DNA from: Rhodospirillales bacterium
GTDB taxonomy: Bacteria; Pseudomonadota; Alphaproteobacteria; Dongiales; Dongiaceae
Direction: 5' to 3'
Assembly: GCA_009885795.1 (NCBI GenBank)
Contig: VFKA01000003.1
Location: 1 to 64,000 of the forward strand
Length of the DNA: 64,000 bases
Shown: positions 1-64,000 of the stretch, piece by piece
Position numbering within the stretch: the first letter of the stretch is position 1
How the letters are laid out: each line of letters starts with the position of its first letter
Translations under genes and position numbers: made by a program
Notes under the pieces: model-generated
The model's database searches: none
What the model was told of the DNA's origin: nothing
The model's input: the letters and a program-made list of their open reading frames with translations, nothing else

Positions 1-56
1 AGTATGATGTCGATCAACTCGTCCTTGGAAAACCGGGACAGCGCCTCGCGATTCAT
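1..56 (-). CDS. N-terminal fragment of a putative IS66-type transposase (runs off the window)
   Basis: The reverse strand opens with an ATG at 54-56 preceded by GGGG and encodes about 18 residues beginning MNREALSRFSKDELID before the window edge. The pattern of a short leader followed by (L/F)SK-(D/E)-EL-I is how many IS66-family TnpC transposases begin. The assignment rests only on this short stretch and on the GTAA-type end found at 108, so it is tentative. The rest of the gene lies outside the window. Confidence 0.4.
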   Translation of the reverse strand, partial: MNREALSRFSKDELIDII

Positions 57-108
57 CCCCAGCTTGAATCACGTGGCGATTCTCACGTCAACCGGGTTGA
101 GCAATTAC
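1..108. mobile_element. Putative IS66-like element end
   Basis: Read on the minus strand, the bases GTAATTGC at 108-101 could be an element terminus, because IS66-family ends characteristically start GTAA. Reading inward there are about 45 non-coding bases and then the transposase-like start at 56. The DUF4145-like reading frame coming from 554 stops exactly in this GTAA (TAA at 105-107). This fits insertion of an element into that gene. The other end and the target duplication lie outside the window. Confidence 0.35.
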
Positions 109-554
109 GTTATTTTTTGCGCCGCAGCGAGCTTGTCGAGGCGCGTATGGAGCCTGTCGCCCGGCCCGAAGCTTGAATCAAGAACGTGAGTGGCTCTTTC
201 CAGTGTTTTCCGCGCCATGGCGCCTGCGGCGTCCGGCGCATCGATGGCGAGTGCCTTGCGAGCTTGCACGAAAACATCGGCGACGAGGTCTGGGGTGTAG
301 GCTGGAGCTTCGGTCTTGGGCGCGTCCGGCCAAGATTTGCGAATTACTGCGTGTTGCGAGAGATCTCCTTCGTAGTTTGTCGGATCAAAGTTCCGAACGA
401 GGTACATTAGCAGGAGAACTCCTCCGTGGCAGCCAGCGCAGATACCGGCCGACCAGCGCTCCAATTCATGGCGGGGGCTTTTCCAATTATAGAGGATACG
501 GAAGGCCATCTTCTGGCCACCGCAGTGCGGACATGTGAGTAGCAACGTGCCCAT
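105..554 (-). pseudogene. DUF4145-like protein, truncated at its 3' end
   Basis: A 149-residue frame. The N-terminus has a zinc-ribbon-like CPHCGG motif (residues 9-14) and a second CAGC pair near residue 40. The C-terminal half contains the alanine-rich helix with RKTLERA that is typical of DUF4145, a domain found alone or fused to nucleases in defence and restriction loci. Family members normally continue past the point corresponding to AAAQKIT with a WA..IR..GN.AAH helix. Here the frame ends abruptly at the putative insertion-element end. I therefore call it interrupted rather than naturally short. Function is unknown. Confidence 0.55.
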
Positions 555-634
555 TCGCTCTCCATCGGATACGTACTTAGCGCATATGATGATTTCCGAA
601 CCAGCCGGTCAAGCAAGTACGCTAGTCGCCGCGT

Positions 635-943
635 TTAGGCGTGGCGACCCTTCGGGGCCGGCGCCTCGACGAGCGCCGCCACCGCGTCACGATTTTCGAG
701 ATCGCGCATGACGGCATCGACATCGCTCGGCGCCGGGATCGGATCGCCGTGTTCGGCCATGACGTCGATATGGCCGGCCAGGGCCTCGCGCGCAAATTCG
801 AGGGCTTCGGCGAGCGTGCGGCCGGCCATCGCCAGGCCAGGCAGATCGGGGAAGTTGACCCCGTAATCGGTGCCGCGCTCCTTGCGGATGAGCGCGATGT
901 AAGTGGCCACAATCAGATATTCTCTCTCGTAGTCAAGGTTCAT
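635..943 (-). CDS. hicB: HicB-family antitoxin-like protein (orphan)
   Basis: 102 residues. The N-terminal half has the partial RNase-H-like fold typical of HicB: an aromatic YLIVATYIALI strand, then YGVNFPDLPGLAMAGRTLAEALEFAREAL, where the FPDLPG and the A-x(3)-A-helix pattern are the family hallmark. HicB antitoxins neutralise the HicA mRNA interferase and repress their own promoter. No HicA-sized frame with a GxHHxF motif lies next to it on either side, so the cognate toxin has been lost or the protein is a solitary HicB-like regulator. The C-terminal ~30 residues are disordered-looking and carry no evident ribbon-helix-helix or HTH. The ATG at 943 is the only reasonable start. Confidence 0.75.
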   Translation of the reverse strand: MNLDYEREYLIVATYIALIRKERGTDYGVNFPDLPGLAMAGRTLAEALEFAREALAGHIDVMAEHGDPIPAPSDVDAVMRDLENRDAVAALVEAPAPKGRHA

Positions 944-999
944 CGCTCGCCTCCACTACCTCGAAGCACTCTACACCAATTTGGAGGAATTTGAGGCGT

Positions 1000-1161
1000 T
1001 CAAGGCACGTGCCGCCAGGGCGTTCCAGTGCGCAGCCGCCACAAAATGCCGTTGATCGCCGCCCGCCGATCCAGCGGCGGCCGACCCCAATGCCCGTGCT
1101 CGGGCAGCAAGAGTACTGCCGACAGATGCCATTCCTGCTCGCTCAGGTTCCCTTGACTCAA
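1000..1161 (-). pseudogene. IS5-family transposase N-terminal remnant
   Basis: A 53-codon frame starts at a TTG (1159-1161) with a good AAGGAG Shine-Dalgarno six bases upstream and ends at TGA 1000-1002. It encodes the DUF4096-type N-terminus of IS5-group transposases: LSEQEWHLSAVLLLPEH, GRPPLDRRAAINGILWRLRTG and TPWRHVP are the recognisable blocks. The DDE catalytic domain that should follow is missing. It is a decayed insertion-sequence remnant. It is too short to be an obvious open frame and is easily missed because of its TTG start. Confidence 0.8.
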
Positions 1162-1232
1162 GGCTGCCTCCTTCGAATCTACAGCCTTGAATTAATTCCC
1201 GAGTCATGGGCCCACTTTCTTGTCCACAAAGC

Positions 1233-2606
1233 CTAATATAGAGCGATTGTCGCTCCGAAATTCTTCGGCGCAACAGTTAGTTCTGGCGACATTCGCGTCC
1301 TATGCGTAACTGCTATGGATTCTGTGGGTACTCTCCATGGAGAAATAATATTAAAGATCCCATTGACCGAAGTCCTTATATAAGACGCATCCCAAAAGAG
1401 ATCGCCAAGCAATTTCAGTACGGCTCCCAACGAGTGTCGAGTTCTCCCACTGGGCACGATGTGATCCAATCGGAGTCCTGTCAATTCAGGGCTGGTAGAA
1501 CGGGCGCCCGCAACGATCACCAGTTTATCGCAATATTTCTTTGCCGCTTCTTTCAGACGGCTATCTAACTGCGCACGCATATCGTCATCTCTTTCATTCT
1601 GCGACTGACTCTCCCATCGAAGGAGCGCTTCGAAATAATCGCTGCCTGCGTGTGAACGTACGTCGAGGAGGTCCGTCGGATTCATGCTTAGTAGTACGGA
1701 GAATGCTGGCACGGTTAAATTTAGTGTTAGTTGTTGAACCTGTGATTCATCGTCATCACCGGTGGCAAATCCGGTTATGAGATTTTGACCGATAGCAGCG
1801 GCTAATCCATCAAACCTCGGAAAACTCGGGGAGCATCCGAACGCGTTCGCGTGATTACTATAATAACACATACATACCCAACGAAAAAACGTTTCCAGAG
1901 CGGTCGCGTTCATCTGCGGATCGTTTGAGGCAAAGCGTATAAGATCCCCAATGTCATCGATGCGGTCGCAACGAAATCCAATATCCGCTGCAACTGCATT
2001 CATAATTGCTCCGCGGCGGATTCCTTGGCCCGCGACAATGCACGTTCGTTCCAATGCAGCAGGAATGCATTCGGTTCGCCATTTTTTGGTGTCGTACCAA
2101 ATCTTGTTCAATACGTCTTGGCTCAAGCCGGCCACTTCCATCGTGGTCGGGGGCATGTCAGGTGTCACCAGCAAGCGGTAGAGGTCATGCTGGAAGCCTA
2201 ATCCCAAATCGCCGGGCCACACTTTATACTTGAAATCTACTGCTCGATCCGCTGCCACTTCTAGCGCCAAGGCAACTTCTTCAGCGGTGTCCTTGCGCAC
2301 CCCCTGTATATCAGTCGTTTGTATTTCTTTCCGTGCGTTGAGAAATCCTATCTCCGTGCTCTGTCTGAAGGCTGGTATCACATGTCCTTTTTCGATGCAG
2401 GTGGCAAGGAATGAATGGCTACCCCCATCATTTAGGACATGTTTTGCAATCTGCTTGGAGATGAAAAAATAGATATCCGGAATAAGCAACTTTTCTCGGC
2501 AAAAAAGTACGCGATAAATCATGCTTTTGACAAAGCCAGCAGGGGTATTCGTTAGCGCTTCCATTTGACGGTCAGCGATTGATAGATAGGTCGGCGGAAC
2601 AAGCAT
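1233..2606 (-). CDS. Hypothetical protein of unknown function (lower G+C)
   Basis: 457 residues that I do not recognise. The start MLVPPTYLSIADRQMEAL (ATG at 2606) is plausible. The protein has no signal peptide or clear membrane segment. It is rich in mixed alpha-helical sequence, with a patch of aromatic and Cys residues (FRWVCMCYYSNHANAFGC) near the middle and a basic LDHIVPSGRTRHSLG segment in the last quarter. That segment could be read as a weak HNH-like DHIVP motif, but the second and third metal ligands are not clear. Base composition is distinctly more A+T-rich than the neighbouring metabolic genes. Together with the IS remnants on its upstream-coordinate side, this suggests horizontal acquisition. 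Confidence 0.6.
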   Translation of the reverse strand: MLVPPTYLSIADRQMEALTNTPAGFVKSMIYRVLFCREKLLIPDIYFFISKQIAKHVLNDGGSHSFLATCIEKGHVIPAFRQSTEIGFLNARKEIQTTDIQGVRKDTAEEVALALEVAADRAVDFKYKVWPGDLGLGFQHDLYRLLVTPDMPPTTMEVAGLSQDVLNKIWYDTKKWRTECIPAALERTCIVAGQGIRRGAIMNAVAADIGFRCDRIDDIGDLIRFASNDPQMNATALETFFRWVCMCYYSNHANAFGCSPSFPRFDGLAAAIGQNLITGFATGDDDESQVQQLTLNLTVPAFSVLLSMNPTDLLDVRSHAGSDYFEALLRWESQSQNERDDDMRAQLDSRLKEAAKKYCDKLVIVAGARSTSPELTGLRLDHIVPSGRTRHSLGAVLKLLGDLFWDASYIRTSVNGIFNIISPWRVPTESIAVTHRTRMSPELTVAPKNFGATIALY

Positions 2607-2879
2607 CGGGTTACCTTTGCTATGACCACGTGGCGGCGTCTACGTGCCTGCATAAATAGTTTACAATGAGCGTCTTTGTAGATGCTACGGGGAACCTTGT
2701 GCGATAATTCCTTGGGCGTACTCTCGCCGGACCACCATGGTGGCTTGGAGTTAAACTGTGCCACCGCCAAAACCGAAACTTCTGAGACAGAGGTGGCCTC
2801 GTTTGGTTGGACAGGGAATCCGATTTGATAGGTGGAGCCTTGCGATGACGGGTGAAGCGATACGGGAAATCCCCGTCCC
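2607..2879. other. Intergenic region without a supported gene
   Basis: 273 bases between the unknown gene and the AraC regulator. Frames on both strands are short and show no family motifs or good ribosome-binding sites. There is a 12-base perfect palindrome CCACCATGGTGG at 2732-2743. Composition changes from A+T-rich to G+C-rich across it, so it marks the edge of the accessory segment. Confidence 0.5.
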
Positions 2880-3956
2880 TCACCCCTCGCCGATCTTGCG
2901 CCTCCAGGCGCGGGGCGAGGCGCCGGTCCAGCGCCGGAAGGCGCGGCTGAATGCGCTCAACTCCGAATAGCCCAGAAGGAACGCGATCTCCGAGAACGGC
3001 AAGTGCCGCTGTTTCACGTAAAGGAGCGCCAGGTCCTGGCGCGTACCCTCGACGAGGTCCTTGTAGGCGAGGCCGTCGCGGGCCAGCTGGCGCTGAACGG
3101 TGTTGGGCGAGAGGCGGACGGCCTCGGCCACCTCGTCGAGCGCCGGATAGCCTTGCGCGAGGCGCGTGCGGATCGCGTGTCGCAGGCGCTCGCTCAAGCC
3201 GTCGCGCCCGCGCGGACGATGCCCTAGATTCTCGAGGCAGGTCTCCATCATGGCGAAAAGCCGCGGATCGCGTCCCGGCATCGCGCGGGCCAGGATCTCG
3301 GGCCTGAACAGCAGCGCGTTCGTCCCTTGCGCGAAATAGACCGGCGCCGAGAACGCAGCTTCATGCTCCTTGTGGTCCGGCGGTTTCGGGTGCTCGAAAT
3401 GCACTTCCTCCGGCGACCAGCCGGCGCCGCAAGCCTCGCGCATCACGTTCAGGAACATGCCAAGGGAGAGTTCGGCGTCCTGCCGGCGCTGGAGAATGCC
3501 GGGCGCGACGATCTGGTAGGCGAGCCTCGCCAAGCCATCCTCGCCTTGGCCCAGGCGCATGGAAGACGATTCCTGATGGTAGGGCAGCAATCGGACCAGC
3601 GCTTCGAGCGCCGAGCCCAAGGTGGGCGAGGAGAGCGCGGCGTAGCCCCATAGCCCGAGGTCGCGCGGCTGGAACTGGTTGCCGAACCAGAGCCCAAAGT
3701 TGTCGTGCCCGGTCTGGCGCGAGGCCTCCTCGAAGAGGTCGCAATAGGCGCCAAGCTCGATCCGCGACGTCGCCGTGCCGGCCATGTCGGGAGCGATCCC
3801 GGCGCGCCCAAATATGCGATCGACATCGCCGTTTAACTTATTGATAAAATTGGCAATACCCGTGGCAGCCGAGGCCAGGACCCCGGGCACGTCGCCACCG
3901 TTTGGCGCGCCTTGCCGCGCCGCCGCGATCCCCTCGTCAACCAAGGTTGCTGCCAT
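2880..3956 (-). CDS. AraC-family transcriptional regulator
   Basis: 358 residues. The N-terminal two thirds match the Arabinose_bd-type ligand/dimerisation domain used by OruR/ArgR-like AraC regulators (GLWGYAALSSPTLGSALEALVRLLPYH and the following strands). The C-terminal ~100 residues form the double helix-turn-helix: PALDEVAEAVRLSPNTVQRQLARDG, then FSEIAFLLGYSELSAFSRAFRRWTG-SPRAWR. It is transcribed divergently from the microcompartment operon, with 135 bases between the two starts. It is therefore the natural candidate for its substrate-responsive activator. That assignment is inferred from position only. Confidence 0.88.
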   Translation of the reverse strand: MAATLVDEGIAAARQGAPNGGDVPGVLASAATGIANFINKLNGDVDRIFGRAGIAPDMAGTATSRIELGAYCDLFEEASRQTGHDNFGLWFGNQFQPRDLGLWGYAALSSPTLGSALEALVRLLPYHQESSSMRLGQGEDGLARLAYQIVAPGILQRRQDAELSLGMFLNVMREACGAGWSPEEVHFEHPKPPDHKEHEAAFSAPVYFAQGTNALLFRPEILARAMPGRDPRLFAMMETCLENLGHRPRGRDGLSERLRHAIRTRLAQGYPALDEVAEAVRLSPNTVQRQLARDGLAYKDLVEGTRQDLALLYVKQRHLPFSEIAFLLGYSELSAFSRAFRRWTGASPRAWRRKIGEG

Positions 3957-4091
3957 CTCTCCCGGCGCTTTCCCTGCTCGGATAGTCGCATGGGCGCCCT
4001 CTACGGATCAATAAGGCGATGACCGGGGGTCAACAACCGGTCCTCCACGGTCAAGCCGGCGGGTGCGTTAGCCTTCAATCTGGGACAGTAG

Positions 4092-5735
4092 GTGGAAAAG
4101 GAACCCGAACGAGTGTCCGCCATGGCCGATCCCGTTACCGCGCCCCCGTCGCCGGAGCCAGAGGCGCCCTTAAGCCATTTCCGCGTCGCCCAGATGGTCG
4201 AGAAGGCGCGCTGGGCGGCCGGCGCCTATGCATCGTTCGGGCGCGAGGAGGTCTTGCTCATCGCCAAGGCGGCGGCCGAGGCCGGAGCGGCCGAGGCGCG
4301 GCGCTACGCGGAATGGGCGGTGAAGGAAACCGGGTTCGGCAACGCCGACCACAAGGAAATCAAGAACAAGCTGTTCAGCACCGGGCTCTACGAATTCTAC
4401 AAGAACCACGACTTCACCAGCGTGCGCGTGGACGACGAGCGGCGCATGGTCGAAATCCCCCGGCCCGCCGGCGTGGTCTTCGCGCTCACCCCGTCCACCA
4501 ATCCGGTCTGCTCGGTCTTCTACAAGATCCTGCTTTGCCTCTTCACCCGCAACGCCATCGTCATCAGCCCGCACCCCATGGCCAAGGCCTGCTGCGCCGA
4601 CGCCGCGCGCGTCATGGCCAAGGCCGCCGAGGCGGCGGGCGCGCCCGATGGCATCGTCCAGGTGATCGACGAGCCTTCCATTCCCATCATCGACGCCATC
4701 ATGAAGTCGGACCGCATCAACGTGATCCTGGCGACCGGCGGCTCGCCGATGGTCCGCGCCGCTTACAGTTCCGGCAATCCGGCCTTGGGCGTGGGACCCG
4801 GCAACTGCCCGGCCTATGTCGACGACACGGCCGACGTCGCCAAGGCGGCGAAGGACATCGCCGACAGCAAGGCCTTCGACAACAGCGTGCTCTGCACCAA
4901 CGAATCCGCGATCGTCGTCCACGCGGACGTGGCCGAGCGGCTTGCTTCCGAGTTGAAGCGCCAGGGATGCCACATGCTCTCGCCCGAGGAGCGCGACAGG
5001 TTGGCCGGCATCCTGTTCCCGGGGAACCGGTTCAATATTTCGCTGCTCGGCCGTTCGGCCGAGACCGTCGCGGCGGCCGCGCAGTTTCGGGTGCCGCGCG
5101 GCACGCGCGTGCTGCTGGCTCCGTTGGAGCGGGTCGGCGACGACTATGCGCTGAGCCGGGAAAAGCTCTGCCCGGTACTGGGCTTCCACGTGGTCCCCAG
5201 CCGCGAGGCGGCGATGACCGCTTGCCGCGCCATGACCAGGCGCCAGGGCGCCGGCCATTCGGCGGCGATCCATGCCACCGACGCCTCGATCATCCTGCGC
5301 TTCGGCGCCGAGTTGAACGTGCTGCGGATCGCCGTCAATGCCGGCTGTTCGACCGGCGCCTCCGGCTTCGACACGCACCTGGCGCCGACCATGACCGTCG
5401 GCACCGGGTTCTTCGGCCGCTCCTCGGTCGGCGAGAACGTCGGCCCGCAACATTTGGTGCAATGGGTCAGGATCGCCGGCAACAAGGCGCCGGGCGTGGC
5501 CTTTCCGGATTTCGGCGCGGCGCGCTTGGCCGCCCCGCCTATCCGGCCGCGGCCGCCGCATGGCGACCTCGACTACTCCTTCGACTGGGCCGGCGGGCGG
5601 CCCTCGGATGGCGGCCCGGCGGCGCCCGCCGATGACGATTCCGAGGCTCTTGGCGGCGACGATGTCCGCGCCGAGATCCGCCGGCTCATCCTCGAGGAGT
5701 TGCGCGCCATCCAGAATCAAATGCCGCGCCGATAG
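4092..5735 (+). CDS. CoA-acylating aldehyde dehydrogenase, microcompartment cargo
   Basis: 547 residues from a GTG at 4092; an ATG at 4122 (537 residues) is an equally possible start. It belongs to the CoA-acylating branch of the ALDH superfamily (EutE/PduP/SauS type), which converts an aldehyde plus CoA and NAD to acyl-CoA. Visible features are PAGVVFALTPSTNP near residue 125, the PALGVGPGNCP loop near 230 and the catalytic cysteine in NSVLCTNE at about residue 268. After the catalytic core there is a Pro/Gly/Asp-rich linker and a C-terminal amphipathic helix (VRAEIRRLILEELRAIQNQ), the form taken by BMC encapsulation peptides. It is the first gene of the shell-protein operon, six bases before the BMC-T gene. 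The aldehyde substrate (propanal or acetaldehyde) cannot be read from the sequence. Confidence 0.87.
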   Translation: MEKEPERVSAMADPVTAPPSPEPEAPLSHFRVAQMVEKARWAAGAYASFGREEVLLIAKAAAEAGAAEARRYAEWAVKETGFGNADHKEIKNKLFSTGLYEFYKNHDFTSVRVDDERRMVEIPRPAGVVFALTPSTNPVCSVFYKILLCLFTRNAIVISPHPMAKACCADAARVMAKAAEAAGAPDGIVQVIDEPSIPIIDAIMKSDRINVILATGGSPMVRAAYSSGNPALGVGPGNCPAYVDDTADVAKAAKDIADSKAFDNSVLCTNESAIVVHADVAERLASELKRQGCHMLSPEERDRLAGILFPGNRFNISLLGRSAETVAAAAQFRVPRGTRVLLAPLERVGDDYALSREKLCPVLGFHVVPSREAAMTACRAMTRRQGAGHSAAIHATDASIILRFGAELNVLRIAVNAGCSTGASGFDTHLAPTMTVGTGFFGRSSVGENVGPQHLVQWVRIAGNKAPGVAFPDFGAARLAAPPIRPRPPHGDLDYSFDWAGGRPSDGGPAAPADDDSEALGGDDVRAEIRRLILEELRAIQNQMPRR

Positions 5736-5740
5736 TCGCC

Positions 5741-6346
5741 ATGGCCACCATCCGCTCCTACATCTTCATCGATCAATTGCAGCCTAGGACCATGTGCTAT
5801 CTCGGTACCTTCGCGCGCGGCTTCCTGCCGCGCTCCAACATGGCGGCGCTGGTGATCGAGGTGTCGCCCGGATTGGAGATCGAGAACATCGCCGATATCG
5901 CGGTGAAGAACGTCGACGTGAAGCCGGGCCTGCTCGTTGTCGAACGGCAATACGGCTATCTGGAGCTTCACTCGCATTCGACCTCCTCGGTGAAGGCGGC
6001 GGGCGAAGCGGTGCTGGATTATCTCGGCGCCAGCGAGGGCGACGCCATGAAACCCGAGGTGCTGGCGTCCAGGATCGTGAAGCGGGTCGACGACTATCAC
6101 GCCTTCCTGATCAACCGGAACAAGTCCGGCTCGATGATCCTGGCGGGCGAATCGCTGTTCGTGCTCGAGATGCAGCCCGCGGCCTATGCCATCCTCGCCG
6201 CCAACGAGGCGGAGAAGTCGGCCGACATCAAGGTCGTCGACTACCGCATGATGGGTGCCACGGGCCGCGTCTATCTGTCGGGCGAGGAAAGCAGCGTGCG
6301 CGCCGCCGCGCATGCGGCCGAGCGATCCTTGAGCGCGAGGCATTGA
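5741..6346 (+). CDS. Tandem-domain BMC shell protein (BMC-T type)
   Basis: 201 residues made of two BMC (pfam00936-type) domains in tandem, roughly residues 1-100 and 105-200. Trimers of such proteins form pseudohexameric facets of the microcompartment shell. Each half shows the family strand and helix pattern, for example SNMAALVIEVSPGLEIENIADIA and PGLLVVERQYGYLELHS in the first, and SMILAGESLFVLEMQPAAYAILAANEAEK followed by YRMMGATGRVYLSGEES in the second. It is clearly paralogous to the gene at 7430: the NRN, SMIL-GESL, AANEAEK and MGA/IGASGR blocks match. It sits between the aldehyde dehydrogenase and a small cargo-like gene. Confidence 0.88.
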   Translation: MATIRSYIFIDQLQPRTMCYLGTFARGFLPRSNMAALVIEVSPGLEIENIADIAVKNVDVKPGLLVVERQYGYLELHSHSTSSVKAAGEAVLDYLGASEGDAMKPEVLASRIVKRVDDYHAFLINRNKSGSMILAGESLFVLEMQPAAYAILAANEAEKSADIKVVDYRMMGATGRVYLSGEESSVRAAAHAAERSLSARH

Positions 6347-6348
6347 GC

Positions 6349-6822
6349 ATGGGCGAGCGCATGAGCCGGGACGAATTGCGCACCCTCGTCCGCGCCACCT
6401 TGCGCGAGGCGCTCGGTCAGGGCGCCGCCGAGGCACCCAAGCCAACCGCTCCGGCGAAGACGACCAGCTTCGCCGAACGGCTCAGGGCCGATAAACCCAT
6501 CGACATCGCCATCGCCAACGACGGCGATCTCGCGCGTTTCGCCCGCGACGTGGCCGAGGCCGCGTCGGATGCCGATCTGAAGGCCGTCCTTCTCTCGGGC
6601 AAGGCGCGGTTTCAACTATCGGGCGCGAAGCCGGCGGCGGCGCCTTCTCCCCCGCGCTCCGGCGCCTTCCATTGGGACAAGGGCGTCTTGAGCGAGGCGA
6701 AGGTGACGGAGATCGCCAGGAAGCATGTGCGCATCGTGCTCGGGCCGGGCGCGGTGATGACGCCGCTCGCCCGGGACCGCGCGCGCGAAGTCAAAATCGA
6801 ACTTGTGAGGCAGAAATCATGA
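6349..6822 (+). CDS. Small BMC-operon protein with N-terminal encapsulation-like helix
   Basis: 157 residues from the ATG at 6349, two bases after the preceding stop. Residues 5-20 (MSRDELRTLVRATLRE) form a short amphipathic helix. An Ala/Pro/Lys linker to about residue 40 follows, then a compact domain of about 115 residues ending in GAVMTPLARDRAREVKIEL. A helix plus flexible linker at a terminus is how cargo is targeted into microcompartments. The C-terminal TPLARDRARE tail is of a type seen in several BMC-associated proteins, but I cannot assign a family or activity. It overlaps the BMC-P gene by ATGA, so the two are translationally coupled. It is the least understood gene of this operon. 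Confidence 0.72.
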   Translation: MGERMSRDELRTLVRATLREALGQGAAEAPKPTAPAKTTSFAERLRADKPIDIAIANDGDLARFARDVAEAASDADLKAVLLSGKARFQLSGAKPAAAPSPPRSGAFHWDKGVLSEAKVTEIARKHVRIVLGPGAVMTPLARDRAREVKIELVRQKS

Positions 6823-7094
6823 AAACCGGAATTGTCGTGGGACAGGTCTGGGCGACCAAGCGGCTCGACGAATTGCCGGGCGGCGCCCTGCTGGAAATCG
6901 CCATGGAGACCGAGGAGGGCCTGGGCGAACGGGTGGTCGCCTTCGATTCCTTGGGCGCCGGCAATGGCGAGCGCGTGCTGGTGACCCAAGGCTCGGTCGC
7001 CAAGGGCTGGTTCAAGGATAGCAAGGCCGTCGTCGATGCCCTGGTCATCGGCATCCTCGACCAGCCGCGCACACCCGTGAAGCGCAAATCGTAA
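6819..7094 (+). CDS. BMC-P vertex protein (EutN/CcmL family)
   Basis: 91 residues. The sequence [30 protein letters not shown], followed by [22 protein letters not shown] and [10 protein letters not shown], is diagnostic of the EutN/CcmL family (pfam03319). Its members form pentamers that cap the twelve vertices of the icosahedral shell. Family length is typically 85-100, so the protein is complete. The start ATG overlaps the stop of the preceding gene (ATGA at 6819-6822). Its presence shows that a closed compartment, not only flat shell sheets, can be built from this locus. Confidence 0.93.
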
Positions 7095-7116
7095 CCCCAT
7101 AACCAAGGAGGACACT

Positions 7117-7392
7117 ATGTCTAACGCTATCGGATTCGTCGAAACCAAGGGCTACGTCGCGGCCTTCGCCGCCGCCGACGCCATGGTGAAGGCCGCCAAC
7201 GTCACCATCATCGGCCGCGAACAGGTCGGCGCCGGCCTGGTGACGGTGTTGGTGCAGGGCGACGTGGGCGCGGTGAAGGCCGCGACCGAAGCGGGTTCCG
7301 AGGCGGCCAGCCAAGTCGGCACGGTCGTATCGGTGCACGTCATCCCCCGCCCGCACCCCGAGGTCGTTAAGCAGTTCGGCACCGGCAAGTAG
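7117..7392 (+). CDS. BMC-H hexameric shell protein
   Basis: 91 residues, a single BMC domain of the PduA/CcmK type that forms the hexagonal tiles of the shell. Hallmarks are [28 protein letters not shown] at the N-terminus, [26 protein letters not shown] in the centre and [14 protein letters not shown] at the end. The pore loop and the short polar C-terminus are normal for the family. It has the strongest ribosome-binding site of the operon (AAGGAGG, 5-8 bases before the ATG). That fits the high copy number needed for a major shell protein. Confidence 0.95.
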
Positions 7393-7429
7393 CCCGGCGC
7401 CGCATCGGTTTCGGGCGAGGGCCGGTCCG

Positions 7430-8056
7430 TTGACCGAGCTCCGGGTCTATTTGCGGATCGACAGCCTGCGGCGGCAGTTCGCCGCCTATATGGGCTCGTC
7501 GACGCGCGGGCGGGGCTACGTGCCGCTCGAAGGCATGAACTCGCTCATCGTCGAGATCGCGCCGGCGCTGGCGATCCACCGCGTCATCGACCTGGCGCTG
7601 AAATCGGTCCCGAACGCCGAGCCCGGCATGCTCTACGTCGAGCGCCAGTTCGGCATTCTCGAACTCCATAGCATGGACCCGGGCGAACTCGACGCGGCCG
7701 GAGCCGCGATCCTCGAAGGTATCGGTGCCAAGTCCGGCGACCAGTTGAAGCCGCGCATCCTCTACGCCGACATGGTGGAAGCGGTCACCGACCAGCACGC
7801 CGTCATCCTCAACCGCAACCGCGAAGCCTCGATGATCCTGCCTGGCGAATCGTTGCTGCTGGTCGAGATGGTGCCGGCACTCTTCGCCGCCTTCGCCGCC
7901 AACGAGGCGGAAAAGGTGGCGCCCGACTTGACCCTGGTGGACTGCCAGATGATCGGCGCGTCGGGGCGCCTCTTCATGTCCGGCGCCGGCCCCAGCCTCG
8001 CCAAGGCAAAGAAGCGCATCGAGGCGCTCCTGCGCGACATCCCCGGCCGCGAATGA
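7430..8056 (+). CDS. Second tandem-domain BMC shell protein (BMC-T type)
   Basis: 208 residues from a TTG at 7430 (GAGGG seven bases upstream); no ATG fits the start of the first domain. Two BMC domains in tandem. The first contains RGYVPLEGMNSLIVEIAPALAIHRVID and PGMLYVERQFGILELHS. The second contains ASMILPGESLLLVEMVPALFAAFAANEAEK and CQMIGASGRLFMSG. It is paralogous to 5741-6346. Two different BMC-T paralogues in one small operon suggest stacked or gated trimers with different pores, as in other loci with several BMC-T proteins; this is inference. The next gene, an FAD oxidoreductase, begins 67 bases downstream. Confidence 0.87.
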   Translation: MTELRVYLRIDSLRRQFAAYMGSSTRGRGYVPLEGMNSLIVEIAPALAIHRVIDLALKSVPNAEPGMLYVERQFGILELHSMDPGELDAAGAAILEGIGAKSGDQLKPRILYADMVEAVTDQHAVILNRNREASMILPGESLLLVEMVPALFAAFAANEAEKVAPDLTLVDCQMIGASGRLFMSGAGPSLAKAKKRIEALLRDIPGRE

Positions 8057-8122
8057 TTCGGGGGGATTGAGCGGCGGCGCCAGCCGGTGTTAACTCTCGC
8101 CGGCACATCAAGGGGATTCTTC

Positions 8123-10570
8123 ATGGCCGCAACGCTGCCGGCGCAGGCGCGAATCGTCATCATCGGCGGCGGCATCATCGGCTGCTCCACCGCCTATCAC
8201 CTGGGGAGTCTCGGAGCCTCCGACGCCATCCTGCTCGAACAGCACCAGCTCACATCCGGCTCCACCTGGCACGCGGCCGGCGCCGTCGGCCAGCTTCGCT
8301 CCAACGCCAACATCACCCGCCTGCTCGGCCATTCGGTCGAGCTCTACCGGCGCCTGGAAAAGGACACCGGCCAGGCCACCGGCTGGCACCAGAGCGGCTC
8401 GCTGCGGCTCGCCTGCACGCAAGAGCGCCGGGCCGAGTTCGAGCGCGCGGTGACGACGGCGCATTCCTTCGGCCTCGAGATGCATATGCTGTCGCCGGCC
8501 GAGGCGCTGAAGCTGTTCCCGGTCATGGAGCACCGCGATCTCGTCTGCGCCGCCTTCCTGCCGAGCGACGGCGTCGCGAACCCAAGCGACATCACCCAGG
8601 CGCTGGCCAAGGGCGCGCGCCGGAACGGGGTGAAGATCTTCGAGCGCATCCGCGTGACCGCGATCGAGATGAAGGACGGCCGGCCCGCCGCCGTGGTCAC
8701 CGACCGGGGCCGCATCCAATGCGAGATCGTGGTCAACTGCGCCGGCATCTGGTCGCGCGAGGTCGGGCGCATGGCCGGGGTCAATGTTCCCGTCCAGCCT
8801 TCCTATCACCAGTATCTCGTGACCGAGCGGATCGAGGGCCTGACCAAGGACACGCCCACCCTGCGCGACCCCGATCACCTGACCTATTTCAAGGAGGAGG
8901 TCGGCGGCCTGGCCATGGGCGGCTACGAGCCCAATCCCATCGCTTACGAGCACGATCCGATTCCGGCCGGCCACGAGTTTCGCCTGATGACGGAGAACAC
9001 CGACCATTTCGCGCCGCTCTTGGAGGCCGCGGCGATGCGCGTGCCGGCCCTGAACCGCGTTGGAATAAAATCATGGTTCAACGGCATCGAATCCTTCACC
9101 GAGGACGGCATGTTCATCCTCGGCGAGGCGCCCGAGGCGCGGGGCTTCTTCGTCGGCTGCGGCTTCAACGCCTTCGGCATCGCCTCGGCCGGCGGCGCCG
9201 GCAAGGCGCTGGCCGAATGGATCCTGGGCGGCGAGCAGCCCTTCGATCTCTGGGCGGCCGACATAAGGCGCTTTGGTGCCTATCACCGCTCCGACGCGCA
9301 GGTACGCACCCGTTCGCTCGAAGGCCAGGGCCACCACTACGCCATGGCCTGGCCGGGCGAGGAAATGCAGGCCGCCCGCCCGCTCAGGCGCAGCGTCGTC
9401 TATGACCGGCTGAAGGCCGCCGGCGCCGTGTTCGGCGCGAAGTTCGGCTGGGAGCGGCCGAACTGGTTCGCGACCGGAGGCCAGGAGCCGCGCGAAATCT
9501 ACACCTTCGGCCGGCCCAACTGGCACGGCCCCGTGGGCGCCGAGCATCGCGCGGCCCGCGAGAACGTGGCGCTCTTCGACGAAAGCTCGTTCGCCAAGCT
9601 GCTGCTGGTGGGCGCCGATGCCGAGCGCTGCCTGCGGCGCCTGTGCGCCGGCGATCTATCGAAGCCGGTAGGACGCACGACCTACACCCAGATGCTGAAC
9701 GCCAAGGGCGGGATCGAGGCGGATGTGACCGTGACGCGCCTCGCCGAGGATCGGTTCTACATCGTCACCGGCACCGGCTTCGCGACGCACGACTTCGCTC
9801 ATGTCCGGCACAATCTGTTGCCGGGCGCGCATGCCAATCTCATCGACGTGACTTCGGCCTTCGGCACGCTTGGCCTCATGGGCCCCAACGCGCGAAAGGT
9901 CTTGGGCGAAGTGGCGGAAGGCGACCTCTCCAACGAGGGCTTCCCTTTCGGCACCGGGCGCGAGCTGATGGTCGCGGGGGCGCCGGTCATCGCGGTCCGT
10001 ATCACCTTCGTCGGCGAACTCGGCTGGGAACTGCATGTGCCCTCGGAATACATGCTCACCGTGTTCGACGCCTTGCGGGAAGCCGGCAAGCCTTTCCAGA
10101 TGGCGAACGCCGGGTACCGCGCGATCGACTCGCTGCGGCTCGAAAAAGGCTACCGGGTGTGGGCCGGCGACATCGGCCCCGATTACACGCCCTTGGAAGC
10201 AGGCCTCGGCTTTGCCGTGGCGATGAAGAGCAACGAGGACTTCATCGGCCGCGCCGCGCTCGAGCGCCAGCGCGAAGGTAAGCTCACCAAGCGGCTCGCG
10301 ACTTTCGCGGTCCGCGATCCGGACGTCGTGCTGCATGGGCGCGAGACCATCTTCCGCGATGGCATCCGGGTGGGGTGGACGACCAGCGCCGGCCACGGCC
10401 ACACGGTAGGCGCCGGCATCGCGCTCGGTTATGTGCGGAACGAGGACGGCGTGGACAAGGACTACCTGCTCGGCGGCGCGTACGAGCTCGAGGTGCGCGC
10501 GAGGCGCGTGCCGGCGACGATCCACCTTGAACCGCTCCATGATCCGACCAACGCGCGAATCAAGGGTTAG
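8123..10570 (+). CDS. Dimethylglycine/sarcosine dehydrogenase-like FAD oxidoreductase
   Basis: 815 residues from the ATG at 8123 (AAGGGG nine bases upstream). N-terminal DAO-type FAD domain with the dinucleotide motif IVIIGGGIIGCSTAYHLG (residues ~10-27) and the STWHAAG segment that carries the flavin-linking region in this family. It is followed by a middle FAO_M domain and a C-terminal GCV_T/GCV_T_C folate-binding domain (ALFDESSFAKLLLVG and the YRAIDSLRLEKGYRVWAGD region). Enzymes of this architecture oxidatively remove N-methyl groups from dimethylglycine, sarcosine or related amines, passing formaldehyde to tetrahydrofolate. Four bases separate it from the kinase gene, so the two are co-transcribed. 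The true amine substrate is unknown. Linkage to a BMC operon is unusual. Confidence 0.85.
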   Translation: MAATLPAQARIVIIGGGIIGCSTAYHLGSLGASDAILLEQHQLTSGSTWHAAGAVGQLRSNANITRLLGHSVELYRRLEKDTGQATGWHQSGSLRLACTQERRAEFERAVTTAHSFGLEMHMLSPAEALKLFPVMEHRDLVCAAFLPSDGVANPSDITQALAKGARRNGVKIFERIRVTAIEMKDGRPAAVVTDRGRIQCEIVVNCAGIWSREVGRMAGVNVPVQPSYHQYLVTERIEGLTKDTPTLRDPDHLTYFKEEVGGLAMGGYEPNPIAYEHDPIPAGHEFRLMTENTDHFAPLLEAAAMRVPALNRVGIKSWFNGIESFTEDGMFILGEAPEARGFFVGCGFNAFGIASAGGAGKALAEWILGGEQPFDLWAADIRRFGAYHRSDAQVRTRSLEGQGHHYAMAWPGEEMQAARPLRRSVVYDRLKAAGAVFGAKFGWERPNWFATGGQEPREIYTFGRPNWHGPVGAEHRAARENVALFDESSFAKLLLVGADAERCLRRLCAGDLSKPVGRTTYTQMLNAKGGIEADVTVTRLAEDRFYIVTGTGFATHDFAHVRHNLLPGAHANLIDVTSAFGTLGLMGPNARKVLGEVAEGDLSNEGFPFGTGRELMVAGAPVIAVRITFVGELGWELHVPSEYMLTVFDALREAGKPFQMANAGYRAIDSLRLEKGYRVWAGDIGPDYTPLEAGLGFAVAMKSNEDFIGRAALERQREGKLTKRLATFAVRDPDVVLHGRETIFRDGIRVGWTTSAGHGHTVGAGIALGYVRNEDGVDKDYLLGGAYELEVRARRVPATIHLEPLHDPTNARIKG

Positions 10571-10573
10571 AGC

Positions 10574-11524
10574 ATGATCGAGAAAAACTGGAGCGAGGCG
10601 CGGATCGGCGACTACGTGCTGGCACTGCCGATTTGGAAGAGCAAGCCGGCGCTGGAGCGCATGGTCGGCGGGCTCTGCAACATGAATTTCAAGGTGACCG
10701 ACAAAGGCGGCGCCTACGTCGCCCGCATCGGCTTCGACATCCCGGTCCATGGCATCTATCAATCGTCGGTCGGCGCCACCATGCAGGCGGCCTCCGCGCT
10801 CGGCGTGACGCCCGAAATCGTCCACGCCGAACCGTCGCTGTTGATCGGCCGCTTCGCCCCCGGCGGCGCGTTGGGCCCGGACGACATCGCCGACCCGCGG
10901 ACCCTGAATAAAGTCGTCGCCTTGATCAAGCGCCTGCATGAAGGGTCGGCCAGGCTCCATGGCGCGGTCAGCTATTTCTGGCCCTTTCAGGTCGTCCGGC
11001 GCTACTGCGAGATCGGGCGCGAGAAGCGATCGCGGCTCATCGACCGCCTGCCCGAGTTGGAGCGGGTCGCCAATCTGCTCGAGCGCGACGTGGCCCCGTT
11101 CACCCCGGTGTTCACCCACAACGACCTGCTGCCGCAAAACTTCGTGTTCGACGGCAAGGGCGGCGTGCTGGTCGTCGACTGGGATTATGGCGGCTTCGGC
11201 CATCCCGATTTCGATCTCGCCGCCGTCGCGGTCAACGCCGACGCGTCCGCCGAGTACGAGGCGCGCATTGTCGACCTCTATTACGGCGACCGCACGCCGG
11301 CGAATTGGCGCCGCTTCTCGATCTTCAAGGTCATCGTGACCTTGCGCGAATACCTCTGGGGCATGGTGCAGGAGGCGACGTCCGAACTGTCGCCCGAGCT
11401 GGTCGCGGCCAGCATGTCGCACCACTACGCCGACCAGAAGGCCGGCTACGAGGGCTATACCGACATGAACGAAGCGCGCTTCAACAAGCAGTGGGAGCTT
11501 TTTCGCAGGGAGTTCGGCGGATAG
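10574..11524 (+). CDS. APH/choline-kinase-family phosphotransferase (amino-alcohol kinase candidate)
   Basis: 316 residues of the aminoglycoside-phosphotransferase/choline-ethanolamine-kinase fold (pfam01636). The catalytic Brenner-type motif is HNDLLPQNFVF with Asp at about residue 184, and the metal-binding DWD is at 202-204. A glycine-containing N-terminal segment (GGLCNMNFKV) corresponds to the nucleotide-binding strand. In aminopropanol-type microcompartment loci a kinase of this family phosphorylates 1-amino-2-propanol before a PLP-dependent phospholyase releases the aldehyde. Position in this operon, four bases after the flavoprotein, supports the same role here. A choline-like or methylated ethanolamine substrate is an alternative. 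Confidence 0.8.
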   Translation: MIEKNWSEARIGDYVLALPIWKSKPALERMVGGLCNMNFKVTDKGGAYVARIGFDIPVHGIYQSSVGATMQAASALGVTPEIVHAEPSLLIGRFAPGGALGPDDIADPRTLNKVVALIKRLHEGSARLHGAVSYFWPFQVVRRYCEIGREKRSRLIDRLPELERVANLLERDVAPFTPVFTHNDLLPQNFVFDGKGGVLVVDWDYGGFGHPDFDLAAVAVNADASAEYEARIVDLYYGDRTPANWRRFSIFKVIVTLREYLWGMVQEATSELSPELVAASMSHHYADQKAGYEGYTDMNEARFNKQWELFRREFGG

Positions 11525-11603
11525 GACTTGTGAGCGGCAGCTGCCGTCTCGAAGGGTGAGGTCAAGAAAATGACCCCACCTGCTTCTTTCACCCGGCGAC
11601 GCT

Positions 11604-11981
11604 TCAAGCCGCGCTCTTGCGCGACGGACGAATCAAGGTCTCGGCCGATATGCCGAGCCGTTCATGGAGGCGGCGAATCATGCCGATCGATAGCCCGCGC
11701 TTGCGGTTCAACACCTCGGCGACGCGCGTGCGCGTGCCGATGATCGGCTCCAAGTCGCGCCGGGTCAGCCCCTGTTGTTCCATCCGGAACTTGATCGCCT
11801 CCACGGCGTCGGGTGGGTCCATCGGATGGTGCAGAGCCTCGTAGGCGTCGATCAAGGTCGCCAGCACATCCAACCGGTCGCCCCTGGGCGTTCCGGTCTT
11901 GGCGCCCCATAAGCCCCTCGCCTCCGCGAGCGCGGCTTGGTAGTCCGCCTCGGTCCGGATGGGCCTTACGTCACTCGCCAT
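11604..11981 (-). CDS. higA: HigA-type antitoxin (HTH), module 1
   Basis: 125 residues from the ATG at 11981. The first ~60 residues are a helical segment with IRTEADYQAALAEARGLW and DVLATLIDAYEALHHPMDPPDAVEAI. The second half is an XRE-like HTH: GLTRRDLEPIIGTRTRVAEVLNRKRGLSIGMIRRLHERLGI. This is the common HigA antitoxin form paired with RelE-like HigB toxins. Its start overlaps the toxin stop (toxin reads GGCGAGTGA across 11971-11981), so toxin and antitoxin are translationally coupled with the toxin first, as usual for higBA. Confidence 0.88.
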   Translation of the reverse strand: MASDVRPIRTEADYQAALAEARGLWGAKTGTPRGDRLDVLATLIDAYEALHHPMDPPDAVEAIKFRMEQQGLTRRDLEPIIGTRTRVAEVLNRKRGLSIGMIRRLHERLGISAETLIRPSRKSAA

Positions 11982-12294
11982 GCTCGATCTCCCTTGCGTC
12001 AATGCGGTCGTAGTCCTTGTGCGTGCCGAGCCACTTAATCCAGACGATGCCCTTCTCGAAATCCACGGCGGCGACCAAGCGGTAATCGTTGCCCTTGATG
12101 TTGAAGACAATCCGCTCGGCCGTCACGATGCTCGCCGAAGCGTAGCGGCGCTTCACGTCAGCCGAATACCTCCAGTGTGCCCTGCGCACTTCGTCGAACC
12201 ACGCATCGAGAGCCGCCTTCAGTGCCGGCTGATCCTTGTGACCGGCGCGGGCCGCGACGAACTCCCTCAACGTGCGCCGGGCGATGACCCGCAT
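11971..12294 (-). CDS. higB: HigB-type mRNA interferase toxin, module 1
   Basis: 107 residues from the ATG at 12294. It matches the HigB_toxin (RelE-like) family: RRTLREFVAARAGH near the start, ALDAWFDEVRRAHWRYSADVKRRYASASIV in the middle, FNIKGNDYRLVAAVDFEKGIVWIKWLGTHKDYDRID at the end. The KGNxYRL and GTHxxYD(R/K)ID blocks are the hallmark of the subgroup. Such toxins cleave mRNA at the ribosome. It lies upstream of higA on the minus strand and is divergent from a second higBA pair starting at 12499. The two toxins are paralogous. Confidence 0.9.
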   Translation of the reverse strand: MRVIARRTLREFVAARAGHKDQPALKAALDAWFDEVRRAHWRYSADVKRRYASASIVTAERIVFNIKGNDYRLVAAVDFEKGIVWIKWLGTHKDYDRIDAREIEHGE

Positions 12295-12438
12295 GACGCA
12301 CCTTATCATGCGCCCAAAACGGGTGCAAATGGACGAGGCTCCAAATGGCGTTACGGTGCCCCGCCCATCCATATGACGGCGTCTACGATTTGCGGCTTGC
12401 CACTCGAATTTCGACCACCGGAACCCGCGATGGGCGGA

Positions 12439-12481
12439 GTTTACGCCCCGTAAACATTTTCGTTGTTTACGCGGCGTAAAC
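12439..12481. promoter_or_regulatory. Twin palindromic operators upstream of higBA module 2
   Basis: Two related inverted repeats lie just before the module 2 toxin: GTTTACGCCCCGTAAAC at 12439-12455 (7+3+7) and GTTTACGCGGCGTAAAC at 12465-12481 (8+1+8). Their centres are 26 bases apart, about two and a half helical turns, and the second ends 18 bases before the higB start. This is the expected layout for autorepression by the HigBA complex. The same sequence is not repeated immediately in front of module 1 at 12294. Confidence 0.75.
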
Positions 12482-12498
12482 AGTCTATATCCGTGCCT

Positions 12499-12795
12499 AT
12501 GAGGATCGTGGCCCGCGGCACGTTGGCCAAGTTCTGGGCCTCGCACGCGGACGCCAAGGGACCGCTGGAGGCATGGTTCCACGTCTGCCGGAAAGCCGAT
12601 TGGTCGGGGCCGCAAGACGTCAAGAACGCGTTCGGGACGCGGGTCCATTTCTTGCCGCGCAATCGGGCGATCTTCGATCTCGGCGGCAACAAGTTCCGGC
12701 TTGTGGTCGTGATTCTCTTTCGCCGCAAGGCGATCTACATCCGGTTCGTCGGCACTCATGCGCGGTACGACCGCATCGATGCCGGAACGATCTGA
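12499..12795 (+). CDS. higB: HigB-type mRNA interferase toxin, module 2
   Basis: 98 residues from the ATG at 12499, chosen because MRIVARGTL aligns with the start of module 1 (MRVIARRTL). The longer frame from 12463 would run through the operator. It has the same family blocks: GPLEAWFHVCRKADWSGPQDVKNAFGT, then RAIFDLGGNKFRLVVVILFRRKAIYIRFVGTHARYDRIDAG. It is a RelE-like ribosome-associated mRNA interferase. It is followed after 24 bases by its antitoxin. Compared with module 1 it is shorter and lacks the charged C-terminal tail. Confidence 0.9.
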   Translation: MRIVARGTLAKFWASHADAKGPLEAWFHVCRKADWSGPQDVKNAFGTRVHFLPRNRAIFDLGGNKFRLVVVILFRRKAIYIRFVGTHARYDRIDAGTI

Positions 12796-12819
12796 GAGTT
12801 GGCCGAAGGGAGAACAATC

Positions 12820-13200
12820 ATGGACGCCATCCACCCCATCTACAATGCCAGGGACCACAAGGCCGCGCTGGCCAAGATCGATTCCTTGCTCGCTGCCAGG
12901 AAGCTGACCGAGGACCAGGACCGGCGTCTTGAGGTTCTGACCGTTCTCGTCAGCGACTACGAAGATCGCGCGTTCCCGATCGAGGAGCCGGACCCGATCA
13001 AGCTGCTTGAGGACCACATGCGAAATAGCGGGCGCAACCAGAAGGACCTTGGCGATTTGATCGGCCGGGCCCTGGCCTCGCTCATCCTGAGCCGACAGCG
13101 CGCCATGTCGCTCGATGTCATCCGCAAGATCGGCGCCGCCTGGGGCATCCCCGCAGACTTGCTGATCAAGCCCTATGACCTCGTGGCGAAGCGAGCCTAA
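12820..13200 (+). CDS. higA: HigA-type antitoxin (HTH), module 2
   Basis: 126 residues from the ATG at 12820 with AGGGAGA eight bases upstream. The N-terminal half (IYNARDHKAALAKIDSLLAARKLTEDQDRRLEVLTVLVSDYEDRAFPIEEPDPIKLLEDHM) is helical. The C-terminal HTH is SGRNQKDLGDLIGRALASLILSRQRAMSLDVIRKIGAAWGIPADLLI. It has the same architecture as module 1 but is clearly diverged. The protein should bind the twin palindromes at 12439-12481 and neutralise the upstream toxin. Confidence 0.88.
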   Translation: MDAIHPIYNARDHKAALAKIDSLLAARKLTEDQDRRLEVLTVLVSDYEDRAFPIEEPDPIKLLEDHMRNSGRNQKDLGDLIGRALASLILSRQRAMSLDVIRKIGAAWGIPADLLIKPYDLVAKRA

Positions 13201-13322
13201 TACGAAGAATCATGGAAGCGAGATACGCGGTTCCAGACCTCATGATTCGACAAGTTCGAGCCATGAGGGCCTCGTCCTGAAGAATTGGGGTCGGAGTGGA
13301 ATTCTTCCTCCGCATGGCGCCC

Positions 13323-13955
13323 TCACGCCGGCGGGATGAACGGTTGCGAGATCGCCTTGAACGCCGGCAGCGCCTCGAGCCGCGCCGCGTGCTCGCCGAG
13401 CGCCGGGAAATCCGCCATCGAGACCAGCCCCGGATGCGCCTCGGCGACGAAACGTAATGCCACGGCGACGGCGATATCGGCGTGACCGATGCGCTCGCCG
13501 AACCAATAGTCGCTTTTCTTGCCGACGCGGTCGGCTTCGAGAACGACCATCGCGTCGGTGATCTGCGTTTGGCACCGGTTGATCCAGGTCTCGGACACTT
13601 CCTTGTGCAGCCGCCTTTCATAGAAAAGGCTGACGGCCTTCTCGGCCATCCCCGTCGCCAAGGCCGCGACCTTCAGCGCCCGGTGCCGGGCCGGCTCGGC
13701 GGCCGGAAACATCGCGCGGCCGGCGGGCACGAGGCTGTCGAGGTAATCCAAAATGCTATGGCTCTCGATCAGCACCTCGCCGTCATCCAGCACCAGCGTC
13801 GGCACGCGCGTGAGTGGATTGTAGGGCCTGATCTTCTCCGCATCGGCGAACGTCGACCATGGCCGGTGCGTGAAAGGGAGGCCGTACAGCGTCAGCGCGA
13901 TGCCGACGCGCCGCACGAAGGGGGAGTCATACTGGCCGATGAGGATCATGGGCAA
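13323..13955 (-). CDS. Glutathione S-transferase family protein
   Basis: 210 residues. N-terminal thioredoxin-like domain: MILIGQYDSPFVRRVGIALTLYGLPFTHRPWS, with the NPLTRVPTLVLDDGEVLIESHSILDYLD glutathione-binding block (cis-Pro before TLVL and the ES-S/T pair). The C-terminal part is all-helical (DRVGKKSDYWFGERIGHADIAVAVALRFV is the family N-capping region). The protein is full length. It is separated by 21 bases from the downstream-coordinate end of the redoxin/dioxygenase gene on the same strand. Substrate unknown; detoxification or maleylacetoacetate-isomerase-like activity is possible. Confidence 0.88.
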   Translation of the reverse strand: MPMILIGQYDSPFVRRVGIALTLYGLPFTHRPWSTFADAEKIRPYNPLTRVPTLVLDDGEVLIESHSILDYLDSLVPAGRAMFPAAEPARHRALKVAALATGMAEKAVSLFYERRLHKEVSETWINRCQTQITDAMVVLEADRVGKKSDYWFGERIGHADIAVAVALRFVAEAHPGLVSMADFPALGEHAARLEALPAFKAISQPFIPPA

Positions 13956-13976
13956 TTCTCCAGGATTGAGGGCACC

Positions 13977-15089
13977 CTACTCCACCTTCGCCTTGCCGCC
14001 GCTGCGCTGGTCGAGATACTCCTCGTTGCGCCGGCGTTTTTCGGCTTCCGCCTCGCCATAGAGGAATGGCAGGTACACATAGCGCTTGCCCTTCGCGATC
14101 GGCAGCGCCTCGTGCAACAGAGCGCATGAGAAAACCACCGCCCCGCCCGTGGGCGCGCGGTAGCTCCTGTCGCCGAATTCGGGGAAGCGTAAATCGCCAC
14201 CCTCATACTCCTCGGCATTCAAATTGAGGGTCACGGCGAAGCGGCGATGCGACGTGGCGCGCGTCAAATTGTCGCGGTGCGGCCGGAAGTAACCGCCGGT
14301 TTCCGCATCGTAGCAGGCGACGATGTGCCGCTCCATCCGCGTCGCCTCGAAGTTGAACGCCCGCGCGATCTCCGGCACCAGGCGATTCTTGAGGCGGCGC
14401 ATCGCCGAGTTGCGCAAATCCTCGTCCTCGATCTGGCAATCGCGCCGGCGCTTGAAGCTGTGGTCGATGATCCCGACCGTGACACCGGCCTGGTCACGCA
14501 TGAATCCGGAATCGCCGCCGCCCCGCTGTTCGTAGTAGTCGATCAATCGGCGGCATAGGTCCGGCTCCAAGATGCGCTCCATCACCAGAACCGGCGCGAA
14601 GCCGATGCTGTCGTTGCTTCGCCTGGCGCGGTCGAGGTCTTTGATCTCCTCGGCGATGGTCTTGAAATACGGCCCAGACTCCGAGAAATCCATGATTCGC
14701 ACGAAACGAAAGTTGCGGTCGGTAACGAAGATCCGCGGTTGGACGGTCCGGTCGCCCTCGGTGTCGCCGGTCAGTCCGTAGGCCCGGGCCACCTCGCGTT
14801 CGTAGTCCATGAAATACGTGACGCCGACAGGATCAGGCTGGAGCCCCAACGTCGCCACGTCCTCGGGCCGCGACACGACGAAGAACAGCCGCGCGAGTCC
14901 TTTCTCGATGACCGGCCGGAAGGCTGGCAGCTTGGCAACGAGACCGGCGGCCGCCGCCGACAAGGGCGAGCCCAGGAACACAAGGATGTTGCAGCGACCC
15001 CCCGCCGTGTTGAAGTGATAGGTCGGATTGCCGGGCGTCGGCAGGACGAAATCGGGGGCTCGGCGGCCCAGTGCCAAGAATTGTTCCAT
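13977..15089 (-). CDS. Redoxin domain fused to a 2OG-Fe(II) prolyl-4-hydroxylase-like domain
   Basis: 370 residues. Residues 1-150 resemble an AhpC/TSA redoxin (LGRRAPDFVLPTPGN, then NILVFLGSPLSAAAAGL, then VARAYGL). The position where peroxiredoxins have the peroxidatic Cys is occupied by a Ser/Ala run, so peroxidase activity is unlikely. Residues ~160-345 form a double-stranded beta-helix dioxygenase of the P4H type. Its iron ligands are His271 and Asp273 in HRD and a distal His326, with Arg336 for 2-oxoglutarate. The native protein target is unknown. The same two-domain form occurs in scattered proteobacterial proteins of unknown function. Confidence 0.8.
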   Translation of the reverse strand: MEQFLALGRRAPDFVLPTPGNPTYHFNTAGGRCNILVFLGSPLSAAAAGLVAKLPAFRPVIEKGLARLFFVVSRPEDVATLGLQPDPVGVTYFMDYEREVARAYGLTGDTEGDRTVQPRIFVTDRNFRFVRIMDFSESGPYFKTIAEEIKDLDRARRSNDSIGFAPVLVMERILEPDLCRRLIDYYEQRGGGDSGFMRDQAGVTVGIIDHSFKRRRDCQIEDEDLRNSAMRRLKNRLVPEIARAFNFEATRMERHIVACYDAETGGYFRPHRDNLTRATSHRRFAVTLNLNAEEYEGGDLRFPEFGDRSYRAPTGGAVVFSCALLHEALPIAKGKRYVYLPFLYGEAEAEKRRRNEEYLDQRSGGKAKVE

Positions 15090-15178
15090 CGCGCCTTGAA
15101 TGGTAAGAGCGGTTCACCCGCCATTAAAGGCGGACGCGCGGCGCCTGTCACGCGGGAAAAACCGGCTGCGACGCGGGT

Positions 15179-16126
15179 TTAAACCGGCACCGCCATGTCC
15201 TTGCCGGCCTTCGCGGTTTGCACTGCCTCGGGCATGTAGCGCCGGATGGTTTCCATCGACACGGCGACCTGGCGCGCCATGGCCAGCGCAAGCTCGTCGG
15301 ATATGGTCATGCCGTGGCGCTCGAGTACCGATGACCCCGTCTTGAGATAGACCGGCGCGCAAATGCGGATCATCTCCGGCGCGTCATAGACGCGGATGAA
15401 GCCGCCGGTCGCCTGGGGATTGTCGATGTGGACGTGGAGCGGGATCTTCACCGCCGCCCGCATGGCCGCGAGGATCGAAAAATCGAGATCGCGCTGAGTG
15501 GCGATGGTGTCGGCGCCGAGACTCTCCAGCATGCGGAAGGTAACCGGATTGTTGTGGCCCATATGGGCCGACGCCATCAGCTTCACGTCCGGCGGAATGA
15601 CGCCATCGGCCCGCATCTTGTGGGCAAGAATCAGCATGCCTTCATCGGAGATGAGCAGCCCGCGGCCGCCGAGGCGCACGATGCGCTTCACGTCCTCCAT
15701 CGCGTGGACGATCTGGTCCATGCCGCGCGTGCGCAAGGCGCAGGCGTGGCCCCAGACCGAGTTCACCATCTTCTGCGCGCCGATGTCGTAGATGCCGCGG
15801 GGGCCCAGCGCGAAGAAGATCTCGATGTTGTGTTTGCGCCCGACGTCGAGATAAGCCTGATGTTCCTTATCGGAAAAGCGCATGATGCCCTGGGTCTGGT
15901 CGATACGATTGATCTTGACCCCGGCCTCCTCCTCGACGACGCGCACCAGCGTCGCCACGGCGTCGGCGGAGTTCACCGTCGGCACCTCGATGCGGAAATG
16001 CGCCCCGTCGGGAAACCGGGCCGGCGAGGTCGGGCGTTCCCATATGTCGCCCGCCGGATAGCCGTGCTTGGCGAGGAAGGCGCGGCTTTCGTGAAACGCG
16101 GAGGTCGGATTGGCGGTGTCCGGCAT
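15179..16126 (-). CDS. Peptidase U32-family-like protein
   Basis: 315 residues from the ATG at 16126 (a longer frame starts at 16177 but overlaps the aminotransferase). The TIM-barrel features of U32-family proteins are visible: MEDVKRIVRLGGRGLLISDEGMLILAHKMR, VKLMASAHMGHNNPVTFRMLESLGADTI, and IPLHVHIDNPQATGGFIRVYDAPEMIRICAPVYLK. Members range from collagenase-like proteases to tRNA hydroxylation and ubiquinone-biosynthesis proteins. Many stand-alone ones next to aminotransferases are uncharacterised. It lies 29 bases downstream of the class III aminotransferase gene on the same strand, so the two are probably co-expressed. Confidence 0.7.
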   Translation of the reverse strand: MPDTANPTSAFHESRAFLAKHGYPAGDIWERPTSPARFPDGAHFRIEVPTVNSADAVATLVRVVEEEAGVKINRIDQTQGIMRFSDKEHQAYLDVGRKHNIEIFFALGPRGIYDIGAQKMVNSVWGHACALRTRGMDQIVHAMEDVKRIVRLGGRGLLISDEGMLILAHKMRADGVIPPDVKLMASAHMGHNNPVTFRMLESLGADTIATQRDLDFSILAAMRAAVKIPLHVHIDNPQATGGFIRVYDAPEMIRICAPVYLKTGSSVLERHGMTISDELALAMARQVAVSMETIRRYMPEAVQTAKAGKDMAVPV

Positions 16127-16155
16127 GGGAACGAGTCCTCTTCGGTGAAGGGTGG

Positions 16156-17511
16156 TCAGGGCTTGAGTTTGCGGCACGCGGCATCGAAGGCCGCGAAGCT
16201 GTCTTCAAGGTCGCGGTCGGTGTGCGCGAGAGAGATGAACCGCCGGTTCCCCGGCAGGACGAAGAAGCCCTGGCGCATCAGTTCCATGTCGAAGGCCAGA
16301 AGCTTCTTGCCGTCGGCGCGCTGGATATCGCGGTAATCGGTGGGCTCGCCGCTTGCCCCGAACAGCAGATGCCACAGCGGCCCCTGGCCGACGATCACGG
16401 CGTCGATGCCGTGGCGGGCGATAATACGCCTCAGACCTTGGCGCAACGCCTCTGCCTTGTCGAAGAGTTGGGCATAAGTTCCCGGCCGTTCCAGCTCCGT
16501 CAGCGTCGCGACCGCCGCCGCCATGCCGAGCGGGTTACCGTTCAACGTGCCGTTCTGGTAGACAAAGCCGGGCTGGCCCTTGTTGGTGGGATCGCAGAGA
16601 TCCATGATGTCGGCCCGCCCGCCGATGCCGGCCACGGGCAGGCCGCCGCCGAGGATCTTGCCGAACGAGGCGAGATCCGGGGTGACGCCGAAATATTCCT
16701 GCGCGCCGCCCAGCGCCAGGCGCCAGCCGGTCACGATCTCGTCGAAGATGAGGACGCAGCCGAACTCGTCGGCGATCTTGCGCAGGCCCTCGAGGAACCC
16801 TGGCTTGGGCGAGATGATGCGCTGGATCGGCTCGACGATGATCGCGGCCAGCTCGCCGGCATTGTCGCGCGCCAATTGGCGGACACAGTCGAGGTCGTTG
16901 TAGCGCGCGATGAGGACGGTATCGCGCGCGCCCTGGGGAATACCCGCGGTGTCGGGAATGCCCACGGGAAAATTCGATTCGCGCTTCGGCGCGGTCGAAA
17001 TCTGCGCGTAATCGTGATTCCCGTGATAAGCGCCCTCGAACTTGACGATCTTCTCGCGGCCGGTGAAGCCCCGCGCCAGGCGAATGGCGTGGAAAGTCGC
17101 CTCGGACCCGCTCACCGTGAAGCGCATCTTCTCGACGCATGGCACGTGACGCGCCACGATCTTCGCCAACTCCAGCGCCGGTTCGTTCAGATAAGCGAAG
17201 TAATGCGTGCCCTTGGCCACCTGCTCGATGATGGCGCGCCGGGCGCTTTCATGCGCGTGCCCCAACACCATGCTGCCGGAGCCCAAGCAATAGTCGACAT
17301 ACTCGTTGCCGCTCACGTCCCAGAAGCGCGCGCCGGCGGCGCGGGCGAAGACGAATTTGGCGTCTTCGGCGAACTGATTGCCGCCCAGCGCCCCGCCCGG
17401 CAACAAGGTCTTGGCGGCGGCGAAATCGGCCTGCTCGGTCTCGGTACAGCGCCCTTGCCGGCCGAGACGAGCGCGCGTGGCCGCCTCCGCCGAACCGATG
17501 GCGGCGCTCAT
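16156..17511 (-). CDS. Class III PLP-dependent aminotransferase (GSA-AM-like)
   Basis: 451 residues from the ATG at 17511. Fold-type I class III aminotransferase resembling glutamate-1-semialdehyde aminomutases. Visible blocks are VSGSEATFHAIRLARGFTGREKIVKFEGAYHGNHD (PLP-phosphate cradle), LIFDEIVTGWRLALGGAQ with Asp257 contacting the pyridine nitrogen, and the Schiff-base lysine in SFGKILGGGLP at residue 285. It is distinct from true HemL by its long N-terminus and C-terminal end. The start overlaps the GntR stop (ATGA). Related proteins act on amino acids, diamines or phosphorylated amino alcohols. A phospholyase role for the nearby BMC pathway is conceivable but unproven. Confidence 0.85.
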   Translation of the reverse strand: MSAAIGSAEAATRARLGRQGRCTETEQADFAAAKTLLPGGALGGNQFAEDAKFVFARAAGARFWDVSGNEYVDYCLGSGSMVLGHAHESARRAIIEQVAKGTHYFAYLNEPALELAKIVARHVPCVEKMRFTVSGSEATFHAIRLARGFTGREKIVKFEGAYHGNHDYAQISTAPKRESNFPVGIPDTAGIPQGARDTVLIARYNDLDCVRQLARDNAGELAAIIVEPIQRIISPKPGFLEGLRKIADEFGCVLIFDEIVTGWRLALGGAQEYFGVTPDLASFGKILGGGLPVAGIGGRADIMDLCDPTNKGQPGFVYQNGTLNGNPLGMAAAVATLTELERPGTYAQLFDKAEALRQGLRRIIARHGIDAVIVGQGPLWHLLFGASGEPTDYRDIQRADGKKLLAFDMELMRQGFFVLPGNRRFISLAHTDRDLEDSFAAFDAACRKLKP

Positions 17512-18188
17512 GCGGCGGCTCCGCGCTCGATGGCCGCGCCGATCGCGTCCCAGGACCGGCGGATAAGGCGTTCCGTGACCTCGCGGGCGAGCCGGGCATT
17601 GCCTTGCGAAACGGCGGCAAGGATGTCCTTGCTGCCGGACAGCGACATGGTCACGAGTTCGGGGGCACTGGCATAGGCCAGATACCGGTAGCGCAACGCC
17701 TGCTTGCCGATGCCGTTCAACAGGCGCCGCAGCGTTTCGTTCTTCGCCGCATCGTGGATCACATCGGTGAAGTCGACATTGCCCTGGAAATAGGCGCGCA
17801 CGTCGCCGCGCGCGTGGGCCGCCTCCATCTCCGCCAGGGCCTTCTCGAGCGCGGCCACGTGGGAAGGCGCGCGTGCCCGCGCCGCCTGTTCGGCCGCCAG
17901 GCCCTCGAGCGCCAGGCGGCAGGAATAGACCTCGTCGAGATCGGCCCTGCCGACCGGTGACGCCCATATCCCGCGCCGGGGATGGCGGATGACGAGCCCG
18001 TCCTGTTCGACAAGCCGCAGCGCTTCACGCACCGGCGATCGGCTGATTCCAAAGCGCTCGCCCACCTCTTCCTCGACCAGCCGGGCCTCGGGCGCGATCT
18101 CGCCGAAAATGATCTCCTGCTCCAGCACCCGAGCGAGTTCTTTCGCCAGGACGACAGGCATCCGGAAAGGTAGGCTTGTAGCTAGCAT
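17508..18188 (-). CDS. GntR-family (FCD) transcriptional regulator
   Basis: 226 residues. N-terminal winged HTH: IIFGEIAPEARLVEEEVGERFGISRSPVREALRLVEQDGLVIRHPRRG, the classic GntR signature. The C-terminal FCD ligand-binding domain holds the metal/ligand histidines (DFTDVIHDAAKN and LRYRYLAY). It leads a minus-strand operon with the aminotransferase and U32 gene and is divergent from the aldehyde dehydrogenase at 18267. Paired GTATAC boxes in the 78-base intergenic gap are its probable operators, so it likely controls both directions. Confidence 0.9.
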   Translation of the reverse strand: MLATSLPFRMPVVLAKELARVLEQEIIFGEIAPEARLVEEEVGERFGISRSPVREALRLVEQDGLVIRHPRRGIWASPVGRADLDEVYSCRLALEGLAAEQAARARAPSHVAALEKALAEMEAAHARGDVRAYFQGNVDFTDVIHDAAKNETLRRLLNGIGKQALRYRYLAYASAPELVTMSLSGSKDILAAVSQGNARLAREVTERLIRRSWDAIGAAIERGAAA

Positions 18189-18195
18189 GTGAGTA

Positions 18196-18219
18196 GTGTA
18201 TACAGTCTACAGTATACGT
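18196..18219. promoter_or_regulatory. Paired GTATAC operator for the GntR/FCD regulator
   Basis: Two copies of the self-complementary hexamer GTATAC at 18198-18203 and 18212-18217, 14 bases centre to centre, in the form TGTATACAG and CAGTATACG. FCD-type GntR regulators commonly bind GTATAC-cored palindromes. The boxes lie 10 bases from the regulator start and 50 bases before the aldehyde dehydrogenase, where repression of both divergent promoters is feasible. Confidence 0.6.
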
Positions 18220-18266
18220 CAAGCGCAATCCGCTGGTCGCCAGACCGAAAAAGGGGAGAACAAGAA

Positions 18267-19706
18267 ATGGCCGAGATTCAAAGCTTTTGGCAGAGCTATA
18301 TCGATGGCAAATGGGTAGACGCCAAGAGCAGAAAGCGGCTCGCGATCTCGGATCCGGCGACCGGCAGGCAGGTAGCCGAAGTCGCCTTGGCGGGCGCCGA
18401 GGACGTGAATGCGGCCGTTGCCGCGGCCCGGCGCGCGGTGGCAAGCCGCGCGCTCTATGACATGAAGCCCGAGGCCCGGTGCCGGCTGCTCAACACGATC
18501 GCCGCCGCGATCCGCGGCATGGTCGACGAGATCGCCCCCGTGATGACGGCGGAGAACGGCAAGAACCTCGATTTCTCGCGCGACGAGGTCGAGAGCACCG
18601 CGCGCTATTTCGAGTACTACGCCGGGATGGCCGACAAGATGCATGGCCGCTCCATCCCGTTGGGCGGGGGCTATGTCGATTACACCCAGCTTGTTCCCTA
18701 TGGCGTGTCGGCGCAAATCGTGCCGTGGAATTTCCCGCTCGAGATCGCCGCGCGCTCGCTGGCGCCGGCGCTCGGCGGCGCCAACGCCGTCGTCATCAAA
18801 TCGCCGGAGCTGTCGCCGCTCTCGATCTGCTTCCTGGCGAAGGCGGCGGAGCGGGCCGGCCTACCCAAGGGCTATCTCAACATCGTCTGCGGCCTTGGCG
18901 AGGACGCCGGCGAGGCGCTGACCGGCCATCCGGGGGTCGATCACATCGTGTTCACCGGTTCGGTCGCGACGGGCATACGGATCCTGCGCAAGGCGGCCGA
19001 GCGTGCCGTGCCCTCGGTCATGGAGATGGGCGGCAAGTCGGCCGGCATCGTCTATGCCGACGCCGACCTGGACGCCACCGCCAAGAGCGCCGCCATCGCC
19101 ATCTTCGCCCATGCGGGACAGGTCTGCTCGGCCGGTTCTCGGCTCATCGTGCATCGCGGCGTCCATGACGATCTTGTGGATCGCATCGCCAAGGTGGCCA
19201 AGGGATTCACGATGGGACCCGGCGTCGAGAATCATTTCCTCACCCCGGTGATCTCCGAAAAACAGCTCGAAAAGATCGAAGGCTATTGCCGGTCGGGCGT
19301 GCAGGCCGGGGCCAAGGCGGTGATCGGCGGCAAGCGGGCTAACCGGCCGGGCTGCTTCATGGAACCGACCATCTTCACCGGCGTCACGCCGGACATGCTC
19401 ATCGCCAAGGAGGAGATCTTCGGGCCGGTGTTGGCGGTGATGCCCTTCGACGAGCCGGACGAGGCGCTGGCGATCGCCAACGGCACCGAATACGGCCTGG
19501 CCGCCGGTGTCTACACGCGCGACCTCGGCCGCGCGCATTGGACCGCCGACCGCCTCGAAGCCGGCATCGTGTTCGTGAACCAGTGGTTCGCCGGCGGCAA
19601 CGAAGTCCCGTTCGGCGGCGTGAAGCGGTCCGGTTTCGGACGCGAGAAAGGCGTCGAGGCCATGGGCAATTACGTCCAGGTGCGCAACATCGCCATCCGG
19701 ATCTGA
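18267..19706 (+). CDS. NAD(P)-dependent aldehyde dehydrogenase
   Basis: 479 residues from the ATG at 18267 (AAAAAGGGGAGA upstream). Classical ALDH: YGVSAQIVPWNFPLE with Asn155, the cofactor-site FTGSVATG, catalytic base Glu253 in EMGGKS, nucleophile Cys287 in GQVCSAGSR and KEEIFGPVLAVMPF near residue 390. This is the non-acylating type, oxidising an aldehyde to a carboxylate, similar to betaine-aldehyde and aminoaldehyde dehydrogenases. It is followed after 23 bases by the TMADH-like gene. Semialdehyde or betaine-aldehyde-like substrates are the best guess. Confidence 0.9.
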   Translation: MAEIQSFWQSYIDGKWVDAKSRKRLAISDPATGRQVAEVALAGAEDVNAAVAAARRAVASRALYDMKPEARCRLLNTIAAAIRGMVDEIAPVMTAENGKNLDFSRDEVESTARYFEYYAGMADKMHGRSIPLGGGYVDYTQLVPYGVSAQIVPWNFPLEIAARSLAPALGGANAVVIKSPELSPLSICFLAKAAERAGLPKGYLNIVCGLGEDAGEALTGHPGVDHIVFTGSVATGIRILRKAAERAVPSVMEMGGKSAGIVYADADLDATAKSAAIAIFAHAGQVCSAGSRLIVHRGVHDDLVDRIAKVAKGFTMGPGVENHFLTPVISEKQLEKIEGYCRSGVQAGAKAVIGGKRANRPGCFMEPTIFTGVTPDMLIAKEEIFGPVLAVMPFDEPDEALAIANGTEYGLAAGVYTRDLGRAHWTADRLEAGIVFVNQWFAGGNEVPFGGVKRSGFGREKGVEAMGNYVQVRNIAIRI

Positions 19707-19729
19707 ACCGCGCCTCGGGTTCCCACGCC

Positions 19730-21787
19730 ATGGCGCGCGATCCCAGCCACGACATCCTGTTCGAACCGGTGAAGATCGGGCCGGTGACTCTGCGCAACCG
19801 CTTCTACCAGGTACCGCATTGCAACGGCCTGGGCTCGGTCTTGCCGCGCGGCCACGCCGGCATGCGCGAGGTGAAGGCCGAGGGCGGCTGGGCCGCGGTG
19901 TGCACGGAAATCATGTCGATTCATCCGAGTTCCGATTCATGGCCCTTCGCGCAGGTCAAGCTTTGGGACGATCACGACGTGAAGTCGCTTTCGATCCTCA
20001 CCGACGCCGTTCACCGTCACGGCTCGCTCGCCGGTGCCGAACTGGCCCATGGCGGTTTCGCGGTCGCCAACCGCTATACGCGCGAAGTGCCGTTGGCCCC
20101 CTCCCCCATCCCCAACCGGCGCGACCCCTGGCAGGCGCGCGCCATGGACCGCGCCGATATCCGCGACTATCGCGGCTGGCATCGCCGCGCGGCGCTCCAG
20201 GCCAAGAAGGCCGGCTTCGACATCATCTATGTCTATGCGGCGGACGATTTGGAGCTGCTGCAGTTTTTTCTGTCCCGACGGCGCAATCACCGGATCGACG
20301 AATACGGCGGCAGCCTCGAAAACCGCGTGCGGCTCTTGCGCGAAGTCATCGAGGACACCAAGGACGCCGTCGGCGAAAGCTGCGCCGTCGCCGTGCGATA
20401 CTCCATCGACGAGTTCTCCGGGCCCGATGGAATCGTCAGCGCGGTGGAGGGCCGCGAGATCGTCGAGATGCTGGCGGAGCTGCCCGACCTCTGGGACATC
20501 AAGGTGAGCCCCTGGGCGGAGGATTCCTTAGGCGCGCGCTTTGGCGGCGAAGGCTTTCAGGAACCGCACAACGCCTTCGTCAAGAAACTGACGACGAAGC
20601 CCGTCGTCGGCGTCGGCCGCTTCACGTCGCCCGATACCATGGTGTCGCAGATCCGGCGCGGTATTCTCGACATCATCGGCGCCGCCCGGCCCTCGATCGC
20701 CGACCCGTTCCTGCCCAGGAAGATCGAGGAAGGCCGGCCCGAGGACATCCGCGAATGCATCGGCTGCAATATCTGCGTTTCCGGCTATACCTCCGGCGCC
20801 ATCATCCGCTGCACCCAGAACCCGACCATGGGCGAGGAATGGCGGCGCGGCTGGCATCCGGAATACGTTCCGGCCAAGGGCTCCGATGCGGACGTGCTGG
20901 TCGTGGGAGCCGGCCCGGCTGGGCTCGAATGCGCCCTCACGCTGGGAAAACGCGGCTACCGGGTGCGGCTGGCCGAGGCCGGCCGAGAGCTCGGCGGACG
21001 GGCGGCGCGCGAGAGCATGCTTCCGGGCCTCGCCGCCACGGCGCGGGTGCGGGACTATCGTTTGCACCAGCTTGGGAAGCTGGCGCATGTCGAAATTTTC
21101 CGGGAAAGCCGGATGGCGGCGACGGACATCCTCGATCTGGCGCCCGGACACGTCGTGTTGGCCACCGGATCGTTTTGGCGACGTGATGGATTCGGGCGGA
21201 ACAATCATAAGGCCATCGCCGGCAGCGACCGCGCGCATGTGCTCACACCCGACGACATCATGGCCAGGCGCCTTCCGCCGGGTCCCGTCGTCGTCTTCGA
21301 CGATGACGACTACTACATGGGCGGCGTCATCGCCGAACATTTGCGCGCGAAAAACCTGGACGTCGCCCTGGTGACGCCGGCGGCGCTCGCCTCGGCGTGG
21401 ACGGTCTTCACCCTGGAGCAGGAGAAGATTCAGGCGCGCCTGCTCAACCTCGGCATCGAGATCGTTGCGAACGCAAACCTCGCCACGATCGAACCCGAAG
21501 AGGTCGAGCTGTCTTGCGTCTTCACCGGAAGGCGGTGGCGCCGCCAGGCCCGGTCGGTGGTCATGGTGACCTCGCGGCTGCCGGAGGACGAGCTGTACCG
21601 CGACCTTGCCGGCATGCGCGAACAATGCGACCGGGCCGGCATCCGCGCCATCACCCGCATCGGCGATTGCCTGGCCCCCGGCGCCATCGTTCACGCGGTC
21701 TATAGCGGACACCGCTATGCCCGGGAACTCGACACGGCGCCGGCGGCGCTGTCGTTCCGGCAGGAGCCGGTCGATCTCGGCGGCTAG
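19730..21787 (+). CDS. Trimethylamine/dimethylamine dehydrogenase-like iron-sulfur flavoprotein
   Basis: 685 residues (TMADH is ~730). The start RDPSHDILFEPVKIGPVTLRNRFYQVPHC matches TMADH closely, including Cys31, the counterpart of the cysteine that covalently links FMN. The OYE-type barrel (residues ~10-330) continues with GFDIIYVYAADDLELLQFFLS and RIDEYGGSLENRVR. The 4Fe-4S cysteines are in CIGCNICVSG-x(6)-RCTQN (about residues 340-362). The C-terminal half is an NAD/ADP-binding module (VLVVGAGPAGLECALTLG). TMADH-type enzymes demethylate tri- or dimethylamine to formaldehyde. N-methylproline or histamine dehydrogenase activity is an alternative. The gene stop overlaps the convergent amidase by four bases. 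Confidence 0.87.
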   Translation: MARDPSHDILFEPVKIGPVTLRNRFYQVPHCNGLGSVLPRGHAGMREVKAEGGWAAVCTEIMSIHPSSDSWPFAQVKLWDDHDVKSLSILTDAVHRHGSLAGAELAHGGFAVANRYTREVPLAPSPIPNRRDPWQARAMDRADIRDYRGWHRRAALQAKKAGFDIIYVYAADDLELLQFFLSRRRNHRIDEYGGSLENRVRLLREVIEDTKDAVGESCAVAVRYSIDEFSGPDGIVSAVEGREIVEMLAELPDLWDIKVSPWAEDSLGARFGGEGFQEPHNAFVKKLTTKPVVGVGRFTSPDTMVSQIRRGILDIIGAARPSIADPFLPRKIEEGRPEDIRECIGCNICVSGYTSGAIIRCTQNPTMGEEWRRGWHPEYVPAKGSDADVLVVGAGPAGLECALTLGKRGYRVRLAEAGRELGGRAARESMLPGLAATARVRDYRLHQLGKLAHVEIFRESRMAATDILDLAPGHVVLATGSFWRRDGFGRNNHKAIAGSDRAHVLTPDDIMARRLPPGPVVVFDDDDYYMGGVIAEHLRAKNLDVALVTPAALASAWTVFTLEQEKIQARLLNLGIEIVANANLATIEPEEVELSCVFTGRRWRRQARSVVMVTSRLPEDELYRDLAGMREQCDRAGIRAITRIGDCLAPGAIVHAVYSGHRYARELDTAPAALSFRQEPVDLGG

Positions 21788-23196
21788 ATCGGCGGCCGCA
21801 TCTTCAGCCACGGCGTCGCCGCTTCGAGCGCGGCGCCGATCGCGAGAACGGTCACGTCTTCCCACGGCCGGCCCACGATCTGAATGGCCGTGGGCAGTTT
21901 GGTAGACGAGAAACCCGACGGCATCGACAGCGCCGGACAGGCGCTGAAGAGGTTGAAAGGAAATGTCATCTCGTATTGGTGATAGCGGCCCTTCGCGTCG
22001 GTGTCGCCCCAGTCGAGATCGCTTGTCCCCACCGGCAGCGCCGGTGTCGCCGCCGTCGGACAGAGCAGCCCATCGAAAAGCTCGAACAGCCGGCTGAACT
22101 TCATCCATTGCCGCGTGCGGTCGAACTCGAGGGTCTTCAAGTCGACCGCGCTCATCTTGCGCCCTTCCTCGACCATCATGAGGATGAAGGGATCGAGGAC
22201 GTCGCCCCACTGCTCGACATAGGGTCCGATATAGGCCGCGGCATAGGCAAACCAGTGCTTGTAGCCGATGTCGTTGATCTCGCGGGTGAGGCCGAGCTCG
22301 ACCTCTTCGACGATGGCGCCCTGGTCCCGGAGAATGTCGGCCGCCGCGCGCAGATTGCGCTCGACCTCGCCATCGACCGCGTAATAGCCAAGATCGACGC
22401 TCAAGGCCAGCCGCAGCCCTTTCACCCGGCCCGGCACCGAATGCGGAACGGCGCCGACGGTGGCCAAGGATGAAATATCGCGGTCATCGTGCCCTTGCGC
22501 CAGCGAAAGAAAGAGCGCCGCGTCATCGACGCTTCGCGCCAGCGGCCCGAAATGGCAGTAGGTGTCGAATTGGCTGGGCAAGATGTCGAACGGGATCCGC
22601 CCGAAACTGGGTTTCAGCCCGACGACGCCGCAAAACGCGGCCGGCAAGCGGATGGAGCCGCCCATGTCGCAGCCCTCGGCGAGCGGCACGCAGCCGGCAC
22701 CCACCGCCGACCCCGAGCCGCCGGAGGAGCCGGCGGGCGTATGGCCTGTGTTCCACGGATTCCTGGTGATGCCCCACAGCTTCGTCTCGGTGATCCCGGT
22801 CATGGCCAGTTCCGACGTGGTCGTCTTGCCCATCATGATGGCGCCGGCGCCCACCAGCCTTTCCACCACCACCGCGTCGTGGTCCGGCACCCAATTCTCG
22901 AAGATGTATGATCCCAAGGTCGTGCGCTTGCCGCGCGTCGGTGTCATGTCCTTGAAAGCGATCGGAACGCCGTGCAGCGCGCCCAAGGGCGCGCCCTTCA
23001 TCACCGCCTGCTCCGCCGCCCTCGCCCGAGCCCGTGCCTCATCGTGATAGACGAAGCAAAAACAATTCAACTTCGGATTGACCTCGTCGATCCGCGCCAA
23101 GGCGTTGTCGACGATTTCGACCGGCGAGACCTTCTTGCGGCGAATCAGGCGGCCAAGTTCGCTCGCCGACATGTAGCAAAGATCAAGATTTGCCAT
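21784..23196 (-). CDS. Amidase-signature hydrolase
   Basis: 470 residues. Amidase signature family with the Ser-cisSer-Lys triad: Lys in HGVPIAFKDMTP (~80), the glycine/serine loop PAGSSGGSGSAVGAG (~155-168) and the nucleophilic Ser in CDMGGSIRLPAAFCG (~180). C-terminal TFPFNLFSACPALSMPSGFS is the typical late block. It lies nine bases downstream of the PotC-like permease gene and is the last gene of the ABC operon. It may therefore act on the imported compound or its derivative. Substrate specificity in this family cannot be read from sequence. Confidence 0.9.
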   Translation of the reverse strand: MANLDLCYMSASELGRLIRRKKVSPVEIVDNALARIDEVNPKLNCFCFVYHDEARARARAAEQAVMKGAPLGALHGVPIAFKDMTPTRGKRTTLGSYIFENWVPDHDAVVVERLVGAGAIMMGKTTTSELAMTGITETKLWGITRNPWNTGHTPAGSSGGSGSAVGAGCVPLAEGCDMGGSIRLPAAFCGVVGLKPSFGRIPFDILPSQFDTYCHFGPLARSVDDAALFLSLAQGHDDRDISSLATVGAVPHSVPGRVKGLRLALSVDLGYYAVDGEVERNLRAAADILRDQGAIVEEVELGLTREINDIGYKHWFAYAAAYIGPYVEQWGDVLDPFILMMVEEGRKMSAVDLKTLEFDRTRQWMKFSRLFELFDGLLCPTAATPALPVGTSDLDWGDTDAKGRYHQYEMTFPFNLFSACPALSMPSGFSSTKLPTAIQIVGRPWEDVTVLAIGAALEAATPWLKMRPPI

Positions 23197-23205
23197 GGAC
23201 CACCT

Positions 23206-24003
23206 TCATTCTTCGTTCGACCGTAGCGCACGCAACGCAATGACAACCGCCGCGGCGGAGATCAGAATCGACAGGCTTGCGATCGCATTGATCTCCGGTG
23301 TGATGCCGTGACGCAGCATCGACCAGATATGCATGGGCATGGTGTTGTCCTTGCCGGTCAGGAAGAACGTGATCGCGACCTCGTTGAGCGACAGGGTCAT
23401 GACCAGAAGCGAGCTGCCGAGAATGGCGTTGCGGATACTGGGATACGTAACGCGCCGGAAGGTTTGCCAGGGATTGGCCCCCAGATCGAGGCTGGCCTCT
23501 TCGAGACGCCGGTCGAAACGACGCAACCTGGCGTGGACTTGGCTGACCACGACCGGCAGCCATCCGACCGAGTGGCCGAGCACGACAGTCCAAAGCGACA
23601 GCGGAATGCCCATGCGCTTCACGACGATCAAGATGGCGAGTCCGGTGATGAGACCGGGCACGATCAACGGGACGAGGGTCAACTGCTCGATGAAGGCCGC
23701 CCCCGGTATCCTGTACCGATCGAGCGCGAAGGCCAAGGGCACGCCGACGGCCAAGGTCATTGGCACCACCGCGACGATGACGATGACACTGTTCCAGATC
23801 GAGCGCTGGAGCTCATGGTCGGCGAAAAGCACCGCGTACCATTTCCAGGAGAGATCGGCCAAGGGGAACAGCAGAAGCTTCGAGCCGTTGAACGAGAACA
23901 GAACAAGCATCACCATCGGCACGTACATAAAGACGACGATCAAGCCGACCGAGGCGTGCAGCGGCAGGCGAGCCAAGGACCGGCGAGCAAGAAGGCCCCT
24001 CAT
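23206..24003 (-). CDS. Polyamine-type ABC transporter permease (PotC-like), operon A
   Basis: 265 residues from the ATG at 24003 (MRGLLARRSLARLPL). Six predicted membrane segments, beginning SVGLIVVFMYVPMVMLVLFSF. The EAA loop that docks to the ATPase is EEASLDLGANPWQTFRRVTYP. This is the PotC subgroup, the second permease in spermidine/putrescine-type importers. The start overlaps the stop of the PotB-like gene by four bases. Confidence 0.9.
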   Translation of the reverse strand: MRGLLARRSLARLPLHASVGLIVVFMYVPMVMLVLFSFNGSKLLLFPLADLSWKWYAVLFADHELQRSIWNSVIVIVAVVPMTLAVGVPLAFALDRYRIPGAAFIEQLTLVPLIVPGLITGLAILIVVKRMGIPLSLWTVVLGHSVGWLPVVVSQVHARLRRFDRRLEEASLDLGANPWQTFRRVTYPSIRNAILGSSLLVMTLSLNEVAITFFLTGKDNTMPMHIWSMLRHGITPEINAIASLSILISAAAVVIALRALRSNEE

Positions 24004-24881
24004 GCAACCGCCCCCGCACTCTTCTTTTCGGCGAGCGAGCCAAGCGCGATGACGGCAAGGACGATGATCAGCACCAAGACGGCCAACGCGCTGCCGAAGG
24101 GCCAGTCGAAGGCGGCCCCGAACTGGCTGATGATGACGTTCGAGACCATCAGGCCGCCGGGTCCGCCCACGAGAGCCGGCGCGACGAAATCTCCGAAACT
24201 GAGGCAGAAGGTGAAGATGGCGCCGGTGATGACGCCGGGCATGCTCAGCGGCACGATGACCCGGATGAGCGTCCTCAGCGGCGGCGCCCCGAGATCGGCG
24301 CTCGCCTCCAGATAGGCCGGGTCGATCTTCTCCAACGACGTATAGATCGGCAGAAAGAAAAACGGCAGCAGGATGTAGACCAAGGTCAGGCAAACGCTGA
24401 ACTGGTTGTAGATCAGGAACGACAACGGTTCGTCGACCGCGCCGGTCGAGGTGAGCACGTTGTTGACGAGCCCGGTCCGGCCGAGAATGAGCTTCCACAC
24501 ATAGACCCGCAGCAGAAAGCTGGTCCATAGCGGCGTCACCACCAGGAAGTAGAGGAGATGGCGCCAGCGCCGCGCCACGAAGGCCGCGTAATAGGCAAGC
24601 AGATAGGCAAGCGGCAACGTGATCAGCGTGACGATGACGCCGATCCGCGCCGAGACATAGAGCACCCGCCGGTAGAGCTCGCCGCCGATGGCCCTTTCGA
24701 AGTTATCGAAGTTGAAATCGCGCACGACGACGTAGTCCGCCACGCGATAGAAGCTATTCTCGAAGACGGTTAAATAGGGATAGACCAAGAAGGCGAGGAC
24801 GAAGAGGAAGGGCGGCCCGAAGACCAGCACCGGTCCGCGCCATCGCCGCAAGACGACGGATGTGTCCGCCCGCCGCGTCAC
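24000..24881 (-). CDS. Polyamine-type ABC transporter permease (PotB-like), operon A
   Basis: 293 residues from a GTG at 24879-24881 that overlaps the ATPase stop (GTGA). I prefer it to longer upstream frames because those would lie inside the ATPase gene. First membrane segment VLVFGPPFLFVLAFLVYPYLTVF, five more after it, and the EAA loop LEASADLGAPPLRTLIRVIVPLSMPG. It is the PotB-type partner of the next gene. The periplasmic insert RVADYVVVRDFNFDNFERAIGG is characteristic of the subgroup. Confidence 0.88.
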   Translation of the reverse strand: MTRRADTSVVLRRWRGPVLVFGPPFLFVLAFLVYPYLTVFENSFYRVADYVVVRDFNFDNFERAIGGELYRRVLYVSARIGVIVTLITLPLAYLLAYYAAFVARRWRHLLYFLVVTPLWTSFLLRVYVWKLILGRTGLVNNVLTSTGAVDEPLSFLIYNQFSVCLTLVYILLPFFFLPIYTSLEKIDPAYLEASADLGAPPLRTLIRVIVPLSMPGVITGAIFTFCLSFGDFVAPALVGGPGGLMVSNVIISQFGAAFDWPFGSALAVLVLIIVLAVIALGSLAEKKSAGAVA

Positions 24882-25972
24882 GGGCGATCGAAAACAAGCG
24901 CCGCTTCGGTCGGATATCCGACCGCAACGGGATCTCCGGGCCTGAGCGCCCGATAGTCGATCCGGAATCCGGCGGGCGCGCCCTGCACTTCCACGAGGTG
25001 CCCGCCCGGCAGCGCCACGGTGATGCGCACCGTGGTGCCGACATAGATCGTTTCCCTGAACGTCGCGGCGACGCGATGGCCGCGCCCATTCGAATCGCTC
25101 CCGGCATCGAGCGAGATCGCTTGCGGCCGCAGGGCGAGGACGACGGGGCGGCCGACGGCAACCGGCCGGGTCAGAGGCGCCTTCCATACCGTGCCGCCAA
25201 AATCGACGATTTCGACGGTGGAACCGTCGATGCGCGCGACGGTTCCGGGCACGAAGTTGTTGTCGCCCACGAATGCCGCGACGAAGACGTCCCCGGGACG
25301 CTCGAAGATATCCTCCGGCGTCCCCAGCTGAACGATGCGCCCCTCGTTCATGACGGCGATGCGGTCGCTCAGCACCATCGCCTCTTCCTGGTCATGCGTC
25401 ACGTAGATGAAGGCGATGCCGAGATTGCGCTGCATGTGCTTCAGCTCGATCTGCATGGATTGACGAAGCTTGGCATCGAGCGCGCTCAAGGGCTCGTCCA
25501 GCAGCAGGACCTTCGGCTCATTGATGAGGGCGCGCGCAAGGGCGACCCGCTGCATCTGCCCGCCGCTCAATTGGCGCGGCATCGCCTTGGCCTTGTCGGT
25601 GAGGCCCACGCGCGCGAGAAACTCGGCCACCTTGCCGCGGATCGCGGCCCGCGCGACGCCCTTCACCGACAGCCCATAGCCGACGTTCTCCGCCACCGAG
25701 AGGTGCGGGAAAAGCGCATAGCTCTGGAACACCGTGTTCACGTCGCGCCGGTAGGGCGGCACGTCGTTGACGCGCCTGCCGGCGATGAAGATGTCGCCGG
25801 CATCGGCCGTTTCGAAGCCGCTTATGAGCCGCAGCGTCGTCGTCTTGCCGCAGCCGCTGGGGCCGAGGAGAGTGACGAACTCGCCCTCGGCGATGGAAAG
25901 GGTGACCCCGGCGACCGCGCGAATCCGGCCGAACGCCTTGGTTACGCCGGCCAGCGAGACGACAGCATCCAC
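24878..25972 (-). CDS. Polyamine-type ABC transporter ATPase (PotA-like), operon A
   Basis: 364 residues. Walker A GPSGCGKTT (~36-44), signature LSGGQ, Walker B VLLLDEPLSALD and the switch His in VTHDQEEA. A C-terminal TOBE regulatory domain (VALRPQAISL onwards) follows, normal for PotA-type subunits. It lies 25 bases downstream of the binding-protein gene and overlaps the permease gene by GTGA, so the operon order is binding protein, ATPase, PotB, PotC, amidase. Confidence 0.93.
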   Translation of the reverse strand: MDAVVSLAGVTKAFGRIRAVAGVTLSIAEGEFVTLLGPSGCGKTTTLRLISGFETADAGDIFIAGRRVNDVPPYRRDVNTVFQSYALFPHLSVAENVGYGLSVKGVARAAIRGKVAEFLARVGLTDKAKAMPRQLSGGQMQRVALARALINEPKVLLLDEPLSALDAKLRQSMQIELKHMQRNLGIAFIYVTHDQEEAMVLSDRIAVMNEGRIVQLGTPEDIFERPGDVFVAAFVGDNNFVPGTVARIDGSTVEIVDFGGTVWKAPLTRPVAVGRPVVLALRPQAISLDAGSDSNGRGHRVAATFRETIYVGTTVRITVALPGGHLVEVQGAPAGFRIDYRALRPGDPVAVGYPTEAALVFDRP

Positions 25973-25997
25973 CGGGGCACCTGGAAATCGTCTCTTC

Positions 25998-27089
25998 CTA
26001 CTCCGCCGGTGCCGCCTTCACCTCGTTCCAAACCTCGAGATACTTCGCCCGCCGCGGCATATCGTCCCAGAAATCGGTGACCGGCAACTGAGCGCCGCCG
26101 GTGTCCATGCTCAACATGTCGTTCCAGAGCTTCGGATCGATCGCTTCCATGTACTCTTTTGCCAGCGGATTGGTGACCCGATAGAGATTGACGCTGGCGA
26201 TCAACGCCTGCGCCTTCGGGCCGATCATGTGATCGATGAATGCGTGGGCTAGGTCGCGCTTGGGCGTGCCGGCGACGATAGTATGAGAGTCCGACCAGGC
26301 CATGGCGTTCTCGTAGTTCGGCTGGCGCACCTTGAACCCCTGTTTCAGCAGCTCCTGCGTCACATAGTCCCAGGATACGGCGGCGACGACTTCGCCGCTG
26401 GCGAAGAGGTCGATCAATTCACCCGGCTGGCCCCAGTACTTTCGGACGAGCGGCCGCTGCTCGAGCAACTTCGCCTTCACCGCCGCGAGTTCCTCGTCGT
26501 TCATATCCCAGATGTTCGTGATGCCCATCCAGCGGGCAACTTGCGCCAATGTCGGCAAATCGTCCCACATCGCGATCTTGCCCTTGAATTGCGGGTCGAA
26601 CAGGATTCCGAAGTCGTTGCGGTCGGGGATCGCCTCGGCATTGACGGTGACCGGGATCAGCCCCCAGTAGGAAGGCGCACCGTAGATATTCCCGTCCTTC
26701 TGGTAGTAGTGGAAGTCCTGAAACTTCGGGTAGAGATTCTTGAAATTCGGCAGCTTGCCGATGTCGAGCGGCTCGATGAATCCGAGCTTGATCGCCTGTT
26801 GGGCGTAGGACGTGACGATGACCGCCATGTCATAATCGCCGCCGCCGGCCGCCAGTTTCGCCATGTATTCATCGTTCGAGCTGATGTAGGTGCGAGACAC
26901 CGTGGCCCCGGTATCCGCGACGAAGTCGGCGATGATCTCGTCGGAGGCATAGCCTTCCCAAGTGATGAGCCGCAGTTCCTCGCCGGCCCAGGCCCGCCTG
27001 GGCGATGTCACGCCCAGCGCCTTCGCGCCGGCACCCACGCCGACCGCCGCGGATGCTCCGGTCAGAAACTTTCTACGAGTTACGCGCAT
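25998..27089 (-). CDS. Polyamine-type periplasmic binding protein (PotD-like), operon A
   Basis: 363 residues from the ATG at 27089, preceded by a GGGGAGG ribosome-binding site; the longer frame to 27125 has none and would overlap the operator. The N-terminus MRVTRRKFLTGASAAVGVG is a twin-arginine signal. The mature part begins AGEELRLITWEGYASDEIIADF, the standard start of PotD/PotF-type solute-binding proteins. It continues with DYDMAVIVTSYAQQAIKLGFIEPLD and KRDLAHAFIDHMIGP. The binding-pocket residues are too divergent to say putrescine or spermidine. A larger amine or betaine is possible. Confidence 0.9.
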   Translation of the reverse strand: MRVTRRKFLTGASAAVGVGAGAKALGVTSPRRAWAGEELRLITWEGYASDEIIADFVADTGATVSRTYISSNDEYMAKLAAGGGDYDMAVIVTSYAQQAIKLGFIEPLDIGKLPNFKNLYPKFQDFHYYQKDGNIYGAPSYWGLIPVTVNAEAIPDRNDFGILFDPQFKGKIAMWDDLPTLAQVARWMGITNIWDMNDEELAAVKAKLLEQRPLVRKYWGQPGELIDLFASGEVVAAVSWDYVTQELLKQGFKVRQPNYENAMAWSDSHTIVAGTPKRDLAHAFIDHMIGPKAQALIASVNLYRVTNPLAKEYMEAIDPKLWNDMLSMDTGGAQLPVTDFWDDMPRRAKYLEVWNEVKAAPAE

Positions 27090-27123
27090 GGCTGCCTCCC
27101 CTTGTAAGTTCAGGTATCGATAC

Positions 27124-27141
27124 ATACCGATTGATCGGTAT
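27124..27141. promoter_or_regulatory. Operator A: perfect inverted repeat before the binding-protein gene
   Basis: ATACCGATTGATCGGTAT is a perfect 8+2+8 inverted repeat, 35 bases upstream of the 27089 start. The same core, ATACCGATTG-N-TCGGTAT, recurs at 33399-33416 between the second transporter operon and the tetR gene. The shared site indicates common control by the TetR-family regulator encoded at 33532. Confidence 0.8.
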
Positions 27142-27167
27142 CAGTTGATAGCGGGCAAAAAGCGGTG

Positions 27168-28262
27168 TCAAGCCGGATACGCTAGCGATCGTGTCACCGC
27201 TTCCCTCGGCACGTCACGGGTAATGAACACGAGGCGCGAGCGCCGGTCTTCGTCCGGCCAGGCATCGAGCAGCACGGGCGGGTGAAAAACGTGCTGGACG
27301 CCATGGATCACCGTCGGCGTCGGCCGACCCTTGATATTGAGAATGCCCTTGATCCGCAGCATGTCGGCGCCATGCGCATCGATGAGAGCCTGGATCGCCT
27401 TGGCAAGGTCCGGCCAATCGAGTGGCCGGTCGTAGGTCAGGCAAAAGGACCGGATGCGATCGTCATGGCGTGACGGGTGCGCGTGGCCGTGGCCATGATC
27501 GTGCCTGTGGTCGCGATCTTCCGTTGTATCCGCGTAGGCTTCGGCCGCGAGCCAGCTTCGCACATCGGCGGTCTTGGTCTCCGGGTCGTAGTAGCCGGCA
27601 TTGAACAGCGCCCTTGCCGACACCTCGCCTTGCACGGTCGCCGTGATGGGCGCCGCGGGGTTGAGCGCGCGCAGCCGGTCCTTGAGCGCCGCCTGGGCAG
27701 CGTCATCGGCAATGTCCACCTTGGTCAGCAGCAGGCGGTCGGCGACCGCGGCCTGCTTGATCGCCTCGGAATGACGGTCGAGCGTCGCCGCGCCGGTCAA
27801 CGCATCGACCGTCGTGATGACCCCGTCCAGGCGATAGCAATCCGAGAGCAGTTGGTCGCGGATCAGGCTGTGGATGATCGAGATCGGGTCGGCCAGGCCC
27901 GTCGTCTCGACCACCACCCGATCGAACGCCAGGACCTCGCCGGCCGCGCGCCGTACATAGAGGCCGCGCAACGTCCGTATGAGATCGCCGCGGACCGAAC
28001 AGCAGAGACACCCGTTATCGAGCAGCACCGTGGATTCGCCGGCGGAAGCGACCAGCAGATGATCCAGTCCGATCTCGCCGAACTCGTTGATGACGACCGC
28101 GACCCGGTTCATCCCAGGCTGATGCAACAAGTGGCGGAGTACCGTGGTCTTGCCGCTGCCGAGGAACCCGGTCAGCACGGAAACCGGCAGCGGCCGGTCG
28201 GCGGCGCCACGGGGCCGTTCAGCCGGCAACGCCCGCGACCTCTTCCAACACCCGCTCCACAT
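27168..28262 (-). CDS. COG0523 (CobW/G3E) GTPase, metallochaperone-like
   Basis: 364 residues as drawn from ATG 28262. Conserved blocks: LTGFLGSGKTTVLRHLL (GTP P-loop), VINEFGEIGLDH, the metal-binding NGCLCCSVRGDL, ETTGLADP and LLTKVD. A His/Asp-rich loop (HRHDHGHGHAHPSRHDD, ~residues 235-252) is typical of Zn- or Co-handling members. The C-terminal CobW_C domain is complete. It follows the phosphotriesterase-like gene by 29 bases, and a metallochaperone next to a binuclear metalloenzyme makes functional sense. The true start is uncertain because a 16-codon frame beginning MADVERVLEE starts nine bases upstream in another frame. Confidence 0.85.
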   Translation of the reverse strand: MWSGCWKRSRALPAERPRGAADRPLPVSVLTGFLGSGKTTVLRHLLHQPGMNRVAVVINEFGEIGLDHLLVASAGESTVLLDNGCLCCSVRGDLIRTLRGLYVRRAAGEVLAFDRVVVETTGLADPISIIHSLIRDQLLSDCYRLDGVITTVDALTGAATLDRHSEAIKQAAVADRLLLTKVDIADDAAQAALKDRLRALNPAAPITATVQGEVSARALFNAGYYDPETKTADVRSWLAAEAYADTTEDRDHRHDHGHGHAHPSRHDDRIRSFCLTYDRPLDWPDLAKAIQALIDAHGADMLRIKGILNIKGRPTPTVIHGVQHVFHPPVLLDAWPDEDRRSRLVFITRDVPREAVTRSLAYPA

Positions 28263-28291
28263 CGGCCATGACGCTCTCCGATATCCGTTCG

Positions 28292-29365
28292 CTAGACGAT
28301 GGTCAGCGCCCGCCTTGGATTCTCGGTGAGGATGCGGTTCACCTGGGCCTCGCTTAACCCTTTACGCCGCATCAGCGGGACGACGTTCCGCAGAATATGG
28401 TGGTAACCCTCTCCGCCATAGGCTCTGAGGCGCATCTTCGAATCGACGTCGTGCGAAACGAGTACCTGATCGATGTGCCCGGCGTTGACCAGTTCGATGA
28501 TCTTGTCCACGCGAATGGCGTCGTTCGGCATGTCGATCTCGGCCAGCGGGTAGTGACACATCTCCAACCCAAAGAGATCGAACTCGAGATAGCAGCCGGT
28601 CTTGGCCAGTTCGAGGTAGTCCTCGATGTCGAACAGGGTTCGGTCGAGGTGACAGATGATCGTCCGCCTAGGATCGCCGCCGGCGTCCGCGACCGTGCGC
28701 ACCGCATCCAGCGGCGCCGCGACATCGCGGCCCGGATGAATGGAAAGGCAGAGGCCCGTGCGCCGCTGCGCCTTGGCCGCGCCGCGCAGCACCTTGCGCT
28801 CCTCCGGATGAACCGGCCAGACCAGGCCGATCTCGCCGATGATGCCGGCCCGGATCGCGGGATCGCCGGTGCCCTTCTCGAAATCGGCGGCCAGCAGCTC
28901 CGCCACCTCGTCTTCGCTCATCCGGGCGATTTCGGGCGGATGGTAGTCGCGCACATAGAACGCCGTTCCCATCACCACCTTGACGCCCGTCTTGGCCGCG
29001 ATCTGCTTCATCAGTGGGGGATTGCGGCCAACGCCGATGGGGGTCACCTCGACGATGCAACTGCCGCCGGCATCCCGGAATTCCTGGACCGCCGCGGTAA
29101 CGACCGCGGGATCGACGAGCTGCATCGCCTCCTTCAGCAGGAACGGATTGCGCCGCACCGCGTAGTAGTTCGACAGCGAAATGGGATCTTCCCAGTTAAT
29201 CGTCCCGCCGCCCTCGACGAACGCCTTGGCGTGACTCTTCTGCGCGTCCCCGGAGACGGCCAGGAAATCGATGTTGAAGTGTTCGTGCATGTGCGTGACG
29301 CCGGTCTCCTTCGGATCGATCGGCCCCAGCACCGTCATGATCTTGCCACTGTAAGGTCCGCTCAT
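28292..29365 (-). CDS. Phosphotriesterase-family metallohydrolase (lactonase/amidohydrolase type)
   Basis: 357 residues from the ATG at 29365, with AGGAGGT upstream; the longer frame to 29500 overlaps the ATPase gene. Amidohydrolase barrel with metal ligands HMHEH (~30-34), a bridging carboxylate in IGEIG (where true phosphotriesterases have a carbamoylated Lys), His in SIHPG, His in CHLDRT and Asp in SHDVDSK. The Glu bridge is seen in PHP-like members. Related enzymes hydrolyse lactones or amides rather than organophosphates, and the substrate here is unknown. It is placed between the transporter ATPase and the COG0523 gene. Confidence 0.87.
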   Translation of the reverse strand: MSGPYSGKIMTVLGPIDPKETGVTHMHEHFNIDFLAVSGDAQKSHAKAFVEGGGTINWEDPISLSNYYAVRRNPFLLKEAMQLVDPAVVTAAVQEFRDAGGSCIVEVTPIGVGRNPPLMKQIAAKTGVKVVMGTAFYVRDYHPPEIARMSEDEVAELLAADFEKGTGDPAIRAGIIGEIGLVWPVHPEERKVLRGAAKAQRRTGLCLSIHPGRDVAAPLDAVRTVADAGGDPRRTIICHLDRTLFDIEDYLELAKTGCYLEFDLFGLEMCHYPLAEIDMPNDAIRVDKIIELVNAGHIDQVLVSHDVDSKMRLRAYGGEGYHHILRNVVPLMRRKGLSEAQVNRILTENPRRALTIV

Positions 29366-29396
29366 CGCCCCTAGACCTCCTTCGCTTCGATCGCGG

Positions 29397-30536
29397 TCAT
29401 GCCGAAGAGCCGCCGCCCGGGGAAACCACGATCCCCGCCTCGATGTCCCATCGGATTTCGACTTCTTGGCCAGGCTCGGCGGTCCCGGCGCTTCCACCAT
29501 CGGGTGCCACTCGAACCAGCGCCGTCGCGCCCCCTTCCAGCGCGATCACGTTCTTTCGTACCGATCCCAGATAGACGCAGTTCTGGATACGCCCGCGCAC
29601 GGCGGCCAGCGGTCGCGCGCCGTTATTGGATGCGCCCGACCCGACCGGCCGTATCGAGATCGCCTCGGGCCTGACGACAAGAGCGGCCGGCGCTCCCGTG
29701 GCAAGACCGACCCGCCCGATCGAAGCCGCGCTCAAGGGAAGCGACACCCCGTTGCTCAGCAGATGCTGCTGCCCTCCGACTTGCTCGATCCGGCCAAGAA
29801 ACGTCGTCGACTCCCCGACAAAGGTCGCGACAAAAAGATTCGCCGGCCGCTGATAGATATCCTCCGGGGTGCCGACCTGTTCGATGCGGCCGTCATGATA
29901 AACCGCGATGCGCGTGCTCATGGCCAGCGCTTCTTCCTGGTCATGGGTGACATACAAAACGGTGTGCCCCACGTCCCGACAGATGTTGATGATCTCGATC
30001 TGCATGGTTTCGCGTAGCTTGCGGTCGAGCGCGCCCAGCGGCTCATCCATCAGCAGTACGCTCGGTTGAAACACCAGCGCTCGCGCCAACGCCACGCGCT
30101 GCTGCTGGCCGCCTGAAAGCTCGCGCGGCCGCCGGTCCCCATAGGCGCCGAGTTGGACGAGGGCGAGAGCCGCCCCCACCTTCCGCGCGATGTCGGATTT
30201 CGGCAGGCGCCGCATCTCCAGTGGAAACGCGACGTTCCTGGCCACCGTGAGATGCGGAAACAGCGCATAGTTCTGGAAAACCATGCCGATATCCCGGCGG
30301 TGCGGCGGCACGGCGGTAATGTCTTTTCCGTCCAGGATCACGGATCCGGTCTCGGGGCGAAGAAAGCCGGCGACGATCTTAAGGGTCGTCGTCTTCCCCG
30401 ACCCGGAAGGCCCAAGCAGTGTTATGAACTCGCCGGCCTTTACGTCCAGCGACGCCTCGCGCAGCCCCTGTGTGTCGCCATAGAGTTGGCTCAGGCCTTG
30501 GAGACGGAGGTTGCCGACGCCGGCGTTCTTGGTCAC
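29397..30536 (-). CDS. Polyamine-type ABC transporter ATPase (PotA-like), operon B
   Basis: 379 residues from a GTG at 30536 that overlaps the permease stop (GTGA); the frame up to 30821 runs into the permease gene. Walker A GPSGSGKTT, signature LSGGQQQRVALARAL, Walker B LLMDEPLGALD, switch VTHDQEEALAMS and a TOBE domain with VVRPEAISI. It has the same domain build as the operon A ATPase but only moderate similarity, so the two transporters are paralogous, not a recent duplication. Confidence 0.92.
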   Translation of the reverse strand: MTKNAGVGNLRLQGLSQLYGDTQGLREASLDVKAGEFITLLGPSGSGKTTTLKIVAGFLRPETGSVILDGKDITAVPPHRRDIGMVFQNYALFPHLTVARNVAFPLEMRRLPKSDIARKVGAALALVQLGAYGDRRPRELSGGQQQRVALARALVFQPSVLLMDEPLGALDRKLRETMQIEIINICRDVGHTVLYVTHDQEEALAMSTRIAVYHDGRIEQVGTPEDIYQRPANLFVATFVGESTTFLGRIEQVGGQQHLLSNGVSLPLSAASIGRVGLATGAPAALVVRPEAISIRPVGSGASNNGARPLAAVRGRIQNCVYLGSVRKNVIALEGGATALVRVAPDGGSAGTAEPGQEVEIRWDIEAGIVVSPGGGSSA

Positions 30537-31333
30537 GCCACGCGCTCCTTCGCCATGCCGGCGGAGAACCGCCGAAGCGTCACCGAAATAAGCAACAGGA
30601 ACAGCGTGAACGTGGTCAGCAGGCTCGATGCGGCCGCGATCGTGGGGTCGACCGTGGATTTGGTCTGCTCCCACATCGTCACCGGCAAGGTTCGTAAAGT
30701 CGGCGTGGTCAAGAACAACGCCACCACCACTTCGTCCCATGACGACACAAAGGCAAAGATGCCGCCGATCGCCACGCCCGGCATGATGAGCGGCAGGGTA
30801 ATGCGAAAGAAGCCGCGCCAAGGATTGGCCCCTAGATTCCGCGCCGCCAGCTCAAGATCGGCATCCAAGCCGTAGAGCGAGGCGGCAACCGTGACCACGA
30901 CATAGGGAAGCCCAAGCGTGGTGTGCGCGGCGACGATCCCGGCATAGGCACCCAGCCCCAGCATGTGATAGGTGAAATACATGCCGATCGCCGTCACCAC
31001 GAGCGGCACGATCAAGGGGCTGAGCATGATGGCATTGGTGATTTGCGCGGTGCGTGGCCGTCCGCGCACCAGGCCGAAGGCCGTCACGGTCCCAAGCACC
31101 GTCGCCAGCATCGAGGACAGAAGCGCGATCTCAAGACTGTTGAGCGCCGATCCGACCCATTCCTCGGAGCGAAAGAAATTCGCATACCATTCGACGCCAA
31201 AGCCGGGCGGCGGGAACAGCAGGATCTTTCCCGACGAGAACGACATCACAACCACGATGACGGAGGGCGCGATCAGGAAGACCGCAACCGCGGCGCCGAA
31301 GGCGCACAACCACAGACCGGGGCGTGTCGACAT
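30533..31333 (-). CDS. Polyamine-type ABC transporter permease (PotC-like), operon B
   Basis: 266 residues with six membrane segments, the first ALWLCAFGAAVAVFLIAPSVIVV-like stretch near the N-terminus. The EAA loop is LAARNLGANPWRGFFRITLPLIMPG. It has PotC-subgroup features such as FSSGKILLFPPPGFGVEWYANFF after the first helix. It overlaps the ATPase start by four bases and follows the PotB-like gene by 15 bases. Confidence 0.9.
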   Translation of the reverse strand: MSTRPGLWLCAFGAAVAVFLIAPSVIVVVMSFSSGKILLFPPPGFGVEWYANFFRSEEWVGSALNSLEIALLSSMLATVLGTVTAFGLVRGRPRTAQITNAIMLSPLIVPLVVTAIGMYFTYHMLGLGAYAGIVAAHTTLGLPYVVVTVAASLYGLDADLELAARNLGANPWRGFFRITLPLIMPGVAIGGIFAFVSSWDEVVVALFLTTPTLRTLPVTMWEQTKSTVDPTIAAASSLLTTFTLFLLLISVTLRRFSAGMAKERVA

Positions 31334-31348
31334 GATCCCACCCCTTCG

Positions 31349-32248
31349 TCAGCGGCCCGAATGACCGACGAGGTCGTCCAACCGCACCAACTTGCTGCCG
31401 AGCGCGATGATGACCAAGATCACCGCCAGCAGGATTATGCCAAGCGCGCTCCCGAAACCGAACTCCAGCAACCGGCTCACCTGCACGACGATCAGCATGC
31501 TGAAAAACGCGGTTCGCCCGCCCAGGATGGCCGGCGTTATGTAAAACCCGACCGCCAGGACGAAAACCAACAGGCAGCCCGCCATCACGCCCGGCAGGCT
31601 CATCGGGAAAAAAATCCGCCAGAAGATCGCGATCGGCCGGGCGCCAAGGCCGGAGGCGGCGAGCGATAAATCGGAGTCGAACCGGCGCATGGACGCGATA
31701 ATCGGCAGGACCATGAAGGGCAGCAGAACATGGGTCATGCCGACGATCGTTCCCGTGGCGTTGCCCATCAGGCGGATCGGATCGTCGATGACGCCGATGC
31801 CGATCAGGACCGTGTTGATGAGTCCGCCATCGCGCAACAGGATGGTCCAGGCATAGGTGCGGACCAGCAGACTGGACCAGAACGGCAGCAGCACGACCAT
31901 GGCAAGCAACCACTGCCAGTTCCTGGTAACCCGGTGCATCAGATAGGCGTAAGGGTACCCCAACAGCAGGCAATTCAGCGTGACTAGAGACGTCATCCAG
32001 AGCGTCGTCAGCAACACTCTCGGATAGACGGCCTCGTCCGCGAATCGGACGTAATTGTATGGGGAAGGGTCAGTCAGGCTGCGCCAAACCATGACACCGA
32101 GCGGCGCGATAAAGAAAATCAGGATAACGGCCAGTCCCGGAATAACCAGCCAGTCCCGCCGCCACCCCACCATGTCGCCCGAACTGTTCGAAGAACGGCG
32201 CCGCATCGCCGCGGCGCCGTTTTCGGCAACCAGTCCGCGAACCGTCAT
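31349..32248 (-). CDS. Polyamine-type ABC transporter permease (PotB-like), operon B
   Basis: 299 residues. A 30-residue cytoplasmic N-terminus precedes the first membrane helix WLVIPGLAVILIFFIAPLGVMVW. Five more helices follow, with the EAA-type loop LAASGLGARPIAIFWRIFFPMSLPG. The start ATG follows the binding-protein stop by a single base (TGA-C-ATG), which indicates coupled translation. It is the first permease of the binding protein, PotB, PotC, ATPase order. Confidence 0.9.
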   Translation of the reverse strand: MTVRGLVAENGAAAMRRRSSNSSGDMVGWRRDWLVIPGLAVILIFFIAPLGVMVWRSLTDPSPYNYVRFADEAVYPRVLLTTLWMTSLVTLNCLLLGYPYAYLMHRVTRNWQWLLAMVVLLPFWSSLLVRTYAWTILLRDGGLINTVLIGIGVIDDPIRLMGNATGTIVGMTHVLLPFMVLPIIASMRRFDSDLSLAASGLGARPIAIFWRIFFPMSLPGVMAGCLLVFVLAVGFYITPAILGGRTAFFSMLIVVQVSRLLEFGFGSALGIILLAVILVIIALGSKLVRLDDLVGHSGR

Positions 32249-32249
32249 G

Positions 32250-33326
32250 TCATTGCATGCCGGCGAGCCACTCCGTGAAGCGCTTGTTCACGTCGGCCCG
32301 GTTCTTGTCGTACCAGAGATCGTCCAAGAACACGGACTTGTCGAGGTAGCTGGATTGCAGCCGATCCTTCTTGTCCGGCTCGACCATCTCCAACGCATTG
32401 ACGTTGGCCGGACCGTAGTCGATGTACTTGGAATATCCGGCGTTGTGTTCGGTCGAGGTGATGAAGGCAACCAGCTTCATCGCCCATTCCTTGTTTTTGG
32501 TTCCCTTGGGCACCACCAGATATCCCGGCGAAACGATGCCTTGGTTCCACTGCAACTCGACTGGCGCGCCACCGTCATATTTCACGCCGTTCAACCGACC
32601 GGTCCAACAGCCGCCCATGACAACCTCGCCGGTCGCGATCAACTCCGCGCAGCCCTGATAGCTGGGCGCGATGACCAGATCGTCCCCCAACGAATTGAGT
32701 TTCTTGACCGCCCGATCGAGATCGAGTGGGTATAGTTCCTTCGGCGCGATGCCGTCGCCCAGAAGCGCTTGCTCGAAGACATAGGAACTCGCATCCATCA
32801 TGACGACGCGCTTGCCCGGGAAGGCGGACACGTCAAAGAAATCGACCCACCCCTGCGGCGCCTTGCCGTCCGGCATCTTGGTGGTGTTGTAGCCGATCGC
32901 CAGACCCGACGTGCAGCACGGCACCCGATAACCTGTCGTCACGTAGTTTTCCGGCTGCAGTTGATCGCACGGGACCACGGAGCAGTCGATTTTTTCCAAC
33001 AGCGGTTCGTCCGCGGCCATGCCAAAGTCATTGGCAACAACGGCCACGTCCCAAACGACGTTGTTTGCTTCGACCATCGCCTTCATTTTGGCGTAGTCGA
33101 CGCTGTCATAGATGACTTTGACGCCGGGATTTGCCTCCATGAACGGCTGAAGCCAACCGGCCTCCTCGGCCTTCTGGAGCGCGCCGCCAAAACTGGCGAA
33201 AGTCAGCGTCACATCCTCCGCGACAGCCTGGCTCGACGAAAACCACGGCGCGAGGGGGAGGCAAACGCCAAGAGCAAGCGCGGAACGCATTAGCTTTCGT
33301 GCGACGAGACACATCAATTTGGTCAT
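32250..33326 (-). CDS. Polyamine-type periplasmic binding protein (PotD-like), operon B
   Basis: 358 residues. A Sec signal peptide (hydrophobic core ALALGVCLPLAPWF, cleavage likely after QAVA) is followed by EDVTLTFASFGGALQKAEEAGWLQPFMEANPG, the start typical of the PotD-like SBP_bac subgroup. Further family blocks are WDVAVVANDFGMAADEPLLEKID and FPGKRVVMMDASSYVFEQALLGDG. It uses Sec export, in contrast to the Tat-exported paralogue of operon A. The gene starts 71 bases from operator B. Confidence 0.9.
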   Translation of the reverse strand: MTKLMCLVARKLMRSALALGVCLPLAPWFSSSQAVAEDVTLTFASFGGALQKAEEAGWLQPFMEANPGVKVIYDSVDYAKMKAMVEANNVVWDVAVVANDFGMAADEPLLEKIDCSVVPCDQLQPENYVTTGYRVPCCTSGLAIGYNTTKMPDGKAPQGWVDFFDVSAFPGKRVVMMDASSYVFEQALLGDGIAPKELYPLDLDRAVKKLNSLGDDLVIAPSYQGCAELIATGEVVMGGCWTGRLNGVKYDGGAPVELQWNQGIVSPGYLVVPKGTKNKEWAMKLVAFITSTEHNAGYSKYIDYGPANVNALEMVEPDKKDRLQSSYLDKSVFLDDLWYDKNRADVNKRFTEWLAGMQ

Positions 33327-33396
33327 ATTTTAGATCCTCCCAAGGAATCCATGGCGACGGGCCAATTTCCGCACCAAACAGTCGACATTGTTGTCG

Positions 33397-33418
33397 TTAT
33401 ACCGATTGTTCGGTATAA
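33397..33418. promoter_or_regulatory. Operator B: perfect inverted repeat between the transporter operon and tetR
   Basis: TTATACCGA, a TTGT spacer, then TCGGTATAA: a perfect 9+4+9 inverted repeat lying between the divergent binding-protein gene (start 33326) and tetR (start 33532). It shares 17 of 18 core bases with operator A at 27124-27141. This placement allows one regulator to control both divergent units. Confidence 0.82.
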
Positions 33419-33531
33419 AACACTTATCCGGGCAATGAAGGGAGAGTCAAGACCCGAAGGATCTTCCCTAGACAACTCTCTTGAGGTGTCGCATCGATCT
33501 CGATCCGCGCCCCGATTGGAGTGGAGTGGTG

Positions 33532-34143
33532 ATGCCAAAGGTGGGTGTTGAACCGATCCGCCGCGACCAGATCAGACGGGCGGCCGTCAAATTGATCGCC
33601 GATCGTGGATTTGACCGCACGACACTGCGCGAGGTGGCGCAAGCGGTGCAGGTCAGCACCGGCATGATCAATCATTACTACGCCAACAAGACGGCGCTTC
33701 TTGTTGATGCCCTTGTATCGGCGTCGGAGTGGTTCCAGGAGACGACCCGGCGCGCCATCGCCGATGCCGAACCGGGGCATGACCGGCTTCGCGTTCTCGT
33801 TCGGGTCGGGGTCTTCAACGATTCCCCCGAGGCGATCGCCGGGCAGAAAATCTGGGCCTGGGCCCTGGCGGAAAGCATCAAGTCCGAAGAACTCATGGGA
33901 CTGATTCAAGAACGCCGGCGGCTCTTTCAAGAGATTATCGCCGGCGTGTTGCGCCAGTTCGATACCGCCACGTCGATGAGCGACGAGGATGTTCGCGAGC
34001 TGGCGGCGGAGTACGACTCCTATTTCAATGGCCTGAGCATTCACCTCGCTACCGGCGCGAAGAACCTCGACGTGGAGTCGGTCGCCTCGTCGATGCTGGC
34101 CGTGATCACCGCGCGCCTGCGCGGCGGGGCGGTACCGCGGTGA
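33532..34143 (+). CDS. TetR-family transcriptional regulator (BetI-like)
   Basis: 203 residues from the ATG at 33532 (GGAGTGG upstream). N-terminal HTH: RRDQIRRAAVKLIADRGFDRTTLREVAQAVQVSTGMINHYYANKTALLVDAL, the TetR signature in the form used by BetI-like repressors. The C-terminal helices begin FQETTRRAIADAEPGHDRLRVLV and contain the BetI-like IWAWALAESIKSEEL block. It is divergent from operon B with operator B between them, and overlaps the phyH start (GTGA at 34140-34143). It is the likely repressor of both transporter operons and of its own operon. Confidence 0.9.
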   Translation: MPKVGVEPIRRDQIRRAAVKLIADRGFDRTTLREVAQAVQVSTGMINHYYANKTALLVDALVSASEWFQETTRRAIADAEPGHDRLRVLVRVGVFNDSPEAIAGQKIWAWALAESIKSEELMGLIQERRRLFQEIIAGVLRQFDTATSMSDEDVRELAAEYDSYFNGLSIHLATGAKNLDVESVASSMLAVITARLRGGAVPR

Positions 34144-35066
34144 CAGGAACGAAGTGGATGTCGCCCGCCAAGACCGCCGGCGAAGCGAAACAAACACTCG
34201 ACCGATGGGGATTCTGCGCTCTCGGCAAGCTGTTGAGCGACGCGCAGCTCGCCGAAATGCGCGAGCGCATCGCCAGGCAGGCGAAGTATGAGCGCGACAT
34301 CGGCGCGGCCGGTATCGATGACGCCCAGCTCGTATCCGAGAACCAGTACATCTATGCCATCCTCAACAAGGGCCGCGTATTTCTCGACCTGTTCGAGAAC
34401 GATCTGGTCCACGAGTTGATGTCGCATCTGTTGGGCGAGGAATACCTGCTCTCGGCCAGCGACGCGGTGATCGCCGCGCCCGGCATGACGGTGATGCCGC
34501 TTCACTCCGACCAGTGGTGGCTTCCGGGCGCGAGCGCGCCGACCGCGCCGCACGTTCGCGCCGGCTCGGTCAGGCGCTTCGGCCTGGCGACGACCACCGA
34601 CGCAAGCCCCGCAACGCATCCGATCGCGCCGCCGGCCGTCGGCAACGTAATGTGGGCCATCACCGATTTCGAGGCGGCCAATGGCGGAACGCGCCTTGTG
34701 CCGGGCTCGCACCTCACCGGTGTCAACCCGGACCCCGCGGTGCCGCATCGCATCGAGACGACCCCGATCGAAGTGAAGGCCGGCCACGCCGTCGTGTTCG
34801 ATGGCCGGCTTTGGCACAGCACCGGTGCCAACGCCACGGCGGAGCCGCGCTACGGCATTCTGACGACCTATTGCGGCCCGCAATTCCGCCAGATGGAGAA
34901 TTATCCCCTGGTGACGCGGCCGGAGGTTCTGGCGCGGGTGTCGCCGCGGTTGCGCGCGATCCTGGGGTTCAAGGTCTGGCAGGGCTACGGTAAACTCGAC
35001 CGCCCGGACCTACCATTCATCTCCCGGGGCGATGTGCCGGTCGCCGCCTATGACGGCGATGTGTAG
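34140..35066 (+). CDS. Phytanoyl-CoA dioxygenase (PhyH)-family 2OG-Fe(II) enzyme
   Basis: 308 residues from a GTG overlapping the tetR stop. Iron ligands His122 and Asp124 in LHSDQWW and His226 in LWHSTGAN, with Arg237 positioned for 2-oxoglutarate. The IVxPGSH-type block appears as RLVPGSHLTG. The PhyH family hydroxylates lipids, ectoine-type osmolytes, small amines and aminophosphonates. Translational coupling with the regulator of two amine-type importers suggests that it processes the imported compound. That is inference. Confidence 0.87.
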   Translation: MTGTKWMSPAKTAGEAKQTLDRWGFCALGKLLSDAQLAEMRERIARQAKYERDIGAAGIDDAQLVSENQYIYAILNKGRVFLDLFENDLVHELMSHLLGEEYLLSASDAVIAAPGMTVMPLHSDQWWLPGASAPTAPHVRAGSVRRFGLATTTDASPATHPIAPPAVGNVMWAITDFEAANGGTRLVPGSHLTGVNPDPAVPHRIETTPIEVKAGHAVVFDGRLWHSTGANATAEPRYGILTTYCGPQFRQMENYPLVTRPEVLARVSPRLRAILGFKVWQGYGKLDRPDLPFISRGDVPVAAYDGDV

Positions 35067-35160
35067 CCGCCGTCGGCCGATGACCCGACTTGAAGTTTGT
35101 CGAACATCGGGGGCTTGATTTCGGGTAGTGTCCGCCGGATCAACCGACGAGGGAACCGTG

Positions 35161-35847
35161 ATGCTGCAATTGAACGTCCTGAAGCCGAGCGTCAACAACA
35201 TGGCCGTGCGCGTGTTCTTGCGCGCGGCCGGACTCAAGTTCGACGAGGTCGACGTCTACGGAAAGACCCGTACACCCGAATTCCTGAAAAAAAATCCCGC
35301 GCACATGACACCCATGATCGAGAGCGGCGAGCTGCCCAGGGGCGGCCTGTGGGAGAGCTGCGCGATCATGCAGTATCTCTGCAACAAGCACGGACTGGAG
35401 AAGTTCTACCCGGCCGACCCGGCGCGGCGCGCGATGATCGACAGCGCCATGTTCTACCTGGTGGGCACGCTCTACCCGCTGGTCGCGCGCGCGACCTATC
35501 CGGCGCTGGGCTTTCCGCAGTATCCGGGCGAGGTGGGCGCGAGCGACGCCAGCGACGCCAAGAAGGACGAGGCGCGCAAGGCGGCGGCCGATGCCATCGC
35601 CGAACCGCTCGAGGTGTTTCGCGGCTTCTTCATCGGCGGGGGCACGTTCATCGGCGGGACCGCCCCGTCGATCGCCGACATCAGGCTTGCCGCCACGCTC
35701 GAGTTCCTGGCGGCGGTCGACCACAAGCTGCCGCCATGGGCGCAAGGCTACATGACGGCGATGGAGAAGGCGCTGGGCACGGCCTATGCCGAACCGGCCG
35801 CCGACGTGCGCGGCTATATCCAGTATGTGAAATCGAAGGCCAAGTGA
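35161..35847 (+). CDS. Glutathione S-transferase family protein
   Basis: 228 residues from the ATG at 35161; the frame opens earlier (35128) but has no better site. The thioredoxin-like N-terminus (MLQLNVLKPSVNNMAVRVFLRAAGLKFDEVDVYG) lacks an obvious catalytic Ser at the usual place. PAHMTPMIESGELPRGGLWESCAIMQYL is the glutathione-binding block. The helical C-terminal domain contains GGTAPSIADIRLAATLEFLAAV. It is followed by a VOC protein after 13 bases. Confidence 0.85.
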   Translation: MLQLNVLKPSVNNMAVRVFLRAAGLKFDEVDVYGKTRTPEFLKKNPAHMTPMIESGELPRGGLWESCAIMQYLCNKHGLEKFYPADPARRAMIDSAMFYLVGTLYPLVARATYPALGFPQYPGEVGASDASDAKKDEARKAAADAIAEPLEVFRGFFIGGGTFIGGTAPSIADIRLAATLEFLAAVDHKLPPWAQGYMTAMEKALGTAYAEPAADVRGYIQYVKSKAK

Positions 35848-35860
35848 CGAGGGCAAAGCC

Positions 35861-36352
35861 ATGATCAAGGGGCTGCACCACAACGCCTACCGCTGCCGCG
35901 ATTCCGAGGAGACGCGGCGCTTCTACGAGGGATTTCTCGGACTGAAGCTGGCGGGAACGCTCGAGATCGCGGAGTCGAAGAGCGGACGAAAGACCGATAC
36001 GCTGCACACCTTCTATCGCCTCGACGATGGTTCGTTCCTGGCTTTCTTCGAGGCGCCCGACCGGAAATTCAAGTTCAAGAACCAGCACGACTACGACCTG
36101 CATATCGCGCTGGAGGTCTCGCCCGCCGATCTGCGCAAGATGTTCGCCAAGGGCAAGGCCGCTGGGATGGAGACAAGGGGGGTTTCGGATCACGGCTTCA
36201 TCGATTCGATCTACTTTCGCGATCCGAATGGCTACGTCATCGAACTGACCGCCAAGCACCCGGACCACGACGAGGCCATGAATCCGGCCAAGAACAAAGC
36301 CCGCCGCAAGCTGGACGCCTGGCAGGCGCGCAAGGCGAAATCGGCGCCCTGA
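35861..36352 (+). CDS. VOC-family (glyoxalase/dioxygenase superfamily) protein
   Basis: 163 residues. Two beta-alpha-beta-beta-beta modules: IKGLHHNAYRCRDSEETRRFYEGFLGLKLAGTLEI and HDYDLHIALEVSPADL, ending with DHGFIDSIYFRDPNGYVIELTAK. The metal ligands His (HHNAYR), His (DLHIA) and Glu (VIELT) are all present, so it is likely an active metalloenzyme such as an extradiol dioxygenase-like or glyoxalase-like member. A basic Lys/Arg-rich tail ends the protein. Confidence 0.87.
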   Translation: MIKGLHHNAYRCRDSEETRRFYEGFLGLKLAGTLEIAESKSGRKTDTLHTFYRLDDGSFLAFFEAPDRKFKFKNQHDYDLHIALEVSPADLRKMFAKGKAAGMETRGVSDHGFIDSIYFRDPNGYVIELTAKHPDHDEAMNPAKNKARRKLDAWQARKAKSAP

Positions 36353-36363
36353 GCGCCGGGCCG

Positions 36364-37428
36364 ATGCCGGCGCGTTCATTCGTCCACGAGAACCCGCCGA
36401 GCCGCGTCATATTCGGCGCCGGCCGCCTGGACCAATTGCCGGCGGAGATCGATCGCCTCGGCTGCAAACGGGCACTGATCGCGACCACGTCGCGCGCCCG
36501 GGCCGAAGACGCCGTCCGGCTATTGGGCGACCGCGCCGCCGGAATTTACGACCGGGCGGTCATGCACGTGCCGGCCGATACGGTCCGCGAGGCGCGCGAG
36601 CTGGCCCGCCGCCTGGAGGCGGATGTCTGCGTGGCCATCGGCGGCGGGTCCGCCATCGGCCTCGCCAAGGCCATCGCCTTGGAGACCGGGCTGCCGATCC
36701 TGGCCGTTCCGACGACCTTCTCGGGCTCGGAGATGACGCCGATCTGGGGCCTGACCGATGGCGGCGCGAAGCGCACCGGCCGCGACGCGAAGGTACTGCC
36801 CCGCGTCGTCATCTACGACCCGATCCTCACCCTCACGCTGCCACCCAAGGTCGCCGGGCCGAGCGGCATGAACGCGATCGCCCACTGCGTCGAGGCGCTC
36901 TATGCCGAGAATGCGAGTCCCATCGTTTCGCTGATGGCCGAGGCGGGTATCCGCGCACTGGCCCGGAGCCTGCCGACGGTGGTGTCGAATCCCGGCGATA
37001 TCGACGCGCGCACGATGGCACTTGAAGGCGCCTGGCTCGCGGGCGCCTGCCTTGGTTCGGTCGGCATGGCGCTGCATCACAAGCTTTGTCACACGCTGGG
37101 CGGCGGGTTCGACCTGCCGCATGCCGAGACGCACGCGATCGTCCTGCCGCACGCCGCCGCCTACAATGCCGAAGCGGCGCCGGACGCCATGCGCCGCGCC
37201 GCCCGCGGGCTTGGCGATGTCGAGAACGCCGCCGCGGGGCTCTATGACTTGGCGCGGCGTCTCGATGTCCCGAGGGCGTTGAAGGATATCGGCCTCGATG
37301 CGGGGGATCTCGACCGTGCCGCGGATATGGCGACGAAAAACCCGTACTACAACCCGCGCGCCGTCACCCGCGAGAGCGTACGGGCGTTGCTGGAGGAGGC
37401 CTTCCACGGCCGTCCGCCCGGCGGATAG
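36364..37428 (+). CDS. Maleylacetate reductase-like iron-containing alcohol dehydrogenase
   Basis: 354 residues. Fe-ADH superfamily: NAD-binding VCVAIGGGSAIGLAKAIALETGLPILAVPTTFSGSEMTPIWGLTDGGAKRTGRD, and metal-site histidines in NAIAHCVEALYA, GMALHHKLCHTLGGGFDLPHAETHAIVLPHA. The SGSEMTPIWG and KLCHTLGG-x-FDLPHA blocks are those of maleylacetate reductases. These reduce maleylacetate to 3-oxoadipate at the end of hydroxyquinol or chloroaromatic breakdown. It starts 11 bases after the VOC gene. No hydroxyquinol 1,2-dioxygenase is visible here. Confidence 0.87.
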   Translation: MPARSFVHENPPSRVIFGAGRLDQLPAEIDRLGCKRALIATTSRARAEDAVRLLGDRAAGIYDRAVMHVPADTVREARELARRLEADVCVAIGGGSAIGLAKAIALETGLPILAVPTTFSGSEMTPIWGLTDGGAKRTGRDAKVLPRVVIYDPILTLTLPPKVAGPSGMNAIAHCVEALYAENASPIVSLMAEAGIRALARSLPTVVSNPGDIDARTMALEGAWLAGACLGSVGMALHHKLCHTLGGGFDLPHAETHAIVLPHAAAYNAEAAPDAMRRAARGLGDVENAAAGLYDLARRLDVPRALKDIGLDAGDLDRAADMATKNPYYNPRAVTRESVRALLEEAFHGRPPGG

Positions 37429-37435
37429 AGGCGTA

Positions 37436-37454
37436 GTTGGCGGAGGGAGAGGGA
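37436..37454. repeat. Left direct repeat (attL-like) of the tRNA-Ser island
   Basis: The 19 bases gttggcggagggagaggga are identical to 46208-46226, which is the 3' end of the tRNA-Ser gene (CCA end and acceptor/T-arm part). The copy is in the same orientation and lies eight bases after the maleylacetate reductase stop. Beyond base 19 the two copies diverge. It marks the far boundary of the low-G+C segment. Confidence 0.85.
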
Positions 37455-37480
37455 CGGGAATCCAACATTCCCTGGAGTGA

Positions 37481-37564
37481 TTGCGGAACCTGCATGTCGG
37501 TTATTTCAACCAGGGCCGCCGGCCCTGGGACACCGTCCAGCAGTTCGTCAGCCAAGGCGCCTAA
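37481..37564 (+). other. Short coherent frame near attL, possibly a gene tail
   Basis: A 27-codon frame just inside the left repeat reads NLHVGYFNQGRRPWDTVQQF near its centre and ends in TAA. It looks like real protein sequence (aromatic, Arg/Trp pattern) but is bounded upstream by an in-frame stop and lacks a good start. It may be the decayed end of a gene cut by island integration. I cannot assign a family. Confidence 0.25.
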
Positions 37565-37610
37565 GAGGACACTTGGACAACCGCGGTCGGCGCGGATTCA
37601 GCACTCACCG

Positions 37611-39932
37611 TCATCGCCATTGCTTCTCCTCAAGAGTCCAACTACCGCCGGGCAGCTCGCCATCTTTCACAAAGTTGTCCACGACGTTCTTCAGCAACCT
37701 TGAGGTATTGTTCTGATAATTGTTCACTGGAAGCGCGTGCCCGAACGCGATCGAGCCCGTGCTGAACACGGCGCCATTGTTGGGAGCCGTAAAGTACGTC
37801 ATGTCCGCTCGAATTCGGTAGTCGAGGGTTCCCACAAGTCCCGCGTAGGCGTAAAGCAACTCCTCCGTGACCAACACGTAGTTGTCGCTATGGCCGCCGG
37901 ATGAGGCGATAATCCGGGTATGCGGCGGCGTACCCAGCGACAGGTCGTAGCGATCCAGCTCCACGCCTGCCGCGCCACCATACGCCAACCCTTCGTCTCC
38001 AATGATCTCGCCCTCGATGCCCTCCGTAATCCAGGATACGGTCCTGTGATAACTGTCAGGCATCCTTCGGAACGGCGCGCTAGTTTCGAAACCCTCCGCG
38101 ATAAACCCTACGCCGGTCAGTTTCTGCGGCGCCCGTCCCCGGTTCCGCCACAGTCCACTCTTCTCGCCCGTCGTCTGGAGATAGTGTTCACCGGCCCTCG
38201 CCGCCCACGCGCGCATGCCCGAGTCTAGCTTTCTGACCTCCATGCACCACGGCTCGTCTTCGTAAAATCCGACGCACCAGTAGTAACCGTTGCCCCCCAT
38301 GTAGATAAGACGCCCACCCAGCGCAACAAAATCCTCCTGGGCATCCAGCATGCTTTCCGACACATACTCCGGATGCGTACCGGTGATCACGCATTTGTAT
38401 GGCGCCAAGGCAGCCAATCCTTCCCGATGCAGATCCTCATCGGTAATGACGTCGTACTGGTGCCCGCACTGTTCCAACCAACCGATAATCGACAGGTCCG
38501 CGGGAAACTGCCAGGGAATATTCATGCTCGAAATGCGATACTTGGGCCTCATATTTACAATGGGCCTTTTGTATGAACTGAACGAAACTCCGGCGCCGTC
38601 CTCATAGCTGTCGTAGGTGGAAAGTCCGAAGTCGCGGTGTTTATAGGTCTCGATATCGATGTCCGAGATTATGGGTGGCTGACCCGTCATCGGTTGAATA
38701 ATCTGCGCGTCGAAACTCAACTTTTCGTTGGCGTACGCCAAGTAACTCGCCGTCGGTACGAGGAAGCAAAGTTTCGATTCCGGCTTCGCGGGCCGAACGA
38801 AAAAAACGATGTACTCCTCGCTCAAGCCGACGCCATCCCCCGCTCTCAGGCGAATCGCGTAGGCGCCACTTCTCAGATCCCCGGGGATCCGCATGGTCTT
38901 CGTCACTTCCCACCCGCAATCGGTAACCGCCTCCTGGTGAAACTCTATGCCGCCATATTCACTCGGCGAAAGCCTGAAACAGTCATTCTTCCCGGACCAA
39001 TTCCATCCAGTGAGACACCGGACCGGGTGATTTACGCCCCTGGCCGTCAACGCATTTGGCCCTGTATCCAATACCGAGGTGCCGATTCCGTTTTCCGTGT
39101 AGCCCGCGGTGGTGTCCCAGAACGCCACGATGGAGTCCTCCGCCGGCCGCCGGCCGCCGCGGATGCTATCCATTTCCTCGCGCGATAGTACGCGGTTACA
39201 TACTCCGAACCTGTCGATCTTGCCGGAGTACGTATCGTTAATAAAACGCCCCCTCAGTTCATGAAAATCCCGAGCACCAGCCACAACGAACGGGACATCC
39301 TCTCTGTTCTTCTGTTTGAATCTGAATTTCGTTTGTACATGTGAACTGAATTCGTATGGCGCAACCTTGCCTATCAGCGAATTGTATCTGTTCAGCAACC
39401 CATCTTGGTACAACGTCGCCGTTCCAGTCTCGTGGTCGAAGCTGACGCCGACGAAATACCACACCTTCTTGATTAACGGCAGTTCCGCCATGACATAGTC
39501 GACCTCCTTGCCGTCACCGACCCAGAACTCCAACCGCCCCTGAGGATTGATTCCAAGTCCATAGCCCTCATTCGTTCTCGTGTCCCATCTCCCCATCACG
39601 CATTGGCGTCGTCCTTTGTTTGGCAGGGTCGGCCAGACGTAACAGAATAGTGAAAAACTCCCGCCGATATTCAGTCGCCGCTCCGAGTCGTCGACTATCA
39701 AGTACGACCCCAGCTGAGTGAACTGCTTCTTGACGGACCAGACGCCATTGACGGGATGGTCGATTTCCCGCGCAACGAAACCCGGCCCATCGGGATGCTC
39801 GTCACCGTGAATCAGGCGCACAAGCTGCGCATCGGCGGTAGCCGTTCCATCGGCACTGACGTGAAGGTCGATACTATCGCCCTGCTTGACGGAGATCTTG
39901 TTCGCGTAACCGAAGATCTTGATTTCTGCCAT
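37611..39932 (-). CDS. dmfA2: N,N-dimethylformamidase-like large (beta) subunit
   Basis: 773 residues, close to the ~760 of the characterised enzyme. Residues 1-90 form a beta-rich N-terminal domain. Residues 90-270 are a LamG/concanavalin-like jelly roll (ending RFGVCNRVLSREEMDSIRGG). The C-terminal ~400 residues form the amidohydrolase core. The mononuclear iron ligands reported, as I recall, for the Paracoccus enzyme (Tyr440, His519, Glu521) have direct counterparts: Tyr440 in GLSTYDSYEDG, and His520 and Glu522 in GTHPEYVSE. The enzyme hydrolyses N-substituted formamides to formate plus an amine. The small-subunit gene lies immediately upstream (25-base gap). A related N-substituted amide may be the real substrate. 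Confidence 0.85.
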   Translation of the reverse strand: MAEIKIFGYANKISVKQGDSIDLHVSADGTATADAQLVRLIHGDEHPDGPGFVAREIDHPVNGVWSVKKQFTQLGSYLIVDDSERRLNIGGSFSLFCYVWPTLPNKGRRQCVMGRWDTRTNEGYGLGINPQGRLEFWVGDGKEVDYVMAELPLIKKVWYFVGVSFDHETGTATLYQDGLLNRYNSLIGKVAPYEFSSHVQTKFRFKQKNREDVPFVVAGARDFHELRGRFINDTYSGKIDRFGVCNRVLSREEMDSIRGGRRPAEDSIVAFWDTTAGYTENGIGTSVLDTGPNALTARGVNHPVRCLTGWNWSGKNDCFRLSPSEYGGIEFHQEAVTDCGWEVTKTMRIPGDLRSGAYAIRLRAGDGVGLSEEYIVFFVRPAKPESKLCFLVPTASYLAYANEKLSFDAQIIQPMTGQPPIISDIDIETYKHRDFGLSTYDSYEDGAGVSFSSYKRPIVNMRPKYRISSMNIPWQFPADLSIIGWLEQCGHQYDVITDEDLHREGLAALAPYKCVITGTHPEYVSESMLDAQEDFVALGGRLIYMGGNGYYWCVGFYEDEPWCMEVRKLDSGMRAWAARAGEHYLQTTGEKSGLWRNRGRAPQKLTGVGFIAEGFETSAPFRRMPDSYHRTVSWITEGIEGEIIGDEGLAYGGAAGVELDRYDLSLGTPPHTRIIASSGGHSDNYVLVTEELLYAYAGLVGTLDYRIRADMTYFTAPNNGAVFSTGSIAFGHALPVNNYQNNTSRLLKNVVDNFVKDGELPGGSWTLEEKQWR

Positions 39933-39957
39933 CTAACTCATCCAACAGCCGTTGCGT

Positions 39958-40332
39958 TCAGGCGTCCAGTTCCATCAATTCGCGAACCCGAAGAAGAAAG
40001 ATCTCGTGATACGTTTCCTCCGCCGCCGCGTACTCCCTGTCATTCACCCCGCTCAACGGTGCGTCTCGATTTCCGGACAATTGGGCGATCCGAAACTTGC
40101 CTGACTTGCCATCCCGTTTGACCACGTACTTGTCCCTCTGGGGTGCATGGCGGAAATACATCAGCAATCTTTCAAGCGGCTCGGTGTGTTGCCCGAGCGG
40201 GCTCTTCCGGTGTTCTTCGATAATTTCATCGCATATCACCGTCCGCAGGTACTCCCTTTGCTTCTTGTCGAATAATCGACGATAGACAACGTCCCGATCA
40301 TCCGACTCCATCGCGTGGTCCTGCCGCACCAT
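39958..40332 (-). CDS. dmfA1: N,N-dimethylformamidase-like small (alpha) subunit
   Basis: 124 residues, matching the ~130-residue small subunit of DMFase. Start at 40332 is supported by GGAG seven bases upstream. The conserved core is QREYLRTVICDEIIEEHRKS-PLGQHTEPLERLLMYFRH, followed by RDKYVVKRD and the C-terminal EETYHEIF helix. The same domain occurs as the tail of the LivM-like permease encoded just upstream. By hand, the two align without gaps over 110 residues with about 56 identities. The small subunit is needed for assembly of the large one in the known enzyme; its exact role is not settled. Confidence 0.83.
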   Translation of the reverse strand: MVRQDHAMESDDRDVVYRRLFDKKQREYLRTVICDEIIEEHRKSPLGQHTEPLERLLMYFRHAPQRDKYVVKRDGKSGKFRIAQLSGNRDAPLSGVNDREYAAAEETYHEIFLLRVRELMELDA

Positions 40333-40503
40333 GTCTATCTCCGGTTGGGCGGTGTTCCACGCCCTTGCAAAACTCCGGGCGCGCGTGCCGATCGACCCAA
40401 ATACATCCGTGGACGTTGACAGCCGCTGACGCGTGCCAACGGCATCGAGGCCCCGGCTGCGGGTCGACGCCGGGGGGTAGTGGCAAGCCGGCTGCTCACG
40501 ATC

Positions 40504-42165
40504 TTATGCCTCAAGAAGATCATAGACCCGACGCCGAAACACGCCATGATAAGCCTCTTCCACGGTCTCGTATTCTTTGTCTTCCACGAGTCGAGGGGAG
40601 GTTCCGCGAACTCCAGAGAATGCAACGATCTTGTACCGCTTGCCTCTTGAATCGCGCCTGATTGCGTATTTATCGTTCTGAGGGGTGCGGCGGAAGTAAA
40701 GTAACAACCGTTCCAACGCCTCGCTGTGTTGCCCGAGCGGCTTGTTTTTGTGTTCTTCAATAACCTCTTCACACACTAGCGTCTTTAGGTGTTCTCGCTG
40801 CATCTTGTCGAAGCGCTTACGGTAGAGAATATCCTTGTCATCGATCTCCGTCGCCTCTTCGGGTAGCGCCTCTCCACCCTTCTCGGTTCGACTCGACCGC
40901 CACTCTCCCTTCTTCTTGTCCCGCCATGCCCTGAACTGCTGTTTCATACCGAACAGACCGTTTTTCAGGAACAGCACAACGAACAACATTAACACGCCGA
41001 TCATGATGTGCCTGATGGGCCCCAAGGTGATAAATACCTTGTCAAGCACCACGACAATAAGGGTGCCCGCCACCGCCCCTTCCACCCTGCCAATACCGCC
41101 AATCGTCAGCATCGCTAAGCCCAGGAGGACGGTATCGAATCCGAATATGGCGTAAGCCACGCCGCGGTACTGAGCCGTGTAGAATCCCCCGATGAATCCC
41201 AGCGCCACCGACGAAACTAGGAAAACGGTGACTCGCGCCTGCCTATAGTTGACGCCCGTTGCCTCCGCGAACGCTTCGCGTTTCTCCGGAGCCATTCTCA
41301 GTATTCTGCCCAACCGTCTGCCGTCTATGAAGCGGAACAGAAAAAGCGAGGCGACGAGCAAGGCGAATGCCCCGTAATACGAGACCACGGATTGCGTCAA
41401 TGGCGCCCACGCCGCGCCAATGTACGTGGACGCCCCGTACAGACCGCCGCTCGCGGAGCCGAACTCCGAGGACGTGACAAAGTAGACCCTGCAGAGTTCG
41501 TTGAGCCCAAGGGTCAATAGCGCGTAGTAGAAGCCGTCCAGACGCAGTGCCGGAAGCGCCAGAATCCCGCCGAACACGATCCCGACCAGCATGCCAATCG
41601 GGGGAAGCATCCACCACGGCAGGCCGAGATTGATCGACAGCCATGCGGTCAGGAAAGCCGCCGTACCCACCACGGCGTATGTCGCAAGAGAGAAGATGCT
41701 TGCCGTACCGATGACCAAGGTCCAGCAAACATTTATTGCGGCGAAAATTCCAAAGGTAGCGCCGGCTGTAAGGATTGTGAATTGCAGGCTCTCCGGCACA
41801 AAGAGAGGAACCAGAACCAGCGCCAGCAGCGAGATGGCCCAATAGATCGGCCGCTTGTCCACTATCGACTTCTCGGCCTTGAGCGTCTTCCTGTTGTACA
41901 ACCCTCGGATCAGCAGCACCGACCGGCGGGTTGGCCACCATCTCTGTCTTTTCCAAAGGCGCTTACCGTGATTGGCCCATTTATGTATGTACTTGAAGCG
42001 CCCCACCTTGTGCAGGGGCGCCTTGTACGACGTAGTCTTGCGCCAGACCGTTCTCGGATCCTCGACCCGGATGCTTGGCACATCGTAGTTGCCACCCTTC
42101 GCCCCCCAGACCGCCAGGGGGTTCTTCCAAAGGTACTGGTCGTCATTCTTCCTGGGGGTACTCAT
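40504..42165 (-). CDS. LivM-like ABC permease fused to a dimethylformamidase small-subunit domain
   Basis: 553 residues in three parts. Residues 1-105 are a basic, aromatic cytoplasmic extension absent from ordinary LivM. Residues ~105-405 are a branched-chain/amide-type permease with about ten membrane segments, including LPALRLDGFYYALLTLGLNELCR, the ATPase-docking loop region KREAFAEATGVNYRQARVTVF, and GIGRVEGAVAGTLIVVVL. A charged linker (~410-440) leads to residues 442-553, a complete copy of the small-subunit domain encoded at 39958. The frame is uninterrupted across the junction, so the fusion is real at this sequence. It overlaps livH by four bases. I know of no described transporter with this domain. 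It might anchor the amidase large subunit at the import pore. Confidence 0.85.
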   Translation of the reverse strand: MSTPRKNDDQYLWKNPLAVWGAKGGNYDVPSIRVEDPRTVWRKTTSYKAPLHKVGRFKYIHKWANHGKRLWKRQRWWPTRRSVLLIRGLYNRKTLKAEKSIVDKRPIYWAISLLALVLVPLFVPESLQFTILTAGATFGIFAAINVCWTLVIGTASIFSLATYAVVGTAAFLTAWLSINLGLPWWMLPPIGMLVGIVFGGILALPALRLDGFYYALLTLGLNELCRVYFVTSSEFGSASGGLYGASTYIGAAWAPLTQSVVSYYGAFALLVASLFLFRFIDGRRLGRILRMAPEKREAFAEATGVNYRQARVTVFLVSSVALGFIGGFYTAQYRGVAYAIFGFDTVLLGLAMLTIGGIGRVEGAVAGTLIVVVLDKVFITLGPIRHIMIGVLMLFVVLFLKNGLFGMKQQFRAWRDKKKGEWRSSRTEKGGEALPEEATEIDDKDILYRKRFDKMQREHLKTLVCEEVIEEHKNKPLGQHSEALERLLLYFRRTPQNDKYAIRRDSRGKRYKIVAFSGVRGTSPRLVEDKEYETVEEAYHGVFRRRVYDLLEA

Positions 42166-43118
42166 TGCTCCCGCGCCACGTCGAGTATGCCGGCGATGCC
42201 TCGCGGTCTGATCATCAAGATTGCGATGATTATGAGAAACTGTGTAATCAGGACATACTGGCCACCCAGGACTGTTGACGTCAGGGATTCCGCAAACCCG
42301 AGAATGACACTTGCGATCACGGCCCCTCGAACGCTGCCCAGTCCGCCCAACAGCGCGATACTCACGCCCTTGATCAGGGGCGTGATTCCACTGAATGGCG
42401 AAATGTAGTAGGTCTGGGACAGTAGAACAGCGGCAAGCCCGGTCATCGCCCCGGTAATACCCATCACGTAGAATCCGGTCTTGCGTATCCCGATGCCCAC
42501 AATCGAGGCGGCGTGCGGGTTCATCATCATGGCGCGGATCTCCAGGCCACGCCGGCTAGACCTCATCCAGCGAACGATCAAAATCAGCATTACAATCGAG
42601 CAGACAACGATACCAATCTTGTCGGAGGTCAGGACGGTTCCACCAATCTCCACTTGCCAGCGGCCGAATATCTCCGGTAGCGCCTTGTTGCGGGGGCCGA
42701 ACCACCACAGCAGCCCCTGTGACCCAATCAGGCTGATGGCGAGCGTTCCCACCATGCCTCTCACCGTAAAATTCGGTTTCTCGTGGAGCGGGATGAAAAT
42801 CAGCGCGCAAATGATGACGCCGCCGACGGCGCCAACGAGTACACCCGCTGCCAGCACAACAGGCGGGTACTCGGAGAGCGATCGCGAAGTGACGTACGCG
42901 CCATATCCCGCGAACGCAAAGATGAAACCATAACCCAGGTTCAACAGTCCCAGGCTTGACCAGGTGATGGACACCGCCACCGCGATCAGCCCGTAGATAC
43001 AGGCGATCACGATACCGTTGATCAGGATGAATTCTATGTCCAAGAGGGAGCTATCCTCATCTCTGCCGGGACGGTCACGCCTTCCTCCTCTTGATGGATG
43101 AAGCCAGGGACGCTTCAC
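42162..43118 (-). CDS. livH: LivH-like ABC permease
   Basis: 318 residues as drawn. A TTG at 43043 giving MDIEFILINGIVIACIYGL is an attractive alternative start, because family members usually begin near that point and the longer version overlaps livF by 44 bases. About eight membrane segments. Family blocks are ITWSSLGLLNLGYGFIFAFAGYGAYV, the EAA-type loop RAMMMNPHAASIVGIGIRKTGFYVMG and FSGITPLIKGVSIALLGGLGSVRGA. It is the partner of the LivM-DmfA1 fusion. GC content is lower than the genome, like the rest of the island. Confidence 0.88.
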   Translation of the reverse strand: MKRPWLHPSRGGRRDRPGRDEDSSLLDIEFILINGIVIACIYGLIAVAVSITWSSLGLLNLGYGFIFAFAGYGAYVTSRSLSEYPPVVLAAGVLVGAVGGVIICALIFIPLHEKPNFTVRGMVGTLAISLIGSQGLLWWFGPRNKALPEIFGRWQVEIGGTVLTSDKIGIVVCSIVMLILIVRWMRSSRRGLEIRAMMMNPHAASIVGIGIRKTGFYVMGITGAMTGLAAVLLSQTYYISPFSGITPLIKGVSIALLGGLGSVRGAVIASVILGFAESLTSTVLGGQYVLITQFLIIIAILMIRPRGIAGILDVAREQ

Positions 43119-43788
43119 CTTTCAGCTTGCCGGCATGCATTCCGATCACCCGGTCCACCCTGCCTTCCAGCAATGCCACGTTCTGCTCCGCTATGATCAT
43201 CGCGGAGCCACTGAGGTCGATCTTCAACAGCGCTTCCATCACGCCTATTCCTATTTTCGGAGCCAGGCCCAGCGAAGGCTCGTCCGACAGATAGAGTTTC
43301 GCATCCACCATCAAGCCACGACCGATGGACACCATTCTTCGCTCGCCGCCCGACAAGCGCGACACCGGGGTTTTCAACCGATCGCGAAGCGGCGCGAAAA
43401 GTTCCAACACACGTTCCTTCCGTTGCTTCCTGGTCTTCCAAGCTGTCTTGGTAAACGCCCCGCTGTCGAGATGTTCCTCGACGGTCAATCCATGAAACAG
43501 CTCATCGGCCTGCGGCATGAGCGCAAGCCCCTGGCGAACGATCAGGTGCGTGTAGCGGCCCGGGCCCTGGCTTCGTGTCCCTCCCACCTCGCGACCATTG
43601 AACACGATCGACCCCCGTTGCCATCCCGTCAAACCGGCGATGGCATAGAAAAGTGTCGTCTTTCCATGGCCGTTCAGTCCAACCAGGCCGACACGTTCGC
43701 CGGCCTTGATCGTCAGGTCCAGATCATGAATAACCCGCAACGGTCCGTAGCCCGCGGACAATCCATTGACATTCAGAATTTCGTGCAT
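43075..43788 (-). CDS. livF: LivF-like ABC ATPase
   Basis: 237 residues. Walker A GLNGHGKTT (a His in place of the usual Ala), signature LSGGERRMVSIGRGL, and a Walker B with LYLSDEPSLGLAP. It has the short LivF form without the C-terminal BCA domain, and ends KGEASLASSIKRRKA. The His in the P-loop and Ser before DEP are mild variations. The order in the island operon is binding protein, LivG, LivF, LivH, LivM fusion, then enzyme subunits. Confidence 0.9.
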   Translation of the reverse strand: MHEILNVNGLSAGYGPLRVIHDLDLTIKAGERVGLVGLNGHGKTTLFYAIAGLTGWQRGSIVFNGREVGGTRSQGPGRYTHLIVRQGLALMPQADELFHGLTVEEHLDSGAFTKTAWKTRKQRKERVLELFAPLRDRLKTPVSRLSGGERRMVSIGRGLMVDAKLYLSDEPSLGLAPKIGIGVMEALLKIDLSGSAMIIAEQNVALLEGRVDRVIGMHAGKLKGEASLASSIKRRKA

Positions 43789-43804
43789 CGTCTATTGTTT
43801 CAGG

Positions 43805-44530
43805 TCAATCGACGGCCTCGAAGTACGCGGCGCGCACCACGGGACTATCGATAATGTCGTGAAGGTGACCCTGCGCAATGATCTCGCCCGCGTCCATCAC
43901 AATCACATTGTCCGCGATCGTCTCGAGCAACTCGATTCTATGCTCCACGATCATGACCGCGATGTTCATCTCCTTGGACAGCATTCTGAGAATCTCGTCG
44001 ATCTCGTCGATCTCGGAATTGATCAGACCCGCGGCGGGCTCATCCATCAACAACAGCTCCGGTCCCCTGAGCAGAAGACAGGCGAGCGACAACTTGCGCC
44101 GGTTGAACGTGTCCAACACGGAAGTAGGCACGCTCTCGTCAACGACGAAATTGACCAGATCCGAGGCATACTCGGCGTCAAAACGAGTGAGGTTAGGCTT
44201 GTAGGCCTGCCTCGCGGCCTTCAATGTTTGCCCGACGGTGAGGTCTTCCGGCACGACCGGGGCCTGATAAGTTCTCCCGATGCCGATTCGGGATCTCTCG
44301 TACAAATGCGAATCGGTTATGTCTTTGCCCTTGTAGAAGACCTTGCCGGTTTTTGGCGCGTACCTGCCCGACAAAATTTCGACCAGGCTGGTCTTTCCGG
44401 CGCCGTTCGGACCGATGATGCCCAGAACCTTGCCTGGATTGATCTGCAGTTCGATGTTTCTGAGGATTTCCCTGCCGCCGAGGTCGAGTGAAAGGTTCTC
44501 ACAAGCGAGTAAGGGAGCAGCATCATTCAT
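43805..44530 (-). CDS. livG: LivG-like ABC ATPase
   Basis: 241 residues from the ATG at 44530, where MNDAAPLLACENLSLDLGG begins with a G-rich ribosome-binding stretch upstream. Walker A GPNGAGKTSLVEILSGRY, the LivG insert TDSHLYERSRIGIGRTYQAPVVPEDLTVG, signature region RKLSLACLLLRGPELLLMDEPAAGL and the switch His in VEHRIELLETIAD. The LSGG motif is degenerate (RRKLSLACLL), as in some urea/amide-type LivG proteins. It stops 16 bases before livF. Confidence 0.88.
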   Translation of the reverse strand: MNDAAPLLACENLSLDLGGREILRNIELQINPGKVLGIIGPNGAGKTSLVEILSGRYAPKTGKVFYKGKDITDSHLYERSRIGIGRTYQAPVVPEDLTVGQTLKAARQAYKPNLTRFDAEYASDLVNFVVDESVPTSVLDTFNRRKLSLACLLLRGPELLLMDEPAAGLINSEIDEIDEILRMLSKEMNIAVMIVEHRIELLETIADNVIVMDAGEIIAQGHLHDIIDSPVVRAAYFEAVD

Positions 44531-44688
44531 GAGGCCTGCCCCCCTTGCCACAAAGGTCACAGAGACCGTATTCGAAACCCAACGAGATCCACCTCAACGA
44601 CCGACGACGCGAAGAACGGACAATGGGCCGCCGCCCCATGGCGGCGAAACCCGCTTGAACCGCTCTGCGCGGGTTTCGCTAACGGACT
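44531..44688. other. Gap between binding-protein gene and livG
   Basis: 158 bases without a plausible gene. The stretch includes the inverted pair CCGCCCCATGG/CCATGGCGGCG-like bases around 44629-44648. A stem-loop here could attenuate transcription between the highly expressed binding protein and the rest of the operon, as is common in liv-type operons. Confidence 0.35.
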
Positions 44689-46014
44689 CTAGCCCCACCA
44701 GGGCGCGGGCCGGAGCTTGGATTCGCTGATCGCGTCGGGCCAGATGATCTTGTGCTGGACATCTTGAACCTGCACGAACAGCTGGCTCATGCCGGTTTCA
44801 TGCGAATCCGCCTGGTTGCCGAATCCGTTGTCGGGGTAGTGGAGTGCTTCCTGGTACTCGTTGTTCATATCCATCATGCCACACACGCCCCTGAACGGGT
44901 GGCTTCTAATCCAGTCACAATTCTTCTTGAAATCTTCCGGTGTGGTATCGACCGCCCCGGTGGCATTCCAGGAAGCTTCGAGGTACTGGACGATATCGTA
45001 TCCATTTCCCGTATAGACCAGCCCCATCGTGTTTTTCTCGGGCGTGCCGAACTCCGGGAACCGCTCTAGGTACATTTTCCGGAAATCCTGGCCGATCTTC
45101 TCGCCGTATACCCCCAGCACGGTGCTCCAGCAGAAACCTTCGGTGGCGGAACCTCCAAGCTCCAGGAATTCCGGTTGCGAGGGACCGTACTGCAGATAGA
45201 CGAGTGCGTCCTTCACCGGGTCGGCGGCAAACTGTTTGCAGAACGCCGCGTACTCCGAAGCCACCCAGTGATCGATCATGATCGCGCCGGCATCCACCTC
45301 CTTCAGTTTCTGAATGACGGGAGCCCAGTCGTTAACCGGATACTGGATGTCGGTGACCTCGGCCAACTCGAAATCATACTTCGGGATCGATTGCCTGGCA
45401 GCCTTGAGGATGGTCTGATTGTACCCAACCTGCTCGGCGACGATGTGGACCTTCCTGTTCTTCGGCTTCCATCCCTGCACTTTCTCCATCTCCGTCAGCC
45501 ACATTGGATATGTCCAGCCGTAATTGACCTCGGATGGATCGGTTTGGAACACTTGGCTGTATTTCTCCGGATCGGCCTTGAATGCCTCGGTTGCAGCGCG
45601 TTGCGTGTTGCCCTGGAGGTACGGGCATTTATATTTGGCCGACTCATCCATTGCCGGAATTGGCGCAAAGATGAAGGCATTCGATATCGCGTGTACTTTC
45701 TTGTCGATGCATGCCGCAATACTTTGCCTGGCACTCTCGGGAGACAGTTTGTCGAGGTCCGGCACGAATAGTTCTATCTCTCGGCCCAGGACACCTCCAG
45801 CAGCGTTTATTTTCTCAAGCGCGAGTATGGATCCGTTTAGATGATCCTGGTCATCCGCAACTCCGTAGGGTGTCGAAAGCGAAGAGGGTATACCCAAAAT
45901 TATCTTCTCCGCGGCATTCACCCGCCTGACCCAGGGCGCTGGAAAGGTAAGCGCGGCCGCGCCGGCCGCCACGCCCTTGAGAAACCTACGTCGCGCGCCT
46001 TGTGTCTTGTTCAT
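44689..46014 (-). CDS. Amide/branched-chain-type periplasmic binding protein, island transporter
   Basis: 441 residues. Twin-arginine signal (MNKTQGARRRFLKGVAAGAA, cleavage after a ...VNAAE site). The mature protein begins KIILGIPSSLSTPYGVADDQDHLNGSILALEKINAAGGVLGREIEL, the Peripla_BP_6 start. Family blocks are CIDKKVHAISNAFIFAPIPAM, VGYNQTILKAARQSIPKYDF and NTMGLVYTGNGYDIVQYLEASW. In this superfamily AmiC- and UrtA-like members bind short amides and urea. Given the enzyme downstream, an N-substituted formamide or amide is a reasonable ligand. It is the first gene of the island operon and lies next to tRNA-Ser. Confidence 0.88.
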   Translation of the reverse strand: MNKTQGARRRFLKGVAAGAAALTFPAPWVRRVNAAEKIILGIPSSLSTPYGVADDQDHLNGSILALEKINAAGGVLGREIELFVPDLDKLSPESARQSIAACIDKKVHAISNAFIFAPIPAMDESAKYKCPYLQGNTQRAATEAFKADPEKYSQVFQTDPSEVNYGWTYPMWLTEMEKVQGWKPKNRKVHIVAEQVGYNQTILKAARQSIPKYDFELAEVTDIQYPVNDWAPVIQKLKEVDAGAIMIDHWVASEYAAFCKQFAADPVKDALVYLQYGPSQPEFLELGGSATEGFCWSTVLGVYGEKIGQDFRKMYLERFPEFGTPEKNTMGLVYTGNGYDIVQYLEASWNATGAVDTTPEDFKKNCDWIRSHPFRGVCGMMDMNNEYQEALHYPDNGFGNQADSHETGMSQLFVQVQDVQHKIIWPDAISESKLRPAPWWG

Positions 46015-46207
46015 GTCGCGATCCTCCCGTTGAATTGCGGTTAGCCGATGTTCCCCAGATGACCGTTGCTCAACATGAACAGTAACATTCTCCAGGGGTG
46101 CGCGGAAGCCAAAAAAGGCGGACCTCCTTCGCCGAGGCTTCGGAGGGCACCCTGCTTCACTTCTGTTTTGAAACCAAATCCCGCGAAGCGCGGAACGCGC
46201 GATGCAG

Positions 46208-46226
46208 GTTGGCGGAGGGAGAGGGA
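46208..46226. repeat. Right direct repeat (attR-like) within tRNA-Ser 3' end
   Basis: gttggcggagggagaggga, identical to 37436-37454. It covers the CCA end and 3' acceptor side of the tRNA-Ser gene, so the tRNA remains intact after integration, as expected for tRNA-targeted islands. Confidence 0.85.
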
Positions 46227-46303
46227 TTCGAACCCTCGATAGGGGTTTAAGCCCCTATAACGGTTTAGCAAACCGCCGCCTTCAGCCACTCGGCCATCCC
46301 TCC
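46210..46303 (-). tRNA. tRNA-Ser (anticodon GCU)
   Basis: 94 bases with an encoded CCA. Acceptor GGAGGGA pairs with TCCCTCC, the D arm is GCCGAGTGGCTGAAGGC, the anticodon stem GCGGT/ACCGT flanks the loop TTGCTAA (anticodon GCU), a long variable arm built on GGGGCTTAAACCCC typifies class II serine tRNAs, and the T arm is GAGGGTTCGAATCCCTC. It is the integration site of the island at lower coordinates. Confidence 0.97.
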
Positions 46304-46380
46304 GCCGTGAGTGGCTCTTGTCGTCACGGCGTATGCAAGGGCGGTTCTATCGACCGCGGGGCGGTGTTGTCAAACGAAGG

Positions 46381-46743
46381 CTAGCTGAAGCTCCAGCGCT
46401 TGAAGGCTTCGGTCATCGCCTCGGCCGCGATCAGCACCGAGCGCTGGCCGGGCGCGCTATCGGCCGACGCGTTGGTGTAGGCGTTGCGGGCCTCGACATA
46501 GGCGACCCACAACGACGCCTGGCGCAGCGCGTCGCTGCCGCGCCGCTCGGGGAACGCCAGCCCCTCCTTGCCATCGACCGAGGCGAGGACCGCGCGCAGG
46601 CGCTGGGCGATGTCGTACTCGCCGATCGCATAGGCATGGTTGAACGCCGCCAGCACCTTGTCGCCGAGGCGCCGCGCATGGCCCGGCACGCCGTAGCGGC
46701 CGGCTTGATTCAAATCGTTCCGCTGTTGCCCGATCGAACCCAT
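46381..46743 (-). CDS. Hypothetical protein (alphaproteobacterial, helical)
   Basis: 120 residues, all-helical in appearance: GQQRNDLNQAGRYGVPGHARRLGDKVLAAFNHAYAIGEYDIAQRLRAVLASV, then LRQASLWVAYVEARNAYTNA and VLIAAEAMTEAFKRWSFS. No signal peptide or membrane segment. The first half resembles small conserved alphaproteobacterial proteins of unknown function with a TPR-like helix pair. The reverse-strand frame in the same region is a shadow. Confidence 0.6.
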   Translation of the reverse strand: MGSIGQQRNDLNQAGRYGVPGHARRLGDKVLAAFNHAYAIGEYDIAQRLRAVLASVDGKEGLAFPERRGSDALRQASLWVAYVEARNAYTNASADSAPGQRSVLIAAEAMTEAFKRWSFS

Positions 46744-46860
46744 GAAAGAGGTTTAGGCGCCTTTCGGTTAAACCCGGCTTAACAAGGCCGTTCACCATAT
46801 TTTAAGGTTGGAATCGCGAAACTGACCTCACCGCACAAGAGGAGTCGGGAGGGACCCCCA

Positions 46861-47067
46861 ATGTCGATATCCAAGCGTACCATCGAAACACTGATCGACC
46901 TCGTCGAGATCAAGCTCAGTTGCCTCGAGGTGTTCGACCGCGAGGACGCCCGCGAGGCGGCCTGCCTCGAACTCGCGCGGCGCGAGTTACAGGCGCTGAT
47001 GCCGCCCAGGCGCGTTGCCAACGTGGTCGCCTTCGCCAAGGCCGCGCCGCAGCCCATCGCTCCCTAG
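46861..47067 (+). CDS. Small conserved hypothetical protein
   Basis: 68 residues, MSISKRTIETLIDLVEIKLSCL then VFDREDAREAACLELARRELQAL. Two helices of an acidic/basic coiled-coil type. A GGAGGGA ribosome-binding site lies upstream of the ATG. No family assigned; similar short proteins are widespread in Alphaproteobacteria. It ends with a four-base overlap into the convergent GST gene. Confidence 0.6.
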   Translation: MSISKRTIETLIDLVEIKLSCLEVFDREDAREAACLELARRELQALMPPRRVANVVAFAKAAPQPIAP

Positions 47068-47756
47068 CGCCGCTGGTACTGGGTGGCGCCGAAGAGGATT
47101 TCGCGGGCCTTCGGGTCTATGGGTCCGGTGCGTTCCTTGTCCTTGAGGACGAGGAGCCCGCGCTGCGTCGCGGGCCGCGCCGCGATCGCCTCGAACCAGC
47201 GCTTCACATTCGGATAATCGGCAAGGTCGACCCCCTGCCTCTCCCATGAGCGCAGCCAGGGAAAGGTCGCAATGTCGGCGATCGAGTAATCCCCGGCGAG
47301 CCACTCCCGCCCATCGAGGCGCTTGTCGAGGACGCCGTAGAGGCGCTTGGCCTCGTTGGTGTAGCGCTCGATGGCGTAAGGGATGGGCTCGGGCGCATAG
47401 CCGCGGAAGTGATGGACCTGGCCCAGCATCGGCCCGATGTTCGCCATCTGGAACATGACCCACTGGATCGCGTCGTAACGCCCGCGCGCGTCCTTGGGGC
47501 AGAGGCGCCCGGTCTTCTCGGCGAGGTAGATGAGGATGGCGCCGGATTCGAACACGGTGTAAGGCCCCCCGCCCGGTCCGTCATGGTCCACGATCACCGG
47601 AATTCGGTGGTTGAGGTTGAGCGCGAGGAAAGCGGGCACGAATTGGTCGCCCTTGCCGATGTCGATGCCATGAACCGTGTAGGGCAGGCCCAGCTCCTCG
47701 AGCGCGATGTGAATCTTGTGGCCGTTGGGCGTGGTCCAGGTGTAGAGGTCGATCAT
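47064..47756 (-). CDS. Glutathione S-transferase (YfcG/YghU-like)
   Basis: 230 residues. MIDLYTWTTPNGHKIHIALEELGLPYTVHGIDIGKGDQF is the YfcG/YghU-type start, where the Thr-Asn segment (TTPNG) supplies the glutathione-binding residues instead of a Tyr or Cys. NHRIPVIVDHDGPGGGPYTVFESGAILIYLAEKTG is the second half of the binding site. Such enzymes act as disulfide-bond reductases. The C-terminal helical domain is complete (EWLAGDYSIADIATFPWLRSWER). Confidence 0.92.
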   Translation of the reverse strand: MIDLYTWTTPNGHKIHIALEELGLPYTVHGIDIGKGDQFVPAFLALNLNHRIPVIVDHDGPGGGPYTVFESGAILIYLAEKTGRLCPKDARGRYDAIQWVMFQMANIGPMLGQVHHFRGYAPEPIPYAIERYTNEAKRLYGVLDKRLDGREWLAGDYSIADIATFPWLRSWERQGVDLADYPNVKRWFEAIAARPATQRGLLVLKDKERTGPIDPKAREILFGATQYQRR

Positions 47757-47815
47757 GGTTTTCCGGTCCTTCCGAGGTCCCGGGCCAACCTTAGACCGTA
47801 TCGAGGGGAATCGCC

Positions 47816-48391
47816 ATGAGCGGCCTGCCGAGCGTCTTGATGTTCTTGCTTGCGCTGGCCGGGATTGCGGCCCTGCCCGCCCAGGCCACCAACCGCGACG
47901 ACAGCCGCCATGCGGCCGGCGACCAATCGATGGAGCCCGTGGCCGTCAACACCATCCGGGTCGCCAGCGAGGCGGCGGGGCATGTCAGCATCAACCTGGT
48001 GGTGCTGACGAGCCCGGGGAACACGGTGGCCGCGCCGACAGAGGGCAGCGTCACCCGCAATTTGGTACGCTCGCGCCTGCCGACATTCGTGCCGCTGTTG
48101 GGCGGGCTATTCGAGAAGCCGCCCATTTTACGCGACTACACCGACGCCAATTTCGTCGGCGAGGCGCTGCTGGCGGGGCGGACGCTGATCGTGCGCCTCG
48201 CGGCCCCCTTGGCGTCCCCTGGGGCACCGGGCACCGTCTTCGTCGCCAACGGCCAGCACGCCTTTGCCATGGCGGGAGCGAACTTCAAGGAGAGCCCCCT
48301 GCCCGACCTTGCCGGCGCGCTCGCCATCGGCCGGGCCCATGCGGAGGGTGGGGAGCTCGTGATCCTGGTGGCGCCCTCGATTCTCGAATAA
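47816..48391 (+). CDS. Exported protein with secretin-like C-terminal signature
   Basis: 191 residues with a Sec signal peptide (SVLMFLLALAGIAALPAQA) and GAGGGGAAT upstream of the ATG. The middle and C-terminus recall the end of type II/III secretins: RSRLPTFVPLLGGLFEKP (compare the P-x-L-x-x-L-P-x-L-G-x-L-F motif) and the last residues GGELVILVAPSILE (compare ELVILVTPRIV). Repeat or N-domains of secretins are missing, so it is not a full secretin. It could be a pilus or secretion-accessory remnant. Confidence 0.45.
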   Translation: MSGLPSVLMFLLALAGIAALPAQATNRDDSRHAAGDQSMEPVAVNTIRVASEAAGHVSINLVVLTSPGNTVAAPTEGSVTRNLVRSRLPTFVPLLGGLFEKPPILRDYTDANFVGEALLAGRTLIVRLAAPLASPGAPGTVFVANGQHAFAMAGANFKESPLPDLAGALAIGRAHAEGGELVILVAPSILE

Positions 48392-48795
48392 CACCGAAAT
48401 CCGACGATCTACCCCATGCACAGCGGGAAAGCGGGGGTTCTTTTCGCCAAGCGGGGGGTTACGCAATCGGGCCCCGCCGCCGGCCGAGGCTTTTACGCAT
48501 TCTCCACGATGTCAAAGAACGAGGTCGAATTATAGGACATTTATCCGGAAAAGTCGAGGATTTTATACGCCCCCTCGCCATGTCCCTCTCCCGCATCCTT
48601 CGAGACGGCCCTCACGGGCCTCCTCAGGATGAGGAAATCCGCCTGCCCCTGGGAGCGGGGATTTCGACGCTCTTGTGCCTCTTTGCGAAAAAGGGCATGT
48701 TTTAAGCCTGCGTCCCACGCGACGGCGACAAGATCGTGGAAACGCTTTAGGAAACGCCCGATGCGGCTCGTTTTGGCGTTCCCCGGGAGGACACC
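48392..48795. other. Intergenic region with one dispersed repeat
   Basis: 404 bases without a gene. Around 48594-48634 lies a copy of the dispersed repeat (CCTTCGAGACGG ... CCTCCTCAGGATGAGG) whose centre (GGCCCTCACGGGCC) is a stem-loop. A GGGGTTCTTTT-type stretch near 48434 has no clear stem. Confidence 0.5.
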
Positions 48796-49128
48796 TTGGC
48801 CATGCTGACCCGATGCTTCGCTCGGTGGCACGCCGATCGCTGGGAGGCGGTCTGTCTCGACTTCGATCTAGCCGTCCAGGGCGACAGTTTCGACGATGTC
48901 TATCATTCGCTCAATAAGGCGGTTGACGAGTATTCGAGATATGTCGCCACCATCGAGGACGGCGCCGAGCGCGAGGCCTTCATGAACCGGCGCGTACCCT
49001 TGGCCCTGCGGCTGAAATTCACGTTGTCGCTGCTTGTCGCTTCGTTGTTATTGCCTAAGCGCGGCGGGCAGGGCCAAGACGGCAATCACGGTTTCGGCAC
49101 CGGGTTTACCCTGCCCGCCGCGGCGTGA
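48796..49128 (+). CDS. hicB: HicB-like antitoxin (with hydrophobic C-terminus)
   Basis: 110 residues from a TTG at 48796 (GGGAGG five bases upstream); an ATG at 48802 is the alternative. The start FARWHADRWEAVCLDFDLAVQGDSFDDVYHSLNKAVDEYSRYV is the DUF1902/HicB-like fold. The second half carries a hydrophobic segment, LALRLKFTLSLLVASLLL, unusual for a HicB and looking like a single membrane helix. The stop overlaps the toxin start (GTGA at 49125-49128). Confidence 0.75.
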   Translation: MAMLTRCFARWHADRWEAVCLDFDLAVQGDSFDDVYHSLNKAVDEYSRYVATIEDGAEREAFMNRRVPLALRLKFTLSLLVASLLLPKRGGQGQDGNHGFGTGFTLPAAA

Positions 49129-49334
49129 AGTTTCGCGATTTTATCGCGATCATTTCCAGGAACGGATTCTCGAAGGTCCGTCAGAACGGCGACCATCATC
49201 AGTTCGAGGGACGGGTGGACGGAAAGCGACGAATGGTGACGGTCGCCTACAGCCGCGGCGGCGACGACATCGCGCCCTACAACCTCGCCTCGATGATTCG
49301 ACAATCCGGGCTGCCAAAGAAGTTCTTTCGCTAA
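49125..49334 (+). CDS. hicA: HicA-family mRNA interferase toxin
   Basis: 69 residues from a GTG. KFRDFIAIISRNGFSKVRQNGDHHQFEGRVDGKRRMVTVAYSR has the dsRBD-like HicA fold, with the catalytic His in GDHHQF (canonical GSHHxF). The C-terminal LASMIRQSGLPKKFFR is the usual final helix. The gene order antitoxin then toxin is less common but known for hic loci. It overlaps hicB by four bases, so the two proteins are translationally coupled. Confidence 0.88.
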   Translation: MKFRDFIAIISRNGFSKVRQNGDHHQFEGRVDGKRRMVTVAYSRGGDDIAPYNLASMIRQSGLPKKFFR

Positions 49335-49524
49335 GGAGTTAAGGCTTCGAGACGGCCCCCTCATGCCTCGAGCGGGCTGACCACTCCTTCGAGACGGCCG
49401 CTTCCAGCCTTCGCAGCCGAAGCGGCTGCTTCGGCGGAGTAGGCTCGCGGCCTCCTCAGGATGAGGTCAGCCGGTCGAAGGACGGGCCTCCTCAGGAATT
49501 AAAGGGGTGCGTCCTCTTCATTCC
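49335..49524. repeat. Cluster of dispersed TTCGAGACGG-type repeats
   Basis: 190 bases containing three partial copies of the CTTCGAGACGGCC ... CCTCCTCAGGATGAGG repeat (around 49346, 49385 and 49450) with internal palindromes such as CGAAGCGGCTGCTTCGGCGG. No gene is seen. The same family occurs at 48594-48634 and 59450-59590. Confidence 0.65.
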
Positions 49525-49851
49525 TCAGGCGGCCTCAAAGATCACCCTGCCGTACTTGTTGGCGGGGAAGGCGATGCCGCCGACGACGCCCTTGCTCTCC
49601 TCGAACCATTCGGTCGAGACGACGATGACGTCGAACGGGCACCCTAGTCCGCGGAGCTTCTCGCGAAGGCGCACGCTCTCCTGGCGCCGGTCGCCCGGCT
49701 CCCGCTCCAAGACAAGCAGATCGATGTCGCTGTCCCGGGTCATTCGGCCCGAAGCCGCGGACCCGAACAGGATGACCTTGTCCGGGGCGGTCACGGAAAG
49801 GATCCGCCGCACGATTTCTCCGACCAAGGCTTCGTCGATATCCACGATCAT
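49525..49851 (-). CDS. MNT-type nucleotidyltransferase (orphan)
   Basis: 108 residues. Minimal nucleotidyltransferase with the GS-x(10)-DxD motif in VILFGSAASGRMTRDSDIDLLVLE; the two metal-binding aspartates are in DSDID. Members act as antitoxins that AMPylate HEPN toxins, or as stand-alone enzymes. A HEPN-domain partner would be expected next to it, but none is visible on either side, so it is orphaned here. The C-terminal FDVIVVSTEWFEESKG is typical of the family. Confidence 0.85.
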   Translation of the reverse strand: MIVDIDEALVGEIVRRILSVTAPDKVILFGSAASGRMTRDSDIDLLVLEREPGDRRQESVRLREKLRGLGCPFDVIVVSTEWFEESKGVVGGIAFPANKYGRVIFEAA

Positions 49852-50040
49852 CTTTTTCCAGGCCGGGGCGTCCCCCTCCTTCCCATCCTAGATCAAGATC
49901 GTAGCAGGTGTCGCCCAGGCATTCGCCGGGAGGGCCGTCCCGGCCGTCCCGGAGGAAGAGGGGGAAGTTCCCCTCACCCTTCCCTCTCCCCCCTTCGACA
50001 GGCTCAGGGTGAGGGGGGAGAGGGAATTTCGAGCGGGTCG
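49852..50040. other. Intergenic region with one CTTCGACAGGCTCAGG repeat
   Basis: 189 bases; a copy of the dispersed palindromic repeat lies at about 49993-50016 (CCCTTCGACAGGCTCAGGGTGAGG). A possible rho-independent element for the RTX gene (GGCCGTCCCGGCCGTCCCGG around 49932) is imperfect. Confidence 0.45.
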
Positions 50041-53000
50041 CTAGAGGTTGAAATCGCCGGAATCGAGCGCGCCCGTATCGCCGACGATAATGATTTCGAA
50101 ATCGGCGACGCCGTTGCCGTCGGTGTCGCCCTGCAAGACGCCGCCCGAAAACCGGAGTTCCCCGGCGCTGGCGGCACCCAATCCGCCGAACGCGGTCCCG
50201 CCGATGAAGGTGAAGGCGTCGTCGCCGCTTTCATCCACGTTGGCGTCCATGGCCGAGAGGTCGATCAGATCCTCGTCAGCCTCGTCCTGGAAGTCGGCGA
50301 TCGTGTCGGCGGCCTCCTCGTCGCTGCCGGTATCGTCATCGTCGAAATAGAAGTGGTCGTCGCCGGCACCGCCGATCAGCGAGTCGACGCCGTGGCCGCC
50401 GGTCAGGTAGTCGTTCTGGTCGCCGCCATTCAGGGTGTCGTTGTCGTCCTCGCCGTAGAGCGTGTCCTGTCCCCCATAGCCCATCAGGCTGTCGGCGTCT
50501 TCGGCACCGTCATCCTCATCGAGATCGCCGTCGCCGCCGAACATGATCTCGTTGCCGCCGCCGCCGACGAGGGTGTCGTCGCCATCCACCTCGCCGTCGC
50601 CGATCAGCTTGCCGCCGTCGTTCCCGGCGTTCAGGTAATCGTTGCCGGCGCCGCCATAGAGCGAGTCGTAGCCGCCGCCGCCGAACAAGCTGTCGGCGCC
50701 GTCCCGGCCGTCCAGGACGTTGCCGACGCCGTCGCCGGTTAGCGAATCCGCGCCGTGGCCGCCGACGATGCCTTCGATATCGAACAGCGTGTCGGTGCCT
50801 ACGCCGTCCGCGGTCAGCGTGGCGTCGCCGATGGTGAAGACGATGTCCGATGTGGCTTGCGTGAAGAGGGCGATGTCGAATTCGTCGCCGCCATTAATGG
50901 TGTCGTCGTTGGCGCCGCCTTCGAGCTTGTCGTCGCCGCTGTAGCCGCGGAGCGTATCGTAGCCGACCTCGCCGAAGATGGTGTCGTCGCCGGAATAGCC
51001 ATAGGCATAGTCGTCGCCGTCGCCACCATAGATGATGTCGTCGCCGCTGTTGCCGTAGAGCGAATCCGCGCCTTCCTGGCCGTAGAGCACGTCGTTGTCG
51101 TCGCCGCCGGAGAGATAGTCCTCGCCCTTGCCGCCATAGAGCGTGTCTTCCCCCTCGTTGCCGTAGAGGCGGTCGTCGTTGTCGCCGCCGTCCAAGAGAT
51201 CGTTGCCGTACTGGCCGCGGATGGTGTCGTTGCCGATGCCGCCGCGCATGGTGTCGTCGCCGCCGTAGATGCCGGCTTGGGTGTCCTGCGCGTCGCCGAA
51301 CATGGAGTCGTTGCCGGTGCCGCCGAGCATGGAATCGTCGCCGTCGCCGTAGGACTGCTCTTCGTCCGAGTAGGCGTCGCCCCACATGGTGTCGCCGCCG
51401 GCGCCGCCGTTCATGGTGTCGTTGCCATAGCCGTAGGCGTTGCCGAAGTAGCTATAGGCGTCGCCGACCATGAAGTCGTTGCCGTCGCCGCCATTCATGA
51501 AGTCGTCGCCGACGACGAATTCATAGGCGATGTTTGTGTCGCGGCCGTGGGCGTCGCCTTCTTCAGCGTAGGCGTCGCCGACCATGAAGTCATCGCCTAT
51601 GCCGCCATCCATTGAATCGTCGCCGTAGCCGTAGGCATCATCACCAAAGAAATAATCACCCTCGCTGTAGGCGTCGCCGACCATGAAGTCGTTGCCGGCG
51701 CCGCCCTTCATGGTGTCGTTGCCGCCGCCGTAAGCGTCGCTATCTTTCGAGTAGGCGTCGCCGATCATGGTGTCGCGCTCTTCGCCGCCATCCATCGAAT
51801 CGTCGCCGAAGCCATCGGCCTCGTCGCCGGTAGTAGACTCGTCGTCGGACATCGCGTCGCCGACCATGAAGTCGTAGCCCTCGTCGCCGAACATGGTGTC
51901 GTTGCCGGCACCGAAGGTCTCTTCCTCCTGGGCGAGGGCATCGCCCACCATGGTATCGTTGCCGGTGCCGCCATGCATGAGGTCGTTGCCGAAATCCTCG
52001 TCGTCCTCCTCGCCGTAGCCATAGGCGCTCTCGTCGTAGGAGTAGGCGTCGCCGACCATGAGGTCCTCGCCGGTGCCGCCGTGCATGGTGTCGTCGCCGT
52101 AGCCGTAGCCTTTGCCGCCGTACGAATAGGCGTCGCCGATCATGGTGTCGTCGCCGCCGTCGCCATACATGAGGTCGTTGCCGTAGCCGTAGGAGTCGTC
52201 CTCGTCGTCGGAGAAGGCGTCGCCGACCAACTTGTCGTCGCCGTCGCCGCCATGGAGGGTGTCGTCGCCGCCGCCGGTGGGCTCGTCGTAATCGCCGACG
52301 ATGGTGTCGTCGCCGCCCTGGCCGTAGATCAGGTCGTTGCCGGCACCGCCGACGAGGGAGTCGTAGCCTTCCTCCGGATTCTCATCCACGCCGCCGACAT
52401 AGTCGCCGAAGATGGTGTCGTCGCCGGCGCCGCCAAAAATCGAATCGTCGCCGGAGCTGTCGGTTATGGCCGAAATGGCGCCGACCACCAGCGCGTCGCC
52501 GACCATGAAGTCGTTGCCGGCGCCGCCGTCCATGGTGTCGTTGCCGGAACCCAAGAACACGTCGCCTTCTTCCTCGTCAGCGTAAGCGTCGCCGACCATG
52601 GTGTCGGCGTCGGCGCCGCCGTTCATGGAATCGTTGCCGGAGCCATAGGCGTTGCCGTCGTAGTGGGTCGAATCGCCGACCATGAAATCGTTGCCGGCGC
52701 CGCCGTAGAGGGTGTCGTTGTCGTTGCCGGTTTCGTTGCTCGTGTCATAGTAGTCGCCGATCAGGCGGTCGTTGCCGCCCTGGCCCAGGAGCCGGTCGGC
52801 GTCGTCGGAGCCCACCAGGGTGTCGTTGCCCTCGATGGTGTCGGAGTCGTAGCCGCCGAAATAATCGCCGTAGATGGTATCCGTGCCCTCGTCGCCTTCC
52901 ATGAAATCGGAGCCGCTGGAGTCGGCATGATAGCCAGGTTGGGTATCCCCAAATGTATTCAGCGCGTCGCCGACCATGAAGTCGTTGCCGCTGTCACCGT

Positions 53001-55326
53001 ACATGGTGTCGTCGCCGGAGCCCTCATAGACGTCGGCGACGGAGCCTCCATCGGCGCGGGCATCGCCGACCATGGTGTCGTCGCCGGAGCCGCCATGCAT
53101 CCGGTCGTCGCCGGAGCCGTAAGCGCCGTCAAATCCATTCACGTCGCCGACGATGAGATCGTTGCCGTTGTCGCCGAAGAGGTTGTCGTTGCCGGTGCCA
53201 GTCCGGAAATCGTCGTTATGGTCGCCGACGACGGTGTCGTCTTCGTTGCCGCCGCGGATGGTGTCGGCGCCGTCCGCGAACTCGTCATCTTCGTGGTTGT
53301 CGCCGTAGAGCGCGTCGTTGTTATCGCCGCCCAGGATCGAATCGTGGTCGTACTGGCCGAAGATGGTGTCGTTGCCGGCGGAACCGTAGAGCGTGTCGTT
53401 ACCGTCGAGGAAGGTGTCGTCGCCGTAGATGAGATCCTCGCCTTCCTGGCCGTTGATGCTGTCCTCGCCCAGGCCGCCGAAGATGGTGTCGTCGCCCTCG
53501 TCGCCCAAAATCGTGTCGTTGCCGGCGCCGCCGGAAAGCGTGTCGCCCGCGTTGCCGCCGAAGAGTGAATCGGCGAAGGCGCTGCCGATCAGGCCTTCGA
53601 TGTCGATGAGCGTGTCGCTGCCCTCGCCCGTCGCCGTGTTGGTAAAGAGGCTCGCGGAGACCGCGCTCGTGAACACGGCGAAGTCTTCGTCGGCGCCGCC
53701 GTCGAGGGTGTCGTTGTTCGCCCCGCCATAGAGCTTATCGTCATCGTCGTTGCCCCGGAGCGTGTCGTTGCCGCCGTCGCCCTTCAGGGTGTCGTCGCCT
53801 TCATCGCCGTATATCGAATCGGCATCGCTGCCGCCGTGGAAGACATCGTTGCCAGCACCGCCGAACATGGTGTCGGCGCCTTCGCCGCCATAGCCCAGAT
53901 CCTCGCCGCCCTGGCCGAAGATGCTGTCGCCGCCGCTGCCGCCATGGAGCGTGTCGGCGCCGCCGTTGACGGAATCGGCGCCGCCTTCATCGGAAAAGAC
54001 GTCGCCGAACAGGGTGTCGCTGTCGGCATCGCCATACATGAGGTCGTTGCCGCTGCCTTCGGCGATGCTTTCGTCCGAATCGAAATAGGCGTCGCCGACC
54101 ATGAAATCGTTACCGTTGCCGCCGCGCATGGTATCGGCGCCCGAGCCCGTGAGGGTATCGAAACCCAAGGTGTCGCTGCCGCTGGCGTCGCCCACCATGA
54201 AGTCTTCGCCATCCTCGCCATACATGCGGTCGGCGCCAGAACCCGTGATGGAGTCGAAGCCCCCGTTGCCGATCGCGTCGCCGACCATGGTGTCGTCGCC
54301 GGTGCCGCCGCGCATGGTGTCGGCGCCGGAGCCGGTGGCGTGTCCGTCCGTCGCGTAGGCGTCGCCGACCATGAGGTCGGCCTCGCTGCCGCCGTCGAGC
54401 GAATCGCCGAACGTGCCGCCGGCGTTGCCCGTCGCATTGAAATTGTCGCCGACGACGGTGTCGGCGCCCGAGGCACCGGCGATGGTGTCGATGTCGTCCT
54501 CGCCGAAGAGCCAGTCGTCGCCCGAACCGCCGTCGATCGAATCCGCGTCGGGAAGGTAGTCGGCTTCCGCGCCGTCCCCATCGGCGCCCCAGACGGTGTC
54601 GCCGTCATTGCCGCCGAGCAGCGTGTCGTTGCCGTCGAAGCCGGAATCGGGGGAATCGCCGACGATGGAATCGGCGCCGTCGCCGCCGTCGGCGAAGTCG
54701 TGGCCGGTGCCGGCCAGGATCGTGTCGGCCCCGCCCAGGCCGGTGATCGAGTCGTTGCCGCCGTCGGTGGCGATGATGTTGTCGGAGCCGTTGCCCACGA
54801 CGGTGTCGTTGCCGGTGCCGGTCTGAACGTTTTCGATCGAGACCAGGGTGTCCTTGCCGTCGCTGCTGGTGGCGGTGCCGGCGGTCAGATTGATGGTGGC
54901 GTTGCCGTTCCTGAAGATGGCGGTGTCGTTGCCCGAGCCGCCGTCGAGGAAATCCTTGCCGGAATCGCCCTGGAGCTTGTCGTTGCCGGAGCCGCCATAG
55001 AGCTTGTCGTCGCCGCCGTCGCCGTCGAGAAAATCGTCGTCGCCGTCGCCCTGGAGCGTATCCTTGTCATCGCCGCCGTAGAGAGAATCGCTCTCATCGC
55101 CGCCGTAGAGTTTGTCGCGCCCGCCGCCGCCGAAAAGCCGGTCGTCGCCCGCCTCGCCACGAAGCGTGTCCTTGCCGCCGTCGCCGTCGAGCAGGTCATT
55201 GCCGCCGCCGCCAACCAGGCTGTCGTTGCCCTTCAGGCCCAGAAGCGTGTCGGAACCACCGCCGCCGGTGATGAAGTCGTTCTTCTTGGTGCCCGGGACT
55301 ATACCGCTACCAACGATGACGGCCAT
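50041..55326 (-). CDS. Giant RTX (haemolysin-type calcium-binding) repeat protein 1
   Basis: 1761 residues, strongly acidic and almost wholly made of glycine/aspartate nonapeptide repeats (GGxGxDxLx/xGxGNDx) that form calcium-binding beta-rolls. Residues ~1-145 are canonical nonapeptides. A non-repeat insert follows (NATINLTAGTATSSDGKDT...), then a long array of longer units built around GNDFMVGDAYA, and finally canonical nonapeptides. The C-terminus FTFIGGTAFGGLGAASAGELRF and GDTDGNGVADFEIIIVGD matches the serralysin-type secretion end recognised by type I exporters. No signal peptide and no catalytic N-terminal domain. It is a paralogue of the gene at 55444. No type I secretion genes are present in the window. 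Confidence 0.9.
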   Translation of the reverse strand: MAVIVGSGIVPGTKKNDFITGGGGSDTLLGLKGNDSLVGGGGNDLLDGDGGKDTLRGEAGDDRLFGGGGRDKLYGGDESDSLYGGDDKDTLQGDGDDDFLDGDGGDDKLYGGSGNDKLQGDSGKDFLDGGSGNDTAIFRNGNATINLTAGTATSSDGKDTLVSIENVQTGTGNDTVVGNGSDNIIATDGGNDSITGLGGADTILAGTGHDFADGGDGADSIVGDSPDSGFDGNDTLLGGNDGDTVWGADGDGAEADYLPDADSIDGGSGDDWLFGEDDIDTIAGASGADTVVGDNFNATGNAGGTFGDSLDGGSEADLMVGDAYATDGHATGSGADTMRGGTGDDTMVGDAIGNGGFDSITGSGADRMYGEDGEDFMVGDASGSDTLGFDTLTGSGADTMRGGNGNDFMVGDAYFDSDESIAEGSGNDLMYGDADSDTLFGDVFSDEGGADSVNGGADTLHGGSGGDSIFGQGGEDLGYGGEGADTMFGGAGNDVFHGGSDADSIYGDEGDDTLKGDGGNDTLRGNDDDDKLYGGANNDTLDGGADEDFAVFTSAVSASLFTNTATGEGSDTLIDIEGLIGSAFADSLFGGNAGDTLSGGAGNDTILGDEGDDTIFGGLGEDSINGQEGEDLIYGDDTFLDGNDTLYGSAGNDTIFGQYDHDSILGGDNNDALYGDNHEDDEFADGADTIRGGNEDDTVVGDHNDDFRTGTGNDNLFGDNGNDLIVGDVNGFDGAYGSGDDRMHGGSGDDTMVGDARADGGSVADVYEGSGDDTMYGDSGNDFMVGDALNTFGDTQPGYHADSSGSDFMEGDEGTDTIYGDYFGGYDSDTIEGNDTLVGSDDADRLLGQGGNDRLIGDYYDTSNETGNDNDTLYGGAGNDFMVGDSTHYDGNAYGSGNDSMNGGADADTMVGDAYADEEEGDVFLGSGNDTMDGGAGNDFMVGDALVVGAISAITDSSGDDSIFGGAGDDTIFGDYVGGVDENPEEGYDSLVGGAGNDLIYGQGGDDTIVGDYDEPTGGGDDTLHGGDGDDKLVGDAFSDDEDDSYGYGNDLMYGDGGDDTMIGDAYSYGGKGYGYGDDTMHGGTGEDLMVGDAYSYDESAYGYGEEDDEDFGNDLMHGGTGNDTMVGDALAQEEETFGAGNDTMFGDEGYDFMVGDAMSDDESTTGDEADGFGDDSMDGGEERDTMIGDAYSKDSDAYGGGNDTMKGGAGNDFMVGDAYSEGDYFFGDDAYGYGDDSMDGGIGDDFMVGDAYAEEGDAHGRDTNIAYEFVVGDDFMNGGDGNDFMVGDAYSYFGNAYGYGNDTMNGGAGGDTMWGDAYSDEEQSYGDGDDSMLGGTGNDSMFGDAQDTQAGIYGGDDTMRGGIGNDTIRGQYGNDLLDGGDNDDRLYGNEGEDTLYGGKGEDYLSGGDDNDVLYGQEGADSLYGNSGDDIIYGGDGDDYAYGYSGDDTIFGEVGYDTLRGYSGDDKLEGGANDDTINGGDEFDIALFTQATSDIVFTIGDATLTADGVGTDTLFDIEGIVGGHGADSLTGDGVGNVLDGRDGADSLFGGGGYDSLYGGAGNDYLNAGNDGGKLIGDGEVDGDDTLVGGGGNEIMFGGDGDLDEDDGAEDADSLMGYGGQDTLYGEDDNDTLNGGDQNDYLTGGHGVDSLIGGAGDDHFYFDDDDTGSDEEAADTIADFQDEADEDLIDLSAMDANVDESGDDAFTFIGGTAFGGLGAASAGELRFSGGVLQGDTDGNGVADFEIIIVGDTGALDSGDFNL

Positions 55327-55443
55327 GATCTAACTCCATTCGCGAGGCGCCGAAGCGCCGGTTACTCTTTCAACTGTCGTCCTTCGTCCTTCGTCCCTCG
55401 ACAAGCTCGGGATGAGGAGGTTCAAGAGGATGAGGGGCGGGCT
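55327..55443. other. Gap between the two RTX genes with one dispersed repeat
   Basis: 117 bases. A copy of the palindromic repeat (CCCTCGACAAGCTCGGGATGAGG, about 55395-55417) separates the two RTX genes. The rest has no promoter-like element that I can support. Confidence 0.45.
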
Positions 55444-58400
55444 TTACACAAGGTCGACCACGCCGATGAAGTTCAGTTCATCGATCGTCGTCGGATCGGA
55501 GACGTTATTGAGCAGGATCTGGAAGTCGGCGATGTTGTCGCCGTCGAGATCGCCGGCGACGATGGTGTTGCCGTAGCCGTCGCTGTAGGCGACGAGCTCG
55601 CCAGCCCCGACCCCGCCGCCGAAGATGCCGCCGGCCTGGAACTCGAAGTCGCCGGCGTAGACGTCATCGAGGTCGATCAGGTCGTCGTTGCTGGCCTCGT
55701 CGCCGAAATCGGTGATGACGTCGGGGCCGTAATAGCTGCTGTCATTCGCCGAATTGAAGTCGAACACATCGTCGCCGAAGCCGCCGGTCATGGTGTCGCG
55801 GCCATAGCCGCCGGTGATGGTGTCGTTGCCGCCATAGCCGCCCGGATTGGAGAACACGCCCGAGGCATCGCCGAAGATGCGGTCGCCGCCGTCGCCGCCG
55901 TGGATGACGTCGTCCCCGACCTCGCTGCCTTGGATGGTGTGGTCGAAGTCGTTGAGTATCAGATCGCCAGTGATGGTGTCGGACCCGCCATTGCCATAGA
56001 GGAAGTCGTTGTCCTGGCCGCCCGACATCGTGTCGTCGCCGGAGGTGGTGCCGCCGTGGAGATCGCCCGACGCATCGCCGAACATCGTGTCGCTGCCGTC
56101 GCCGCCCAGCATGGAATCGTCGCCGGACGCTTCGGTGGCGAAGTAAGCGTCGTAGGTCGAGTCCACGTAGCCTATGTCGCCGACCATGAAGTCGTCGCCA
56201 TTGCCGCCGGACATGGTGTCGTTGCCGGAGCCGTAGGCGGCGTCGTAGTACTCGAAGGTGCCAATGAGCTTGCGGATGTCGCCGTACATGTTGTCGTTGC
56301 CATCGCCACCGAACATGGAGTCGTCGCCGCTGCCGTGGATGACCCCATAGCCGCTGCCGATGTCGCCGACCAAGAGGTCGTCGCCGGTATCGCCGTAGAG
56401 CACATCATTGCCGCTGCCGAATACGCCGAGGTAATCCGCGCCCCAATCGCCGTAGATCACGTCGGCGTTGGCGTTGCCGTGGATGAGATCGTCGTCGAAC
56501 TGGCCGACCAGCGTGTCGTTGCCGGTGTCGCCGTCGATGGTGTCGTCGCCGTCGTTCAAATCGTCGTCGCCGAAGATGAGATCCTCGCCGGCGCCGCCCT
56601 CGAGCTCGTCGGCGCCGAGGCCGCCATAGAGGGTGTCGTCGCCGTCCTCGCCGTCGATGGTGTCGTCGCCGCCGCTGCCGCCGATGACGTTGTCGCCTTC
56701 GTCGCCAAGAAGCTCGTCGCCGGCCTGGCCGCCGATGACGCCGTCGATGTCGCCGGAGATGGTGTCGTCGCCCGCGCCCGCATCCTCGATCGAGTAGTCG
56801 ACGCCGATCTCGAAGTCGATGAACTCGGTGGCGTCGGCGAAGGAGACGATGTCGAAGTTGCCGTCGGGGCCGGTCGGGCCGGTGTCAATCGTATCGTTGC
56901 CGGCGCCGCCACGCAGGTAATCGTTGCCTTCGCTGCCGATGAGGGTGTCGTTGCCGGCGTCGCCGTAGAGCTTGTCGTCGCCAATCTGGCCCTCGAGGAA
57001 GTCGTCCCCGGTGCCGCCGCGCATGGTGTCGTTGCCGCCGGTCTCGTTGCCGGGTTCGCTGCTGTATTCGGCGTAGTAGTCGCCCCACATGGTGTCGTTG
57101 TCGGCGCCGCCATCCATCGAATCGTCGCCGGTGGTGTTGTTGGTGACAGGACTGTCCGAAGCATCGCTCAACGAATCGCCGACCATGAAGTCGTTGCCGG
57201 CCTGGCCATACATGGTGTCGTCGCCGGAGCCTTCGTAGGAGTCGCCGAATTGACCGGTGGCGTAGGTGTCGCCGGCCATGGTGTCGGCGCCGGCGCCGCC
57301 ATTCATATAGTCGTTGCCGGAGCCGTAAGCGCCGTTGCTGCCCGACCCGGTACTCTCGACGAAGGCGTCGCCAACCATGAGGTCGTCGTTGGCGCCGCCC
57401 GACATGCTGTCGGCGCCGGAGCCGCGCACGTCCGGGTCGTCGCCGGCGCCGAAGGCGTCGCCGATCATGGTGTCGGCGCCGGTGGTGCCGGTGGCGGCGT
57501 CGCCGGCCATGATGTCGTTGCCGGAGCCGTCGACTTCGTCGCCGTATTTGGCGTCGCCGACCATGAAGTCGCTGTTGGCGCCGCCCGACATGTAGTCGTT
57601 GCCCGAGCCGTCGGTTTCTTCGTAGCTGGTGGCGTCGCCGACCATGTCGTCGTTGCCGGCGCCGCCATACATGCGGTCGTTGCCGCTGCCCTCGGCCTCG
57701 CCTTCTTCATCGGCGAGCGCGTCGCCGACCATGAAATCGTCGCCGCCGCCGCCATCCATGGTGTCGGCGCCGTCGCCTTGCGCGTCGGGCAAGAGGTCCT
57801 CGGTCGTATCCTGGTAAGAGCTGGCGTCGCCGACCATGTAGTCGTCGCCCTGGCCGCCATACATGGAATCGGCGCCGTCGCCGTCGGCGTAAAAGAAAGC
57901 GCGAACGTCGCCGAACATATAGTCGTCGTTCAGGCCGCCATCCATGATGTCGTTGCCCGAGCCGCTGGCGCTGCCATTTACATAGGCCAGCGCGTCGCCC
58001 ACCATGAAATCGTTGCCGGCGCCGCCCTTCATGGTGTCGGCGCCGGTACCGATGACGCCATAGGCGTCGCCGAGCATGGCGTCGTTGCCGGCTTGGCCAT
58101 ACATGTAGTCGTCGCCCTGGAAAGAACCCGATTCGGAGCTTTCGGCAAAGCCGTCGCCGTACATGGAGTCGTTGCCCGCGCCGCCGAAGATCCTGTCGTT
58201 GTCGACCTCGCCGTAGAGGTGGTCGTCGCCGGCGCCGCCGTCGATCGAATCGGCGTCGGGCGTATCGTCGTTGTCGTCCTCTTCGATATAGCCGTCGCCG
58301 CCGAAGATCGTATCGTTGTCGTTGCCGCCCAGCAGCGTGTCGTTGCCGTCGGAATAGTCGTCCAGGGAATCGCCGATGATGAAGTCATAGCCGTCGCCGC

Positions 58401-59154
58401 CGTCGGCGAAATCATGGCCGGAGCCGGCCAGGATGGTGTCGCCGCCGCCGAGACCGGTGATCGAATCGTTGCCGCCGTCGGTGTCGATGAAATTGGCTTC
58501 ATCGTTGCCGATGACGGTGTCGTTGCCGCCGCCGGTGATGACGCCCTCGATCGAGACCAGCGTGTCCTTGCCGTCGCTGCTGTTGGCGGTGCCGGTGGTC
58601 AGGTTGATGCTGGCATTGCCGTTGCGGAAATAGGCGGTGTCGAAGTCCGCGCCGCCGTCGAGCAAGTCCTTGCCCGAATCGCCCTGGAGCTTGTCGTCGC
58701 CTTCGTCGCCGTAGAGCTTGTCGTCGGCCCCGTCACCGTCGAGGAAATCGTTGCCCCCGCCGCCGTGCATCGTGTCCTTATCGGCGCCGCCGTAGAGCGT
58801 GTCTTCATCACCCGCGCCAAAGAGCATATCCCGCCCGCTGCCGCCGAAGAGGTAGTTGCCGCCGCCGTCCTCGTAATACAGCGATTCATCGCCGGCATAG
58901 AGCTTGTCCTTGCCGCCGCCGCCGTAGAGCCTGTCGGCTCCGTCGCCGCCGAACAGAAGATCGTCGCCGTCGCCGCCGGAGAGGTAGTCATTGTCCTCGC
59001 CGCCCAGAAGCGTGTCCCTGCCGGCACCGCCATACAAGTGATCATCGCCGGCGAGGCCGATCAGGCTGTCGTTGCCCTTCAGGCCCGAAAGCGTGTCGGA
59101 GAACTCGTTTCCCGTGAGGGTGTCGGCCTTCTTGGTCCCGACTTGAACGGTCAT
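55444..59154 (-). CDS. Giant RTX (haemolysin-type calcium-binding) repeat protein 2
   Basis: 1236 residues, start MTVQVGTKKADTLTGNEFSD with GAAGGAG upstream of the ATG at 59154. The layout matches the first protein: canonical RTX repeats at the N-terminus, the same insert (NASINLTTGTANSSDGKDT, DGGNDSITGLGGGDTILAG), and MVGDA-type units in the middle (for example YMFGDV, DYMVGDASSY). It ends with a different secretion-type tail, containing AGGIFGGGVGAGELVAYSDG and GDLDGDNIADFQILL. The shared insert in both proteins shows tandem duplication followed by repeat-number divergence. Function may be adhesion, biofilm or surface layer; no enzymatic domain is visible. Confidence 0.9.
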   Translation of the reverse strand: MTVQVGTKKADTLTGNEFSDTLSGLKGNDSLIGLAGDDHLYGGAGRDTLLGGEDNDYLSGGDGDDLLFGGDGADRLYGGGGKDKLYAGDESLYYEDGGGNYLFGGSGRDMLFGAGDEDTLYGGADKDTMHGGGGNDFLDGDGADDKLYGDEGDDKLQGDSGKDLLDGGADFDTAYFRNGNASINLTTGTANSSDGKDTLVSIEGVITGGGNDTVIGNDEANFIDTDGGNDSITGLGGGDTILAGSGHDFADGGDGYDFIIGDSLDDYSDGNDTLLGGNDNDTIFGGDGYIEEDDNDDTPDADSIDGGAGDDHLYGEVDNDRIFGGAGNDSMYGDGFAESSESGSFQGDDYMYGQAGNDAMLGDAYGVIGTGADTMKGGAGNDFMVGDALAYVNGSASGSGNDIMDGGLNDDYMFGDVRAFFYADGDGADSMYGGQGDDYMVGDASSYQDTTEDLLPDAQGDGADTMDGGGGDDFMVGDALADEEGEAEGSGNDRMYGGAGNDDMVGDATSYEETDGSGNDYMSGGANSDFMVGDAKYGDEVDGSGNDIMAGDAATGTTGADTMIGDAFGAGDDPDVRGSGADSMSGGANDDLMVGDAFVESTGSGSNGAYGSGNDYMNGGAGADTMAGDTYATGQFGDSYEGSGDDTMYGQAGNDFMVGDSLSDASDSPVTNNTTGDDSMDGGADNDTMWGDYYAEYSSEPGNETGGNDTMRGGTGDDFLEGQIGDDKLYGDAGNDTLIGSEGNDYLRGGAGNDTIDTGPTGPDGNFDIVSFADATEFIDFEIGVDYSIEDAGAGDDTISGDIDGVIGGQAGDELLGDEGDNVIGGSGGDDTIDGEDGDDTLYGGLGADELEGGAGEDLIFGDDDLNDGDDTIDGDTGNDTLVGQFDDDLIHGNANADVIYGDWGADYLGVFGSGNDVLYGDTGDDLLVGDIGSGYGVIHGSGDDSMFGGDGNDNMYGDIRKLIGTFEYYDAAYGSGNDTMSGGNGDDFMVGDIGYVDSTYDAYFATEASGDDSMLGGDGSDTMFGDASGDLHGGTTSGDDTMSGGQDNDFLYGNGGSDTITGDLILNDFDHTIQGSEVGDDVIHGGDGGDRIFGDASGVFSNPGGYGGNDTITGGYGRDTMTGGFGDDVFDFNSANDSSYYGPDVITDFGDEASNDDLIDLDDVYAGDFEFQAGGIFGGGVGAGELVAYSDGYGNTIVAGDLDGDNIADFQILLNNVSDPTTIDELNFIGVVDLV

Positions 59155-59615
59155 GTGACGCTCCTTCGATTAACGCAAAAACGGAAAGCGGCCGCGCGCC
59201 AAAGAGGCGCGACAAGGCCGCTGGATGAAGTGCGGGCAACGACGCATCGGCATGACCGGTGCTAATACCACGTAACCAGAGTCCCCCTCTACCCGGAATT
59301 CCAAATACATTCCGGCAATTCACCGTAAATTATTGAAGATGAAGAATCAATAAGCTTAGCGTCTTTTCGATCGCCGCGTGCTTTCAGTCGCGGAACGTGG
59401 CATTTCTGCCACGGTTGCAGCAAGTCTCGGAAATTTTGACCCTGCGGCCATGCTTCGAGACGCCGCCTCGCGGCTCCCCGCCCTTCGAGACGGCCGCTGA
59501 CGCGGCCTCCTCAGGGTGAGGTAACACTTTGATATATAACACCTACCTCATCCTGAGGAGCGTTCGAAGAACGCGTCTCGAAGGATGAACCATGGGTCTC
59601 GGCACCCATTCGGTA
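59155..59615. repeat. Intergenic region with long inverted-repeat copies
   Basis: 461 bases before gatB with no gene. A pair of opposed repeats lies at about 59489-59587: CCTTCGAGACGGCCGCTGAC ... CCTCCTCAGGGTGAGG facing CCTCATCCTGAGG ... CGCGTCTCGAAGG. Together they could fold into a very large hairpin. A shorter copy sits at 59455. Otherwise the stretch is A+T-rich near 59330 and may hold the gatB-side terminator or the RTX promoter. Confidence 0.6.
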
Positions 59616-61181
59616 TCATTCCTTCAGTTTCAACGTTAAACGCTCATTTAACAGCGCCGGATTGGCCTTTCCGCCGGTCGCCTTCATGACTTGGCCGACG
59701 AAGAAGCCGAAGAGCTTGTCCTTGCCGGCGCGGTATTCGGCGACCTTGCCGGCGTGGGCGGCGAGGATTTCGTCGATGGCGCGGTCGATGGCGCCCGAAT
59801 CGGTGACCTGGCGCAGGCCCTTCTTCTCGACGATGCCCGCCGCCGATTCGCCGGTCTCGAACATCAGGGCGAACACTTCCTTGGCGATCTTGCCGGATAT
59901 GGTGCCGTCGGCGATGAGATCGAGCAGCCCGCCGAGGGACGCCGGCGAGACCGGGCTTTCGGTTATGTCCTTGCCGGCCTTGTTCAGGAGGCCGAAGAGC
60001 TCGCCCATGACCCAGTTGGCGGCGATCTTCTCCTTCGACAGGCTCAGGATGAGGTCCTTGCCGGGTTCCTCGTGCTGAGCCTGTCGAAGCACGAGGCCCT
60101 CATGTTTCGACAGGCTTAACATGAGGGCGTGAGGTGGAAGCACGACAGCCTCGTAGTAGTCGGCGGTCTCCTTCTCCGCCACCAGGACCGCGGCGTCGTA
60201 AGGCGAAAGCCCGTAACTCGAGATAAAGCGCGCCTTCTTGGCGTCGGGCAATTCCGGCAGGGCGGCGCGCAAGCGTTCGACATAGGCCTGGTCGAATTCG
60301 AGCGGCGGCAGATCGGGGTCGGGGAAATAGCGATAGTCGTGGGCGTGCTCCTTGCCGCGCATCGGCCGGGTCTCGCCCTTGGCGGAGTCGAAGAGGCGGG
60401 TCTCCTGGCGGATGGCGCCGCCGCCTTCGAGCACATCGACCTGGCGGCGGGCCTCGTAATCGATGGCCTGCTGGATGAAGCGGATCGAGTTCACGTTCTT
60501 TATCTCGCAGCGCGTGCCCAGGGCCTCGCCCGGCCGGCGCACCGAGACGTTCACGTCGCAGCGCATGGAACCCTCGTCCATGTTGCCGTCGCAGGTGCCG
60601 AGATAGCGCAGGATCGAGCGCAGTTTCTTGACATAGGCGCCCGCCTCCTCGGCCGAGCGCATGTCGGGCTCGGACACGATCTCCATCAGCGCCACCCCGG
60701 AGCGGTTGAGATCGACATAGGTCTTGGCGGGATGCTGGTCGTGCAGGCTCTTGCCGGCGTCCTGTTCGAGGTGGAGGCGCGTGATGCCGACCTCGCGCGA
60801 GCGCCCGCCCGGCAGGTCGACCATGATGCGGCCCTGGCCGACGACCGGGGTCAGGTACTGCGAGATCTGATAGCCGGCGGGCAGGTCGGCGTAGAAGTAG
60901 TTCTTGCGGTCGAACACCGAGCGAAGGTTGATCTTGGCGTCGAGGCCGAGACCGGTGCGCACCGCCTGGTCGATGCAAAGCTGGTTGATGACCGGCAGCA
61001 TGCCGGGGAATCCGGCATCGACGAAGCTGACCTGGGCGTTGGGCGGGGCGGCGAACTCGGTCGAGGCGCCGGAGAAAAGCTTGGCGCGCGAGGTCACCTG
61101 GGCATGCGTCTCGAGGCCGATGACGATCTCCCACGGCCCGGTGCGGCCGTCGATGGTGAGGGGGGCGGAGGTCGATGTCAT
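59616..61181 (-). CDS. gatB: Aspartyl/glutamyl-tRNA amidotransferase subunit B (GatB), with repeat-derived insertion
   Basis: 521 residues. [21 protein letters not shown] is the GatB start, [15 protein letters not shown] the central block, and [15 protein letters not shown] with the tail domain ([32 protein letters not shown]) the C-terminus. GatB forms the kinase/amide-transfer half of the enzyme that corrects Glu-tRNA(Gln)/Asp-tRNA(Asn). Between ADYYEAV and AANWVMG there is an additional segment, [20 protein letters not shown] plus neighbours. It is encoded by copies of the dispersed palindromic repeat inserted in frame at 60032-60127, and adds about 30 residues to a surface region. All other family motifs are intact. 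Confidence 0.93.
60032..60127. repeat. Three palindromic repeat copies inside gatB
   Basis: Consecutive copies at 60032-60054 (CCTTCGACAGGCTCAGG...), 60068-60096 (with GAGCCTGTCGAAG, inverted) and 60097-60127 (CCCTCATG ... CATGAGGG). Together they keep the gatB frame open and translate as LSLSK/LRQAQ-type peptide. The same element occurs between genes at 61200, 61603 and 63461. Confidence 0.88.
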
Positions 61182-61199
61182 CGATGGATACCCAAGACG

Positions 61200-61272
61200 C
61201 CCTCATGTTTCGACAGGCTCAACATGAGGGCGTGTCCTCGTCCTGAGCCTGTCGAAGGACGAAGCATGAGGG
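61200..61272. repeat. Inverted palindromic repeat pair between gatB and the GIY-YIG gene
   Basis: CCCTCATG-TTTCGACAGGCTCAA-CATGAGGG (61200-61230) followed by an opposite copy containing TCCTGAGCCTGTCGAAGG (about 61240-61259). Each copy is a hairpin, and the pair is in head-to-head order. Confidence 0.8.
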
Positions 61273-61274
61273 AT

Positions 61275-61595
61275 TCATTTTTTCTTCTCTTCGGCGCGGC
61301 GGCCATGCTCGGTGTAGTTCCTTGCCAGTTCCGAAATCGTCCGCCAATCGCCCCGAGTCAGCGCCTCTTTCTTGGCGCGGCTCCAGCCTTTCAATTGCCG
61401 CTCGGCCGCGATCGCATCGACGATGCGATCGAAGGATTCCGAGTATACCAGCGCCACGGGCCGGCGGGATTTCGTGAATCCGCCGAACGTTCCTTGGTTG
61501 TGTTCGTTCACGCGCCTATCCAATGTGTCCCTCGTCGAGCCTATATAGAATTTTCCGTCACAACAGCGAAGCATGTAGACGAAGGCGCCCGTCAT
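61275..61595 (-). CDS. GIY-YIG nuclease domain protein (UPF0213/YhbQ-like)
   Basis: 106 residues. The catalytic core reads VYMLRCCDGKFYIGSTRDTLDRRVNEHNQG, a variant GIY-YIG (VYMLRC ... FYIGST) with the conserved Arg in the LDRRVNEH helix. A basic C-terminal tail (SRAKKEALTRGDW...EEKKK) follows. Small proteins of this type are abundant in Alphaproteobacteria and related to repair or mobile-element functions. It lies between gatB and gatA on the same strand and is flanked by palindromic repeats on both sides. This suggests that it and the repeats were inserted into the gat operon. Confidence 0.9.
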   Translation of the reverse strand: MTGAFVYMLRCCDGKFYIGSTRDTLDRRVNEHNQGTFGGFTKSRRPVALVYSESFDRIVDAIAAERQLKGWSRAKKEALTRGDWRTISELARNYTEHGRRAEEKKK

Positions 61596-61602
61596 CGGCG
61601 GT

Positions 61603-61660
61603 CGTCCTTCGACAGGCTCAGGACGAGGAGTTCCTCATGCTGAGCCTGTCGAAGCATGAC
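61603..61660. repeat. Inverted palindromic repeat pair between the GIY-YIG gene and gatA
   Basis: CGTCCTTCGACAGGCTCAGG-ACGAGG (61603-61628) then an inverse copy with TGAGCCTGTCGAAGCATGA (61639-61658). It ends two bases before the gatA stop region. Confidence 0.8.
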
Positions 61661-61661
61661 C

Positions 61662-63140
61662 CTAGAACCACGCCATACCGTCAGGTCGGGCGGTGAATGC
61701 GGCCGCGCGCTCGATCGCCCGGCCGGCGCGCAGGATCGTCGCCTCGTCGAAGGCGCGGCCGATGAGCTGGAGCCCGAGCGGCAGGCCGTCGGCGGATAGG
61801 CCCGCCGGCACGGACAACCCCGGTAATCCGGCGAGGTTCACCGTCACGGTGAAGACGTCGTTCAGGTACATGGACACCGGATCGTCGCTCGCCTCGCCGG
61901 CGGCGAAGGCGGCGCTGGGCGTACTCGGCGTCAGCACCACGTCCACCTCTTCGAAGGCGCGGGCGAAATCGCGGGCGATGAGAGTGCGCAGGGATTGCGC
62001 CTTCTTGTAATAGGCGTCGTAGTAGCCGGCCGAGAGGACGTAGGTGCCGATGAGGATGCGCCGCTTCACCTCGGCGCCGAAGCCCGCCGCGCGCGTGCGC
62101 TCGTAGAGCTCGTCCAGCGATTGACCCGGCACGCGCAGGCCGAACCGCACGCCATCGTAGCGGGCGAGGTTCGAGGACGCCTCCGCCGGCGCGATGATGT
62201 AATAGGTGGGGAGCGCGTATTTGGTATGCGGGAGCGAAATCTCGCGCGCCTCGGCGCCGGCCTCGACGAGCCAGGCGACCCCTTCGCGCCAGAGCCGGTC
62301 GATCTCCGCCGGAAGGCCGGGGACGCGATACTCCTTGGGCACGCCGATTTTGAGGCCGCGCACGCCGGCATCGAGCCCGGCGCGGTAATCCGGCACGGGC
62401 AGGTCGGCCGAGGTCGAATCCTTGGGGTCGTGGCCGGCCATCGCCGTCAGCATGAGGGCCGCGTCCTCGACGATGCGCGTCATCGGGCCGGCCTGGTCGA
62501 GCGAGGAGGCGAAGGCGACGATGCCCCAGCGCGAACAGCGGCCATAGGTCGGCTTCAATCCGACGAGGCCGCAGAACGAGGCCGGCTGGCGGATGGAGCC
62601 GCCGGTATCGGTGCCGGTGGCGCCCATGGCCGCGCGCGCCGCCACGGCCGCCGCCGAGCCGCCCGACGAGCCGCCGGGAACGAGCTTGCGGTTGTCGCCC
62701 TTGCGGTGCCACGGATTCTCGACGGGCCCATGATAGCTGGTGAGGTTGGACGAGCCCATGGCGAACTCGTCGAGATTGGTCTTGCCCAGCATCGCCGCGC
62801 CGGCACGCCACAGATTGGCGGTGACGGTGGATTCGTATGGCGGTTTGAAGCCGTCGAGGATGTGGGAGCCGGCCGTCGTCGGCACGCCCTCGGTGCAGAA
62901 CAGATCCTTGACCGCTATGGGAATTCCGTCCAGGAGACCGGCCCGGCCGGCGCGCCGGCGGGCATCCGAGGCCGCCGCCTGGGTTAACGCTTTTTCCGGT
63001 GTCTCGGTGATGAAGGCGTTCAACGGCCGCGTCAGCTCCATGGCGCGGATATGGGCCTCTGTCAGCTCGACCGACGTGAAGTCGCCCTTGTCGAGACCGG
63101 CGAGCGCGCCGGCGATGGTAAGCTCGTTGAGCGCCGTCAT
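61662..63140 (-). CDS. gatA: Aspartyl/glutamyl-tRNA amidotransferase subunit A (GatA)
   Basis: 492 residues. Amidase-signature catalytic subunit that releases ammonia from glutamine. Lys in [12 protein letters not shown] (~80), the [36 protein letters not shown] block carrying the Ser pair (~155-180) and [24 protein letters not shown] downstream. It starts one codon position after the gatC stop, so gatC and gatA are coupled. Full length with no anomalies. It differs from the amidase at 21784 by the GatA-specific KIGVPKEY and [21 protein letters not shown] blocks. Confidence 0.96.
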
Positions 63141-63428
63141 CTACTCGACGACTTTCGGCACGACGAAAAATCCGTGCGCGGTTTCCGGCGCGTTGGCGAG
63201 AATCTTCTCCGCGTGGCCGCCATCGGTGACCGCATCGGGCCGGCGCGGCAGGCCAAGACCGGTGACGCTCGCCATCGGCTCGATGCCGGCAGTGTCGACC
63301 TCGTTCAGCTGTTCGATCCAATGCAGGATGCCGTCGAGCTGGCGGGCGAGCGTCGCCAGTTCCGCGTCGGCGACCGCGATCCGCGCGAGTGTCGCGATGC
63401 GAGCGACATCGGATTTATCGAGGGACAT
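63141..63428 (-). CDS. gatC: Aspartyl/glutamyl-tRNA amidotransferase subunit C (GatC)
   Basis: 95 residues. MSLDKSDVARIATLARIAVADAELATLARQLDGILHWIEQLNEVDT is the helical GatC start, and the extended C-terminal arm (GIEPMASVTGLGLPRRPDAVTDG) wraps around GatA and GatB. It completes the gatCAB set in its usual order C-A, with B separated by the GIY-YIG gene. Confidence 0.96.
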   Translation of the reverse strand: MSLDKSDVARIATLARIAVADAELATLARQLDGILHWIEQLNEVDTAGIEPMASVTGLGLPRRPDAVTDGGHAEKILANAPETAHGFFVVPKVVE

Positions 63429-63460
63429 GAGTGTGAAATGCCTCGGAGCGCGTTACGCCA

Positions 63461-63538
63461 CGTCCTTCGACAGGCTCAGGACGAGGTTGAATCTTTGCAA
63501 AAGCTTATCCTCACACTGAGCTTGTCGAAGTGGGAGGA
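63461..63538. repeat. Inverted palindromic repeat pair upstream of gatC
   Basis: CGTCCTTCGACAGGCTCAGG-ACGAGG (63461-63486) and an opposite diverged copy TCCTCACACTGAGCTTGTCG (63508-63527 and on to about 63538). It lies in the presumed promoter region of the gat genes. Confidence 0.75.
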
Positions 63539-63622
63539 TGAGCGGCGCGGACGCTACCACCGGGCGCGGGGCGTCGCAACGGTCTCACCCCGCGAATTGT
63601 CGCGTCGTGCGGATCGCTCGGG

Positions 63623-63880
63623 TCACCATCGCGCCGAACGGAGCGCGGCAACGTCCGACCATTCGGTCAGATCGGCGCCTTTGAGCGCATCGCTCATGGC
63701 CTTGCGGATCTTGGCATTGGGGATGCGCACGGCGAAGGGCAGGCCGCCATGGAGCGTGACTTGCCGATAGAACAGCCGAACGGCCTCGGTCGGCGTGAGC
63801 CCGACCCGGCGCAATACTGTTTCGGCGCTTTTCTTGAGCCGCGGCTCGACGCGAGCGCGGATCATGGCGGTCTTCGGCAT
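63623..63880 (-). CDS. RelB/DinJ-family antitoxin
   Basis: 85 residues. KTAMIRARVEPRLKKSAETVLRRVGLTPTEAVRLFYRQVTLHGGLPFAVRIPN is the RelB/DinJ signature: an N-terminal ribbon-helix-helix strand followed by the LGLTPTEAVRLFY helix. The C-terminal KGADLTEWSDVAAL is a toxin-binding tail. A RelE/YafQ-type toxin would normally overlap the 3' end (below 63623), but I see none before gatC, so the antitoxin is solitary in this window. Confidence 0.88.
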   Translation of the reverse strand: MPKTAMIRARVEPRLKKSAETVLRRVGLTPTEAVRLFYRQVTLHGGLPFAVRIPNAKIRKAMSDALKGADLTEWSDVAALRSARW

Positions 63881-64000
63881 AGCGGGTCTCCTCGCGTCAA
63901 TCGTATGGCACGATTGGGGAACAATGGCAAGACGGGAGCGACCTCATCCCGCTCGGAAGTCGTTCCGGCGCGAAGCAAGAACCTGGTCCGGAAACGCATG
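63881..64000. other. Window end, no gene recognised
   Basis: 120 bases upstream of the RelB-like gene. GAGACCC-type bases near 63888 read GGGTCTCC on the coding strand, but no operator or complete frame can be supported before the edge. Confidence 0.4.

Follow-up and report, generated by a model that had tools for sequence, protein, structure and literature searches.

A tRNA-Ser genomic island encoding a putative amide importer whose LivM-like permease carries a dimethylformamidase-type small-subunit domain

In a Rhodospirillales bacterium (assembly GCA_009885795.1; genome G000, 3.46 Mb in 103 contigs, 99.89% complete), the 3′ end of a tRNA-Ser(GCU) gene is separated by 8.77 kb from an exact 19-bp copy of itself, and the segment in between encodes an ABC importer next to an iron amidase. 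Which process brought this segment in, and why are transporter and enzyme encoded side by side? We analyzed the first 64,000 nucleotides of contig VFKA01000003.1 (the window) and its relatives. The answer that we consider reasonably probable is a tRNA-Ser-targeted island with an amide importer on whose LivM tail the amidase would be docked. A preliminary description of this DNA had recognized the horizontal acquisition, the island-like composition and the missing integrase—all of which stand—and had overlooked the fusion between permease and enzyme subunit. The features of the locus are collected in Table 1.

Table 1. Features of the island and its target site, with coordinates in the window
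Feature	Position	Strand	Evidence
tRNA-Ser(GCU), 3′ end at 46210, island target site	46210..46303	-	ARAGORN; Rfam RF00005
19-bp repeat, tRNA-proximal copy	46208..46226	-	exact repeat; one of only two genome copies
Trailer and terminator-like hairpin directly inside the island	46122..46209	-	first 73 bp 73% identical to the tRNA-Ser(TGA) trailer, contig C67
Amide/amino-acid-type substrate-binding protein (SBP), TAT signal	44689..46014	-	PF13458; TIGR01409
LivG/UrtD-type ATPase	43805..44530	-	PF00005; best NCBIfam match UrtD, below cut-off
LivF-type ATPase	43075..43788	-	PF00005; best NCBIfam match LivF, below cut-off
LivH/UrtB-type permease, TTG start by homology with relatives	42162..43043	-	PF02653; best NCBIfam match UrtB, below cut-off
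LivM-type permease, 553 residues, C-terminal DMFase small-subunit domain at about 440-553	40504..42165	-	PF02653 at 131-397; 6lvb_B
Free DMFase small-subunit homologue, 124 residues	39958..40332	-	6lvb_B, E 2.3e-8
DMFase-type iron amidase large subunit, 773 residues	37611..39932	-	6lvb_A, E 7.5e-174; PF20254
19-bp repeat, distal copy, 8 bp from the Fe-containing alcohol dehydrogenase stop codon	37436..37454	-	exact repeat

The repeat (GTTGGCGGAGGGAGAGGGA) comprises the final 17 nt of the tRNA with its CCA, and two further bases. A whole-genome search returned the two copies that bound the segment and no third, where 1e-5 to 5e-5 copies are expected by chance (Markov orders 1–4), which rules out a chance origin. 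The exact direct repeat at about 8.8 kb, as described before, is thus real and not scattered over unrelated loci, and the segment has the boundaries of a tRNA-targeted genomic island. Its composition agrees with this: between the repeats, the genes show a G+C of 0.55–0.58 and a GC3 of 0.68–0.74 as opposed to 0.61–0.70 and 0.83–0.90 in the flanking genes, and all of them lie on the minus strand, so that the lower G+C and the single gene direction of the preliminary description both hold. The gene left of the distal repeat had been named a maleylacetate reductase there, an assignment that could not be established; its product belongs to the Fe-containing alcohol dehydrogenase family.

A six-frame search of the genome found no tyrosine recombinase between the repeats, in line with the earlier reading; all six that exceed the Pfam cut-off lie on other contigs, and the segment is hence not a self-mobile integrative element with its own tyrosine integrase. 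An integrase remnant at 37455–37610 was considered and rejected, as the 27-residue open end found there has no Pfam match and only chance matches to plasmids. With no integrase of its own, the island may have been mobilized in trans or may be a trimmed remnant, the two options named in the preliminary description. Integrases for this att core do exist, since on a viral contig (L234) a tyrosine integrase, confirmed by Pfam, directly follows a tRNA-Ser(GCU) that shares the 17-nt end. The full 19-mer occurs in viral contigs as two matches within a low-complexity phage gene, which we regard as coincidental, and no relative of the cassette was found in viral contigs, so that carriage by phages is rejected. 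Elsewhere in the genome, tRNA-Ser(TGA) has a tyrosine integrase gene at a distance of about 110 bp on its 5′ side, and the genes after it seem to belong to an integrated element (contig C67:47619 to about 54850). Outside the island, the window encodes a 1761-residue glycine/aspartate-rich repeat protein (50041–55326, minus strand) that looks like an RTX-type calcium-binding protein. The island itself is an ordinary kind of thing.

The tRNA-proximal edge of the island is not fully clear, because the 73 bp just inside it (46137–46209) resemble the trailer of the host tRNA-Ser(TGA) (C67:47348–47420), with 73% identity and in register with the tRNA ends. This trailer is not a genome-wide repeat, as the one other copy found is that beside tRNA-Ser(TGA), and a candidate RNA family at the tRNA was discarded—a plastid 3′UTR match on the opposite strand that scores under the gathering threshold and overlaps the tRNA. 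A trailer that looks as if it were native, together with a distal repeat so close to a stop codon that it leaves no room for a terminator, would suit an alternative in which the 19-bp repeat is the scar of an older integration at tRNA-Ser and the amide cassette came by another route, inside or beside it. We hold this to be unlikely, as the low-G+C segment coincides with the interval bounded by the two repeats.

Phylogeny of the fused permease supports horizontal acquisition of the island. The window groups with two sequences from gammaproteobacterial metagenome-assembled genomes at 81% identity (support 100/98 in a large tree and 97/93 in a smaller one), whereas Dongia deserti, a member of the same family as the window, falls apart from it. 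Vertical inheritance within the family is rejected by an AU test, in which a grouping of window and Dongia reaches a p-AU of 4e-5. Together with the atypical composition, these trees bear out the horizontal origin that the preliminary description had proposed and that is expected of a tRNA-targeted island. It had also anticipated an empty site in relatives, with one copy of the repeat and the dehydrogenase gene next to the tRNA. At the family level, five genomes, read for 14–15 kb downstream, have one copy of the tRNA end, no cassette and differing downstream genes, and tRNA-Ser(GCU) retains its GST neighbour in same-family genomes. An empty site with the alcohol dehydrogenase gene beside the tRNA was not seen among these relatives; the two closest orthologues of this gene (G010, G045) are on different contigs from the GST gene.

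The cargo had been summarized as an importer plus one enzyme. Importer and enzyme are both present, but the small-subunit sequence of the enzyme comes twice, as a free protein and as part of a permease. An SBP, two ATPases and two BPD_transp_2 permeases in one operon mark the importer as LivFGHM/Urt-type (HAAT), with the genes of the LivG-, LivF-, LivH- and LivM-like proteins following that of the SBP, and those of the 124-residue and the 773-residue protein at the end. The importer subunits score best—and under the cut-offs—against NCBIfam models of urea and branched-chain amino acid importers. For the LivM-like subunit, 62.6 bits against NF008450 (cut-off 366) and 43.5 bits against TIGR03408 (cut-off 296) lie far under the curated cut-offs, and it is neither a canonical LivM nor a canonical UrtC. 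Its permease domain is followed by residues (440–550) that match 6lvb_B, the small subunit of N,N-dimethylformamidase (DMFase), with an E-value of 1.5e-7. In an AlphaFold model of the fusion (mean pLDDT 79.5), the best Foldseek match of the fused domain is 6lvb_B again (E 9e-5, TM-score 0.78 on the target, 28% identity). The free small subunit is about 50% identical to the fused domain. A basic N-terminal extension of 105 residues precedes the permease domain, and the linker to the fused domain is strongly basic as well. By the positive-inside rule, this would place linker and extension on the cytosolic side, and the fused C-terminal domain is probably cytosolic too.

The same genome encodes a paralogous cluster (L114, contig C82) with a free small subunit, a large subunit about 42% identical to that of the island, an SBP, two ATPases and two permeases, in which the permease is unfused and the small subunit separate. 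This cluster is a natural control for the fusion.

How widespread is the fusion? A scan of 84,980 species genomes, whose query of linker plus small-subunit domain lets unfused permease relatives escape, gave 73 loci, and at 72 of these a single reading frame spans permease and fused domain, with a few cut by contig ends. The large subunit lies downstream at nearly all of the 72, the exceptions (L181, L194) stopping at a contig edge. The fusion is present in 70 or more records of proteobacteria, and its gene order is retained at about 70 loci and on Rhizobiaceae and Aminobacter plasmids. Alpha-, beta- and gammaproteobacteria make up the hosts, with many methylotrophs among them, apart from a single Gemmatimonadales bin; the labels Oceanobacillus and Klebsiella among the loci probably denote mis-binned contigs. 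Plasmids of Agrobacterium, Rhizobium, Ensifer and Aminobacter sp. MDW-2 carry the fused permease too. With M::S for the fused permease, S for a free small subunit and L for a large subunit, the majority of cassettes read M::S-L; M::S-S-L is found in the window, Dongia deserti, Roseovarius, Rhodobacter and Zavarzinia, and M::S-L-S-L mostly in Bradyrhizobium. A free small subunit is a trait of the window and about a dozen relatives and is absent from most cassettes. Two genomes, those of Bradyrhizobium nitroreducens TSA1 and Methylobacillus arboreus, were searched throughout; each yielded a single small-subunit domain, which is the fused one, and a single large subunit, that of the cassette.

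The neighbourhood of the cassettes gives hints on substrate and regulation. An aliphatic amidase gene, scoring above its curated cut-off, adjoins the cassette of M. arboreus. A glutamine-amidotransferase-like gene and a glutamate-synthase-domain gene lie beside that of B. nitroreducens; both presumably resemble N-methylglutamate synthase genes. As far as gene context can tell, these neighbours point to small amides and methylated amines. Many cassettes are preceded by divergent genes for a histidine kinase (PAS) and a LuxR-type response regulator (L103, L128, L139, L144, L158 and others), to which several loci add an SBP-like sensor protein, while others, for example in Agrobacterium, have an AraC-type regulator instead of the two-component pair. 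The island is without this two-component regulator, the best response-regulator match in the genome being only 36% identical, and such a loss is consistent with trimming of the island.

The enzyme belongs to the DMFase family by full-length homology of its large subunit including PF20254, by small subunits of the DMFase fold in free and fused form, and by its active site: the iron ligands Y399, Y440 and E521, the essential catalytic H519, and N547 are all kept (numbering from PMC7686228). The reaction typical of the family is the hydrolysis of DMF to formate and dimethylamine, but AceAB, a close homologue of DMFase, does not act on DMF (PMC11573777). With this precedent, DMFase-like enzymes may not act on DMF at all, and the substrate class of the island enzyme would be N-methylated or other short amides.

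A separate observation concerns the 11 cassettes with two large subunits (L118, L166, L167, L174, L177–L180, L183, L188 and L195). In every one of them, exactly one copy has lost an iron-site residue and the other is intact, the losses being Y399F/L with H519R in eight, Y440C in two and E521A in one; the same ligand check found no single-copy cassette that deviates at the iron-site residues. Judged from these residues, the two copies look like a conserved enzyme–pseudoenzyme pair.

How might such a machine work? We propose that an island, presumably integrated at tRNA-Ser, brought in a scavenging operon for small amides. The TAT-exported binding protein would hand the amide to the LivHM-type importer, which is powered by the two ATPases, and ATP hydrolysis would move the amide inside. 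There, the small-subunit domain at the C terminus of LivM, probably cytosolic, might recruit the large iron-amidase subunit to the channel exit, where the docked amidase could cleave the amide on entry. The Paracoccus enzyme is an L2S2 or (L2S2)2 assembly whose small subunit helps to form the substrate entrance and whose large subunit is inactive by itself (PMC7686228). Since the searches of two genomes revealed no small subunit other than the fused domain, docking of the enzyme on the importer is probable. One LivM per importer provides one fused small subunit, whereas the enzyme as known has two (L2S2); the free small subunit of the window could take the second place. More generally, we lean toward the view that ABC importers with an obligatory enzyme subunit on the permease itself form a widespread class, each a membrane-anchored importer–amidase complex that would hydrolyze its substrate during entry.

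The same stoichiometry also invites a regulatory reading, in which enzyme supply gates the importer through binding of the large subunit to the tail of LivM, and hydrolysis happens mostly in the cytosol with the free small subunit. A single small-subunit domain per importer does not by itself fit L2S2, and the window and its dozen or so relatives do encode a free copy for such a cytosolic enzyme. Regulation of this kind nevertheless appears unlikely, given that most cassettes lack a free small subunit and that none was found anywhere in two genomes. That the fusion ensures co-expression only, with domain and large subunit assembling at the membrane while transport and hydrolysis stay uncoupled, is quite improbable: co-expression already follows from the gene order by itself, and a fusion may become fixed without any channelling, but linker and domain are conserved in alpha-, beta- and gammaproteobacteria alike, which suggests that the connection is not just passive, though it does not prove coupling.

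An amidase docked on the importer, as we propose, would suggest that amides are degraded by many methylotrophs and rhizobia, whose cassette genes bear annotations no more specific than "branched-chain amino acid ABC transporter permease" or "LamG domain-containing protein." To our knowledge, a single polypeptide rarely couples an ABC importer physically to the first enzyme of catabolism. The literature searched, which leaves most subscription journals outside, holds no publication on a permease–amidase fusion or such an amide importer and none that pairs dimethylformamidase with an ABC transporter. As far as these searches reach, the importer–enzyme fusion is undescribed, and it joins two known families in one machine. 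The conserved fusion and the genomes whose only small subunit found is the fused one make vectorial uptake and hydrolysis directly testable.

Compared with known systems, the island shares with other tRNA-targeted genomic islands the direct repeat of the tRNA 3′ end, the atypical composition and the horizontal origin, and differs from them in its small size and the missing integrase. With the LivFGHM and UrtABCDE importers of branched-chain amino acids, urea and short amides, it has in common an SBP, two ATPases and two BPD_transp_2 permeases per operon; unlike theirs, its subunits lie far below the LivM, UrtB and UrtC cut-offs, and its LivM bears the basic N-terminal extension and the C-terminal enzyme-subunit domain. 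The acetamiprid amidase AceAB of Pigmentiphaga is likewise a homologue of DMFase with two subunits, and its substrate is not DMF, but it consists of separate alpha and beta subunits, and the accessible part of its description mentions no transporter fusion (PMC11573777). Closest is the DMFase of Paracoccus (PDB 6LVB; PMC7686228), with a PF20254 large subunit, the Tyr-Tyr-Glu iron site and a small subunit of the same family and fold. There, this small subunit is a separate 15-kDa protein, whereas the island has one copy of it as the C-terminal domain of an ABC permease.

Follow-up and report, generated by a model that had tools for sequence, protein, structure and literature searches.

A LivM-type permease fused to a dimethylformamidase small subunit: a probable tether and, in relatives, a candidate dual-product gene

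Why should the permease of an ABC importer end in a subunit of a hydrolase, and does such a tail hold the enzyme at the importer or supply the subunit in free form? The question arises from an operon in the window, the 64,000-nucleotide stretch analysed here (Rhodospirillales bacterium contig VFKA01000003.1, positions 1-64,000), in which a LivM-type permease frame runs on into the small subunit (DmfA1, here A1) of a dimethylformamidase (DMFase), beside genes for a second A1 and for a large catalytic subunit (DmfA2, here A2). A first-pass annotation had proposed that the tail tethers the hydrolase to the import pore, and knew of no precedent for the fusion.

The fusion gene and its operon

The features of the operon are collected in Table 1. 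LivM::A1 is, as first read, a single uninterrupted frame that holds a full small-subunit domain. Its permease core matches Pfam BPD_transp_2 with an E value of 1.7e-21, and in the PDB the protein is matched by sequence through its tail only, to 6lvb_B, listed as 'N,N-dimethylformamidase small subunit', with an E value of 1.5e-7. AlphaFold2, run on 67 fusions, gave a model with a mean pLDDT of 80.7 in which the helices of the permease core are followed by a basic helix, a short linker of low confidence and the tail; confidence is lowest at linker residues 428-430, which are probably flexible. With this model as the query, the top Foldseek matches in the PDB are 6lvv_B and 6lvb_B (target-normalised TM 0.78-0.80, E 2.6e-4), and BtuC-type permeases rank after them. 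By sequence and by fold, the best PDB match of the tail is thus the Paracoccus DMFase small subunit, which bears out the kinship claimed for it.

Table 1. Operon features and upstream tRNA gene in the window.
Feature	Position	Strand	Remarks
LivM::DmfA1 fusion gene	40504..42165	(-)	one open ATG frame, 553 aa
N-terminal extension, residues 1-104	41854..42165	(-)	basic, soluble, before first membrane helix (AlphaFold2 helix H105-122)
Permease core and basic C-terminal helix, residues 105-428	40882..41853	(-)	BPD_transp_2 (Pfam 131-397)
Linker SSRTEKGGEALPEE, residues 424-437	40855..40896	(-)	
DMFase small-subunit domain (DmfA1-like tail), residues 436-552	40510..40860	(-)	
Separate DmfA1-like gene	39958..40332	(-)	124 aa (possibly 117 aa from internal Met); faster-evolving
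DmfA2-like large catalytic subunit	37611..39932	(-)	773 aa
LivH-type permease	42162..43118	(-)	
LivF-type ATPase	43075..43788	(-)	
LivG-type ATPase	43805..44560	(-)	
Peripla_BP_6 substrate-binding protein	44689..46014	(-)	Tat-type signal; operon's first gene
tRNA-Ser(GCT)	46210-46303	(-)	about 200 bases upstream of operon's first gene

The tail and the product of the separate A1 gene, which itself matches 6lvb_B (E 2.3e-8), align without gaps over fusion residues 436-552 with 59 identities in 117 positions (E 9e-46), so that an earlier hand count of about 56 in 110 was essentially right. The N-terminal extension of about 105 residues, which had been called unusual, is real in the model and conserved in most relatives at about 40-76% identity, being shorter in a distant clade. 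Against NCBIfam cut-offs the permease scores far below both LivM (62.6 against 366 bits) and UrtC (43.5 against 296.2), and 'branched-chain amino acid' is therefore a label for its fold and not for its substrate. With the LivM/UrtC permeases of branched-chain amino acid, urea and amide importers it shares the BPD_transp_2 fold and the substrate-binding protein (SBP), LivG, LivF and LivH partners; unlike them, it has a soluble extension at one end and an enzyme subunit at the other.

On the minus strand the genes follow in the order SBP, LivG, LivF, LivH, LivM::A1, A1, A2. BPD_transp_2 permeases, two ATPases and a Peripla_BP_6 protein thus lie in one operon, which marks a Liv-type ABC importer. 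The LivH stop overlaps the LivM start, and relatives suggest that LivH itself starts further in (293 aa). As to the tRNA gene upstream, tRNA genes are common integration points. No near-identical plasmid copy of the region was found.

The large subunit matches 6lvb_A over its full length (residues 1-761, E 3e-174) and Pfam DMFA2_C at 305 bits. In the 6lvb_A alignment its residues Y400, Y440, E522, H520 and N548 fall on Paracoccus Y399, Y440, E521, H519 and N547; according to PMC7686228, the first three of these are the iron ligands and H519 is the essential catalytic residue, with N547 also named. The pocket residue F693 is replaced by Tyr. Judged on this alignment, A2 belongs to the DMFase-type iron amidohydrolases, with hydrolysis of DMF itself only putative here.

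The resemblance to Paracoccus DmfA1/DmfA2 (PDB 6lvb; pAMI2) therefore extends to a full-length homologue of A2 with all published iron-site and catalytic residues, a tail with the sequence and fold of the small subunit, and the order of A1 before A2. In Paracoccus, however, A1 is a free 15-kDa protein encoded beside a LuxR regulator and without an ABC transporter, whereas in the window it is the C-terminal end of a permease whose gene belongs to an ABC importer operon.

The window's genome encodes two more large subunits of the DMFA2 family (G000:C82, locus L035, and G000:C32, locus L042). The former occurs with a free A1 and adjoins another Liv importer operon, where no fused tail was found; the association of enzyme and importer thus recurs without fusion.

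Occurrence and locus arrangements

Among 143 genomes, comprising the window's own and its relatives, the fusion was also found in three others (G003, G004 and G017). A2 starts about 50 bases after the fusion in G004 and 8 bases after it in G017, leaving no room for a free A1. Species genomes scanned with free A1 as the query gave no matches; the same scan with an alignment of the tail gave 90 relatives, 80 of which make up the locus set. The permease-tail fusion is present in 80/80 of the retrieved loci, and A2 lies downstream in the same operon in all 77 that are not cut by a contig end, with the conserved order SBP-LivG-LivF-LivH-LivM::A1-[A1]-A2. As the same fusion with the same linker occurs in 80 independently assembled loci, an assembly join or a frameshift is ruled out.

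The hosts include Rhodobacter, Roseovarius, Rhodopseudomonas, Bradyrhizobium, Methylobacterium, Methylopila, Hyphomicrobium, Methylobacillus and Burkholderiales, among others, and the fusion is also carried on plasmids of Agrobacterium, Aminobacter and Ensifer; Rhizobium plasmids match as well, with the same annotation. Of 399 genomes sampled evenly across the phylum, two besides the window's own held it, so that the fusion is widespread but not common. The view that it lacks precedent stands only in part: 80 loci and several plasmids carry it, and those parts of the dimethylformamidase literature that were consulted (transporter and neighbourhood context, and the structure paper) contained no description of it.

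Three candidates were set aside. A long open frame at G302/L126 proved to be a free A1 beside A2, a 483-aa open frame is not a permease, and a Halalkalicoccus 'inner-membrane translocator', a would-be archaeal fusion, is only 180 aa long and is a free A1. The contig of one fusion locus (L081) bears the label Klebsiella pneumoniae (MAG), and in the tree it stands closest to gammaproteobacterial MAGs, so that mis-binning is likely.

The loci fall into three arrangements. In 55/80 the tail is the sole small subunit, no free A1 lying beside A2 (tail-only loci); in 11/80, the window's clade, a free A1 lies between the fusion and A2; and a further 11/80, mostly Bradyrhizobium and relatives, read A2-A1-A2. 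The remaining 3/80 are cut by a contig end. The other A1 of locus L056 is part of a separate operon and was not counted as a free A1 beside A2. In an unrooted tree of the permease part the window's clade forms a single supported group, and the free A1 genes require two changes within a mostly tail-only background.

Several loci depart from these plans. On Aminobacter pMDW2 (L144:12470-17213, plus strand) two tandem large subunits follow one fusion, with no free A1. Methylobacillus arboreus has a porin-like gene, judged by eye to be outer-membrane, between LivM::A1 and A2 (L067:9447-10598, plus strand), and the related G719 has a gap of equal size there. In another genome, L033:5391-7907 (minus strand) is a natural A1-A2 fusion, a single 838-aa frame with the small-subunit domain N-terminal to the large subunit, which is in keeping with the coupling proposed below. 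About 13 loci (L046, L048-L050, L052, L054 and others) also have a second Peripla_BP_6 protein with a PAS histidine kinase and a LuxR-type response regulator, divergent from the operon and about 2-7 kb upstream of LivM, a set that may possibly serve amide sensing. AraC or LuxR regulators lie near the operon in other loci.

Start signals in the linker

When the fusions are aligned, the linker (RTEKGGEALPEEATE) is nearly invariant and the tail is better conserved than the permease. The codons used for this linker in tail-only loci form a AAAGGAGG-type Shine-Dalgarno (SD) sequence followed by ATG or GTG in 54/55 cases, the remaining one having TTG; an example is GAG AAA GGA GGC GAG ATG CTG CCC, with the start in frame with A1. 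Where the K-motif is present, ATG or GTG stands directly behind the SD in 52 of 53 tail-only loci and TTG in the 53rd. Loci L111 and L112 have lost the linker Lys and retain GGAGGGGAAGTGATG (GGAGGGG and GTG-ATG). Five more tail-only loci from outside the retrieved set all have ATG with an SD.

Codon choice goes beyond what the peptide demands. The linker Lys is AAA in 45/53 tail-only loci and the first linker Gly is GGA in 27/53, where the codon usage of the individual genes predicts 12.0 and 4.9; no such excess was seen in the linkers of loci with a free A1. Selection at the protein level cannot explain this bias. Matched conserved columns of the same taxa served as the control: across the 55 tail-only loci, AAA accounts for 0.85 of the codons at the linker Lys, more than at any other of the 11 conserved Lys columns compared (median 0.20), and GGA is used most, among 37 Gly columns, at the two of the linker (0.53 and 0.27; median 0.07); loci with a free A1 again show no such excess. 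The median pairing energy with the anti-SD is -13.45 kcal/mol at the internal start, compared with -8.95 where LivM starts, -5.9 where A2 starts and -3.5 at 1472 other in-frame ATG/GTG codons. Finally, in two clades the free A1 genes start with the Met that corresponds to this one, reading MLPEDAIE in L044 and MLPLEYD in Bradyrhizobium.

An in-frame start behind an SD, conserved beyond amino-acid needs, is thus present in the tail-only relatives and absent from the window. There the linker codons are GAG AAG GGT GGA GAG GCG CTA, without an ATG, GTG or TTG start, and 10/11 retrieved loci of the window's clade have neither ATG nor GTG, two of them having TTG with a weak SD. Ensifer likewise lacks the internal start signal and has a free A1. 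Where the free A1 lies behind A2, an ATG persists in 7/11 loci, with a weaker SD. A Fisher test of internal start against free A1 gives p 7.5e-9, a value that ignores kinship and is inflated because free A1 was gained independently only twice; with two gains, an independent-pairs test has no power, and the matched columns were used in place of the Fisher test.

Given the strong ribosome binding site and start codon in the linker, one livM::A1 gene in tail-only lineages probably makes both a tethered and a free subunit, as far as can be judged from codons, and it is this that appears to be the most interesting feature of the relatives. Two other readings of the linker dispense with internal initiation. 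The tail might be only a tether or a regulator of transport, for example with the state of A2 or of its substrate gating import, and the SD-like stretch, which could serve ribosome pausing, or else membrane insertion, would have no part in starting translation. The peptide EKGGE..PEEATE does remain nearly invariant as protein even where the SD is lost; a pausing site, however, needs no start codon at SD spacing, and free A1 genes that begin at exactly the linker Met would be left unexplained, which makes this reading improbable. It is highly improbable that a protease releases A1 by cutting the full-length protein in the linker: an invariant stretch in the least confidently modelled, probably flexible part of the protein would suit a cleavage site, but the synonymous AAA/GGA bias and the ATG/GTG would have no explanation.

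Internal initiation of the kind favoured here has precedents. The C-terminal domain of SpaO/SctQ of type III secretion is also made alone in this way (PMC13059759, PMC4295842), and Cas11 is made from the gene of the Cascade large subunit (PMC11899642). In these genes, as predicted for LivM::A1, translation from an internal start in the same frame supplies the C-terminal domain to the complex as a subunit of its own; LivM::A1 differs in that its long form is a membrane permease, its short form would be an enzyme subunit, and the arrangement is predicted from codons.

Probable tether, predicted free subunit and likely substrate

Is the tail then more than a source of A1? Within the window's clade, the fused tail has a mean pairwise identity of 79%, higher than A2 (75%) and the permease (72%) and far higher than free A1 (45%), and the linker is invariant. 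This clade has lost the internal start and possesses a free A1, so that it does not need the tail as a source of free subunit; the fused tail being the conserved copy, selection evidently acts on it in its fused form, in support of tethering. A tail that was merely tolerated would be expected to decay. The retention of the tail at an identity above that of A2, despite a separate A1 and without an internal start, therefore counts against the possibility, which is unlikely, that the fusion serves mainly to encode A1 within livM, with free A1 as the working subunit and a permease tail that tethers nothing. That possibility would be in keeping with the strong, conserved internal start of tail-only lineages, and the only structurally characterised DMFase is soluble (PMC7686228). 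With the tail the only small subunit beside A2 in most loci and the better conserved copy in the window's clade, and with the published large subunit inactive on its own (PMC7686228), it is probably a real tether. The first-pass proposal is thus supported as to tethering and has to be amended in one respect: the internal start of tail-only lineages would yield a free subunit too, and the tail is then not only a tether. As the tail is kept where a free A1 exists, and the start is kept where the tail is alone, both forms appear to be required.

A stoichiometric reason may be suggested. PMC7686228 describes Paracoccus DMFase as an alpha2beta2 dimer (or a dimer of dimers), and its large subunit as inactive without the small one. 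This would agree with an A2 dimer that holds one A1 belonging to the importer tail and a second in free form; free A1 is perhaps needed because an importer has one LivM and the DMFase dimer is A2(2)A1(2).

Taken as a whole, the observations are best explained, and we think likely so, by an importer and a DMFase-type hydrolase that are physically coupled through the tail, with free A1 made as well. The operon would encode a dedicated Liv-type ABC importer coupled to a DMFase-type iron amidohydrolase, the LivM tail acting on the cytoplasmic side as a genuine A1 that binds the A2 of the next gene and so holds the enzyme at the importer. Most lineages would obtain both forms from one livM::A1 gene, the tethered form by full-length translation and the free form (about 120 aa, MLPEEATE...) from the in-frame start behind the strong linker SD. 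In two lineages a separate A1 gene would have arisen; in that of the window the internal start would have been lost after this gain, and the tethered tail kept under strong selection. On balance we lean towards the fuller proposal that this is a widespread, undescribed dual-product gene through which each importer builds a membrane-bound amidohydrolase for itself, one of whose small subunits is tethered and the other free. It is possible that substrate passes straight from the import pore to the active site. SulP transporters with a carbonic-anhydrase domain are also transporter-enzyme fusions, in which an enzyme is joined to the protein that presumably carries its substrate; in SulP the entire enzyme is fused, whereas in LivM::A1 only the non-catalytic small subunit is, and it would recruit the catalytic one.

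What the importer carries may be approached through its hosts and neighbours. Many fusion hosts are methylotrophs. Four loci are flanked by mau (methylamine dehydrogenase) genes (L112, L114, L120 and L121) and four by gmaS and/or mgs (N-methylglutamate-pathway) genes (L071, L077, L093 and L106), families which, from their names and established knowledge, we take to denote methylamine use. These flanking genes suggest methylamine as a product; they occur at only 8/80 loci, and the surroundings of the window's operon yielded none. A search of the window's genome for methylamine dehydrogenase gave no match, with the control equally silent, and members of the type III glutamine synthetase family score above cut-off there, which lends slight weight to a methylamine product. 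The best kcat/Km of Paracoccus DMFase is with N-methylformamide (PMC7686228, Table 1). P. aminophilus has a second dmfA1-dmfA2 locus with no link to the use of DMF (PMC4543880), and the substrate therefore cannot be carried over. The best guess is a small N-methylated amide, such as N-methylformamide, which would give methylamine and a carboxylic acid.

Annotation pipelines call these proteins plain 'branched-chain amino acid ABC transporter permease', which is why the pairing of permease and hydrolase has been overlooked. If the proposal is true, LivM::A1 would offer a clear example from nature of an ABC importer and the enzyme that uses up its cargo being physically joined by way of that enzyme's own small subunit, and it makes channelling from import to hydrolysis testable. 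It would also provide a metabolic example of internal in-frame initiation setting the levels of tethered and free subunit, and of the evolutionary replacement of an internal start by a separate gene.
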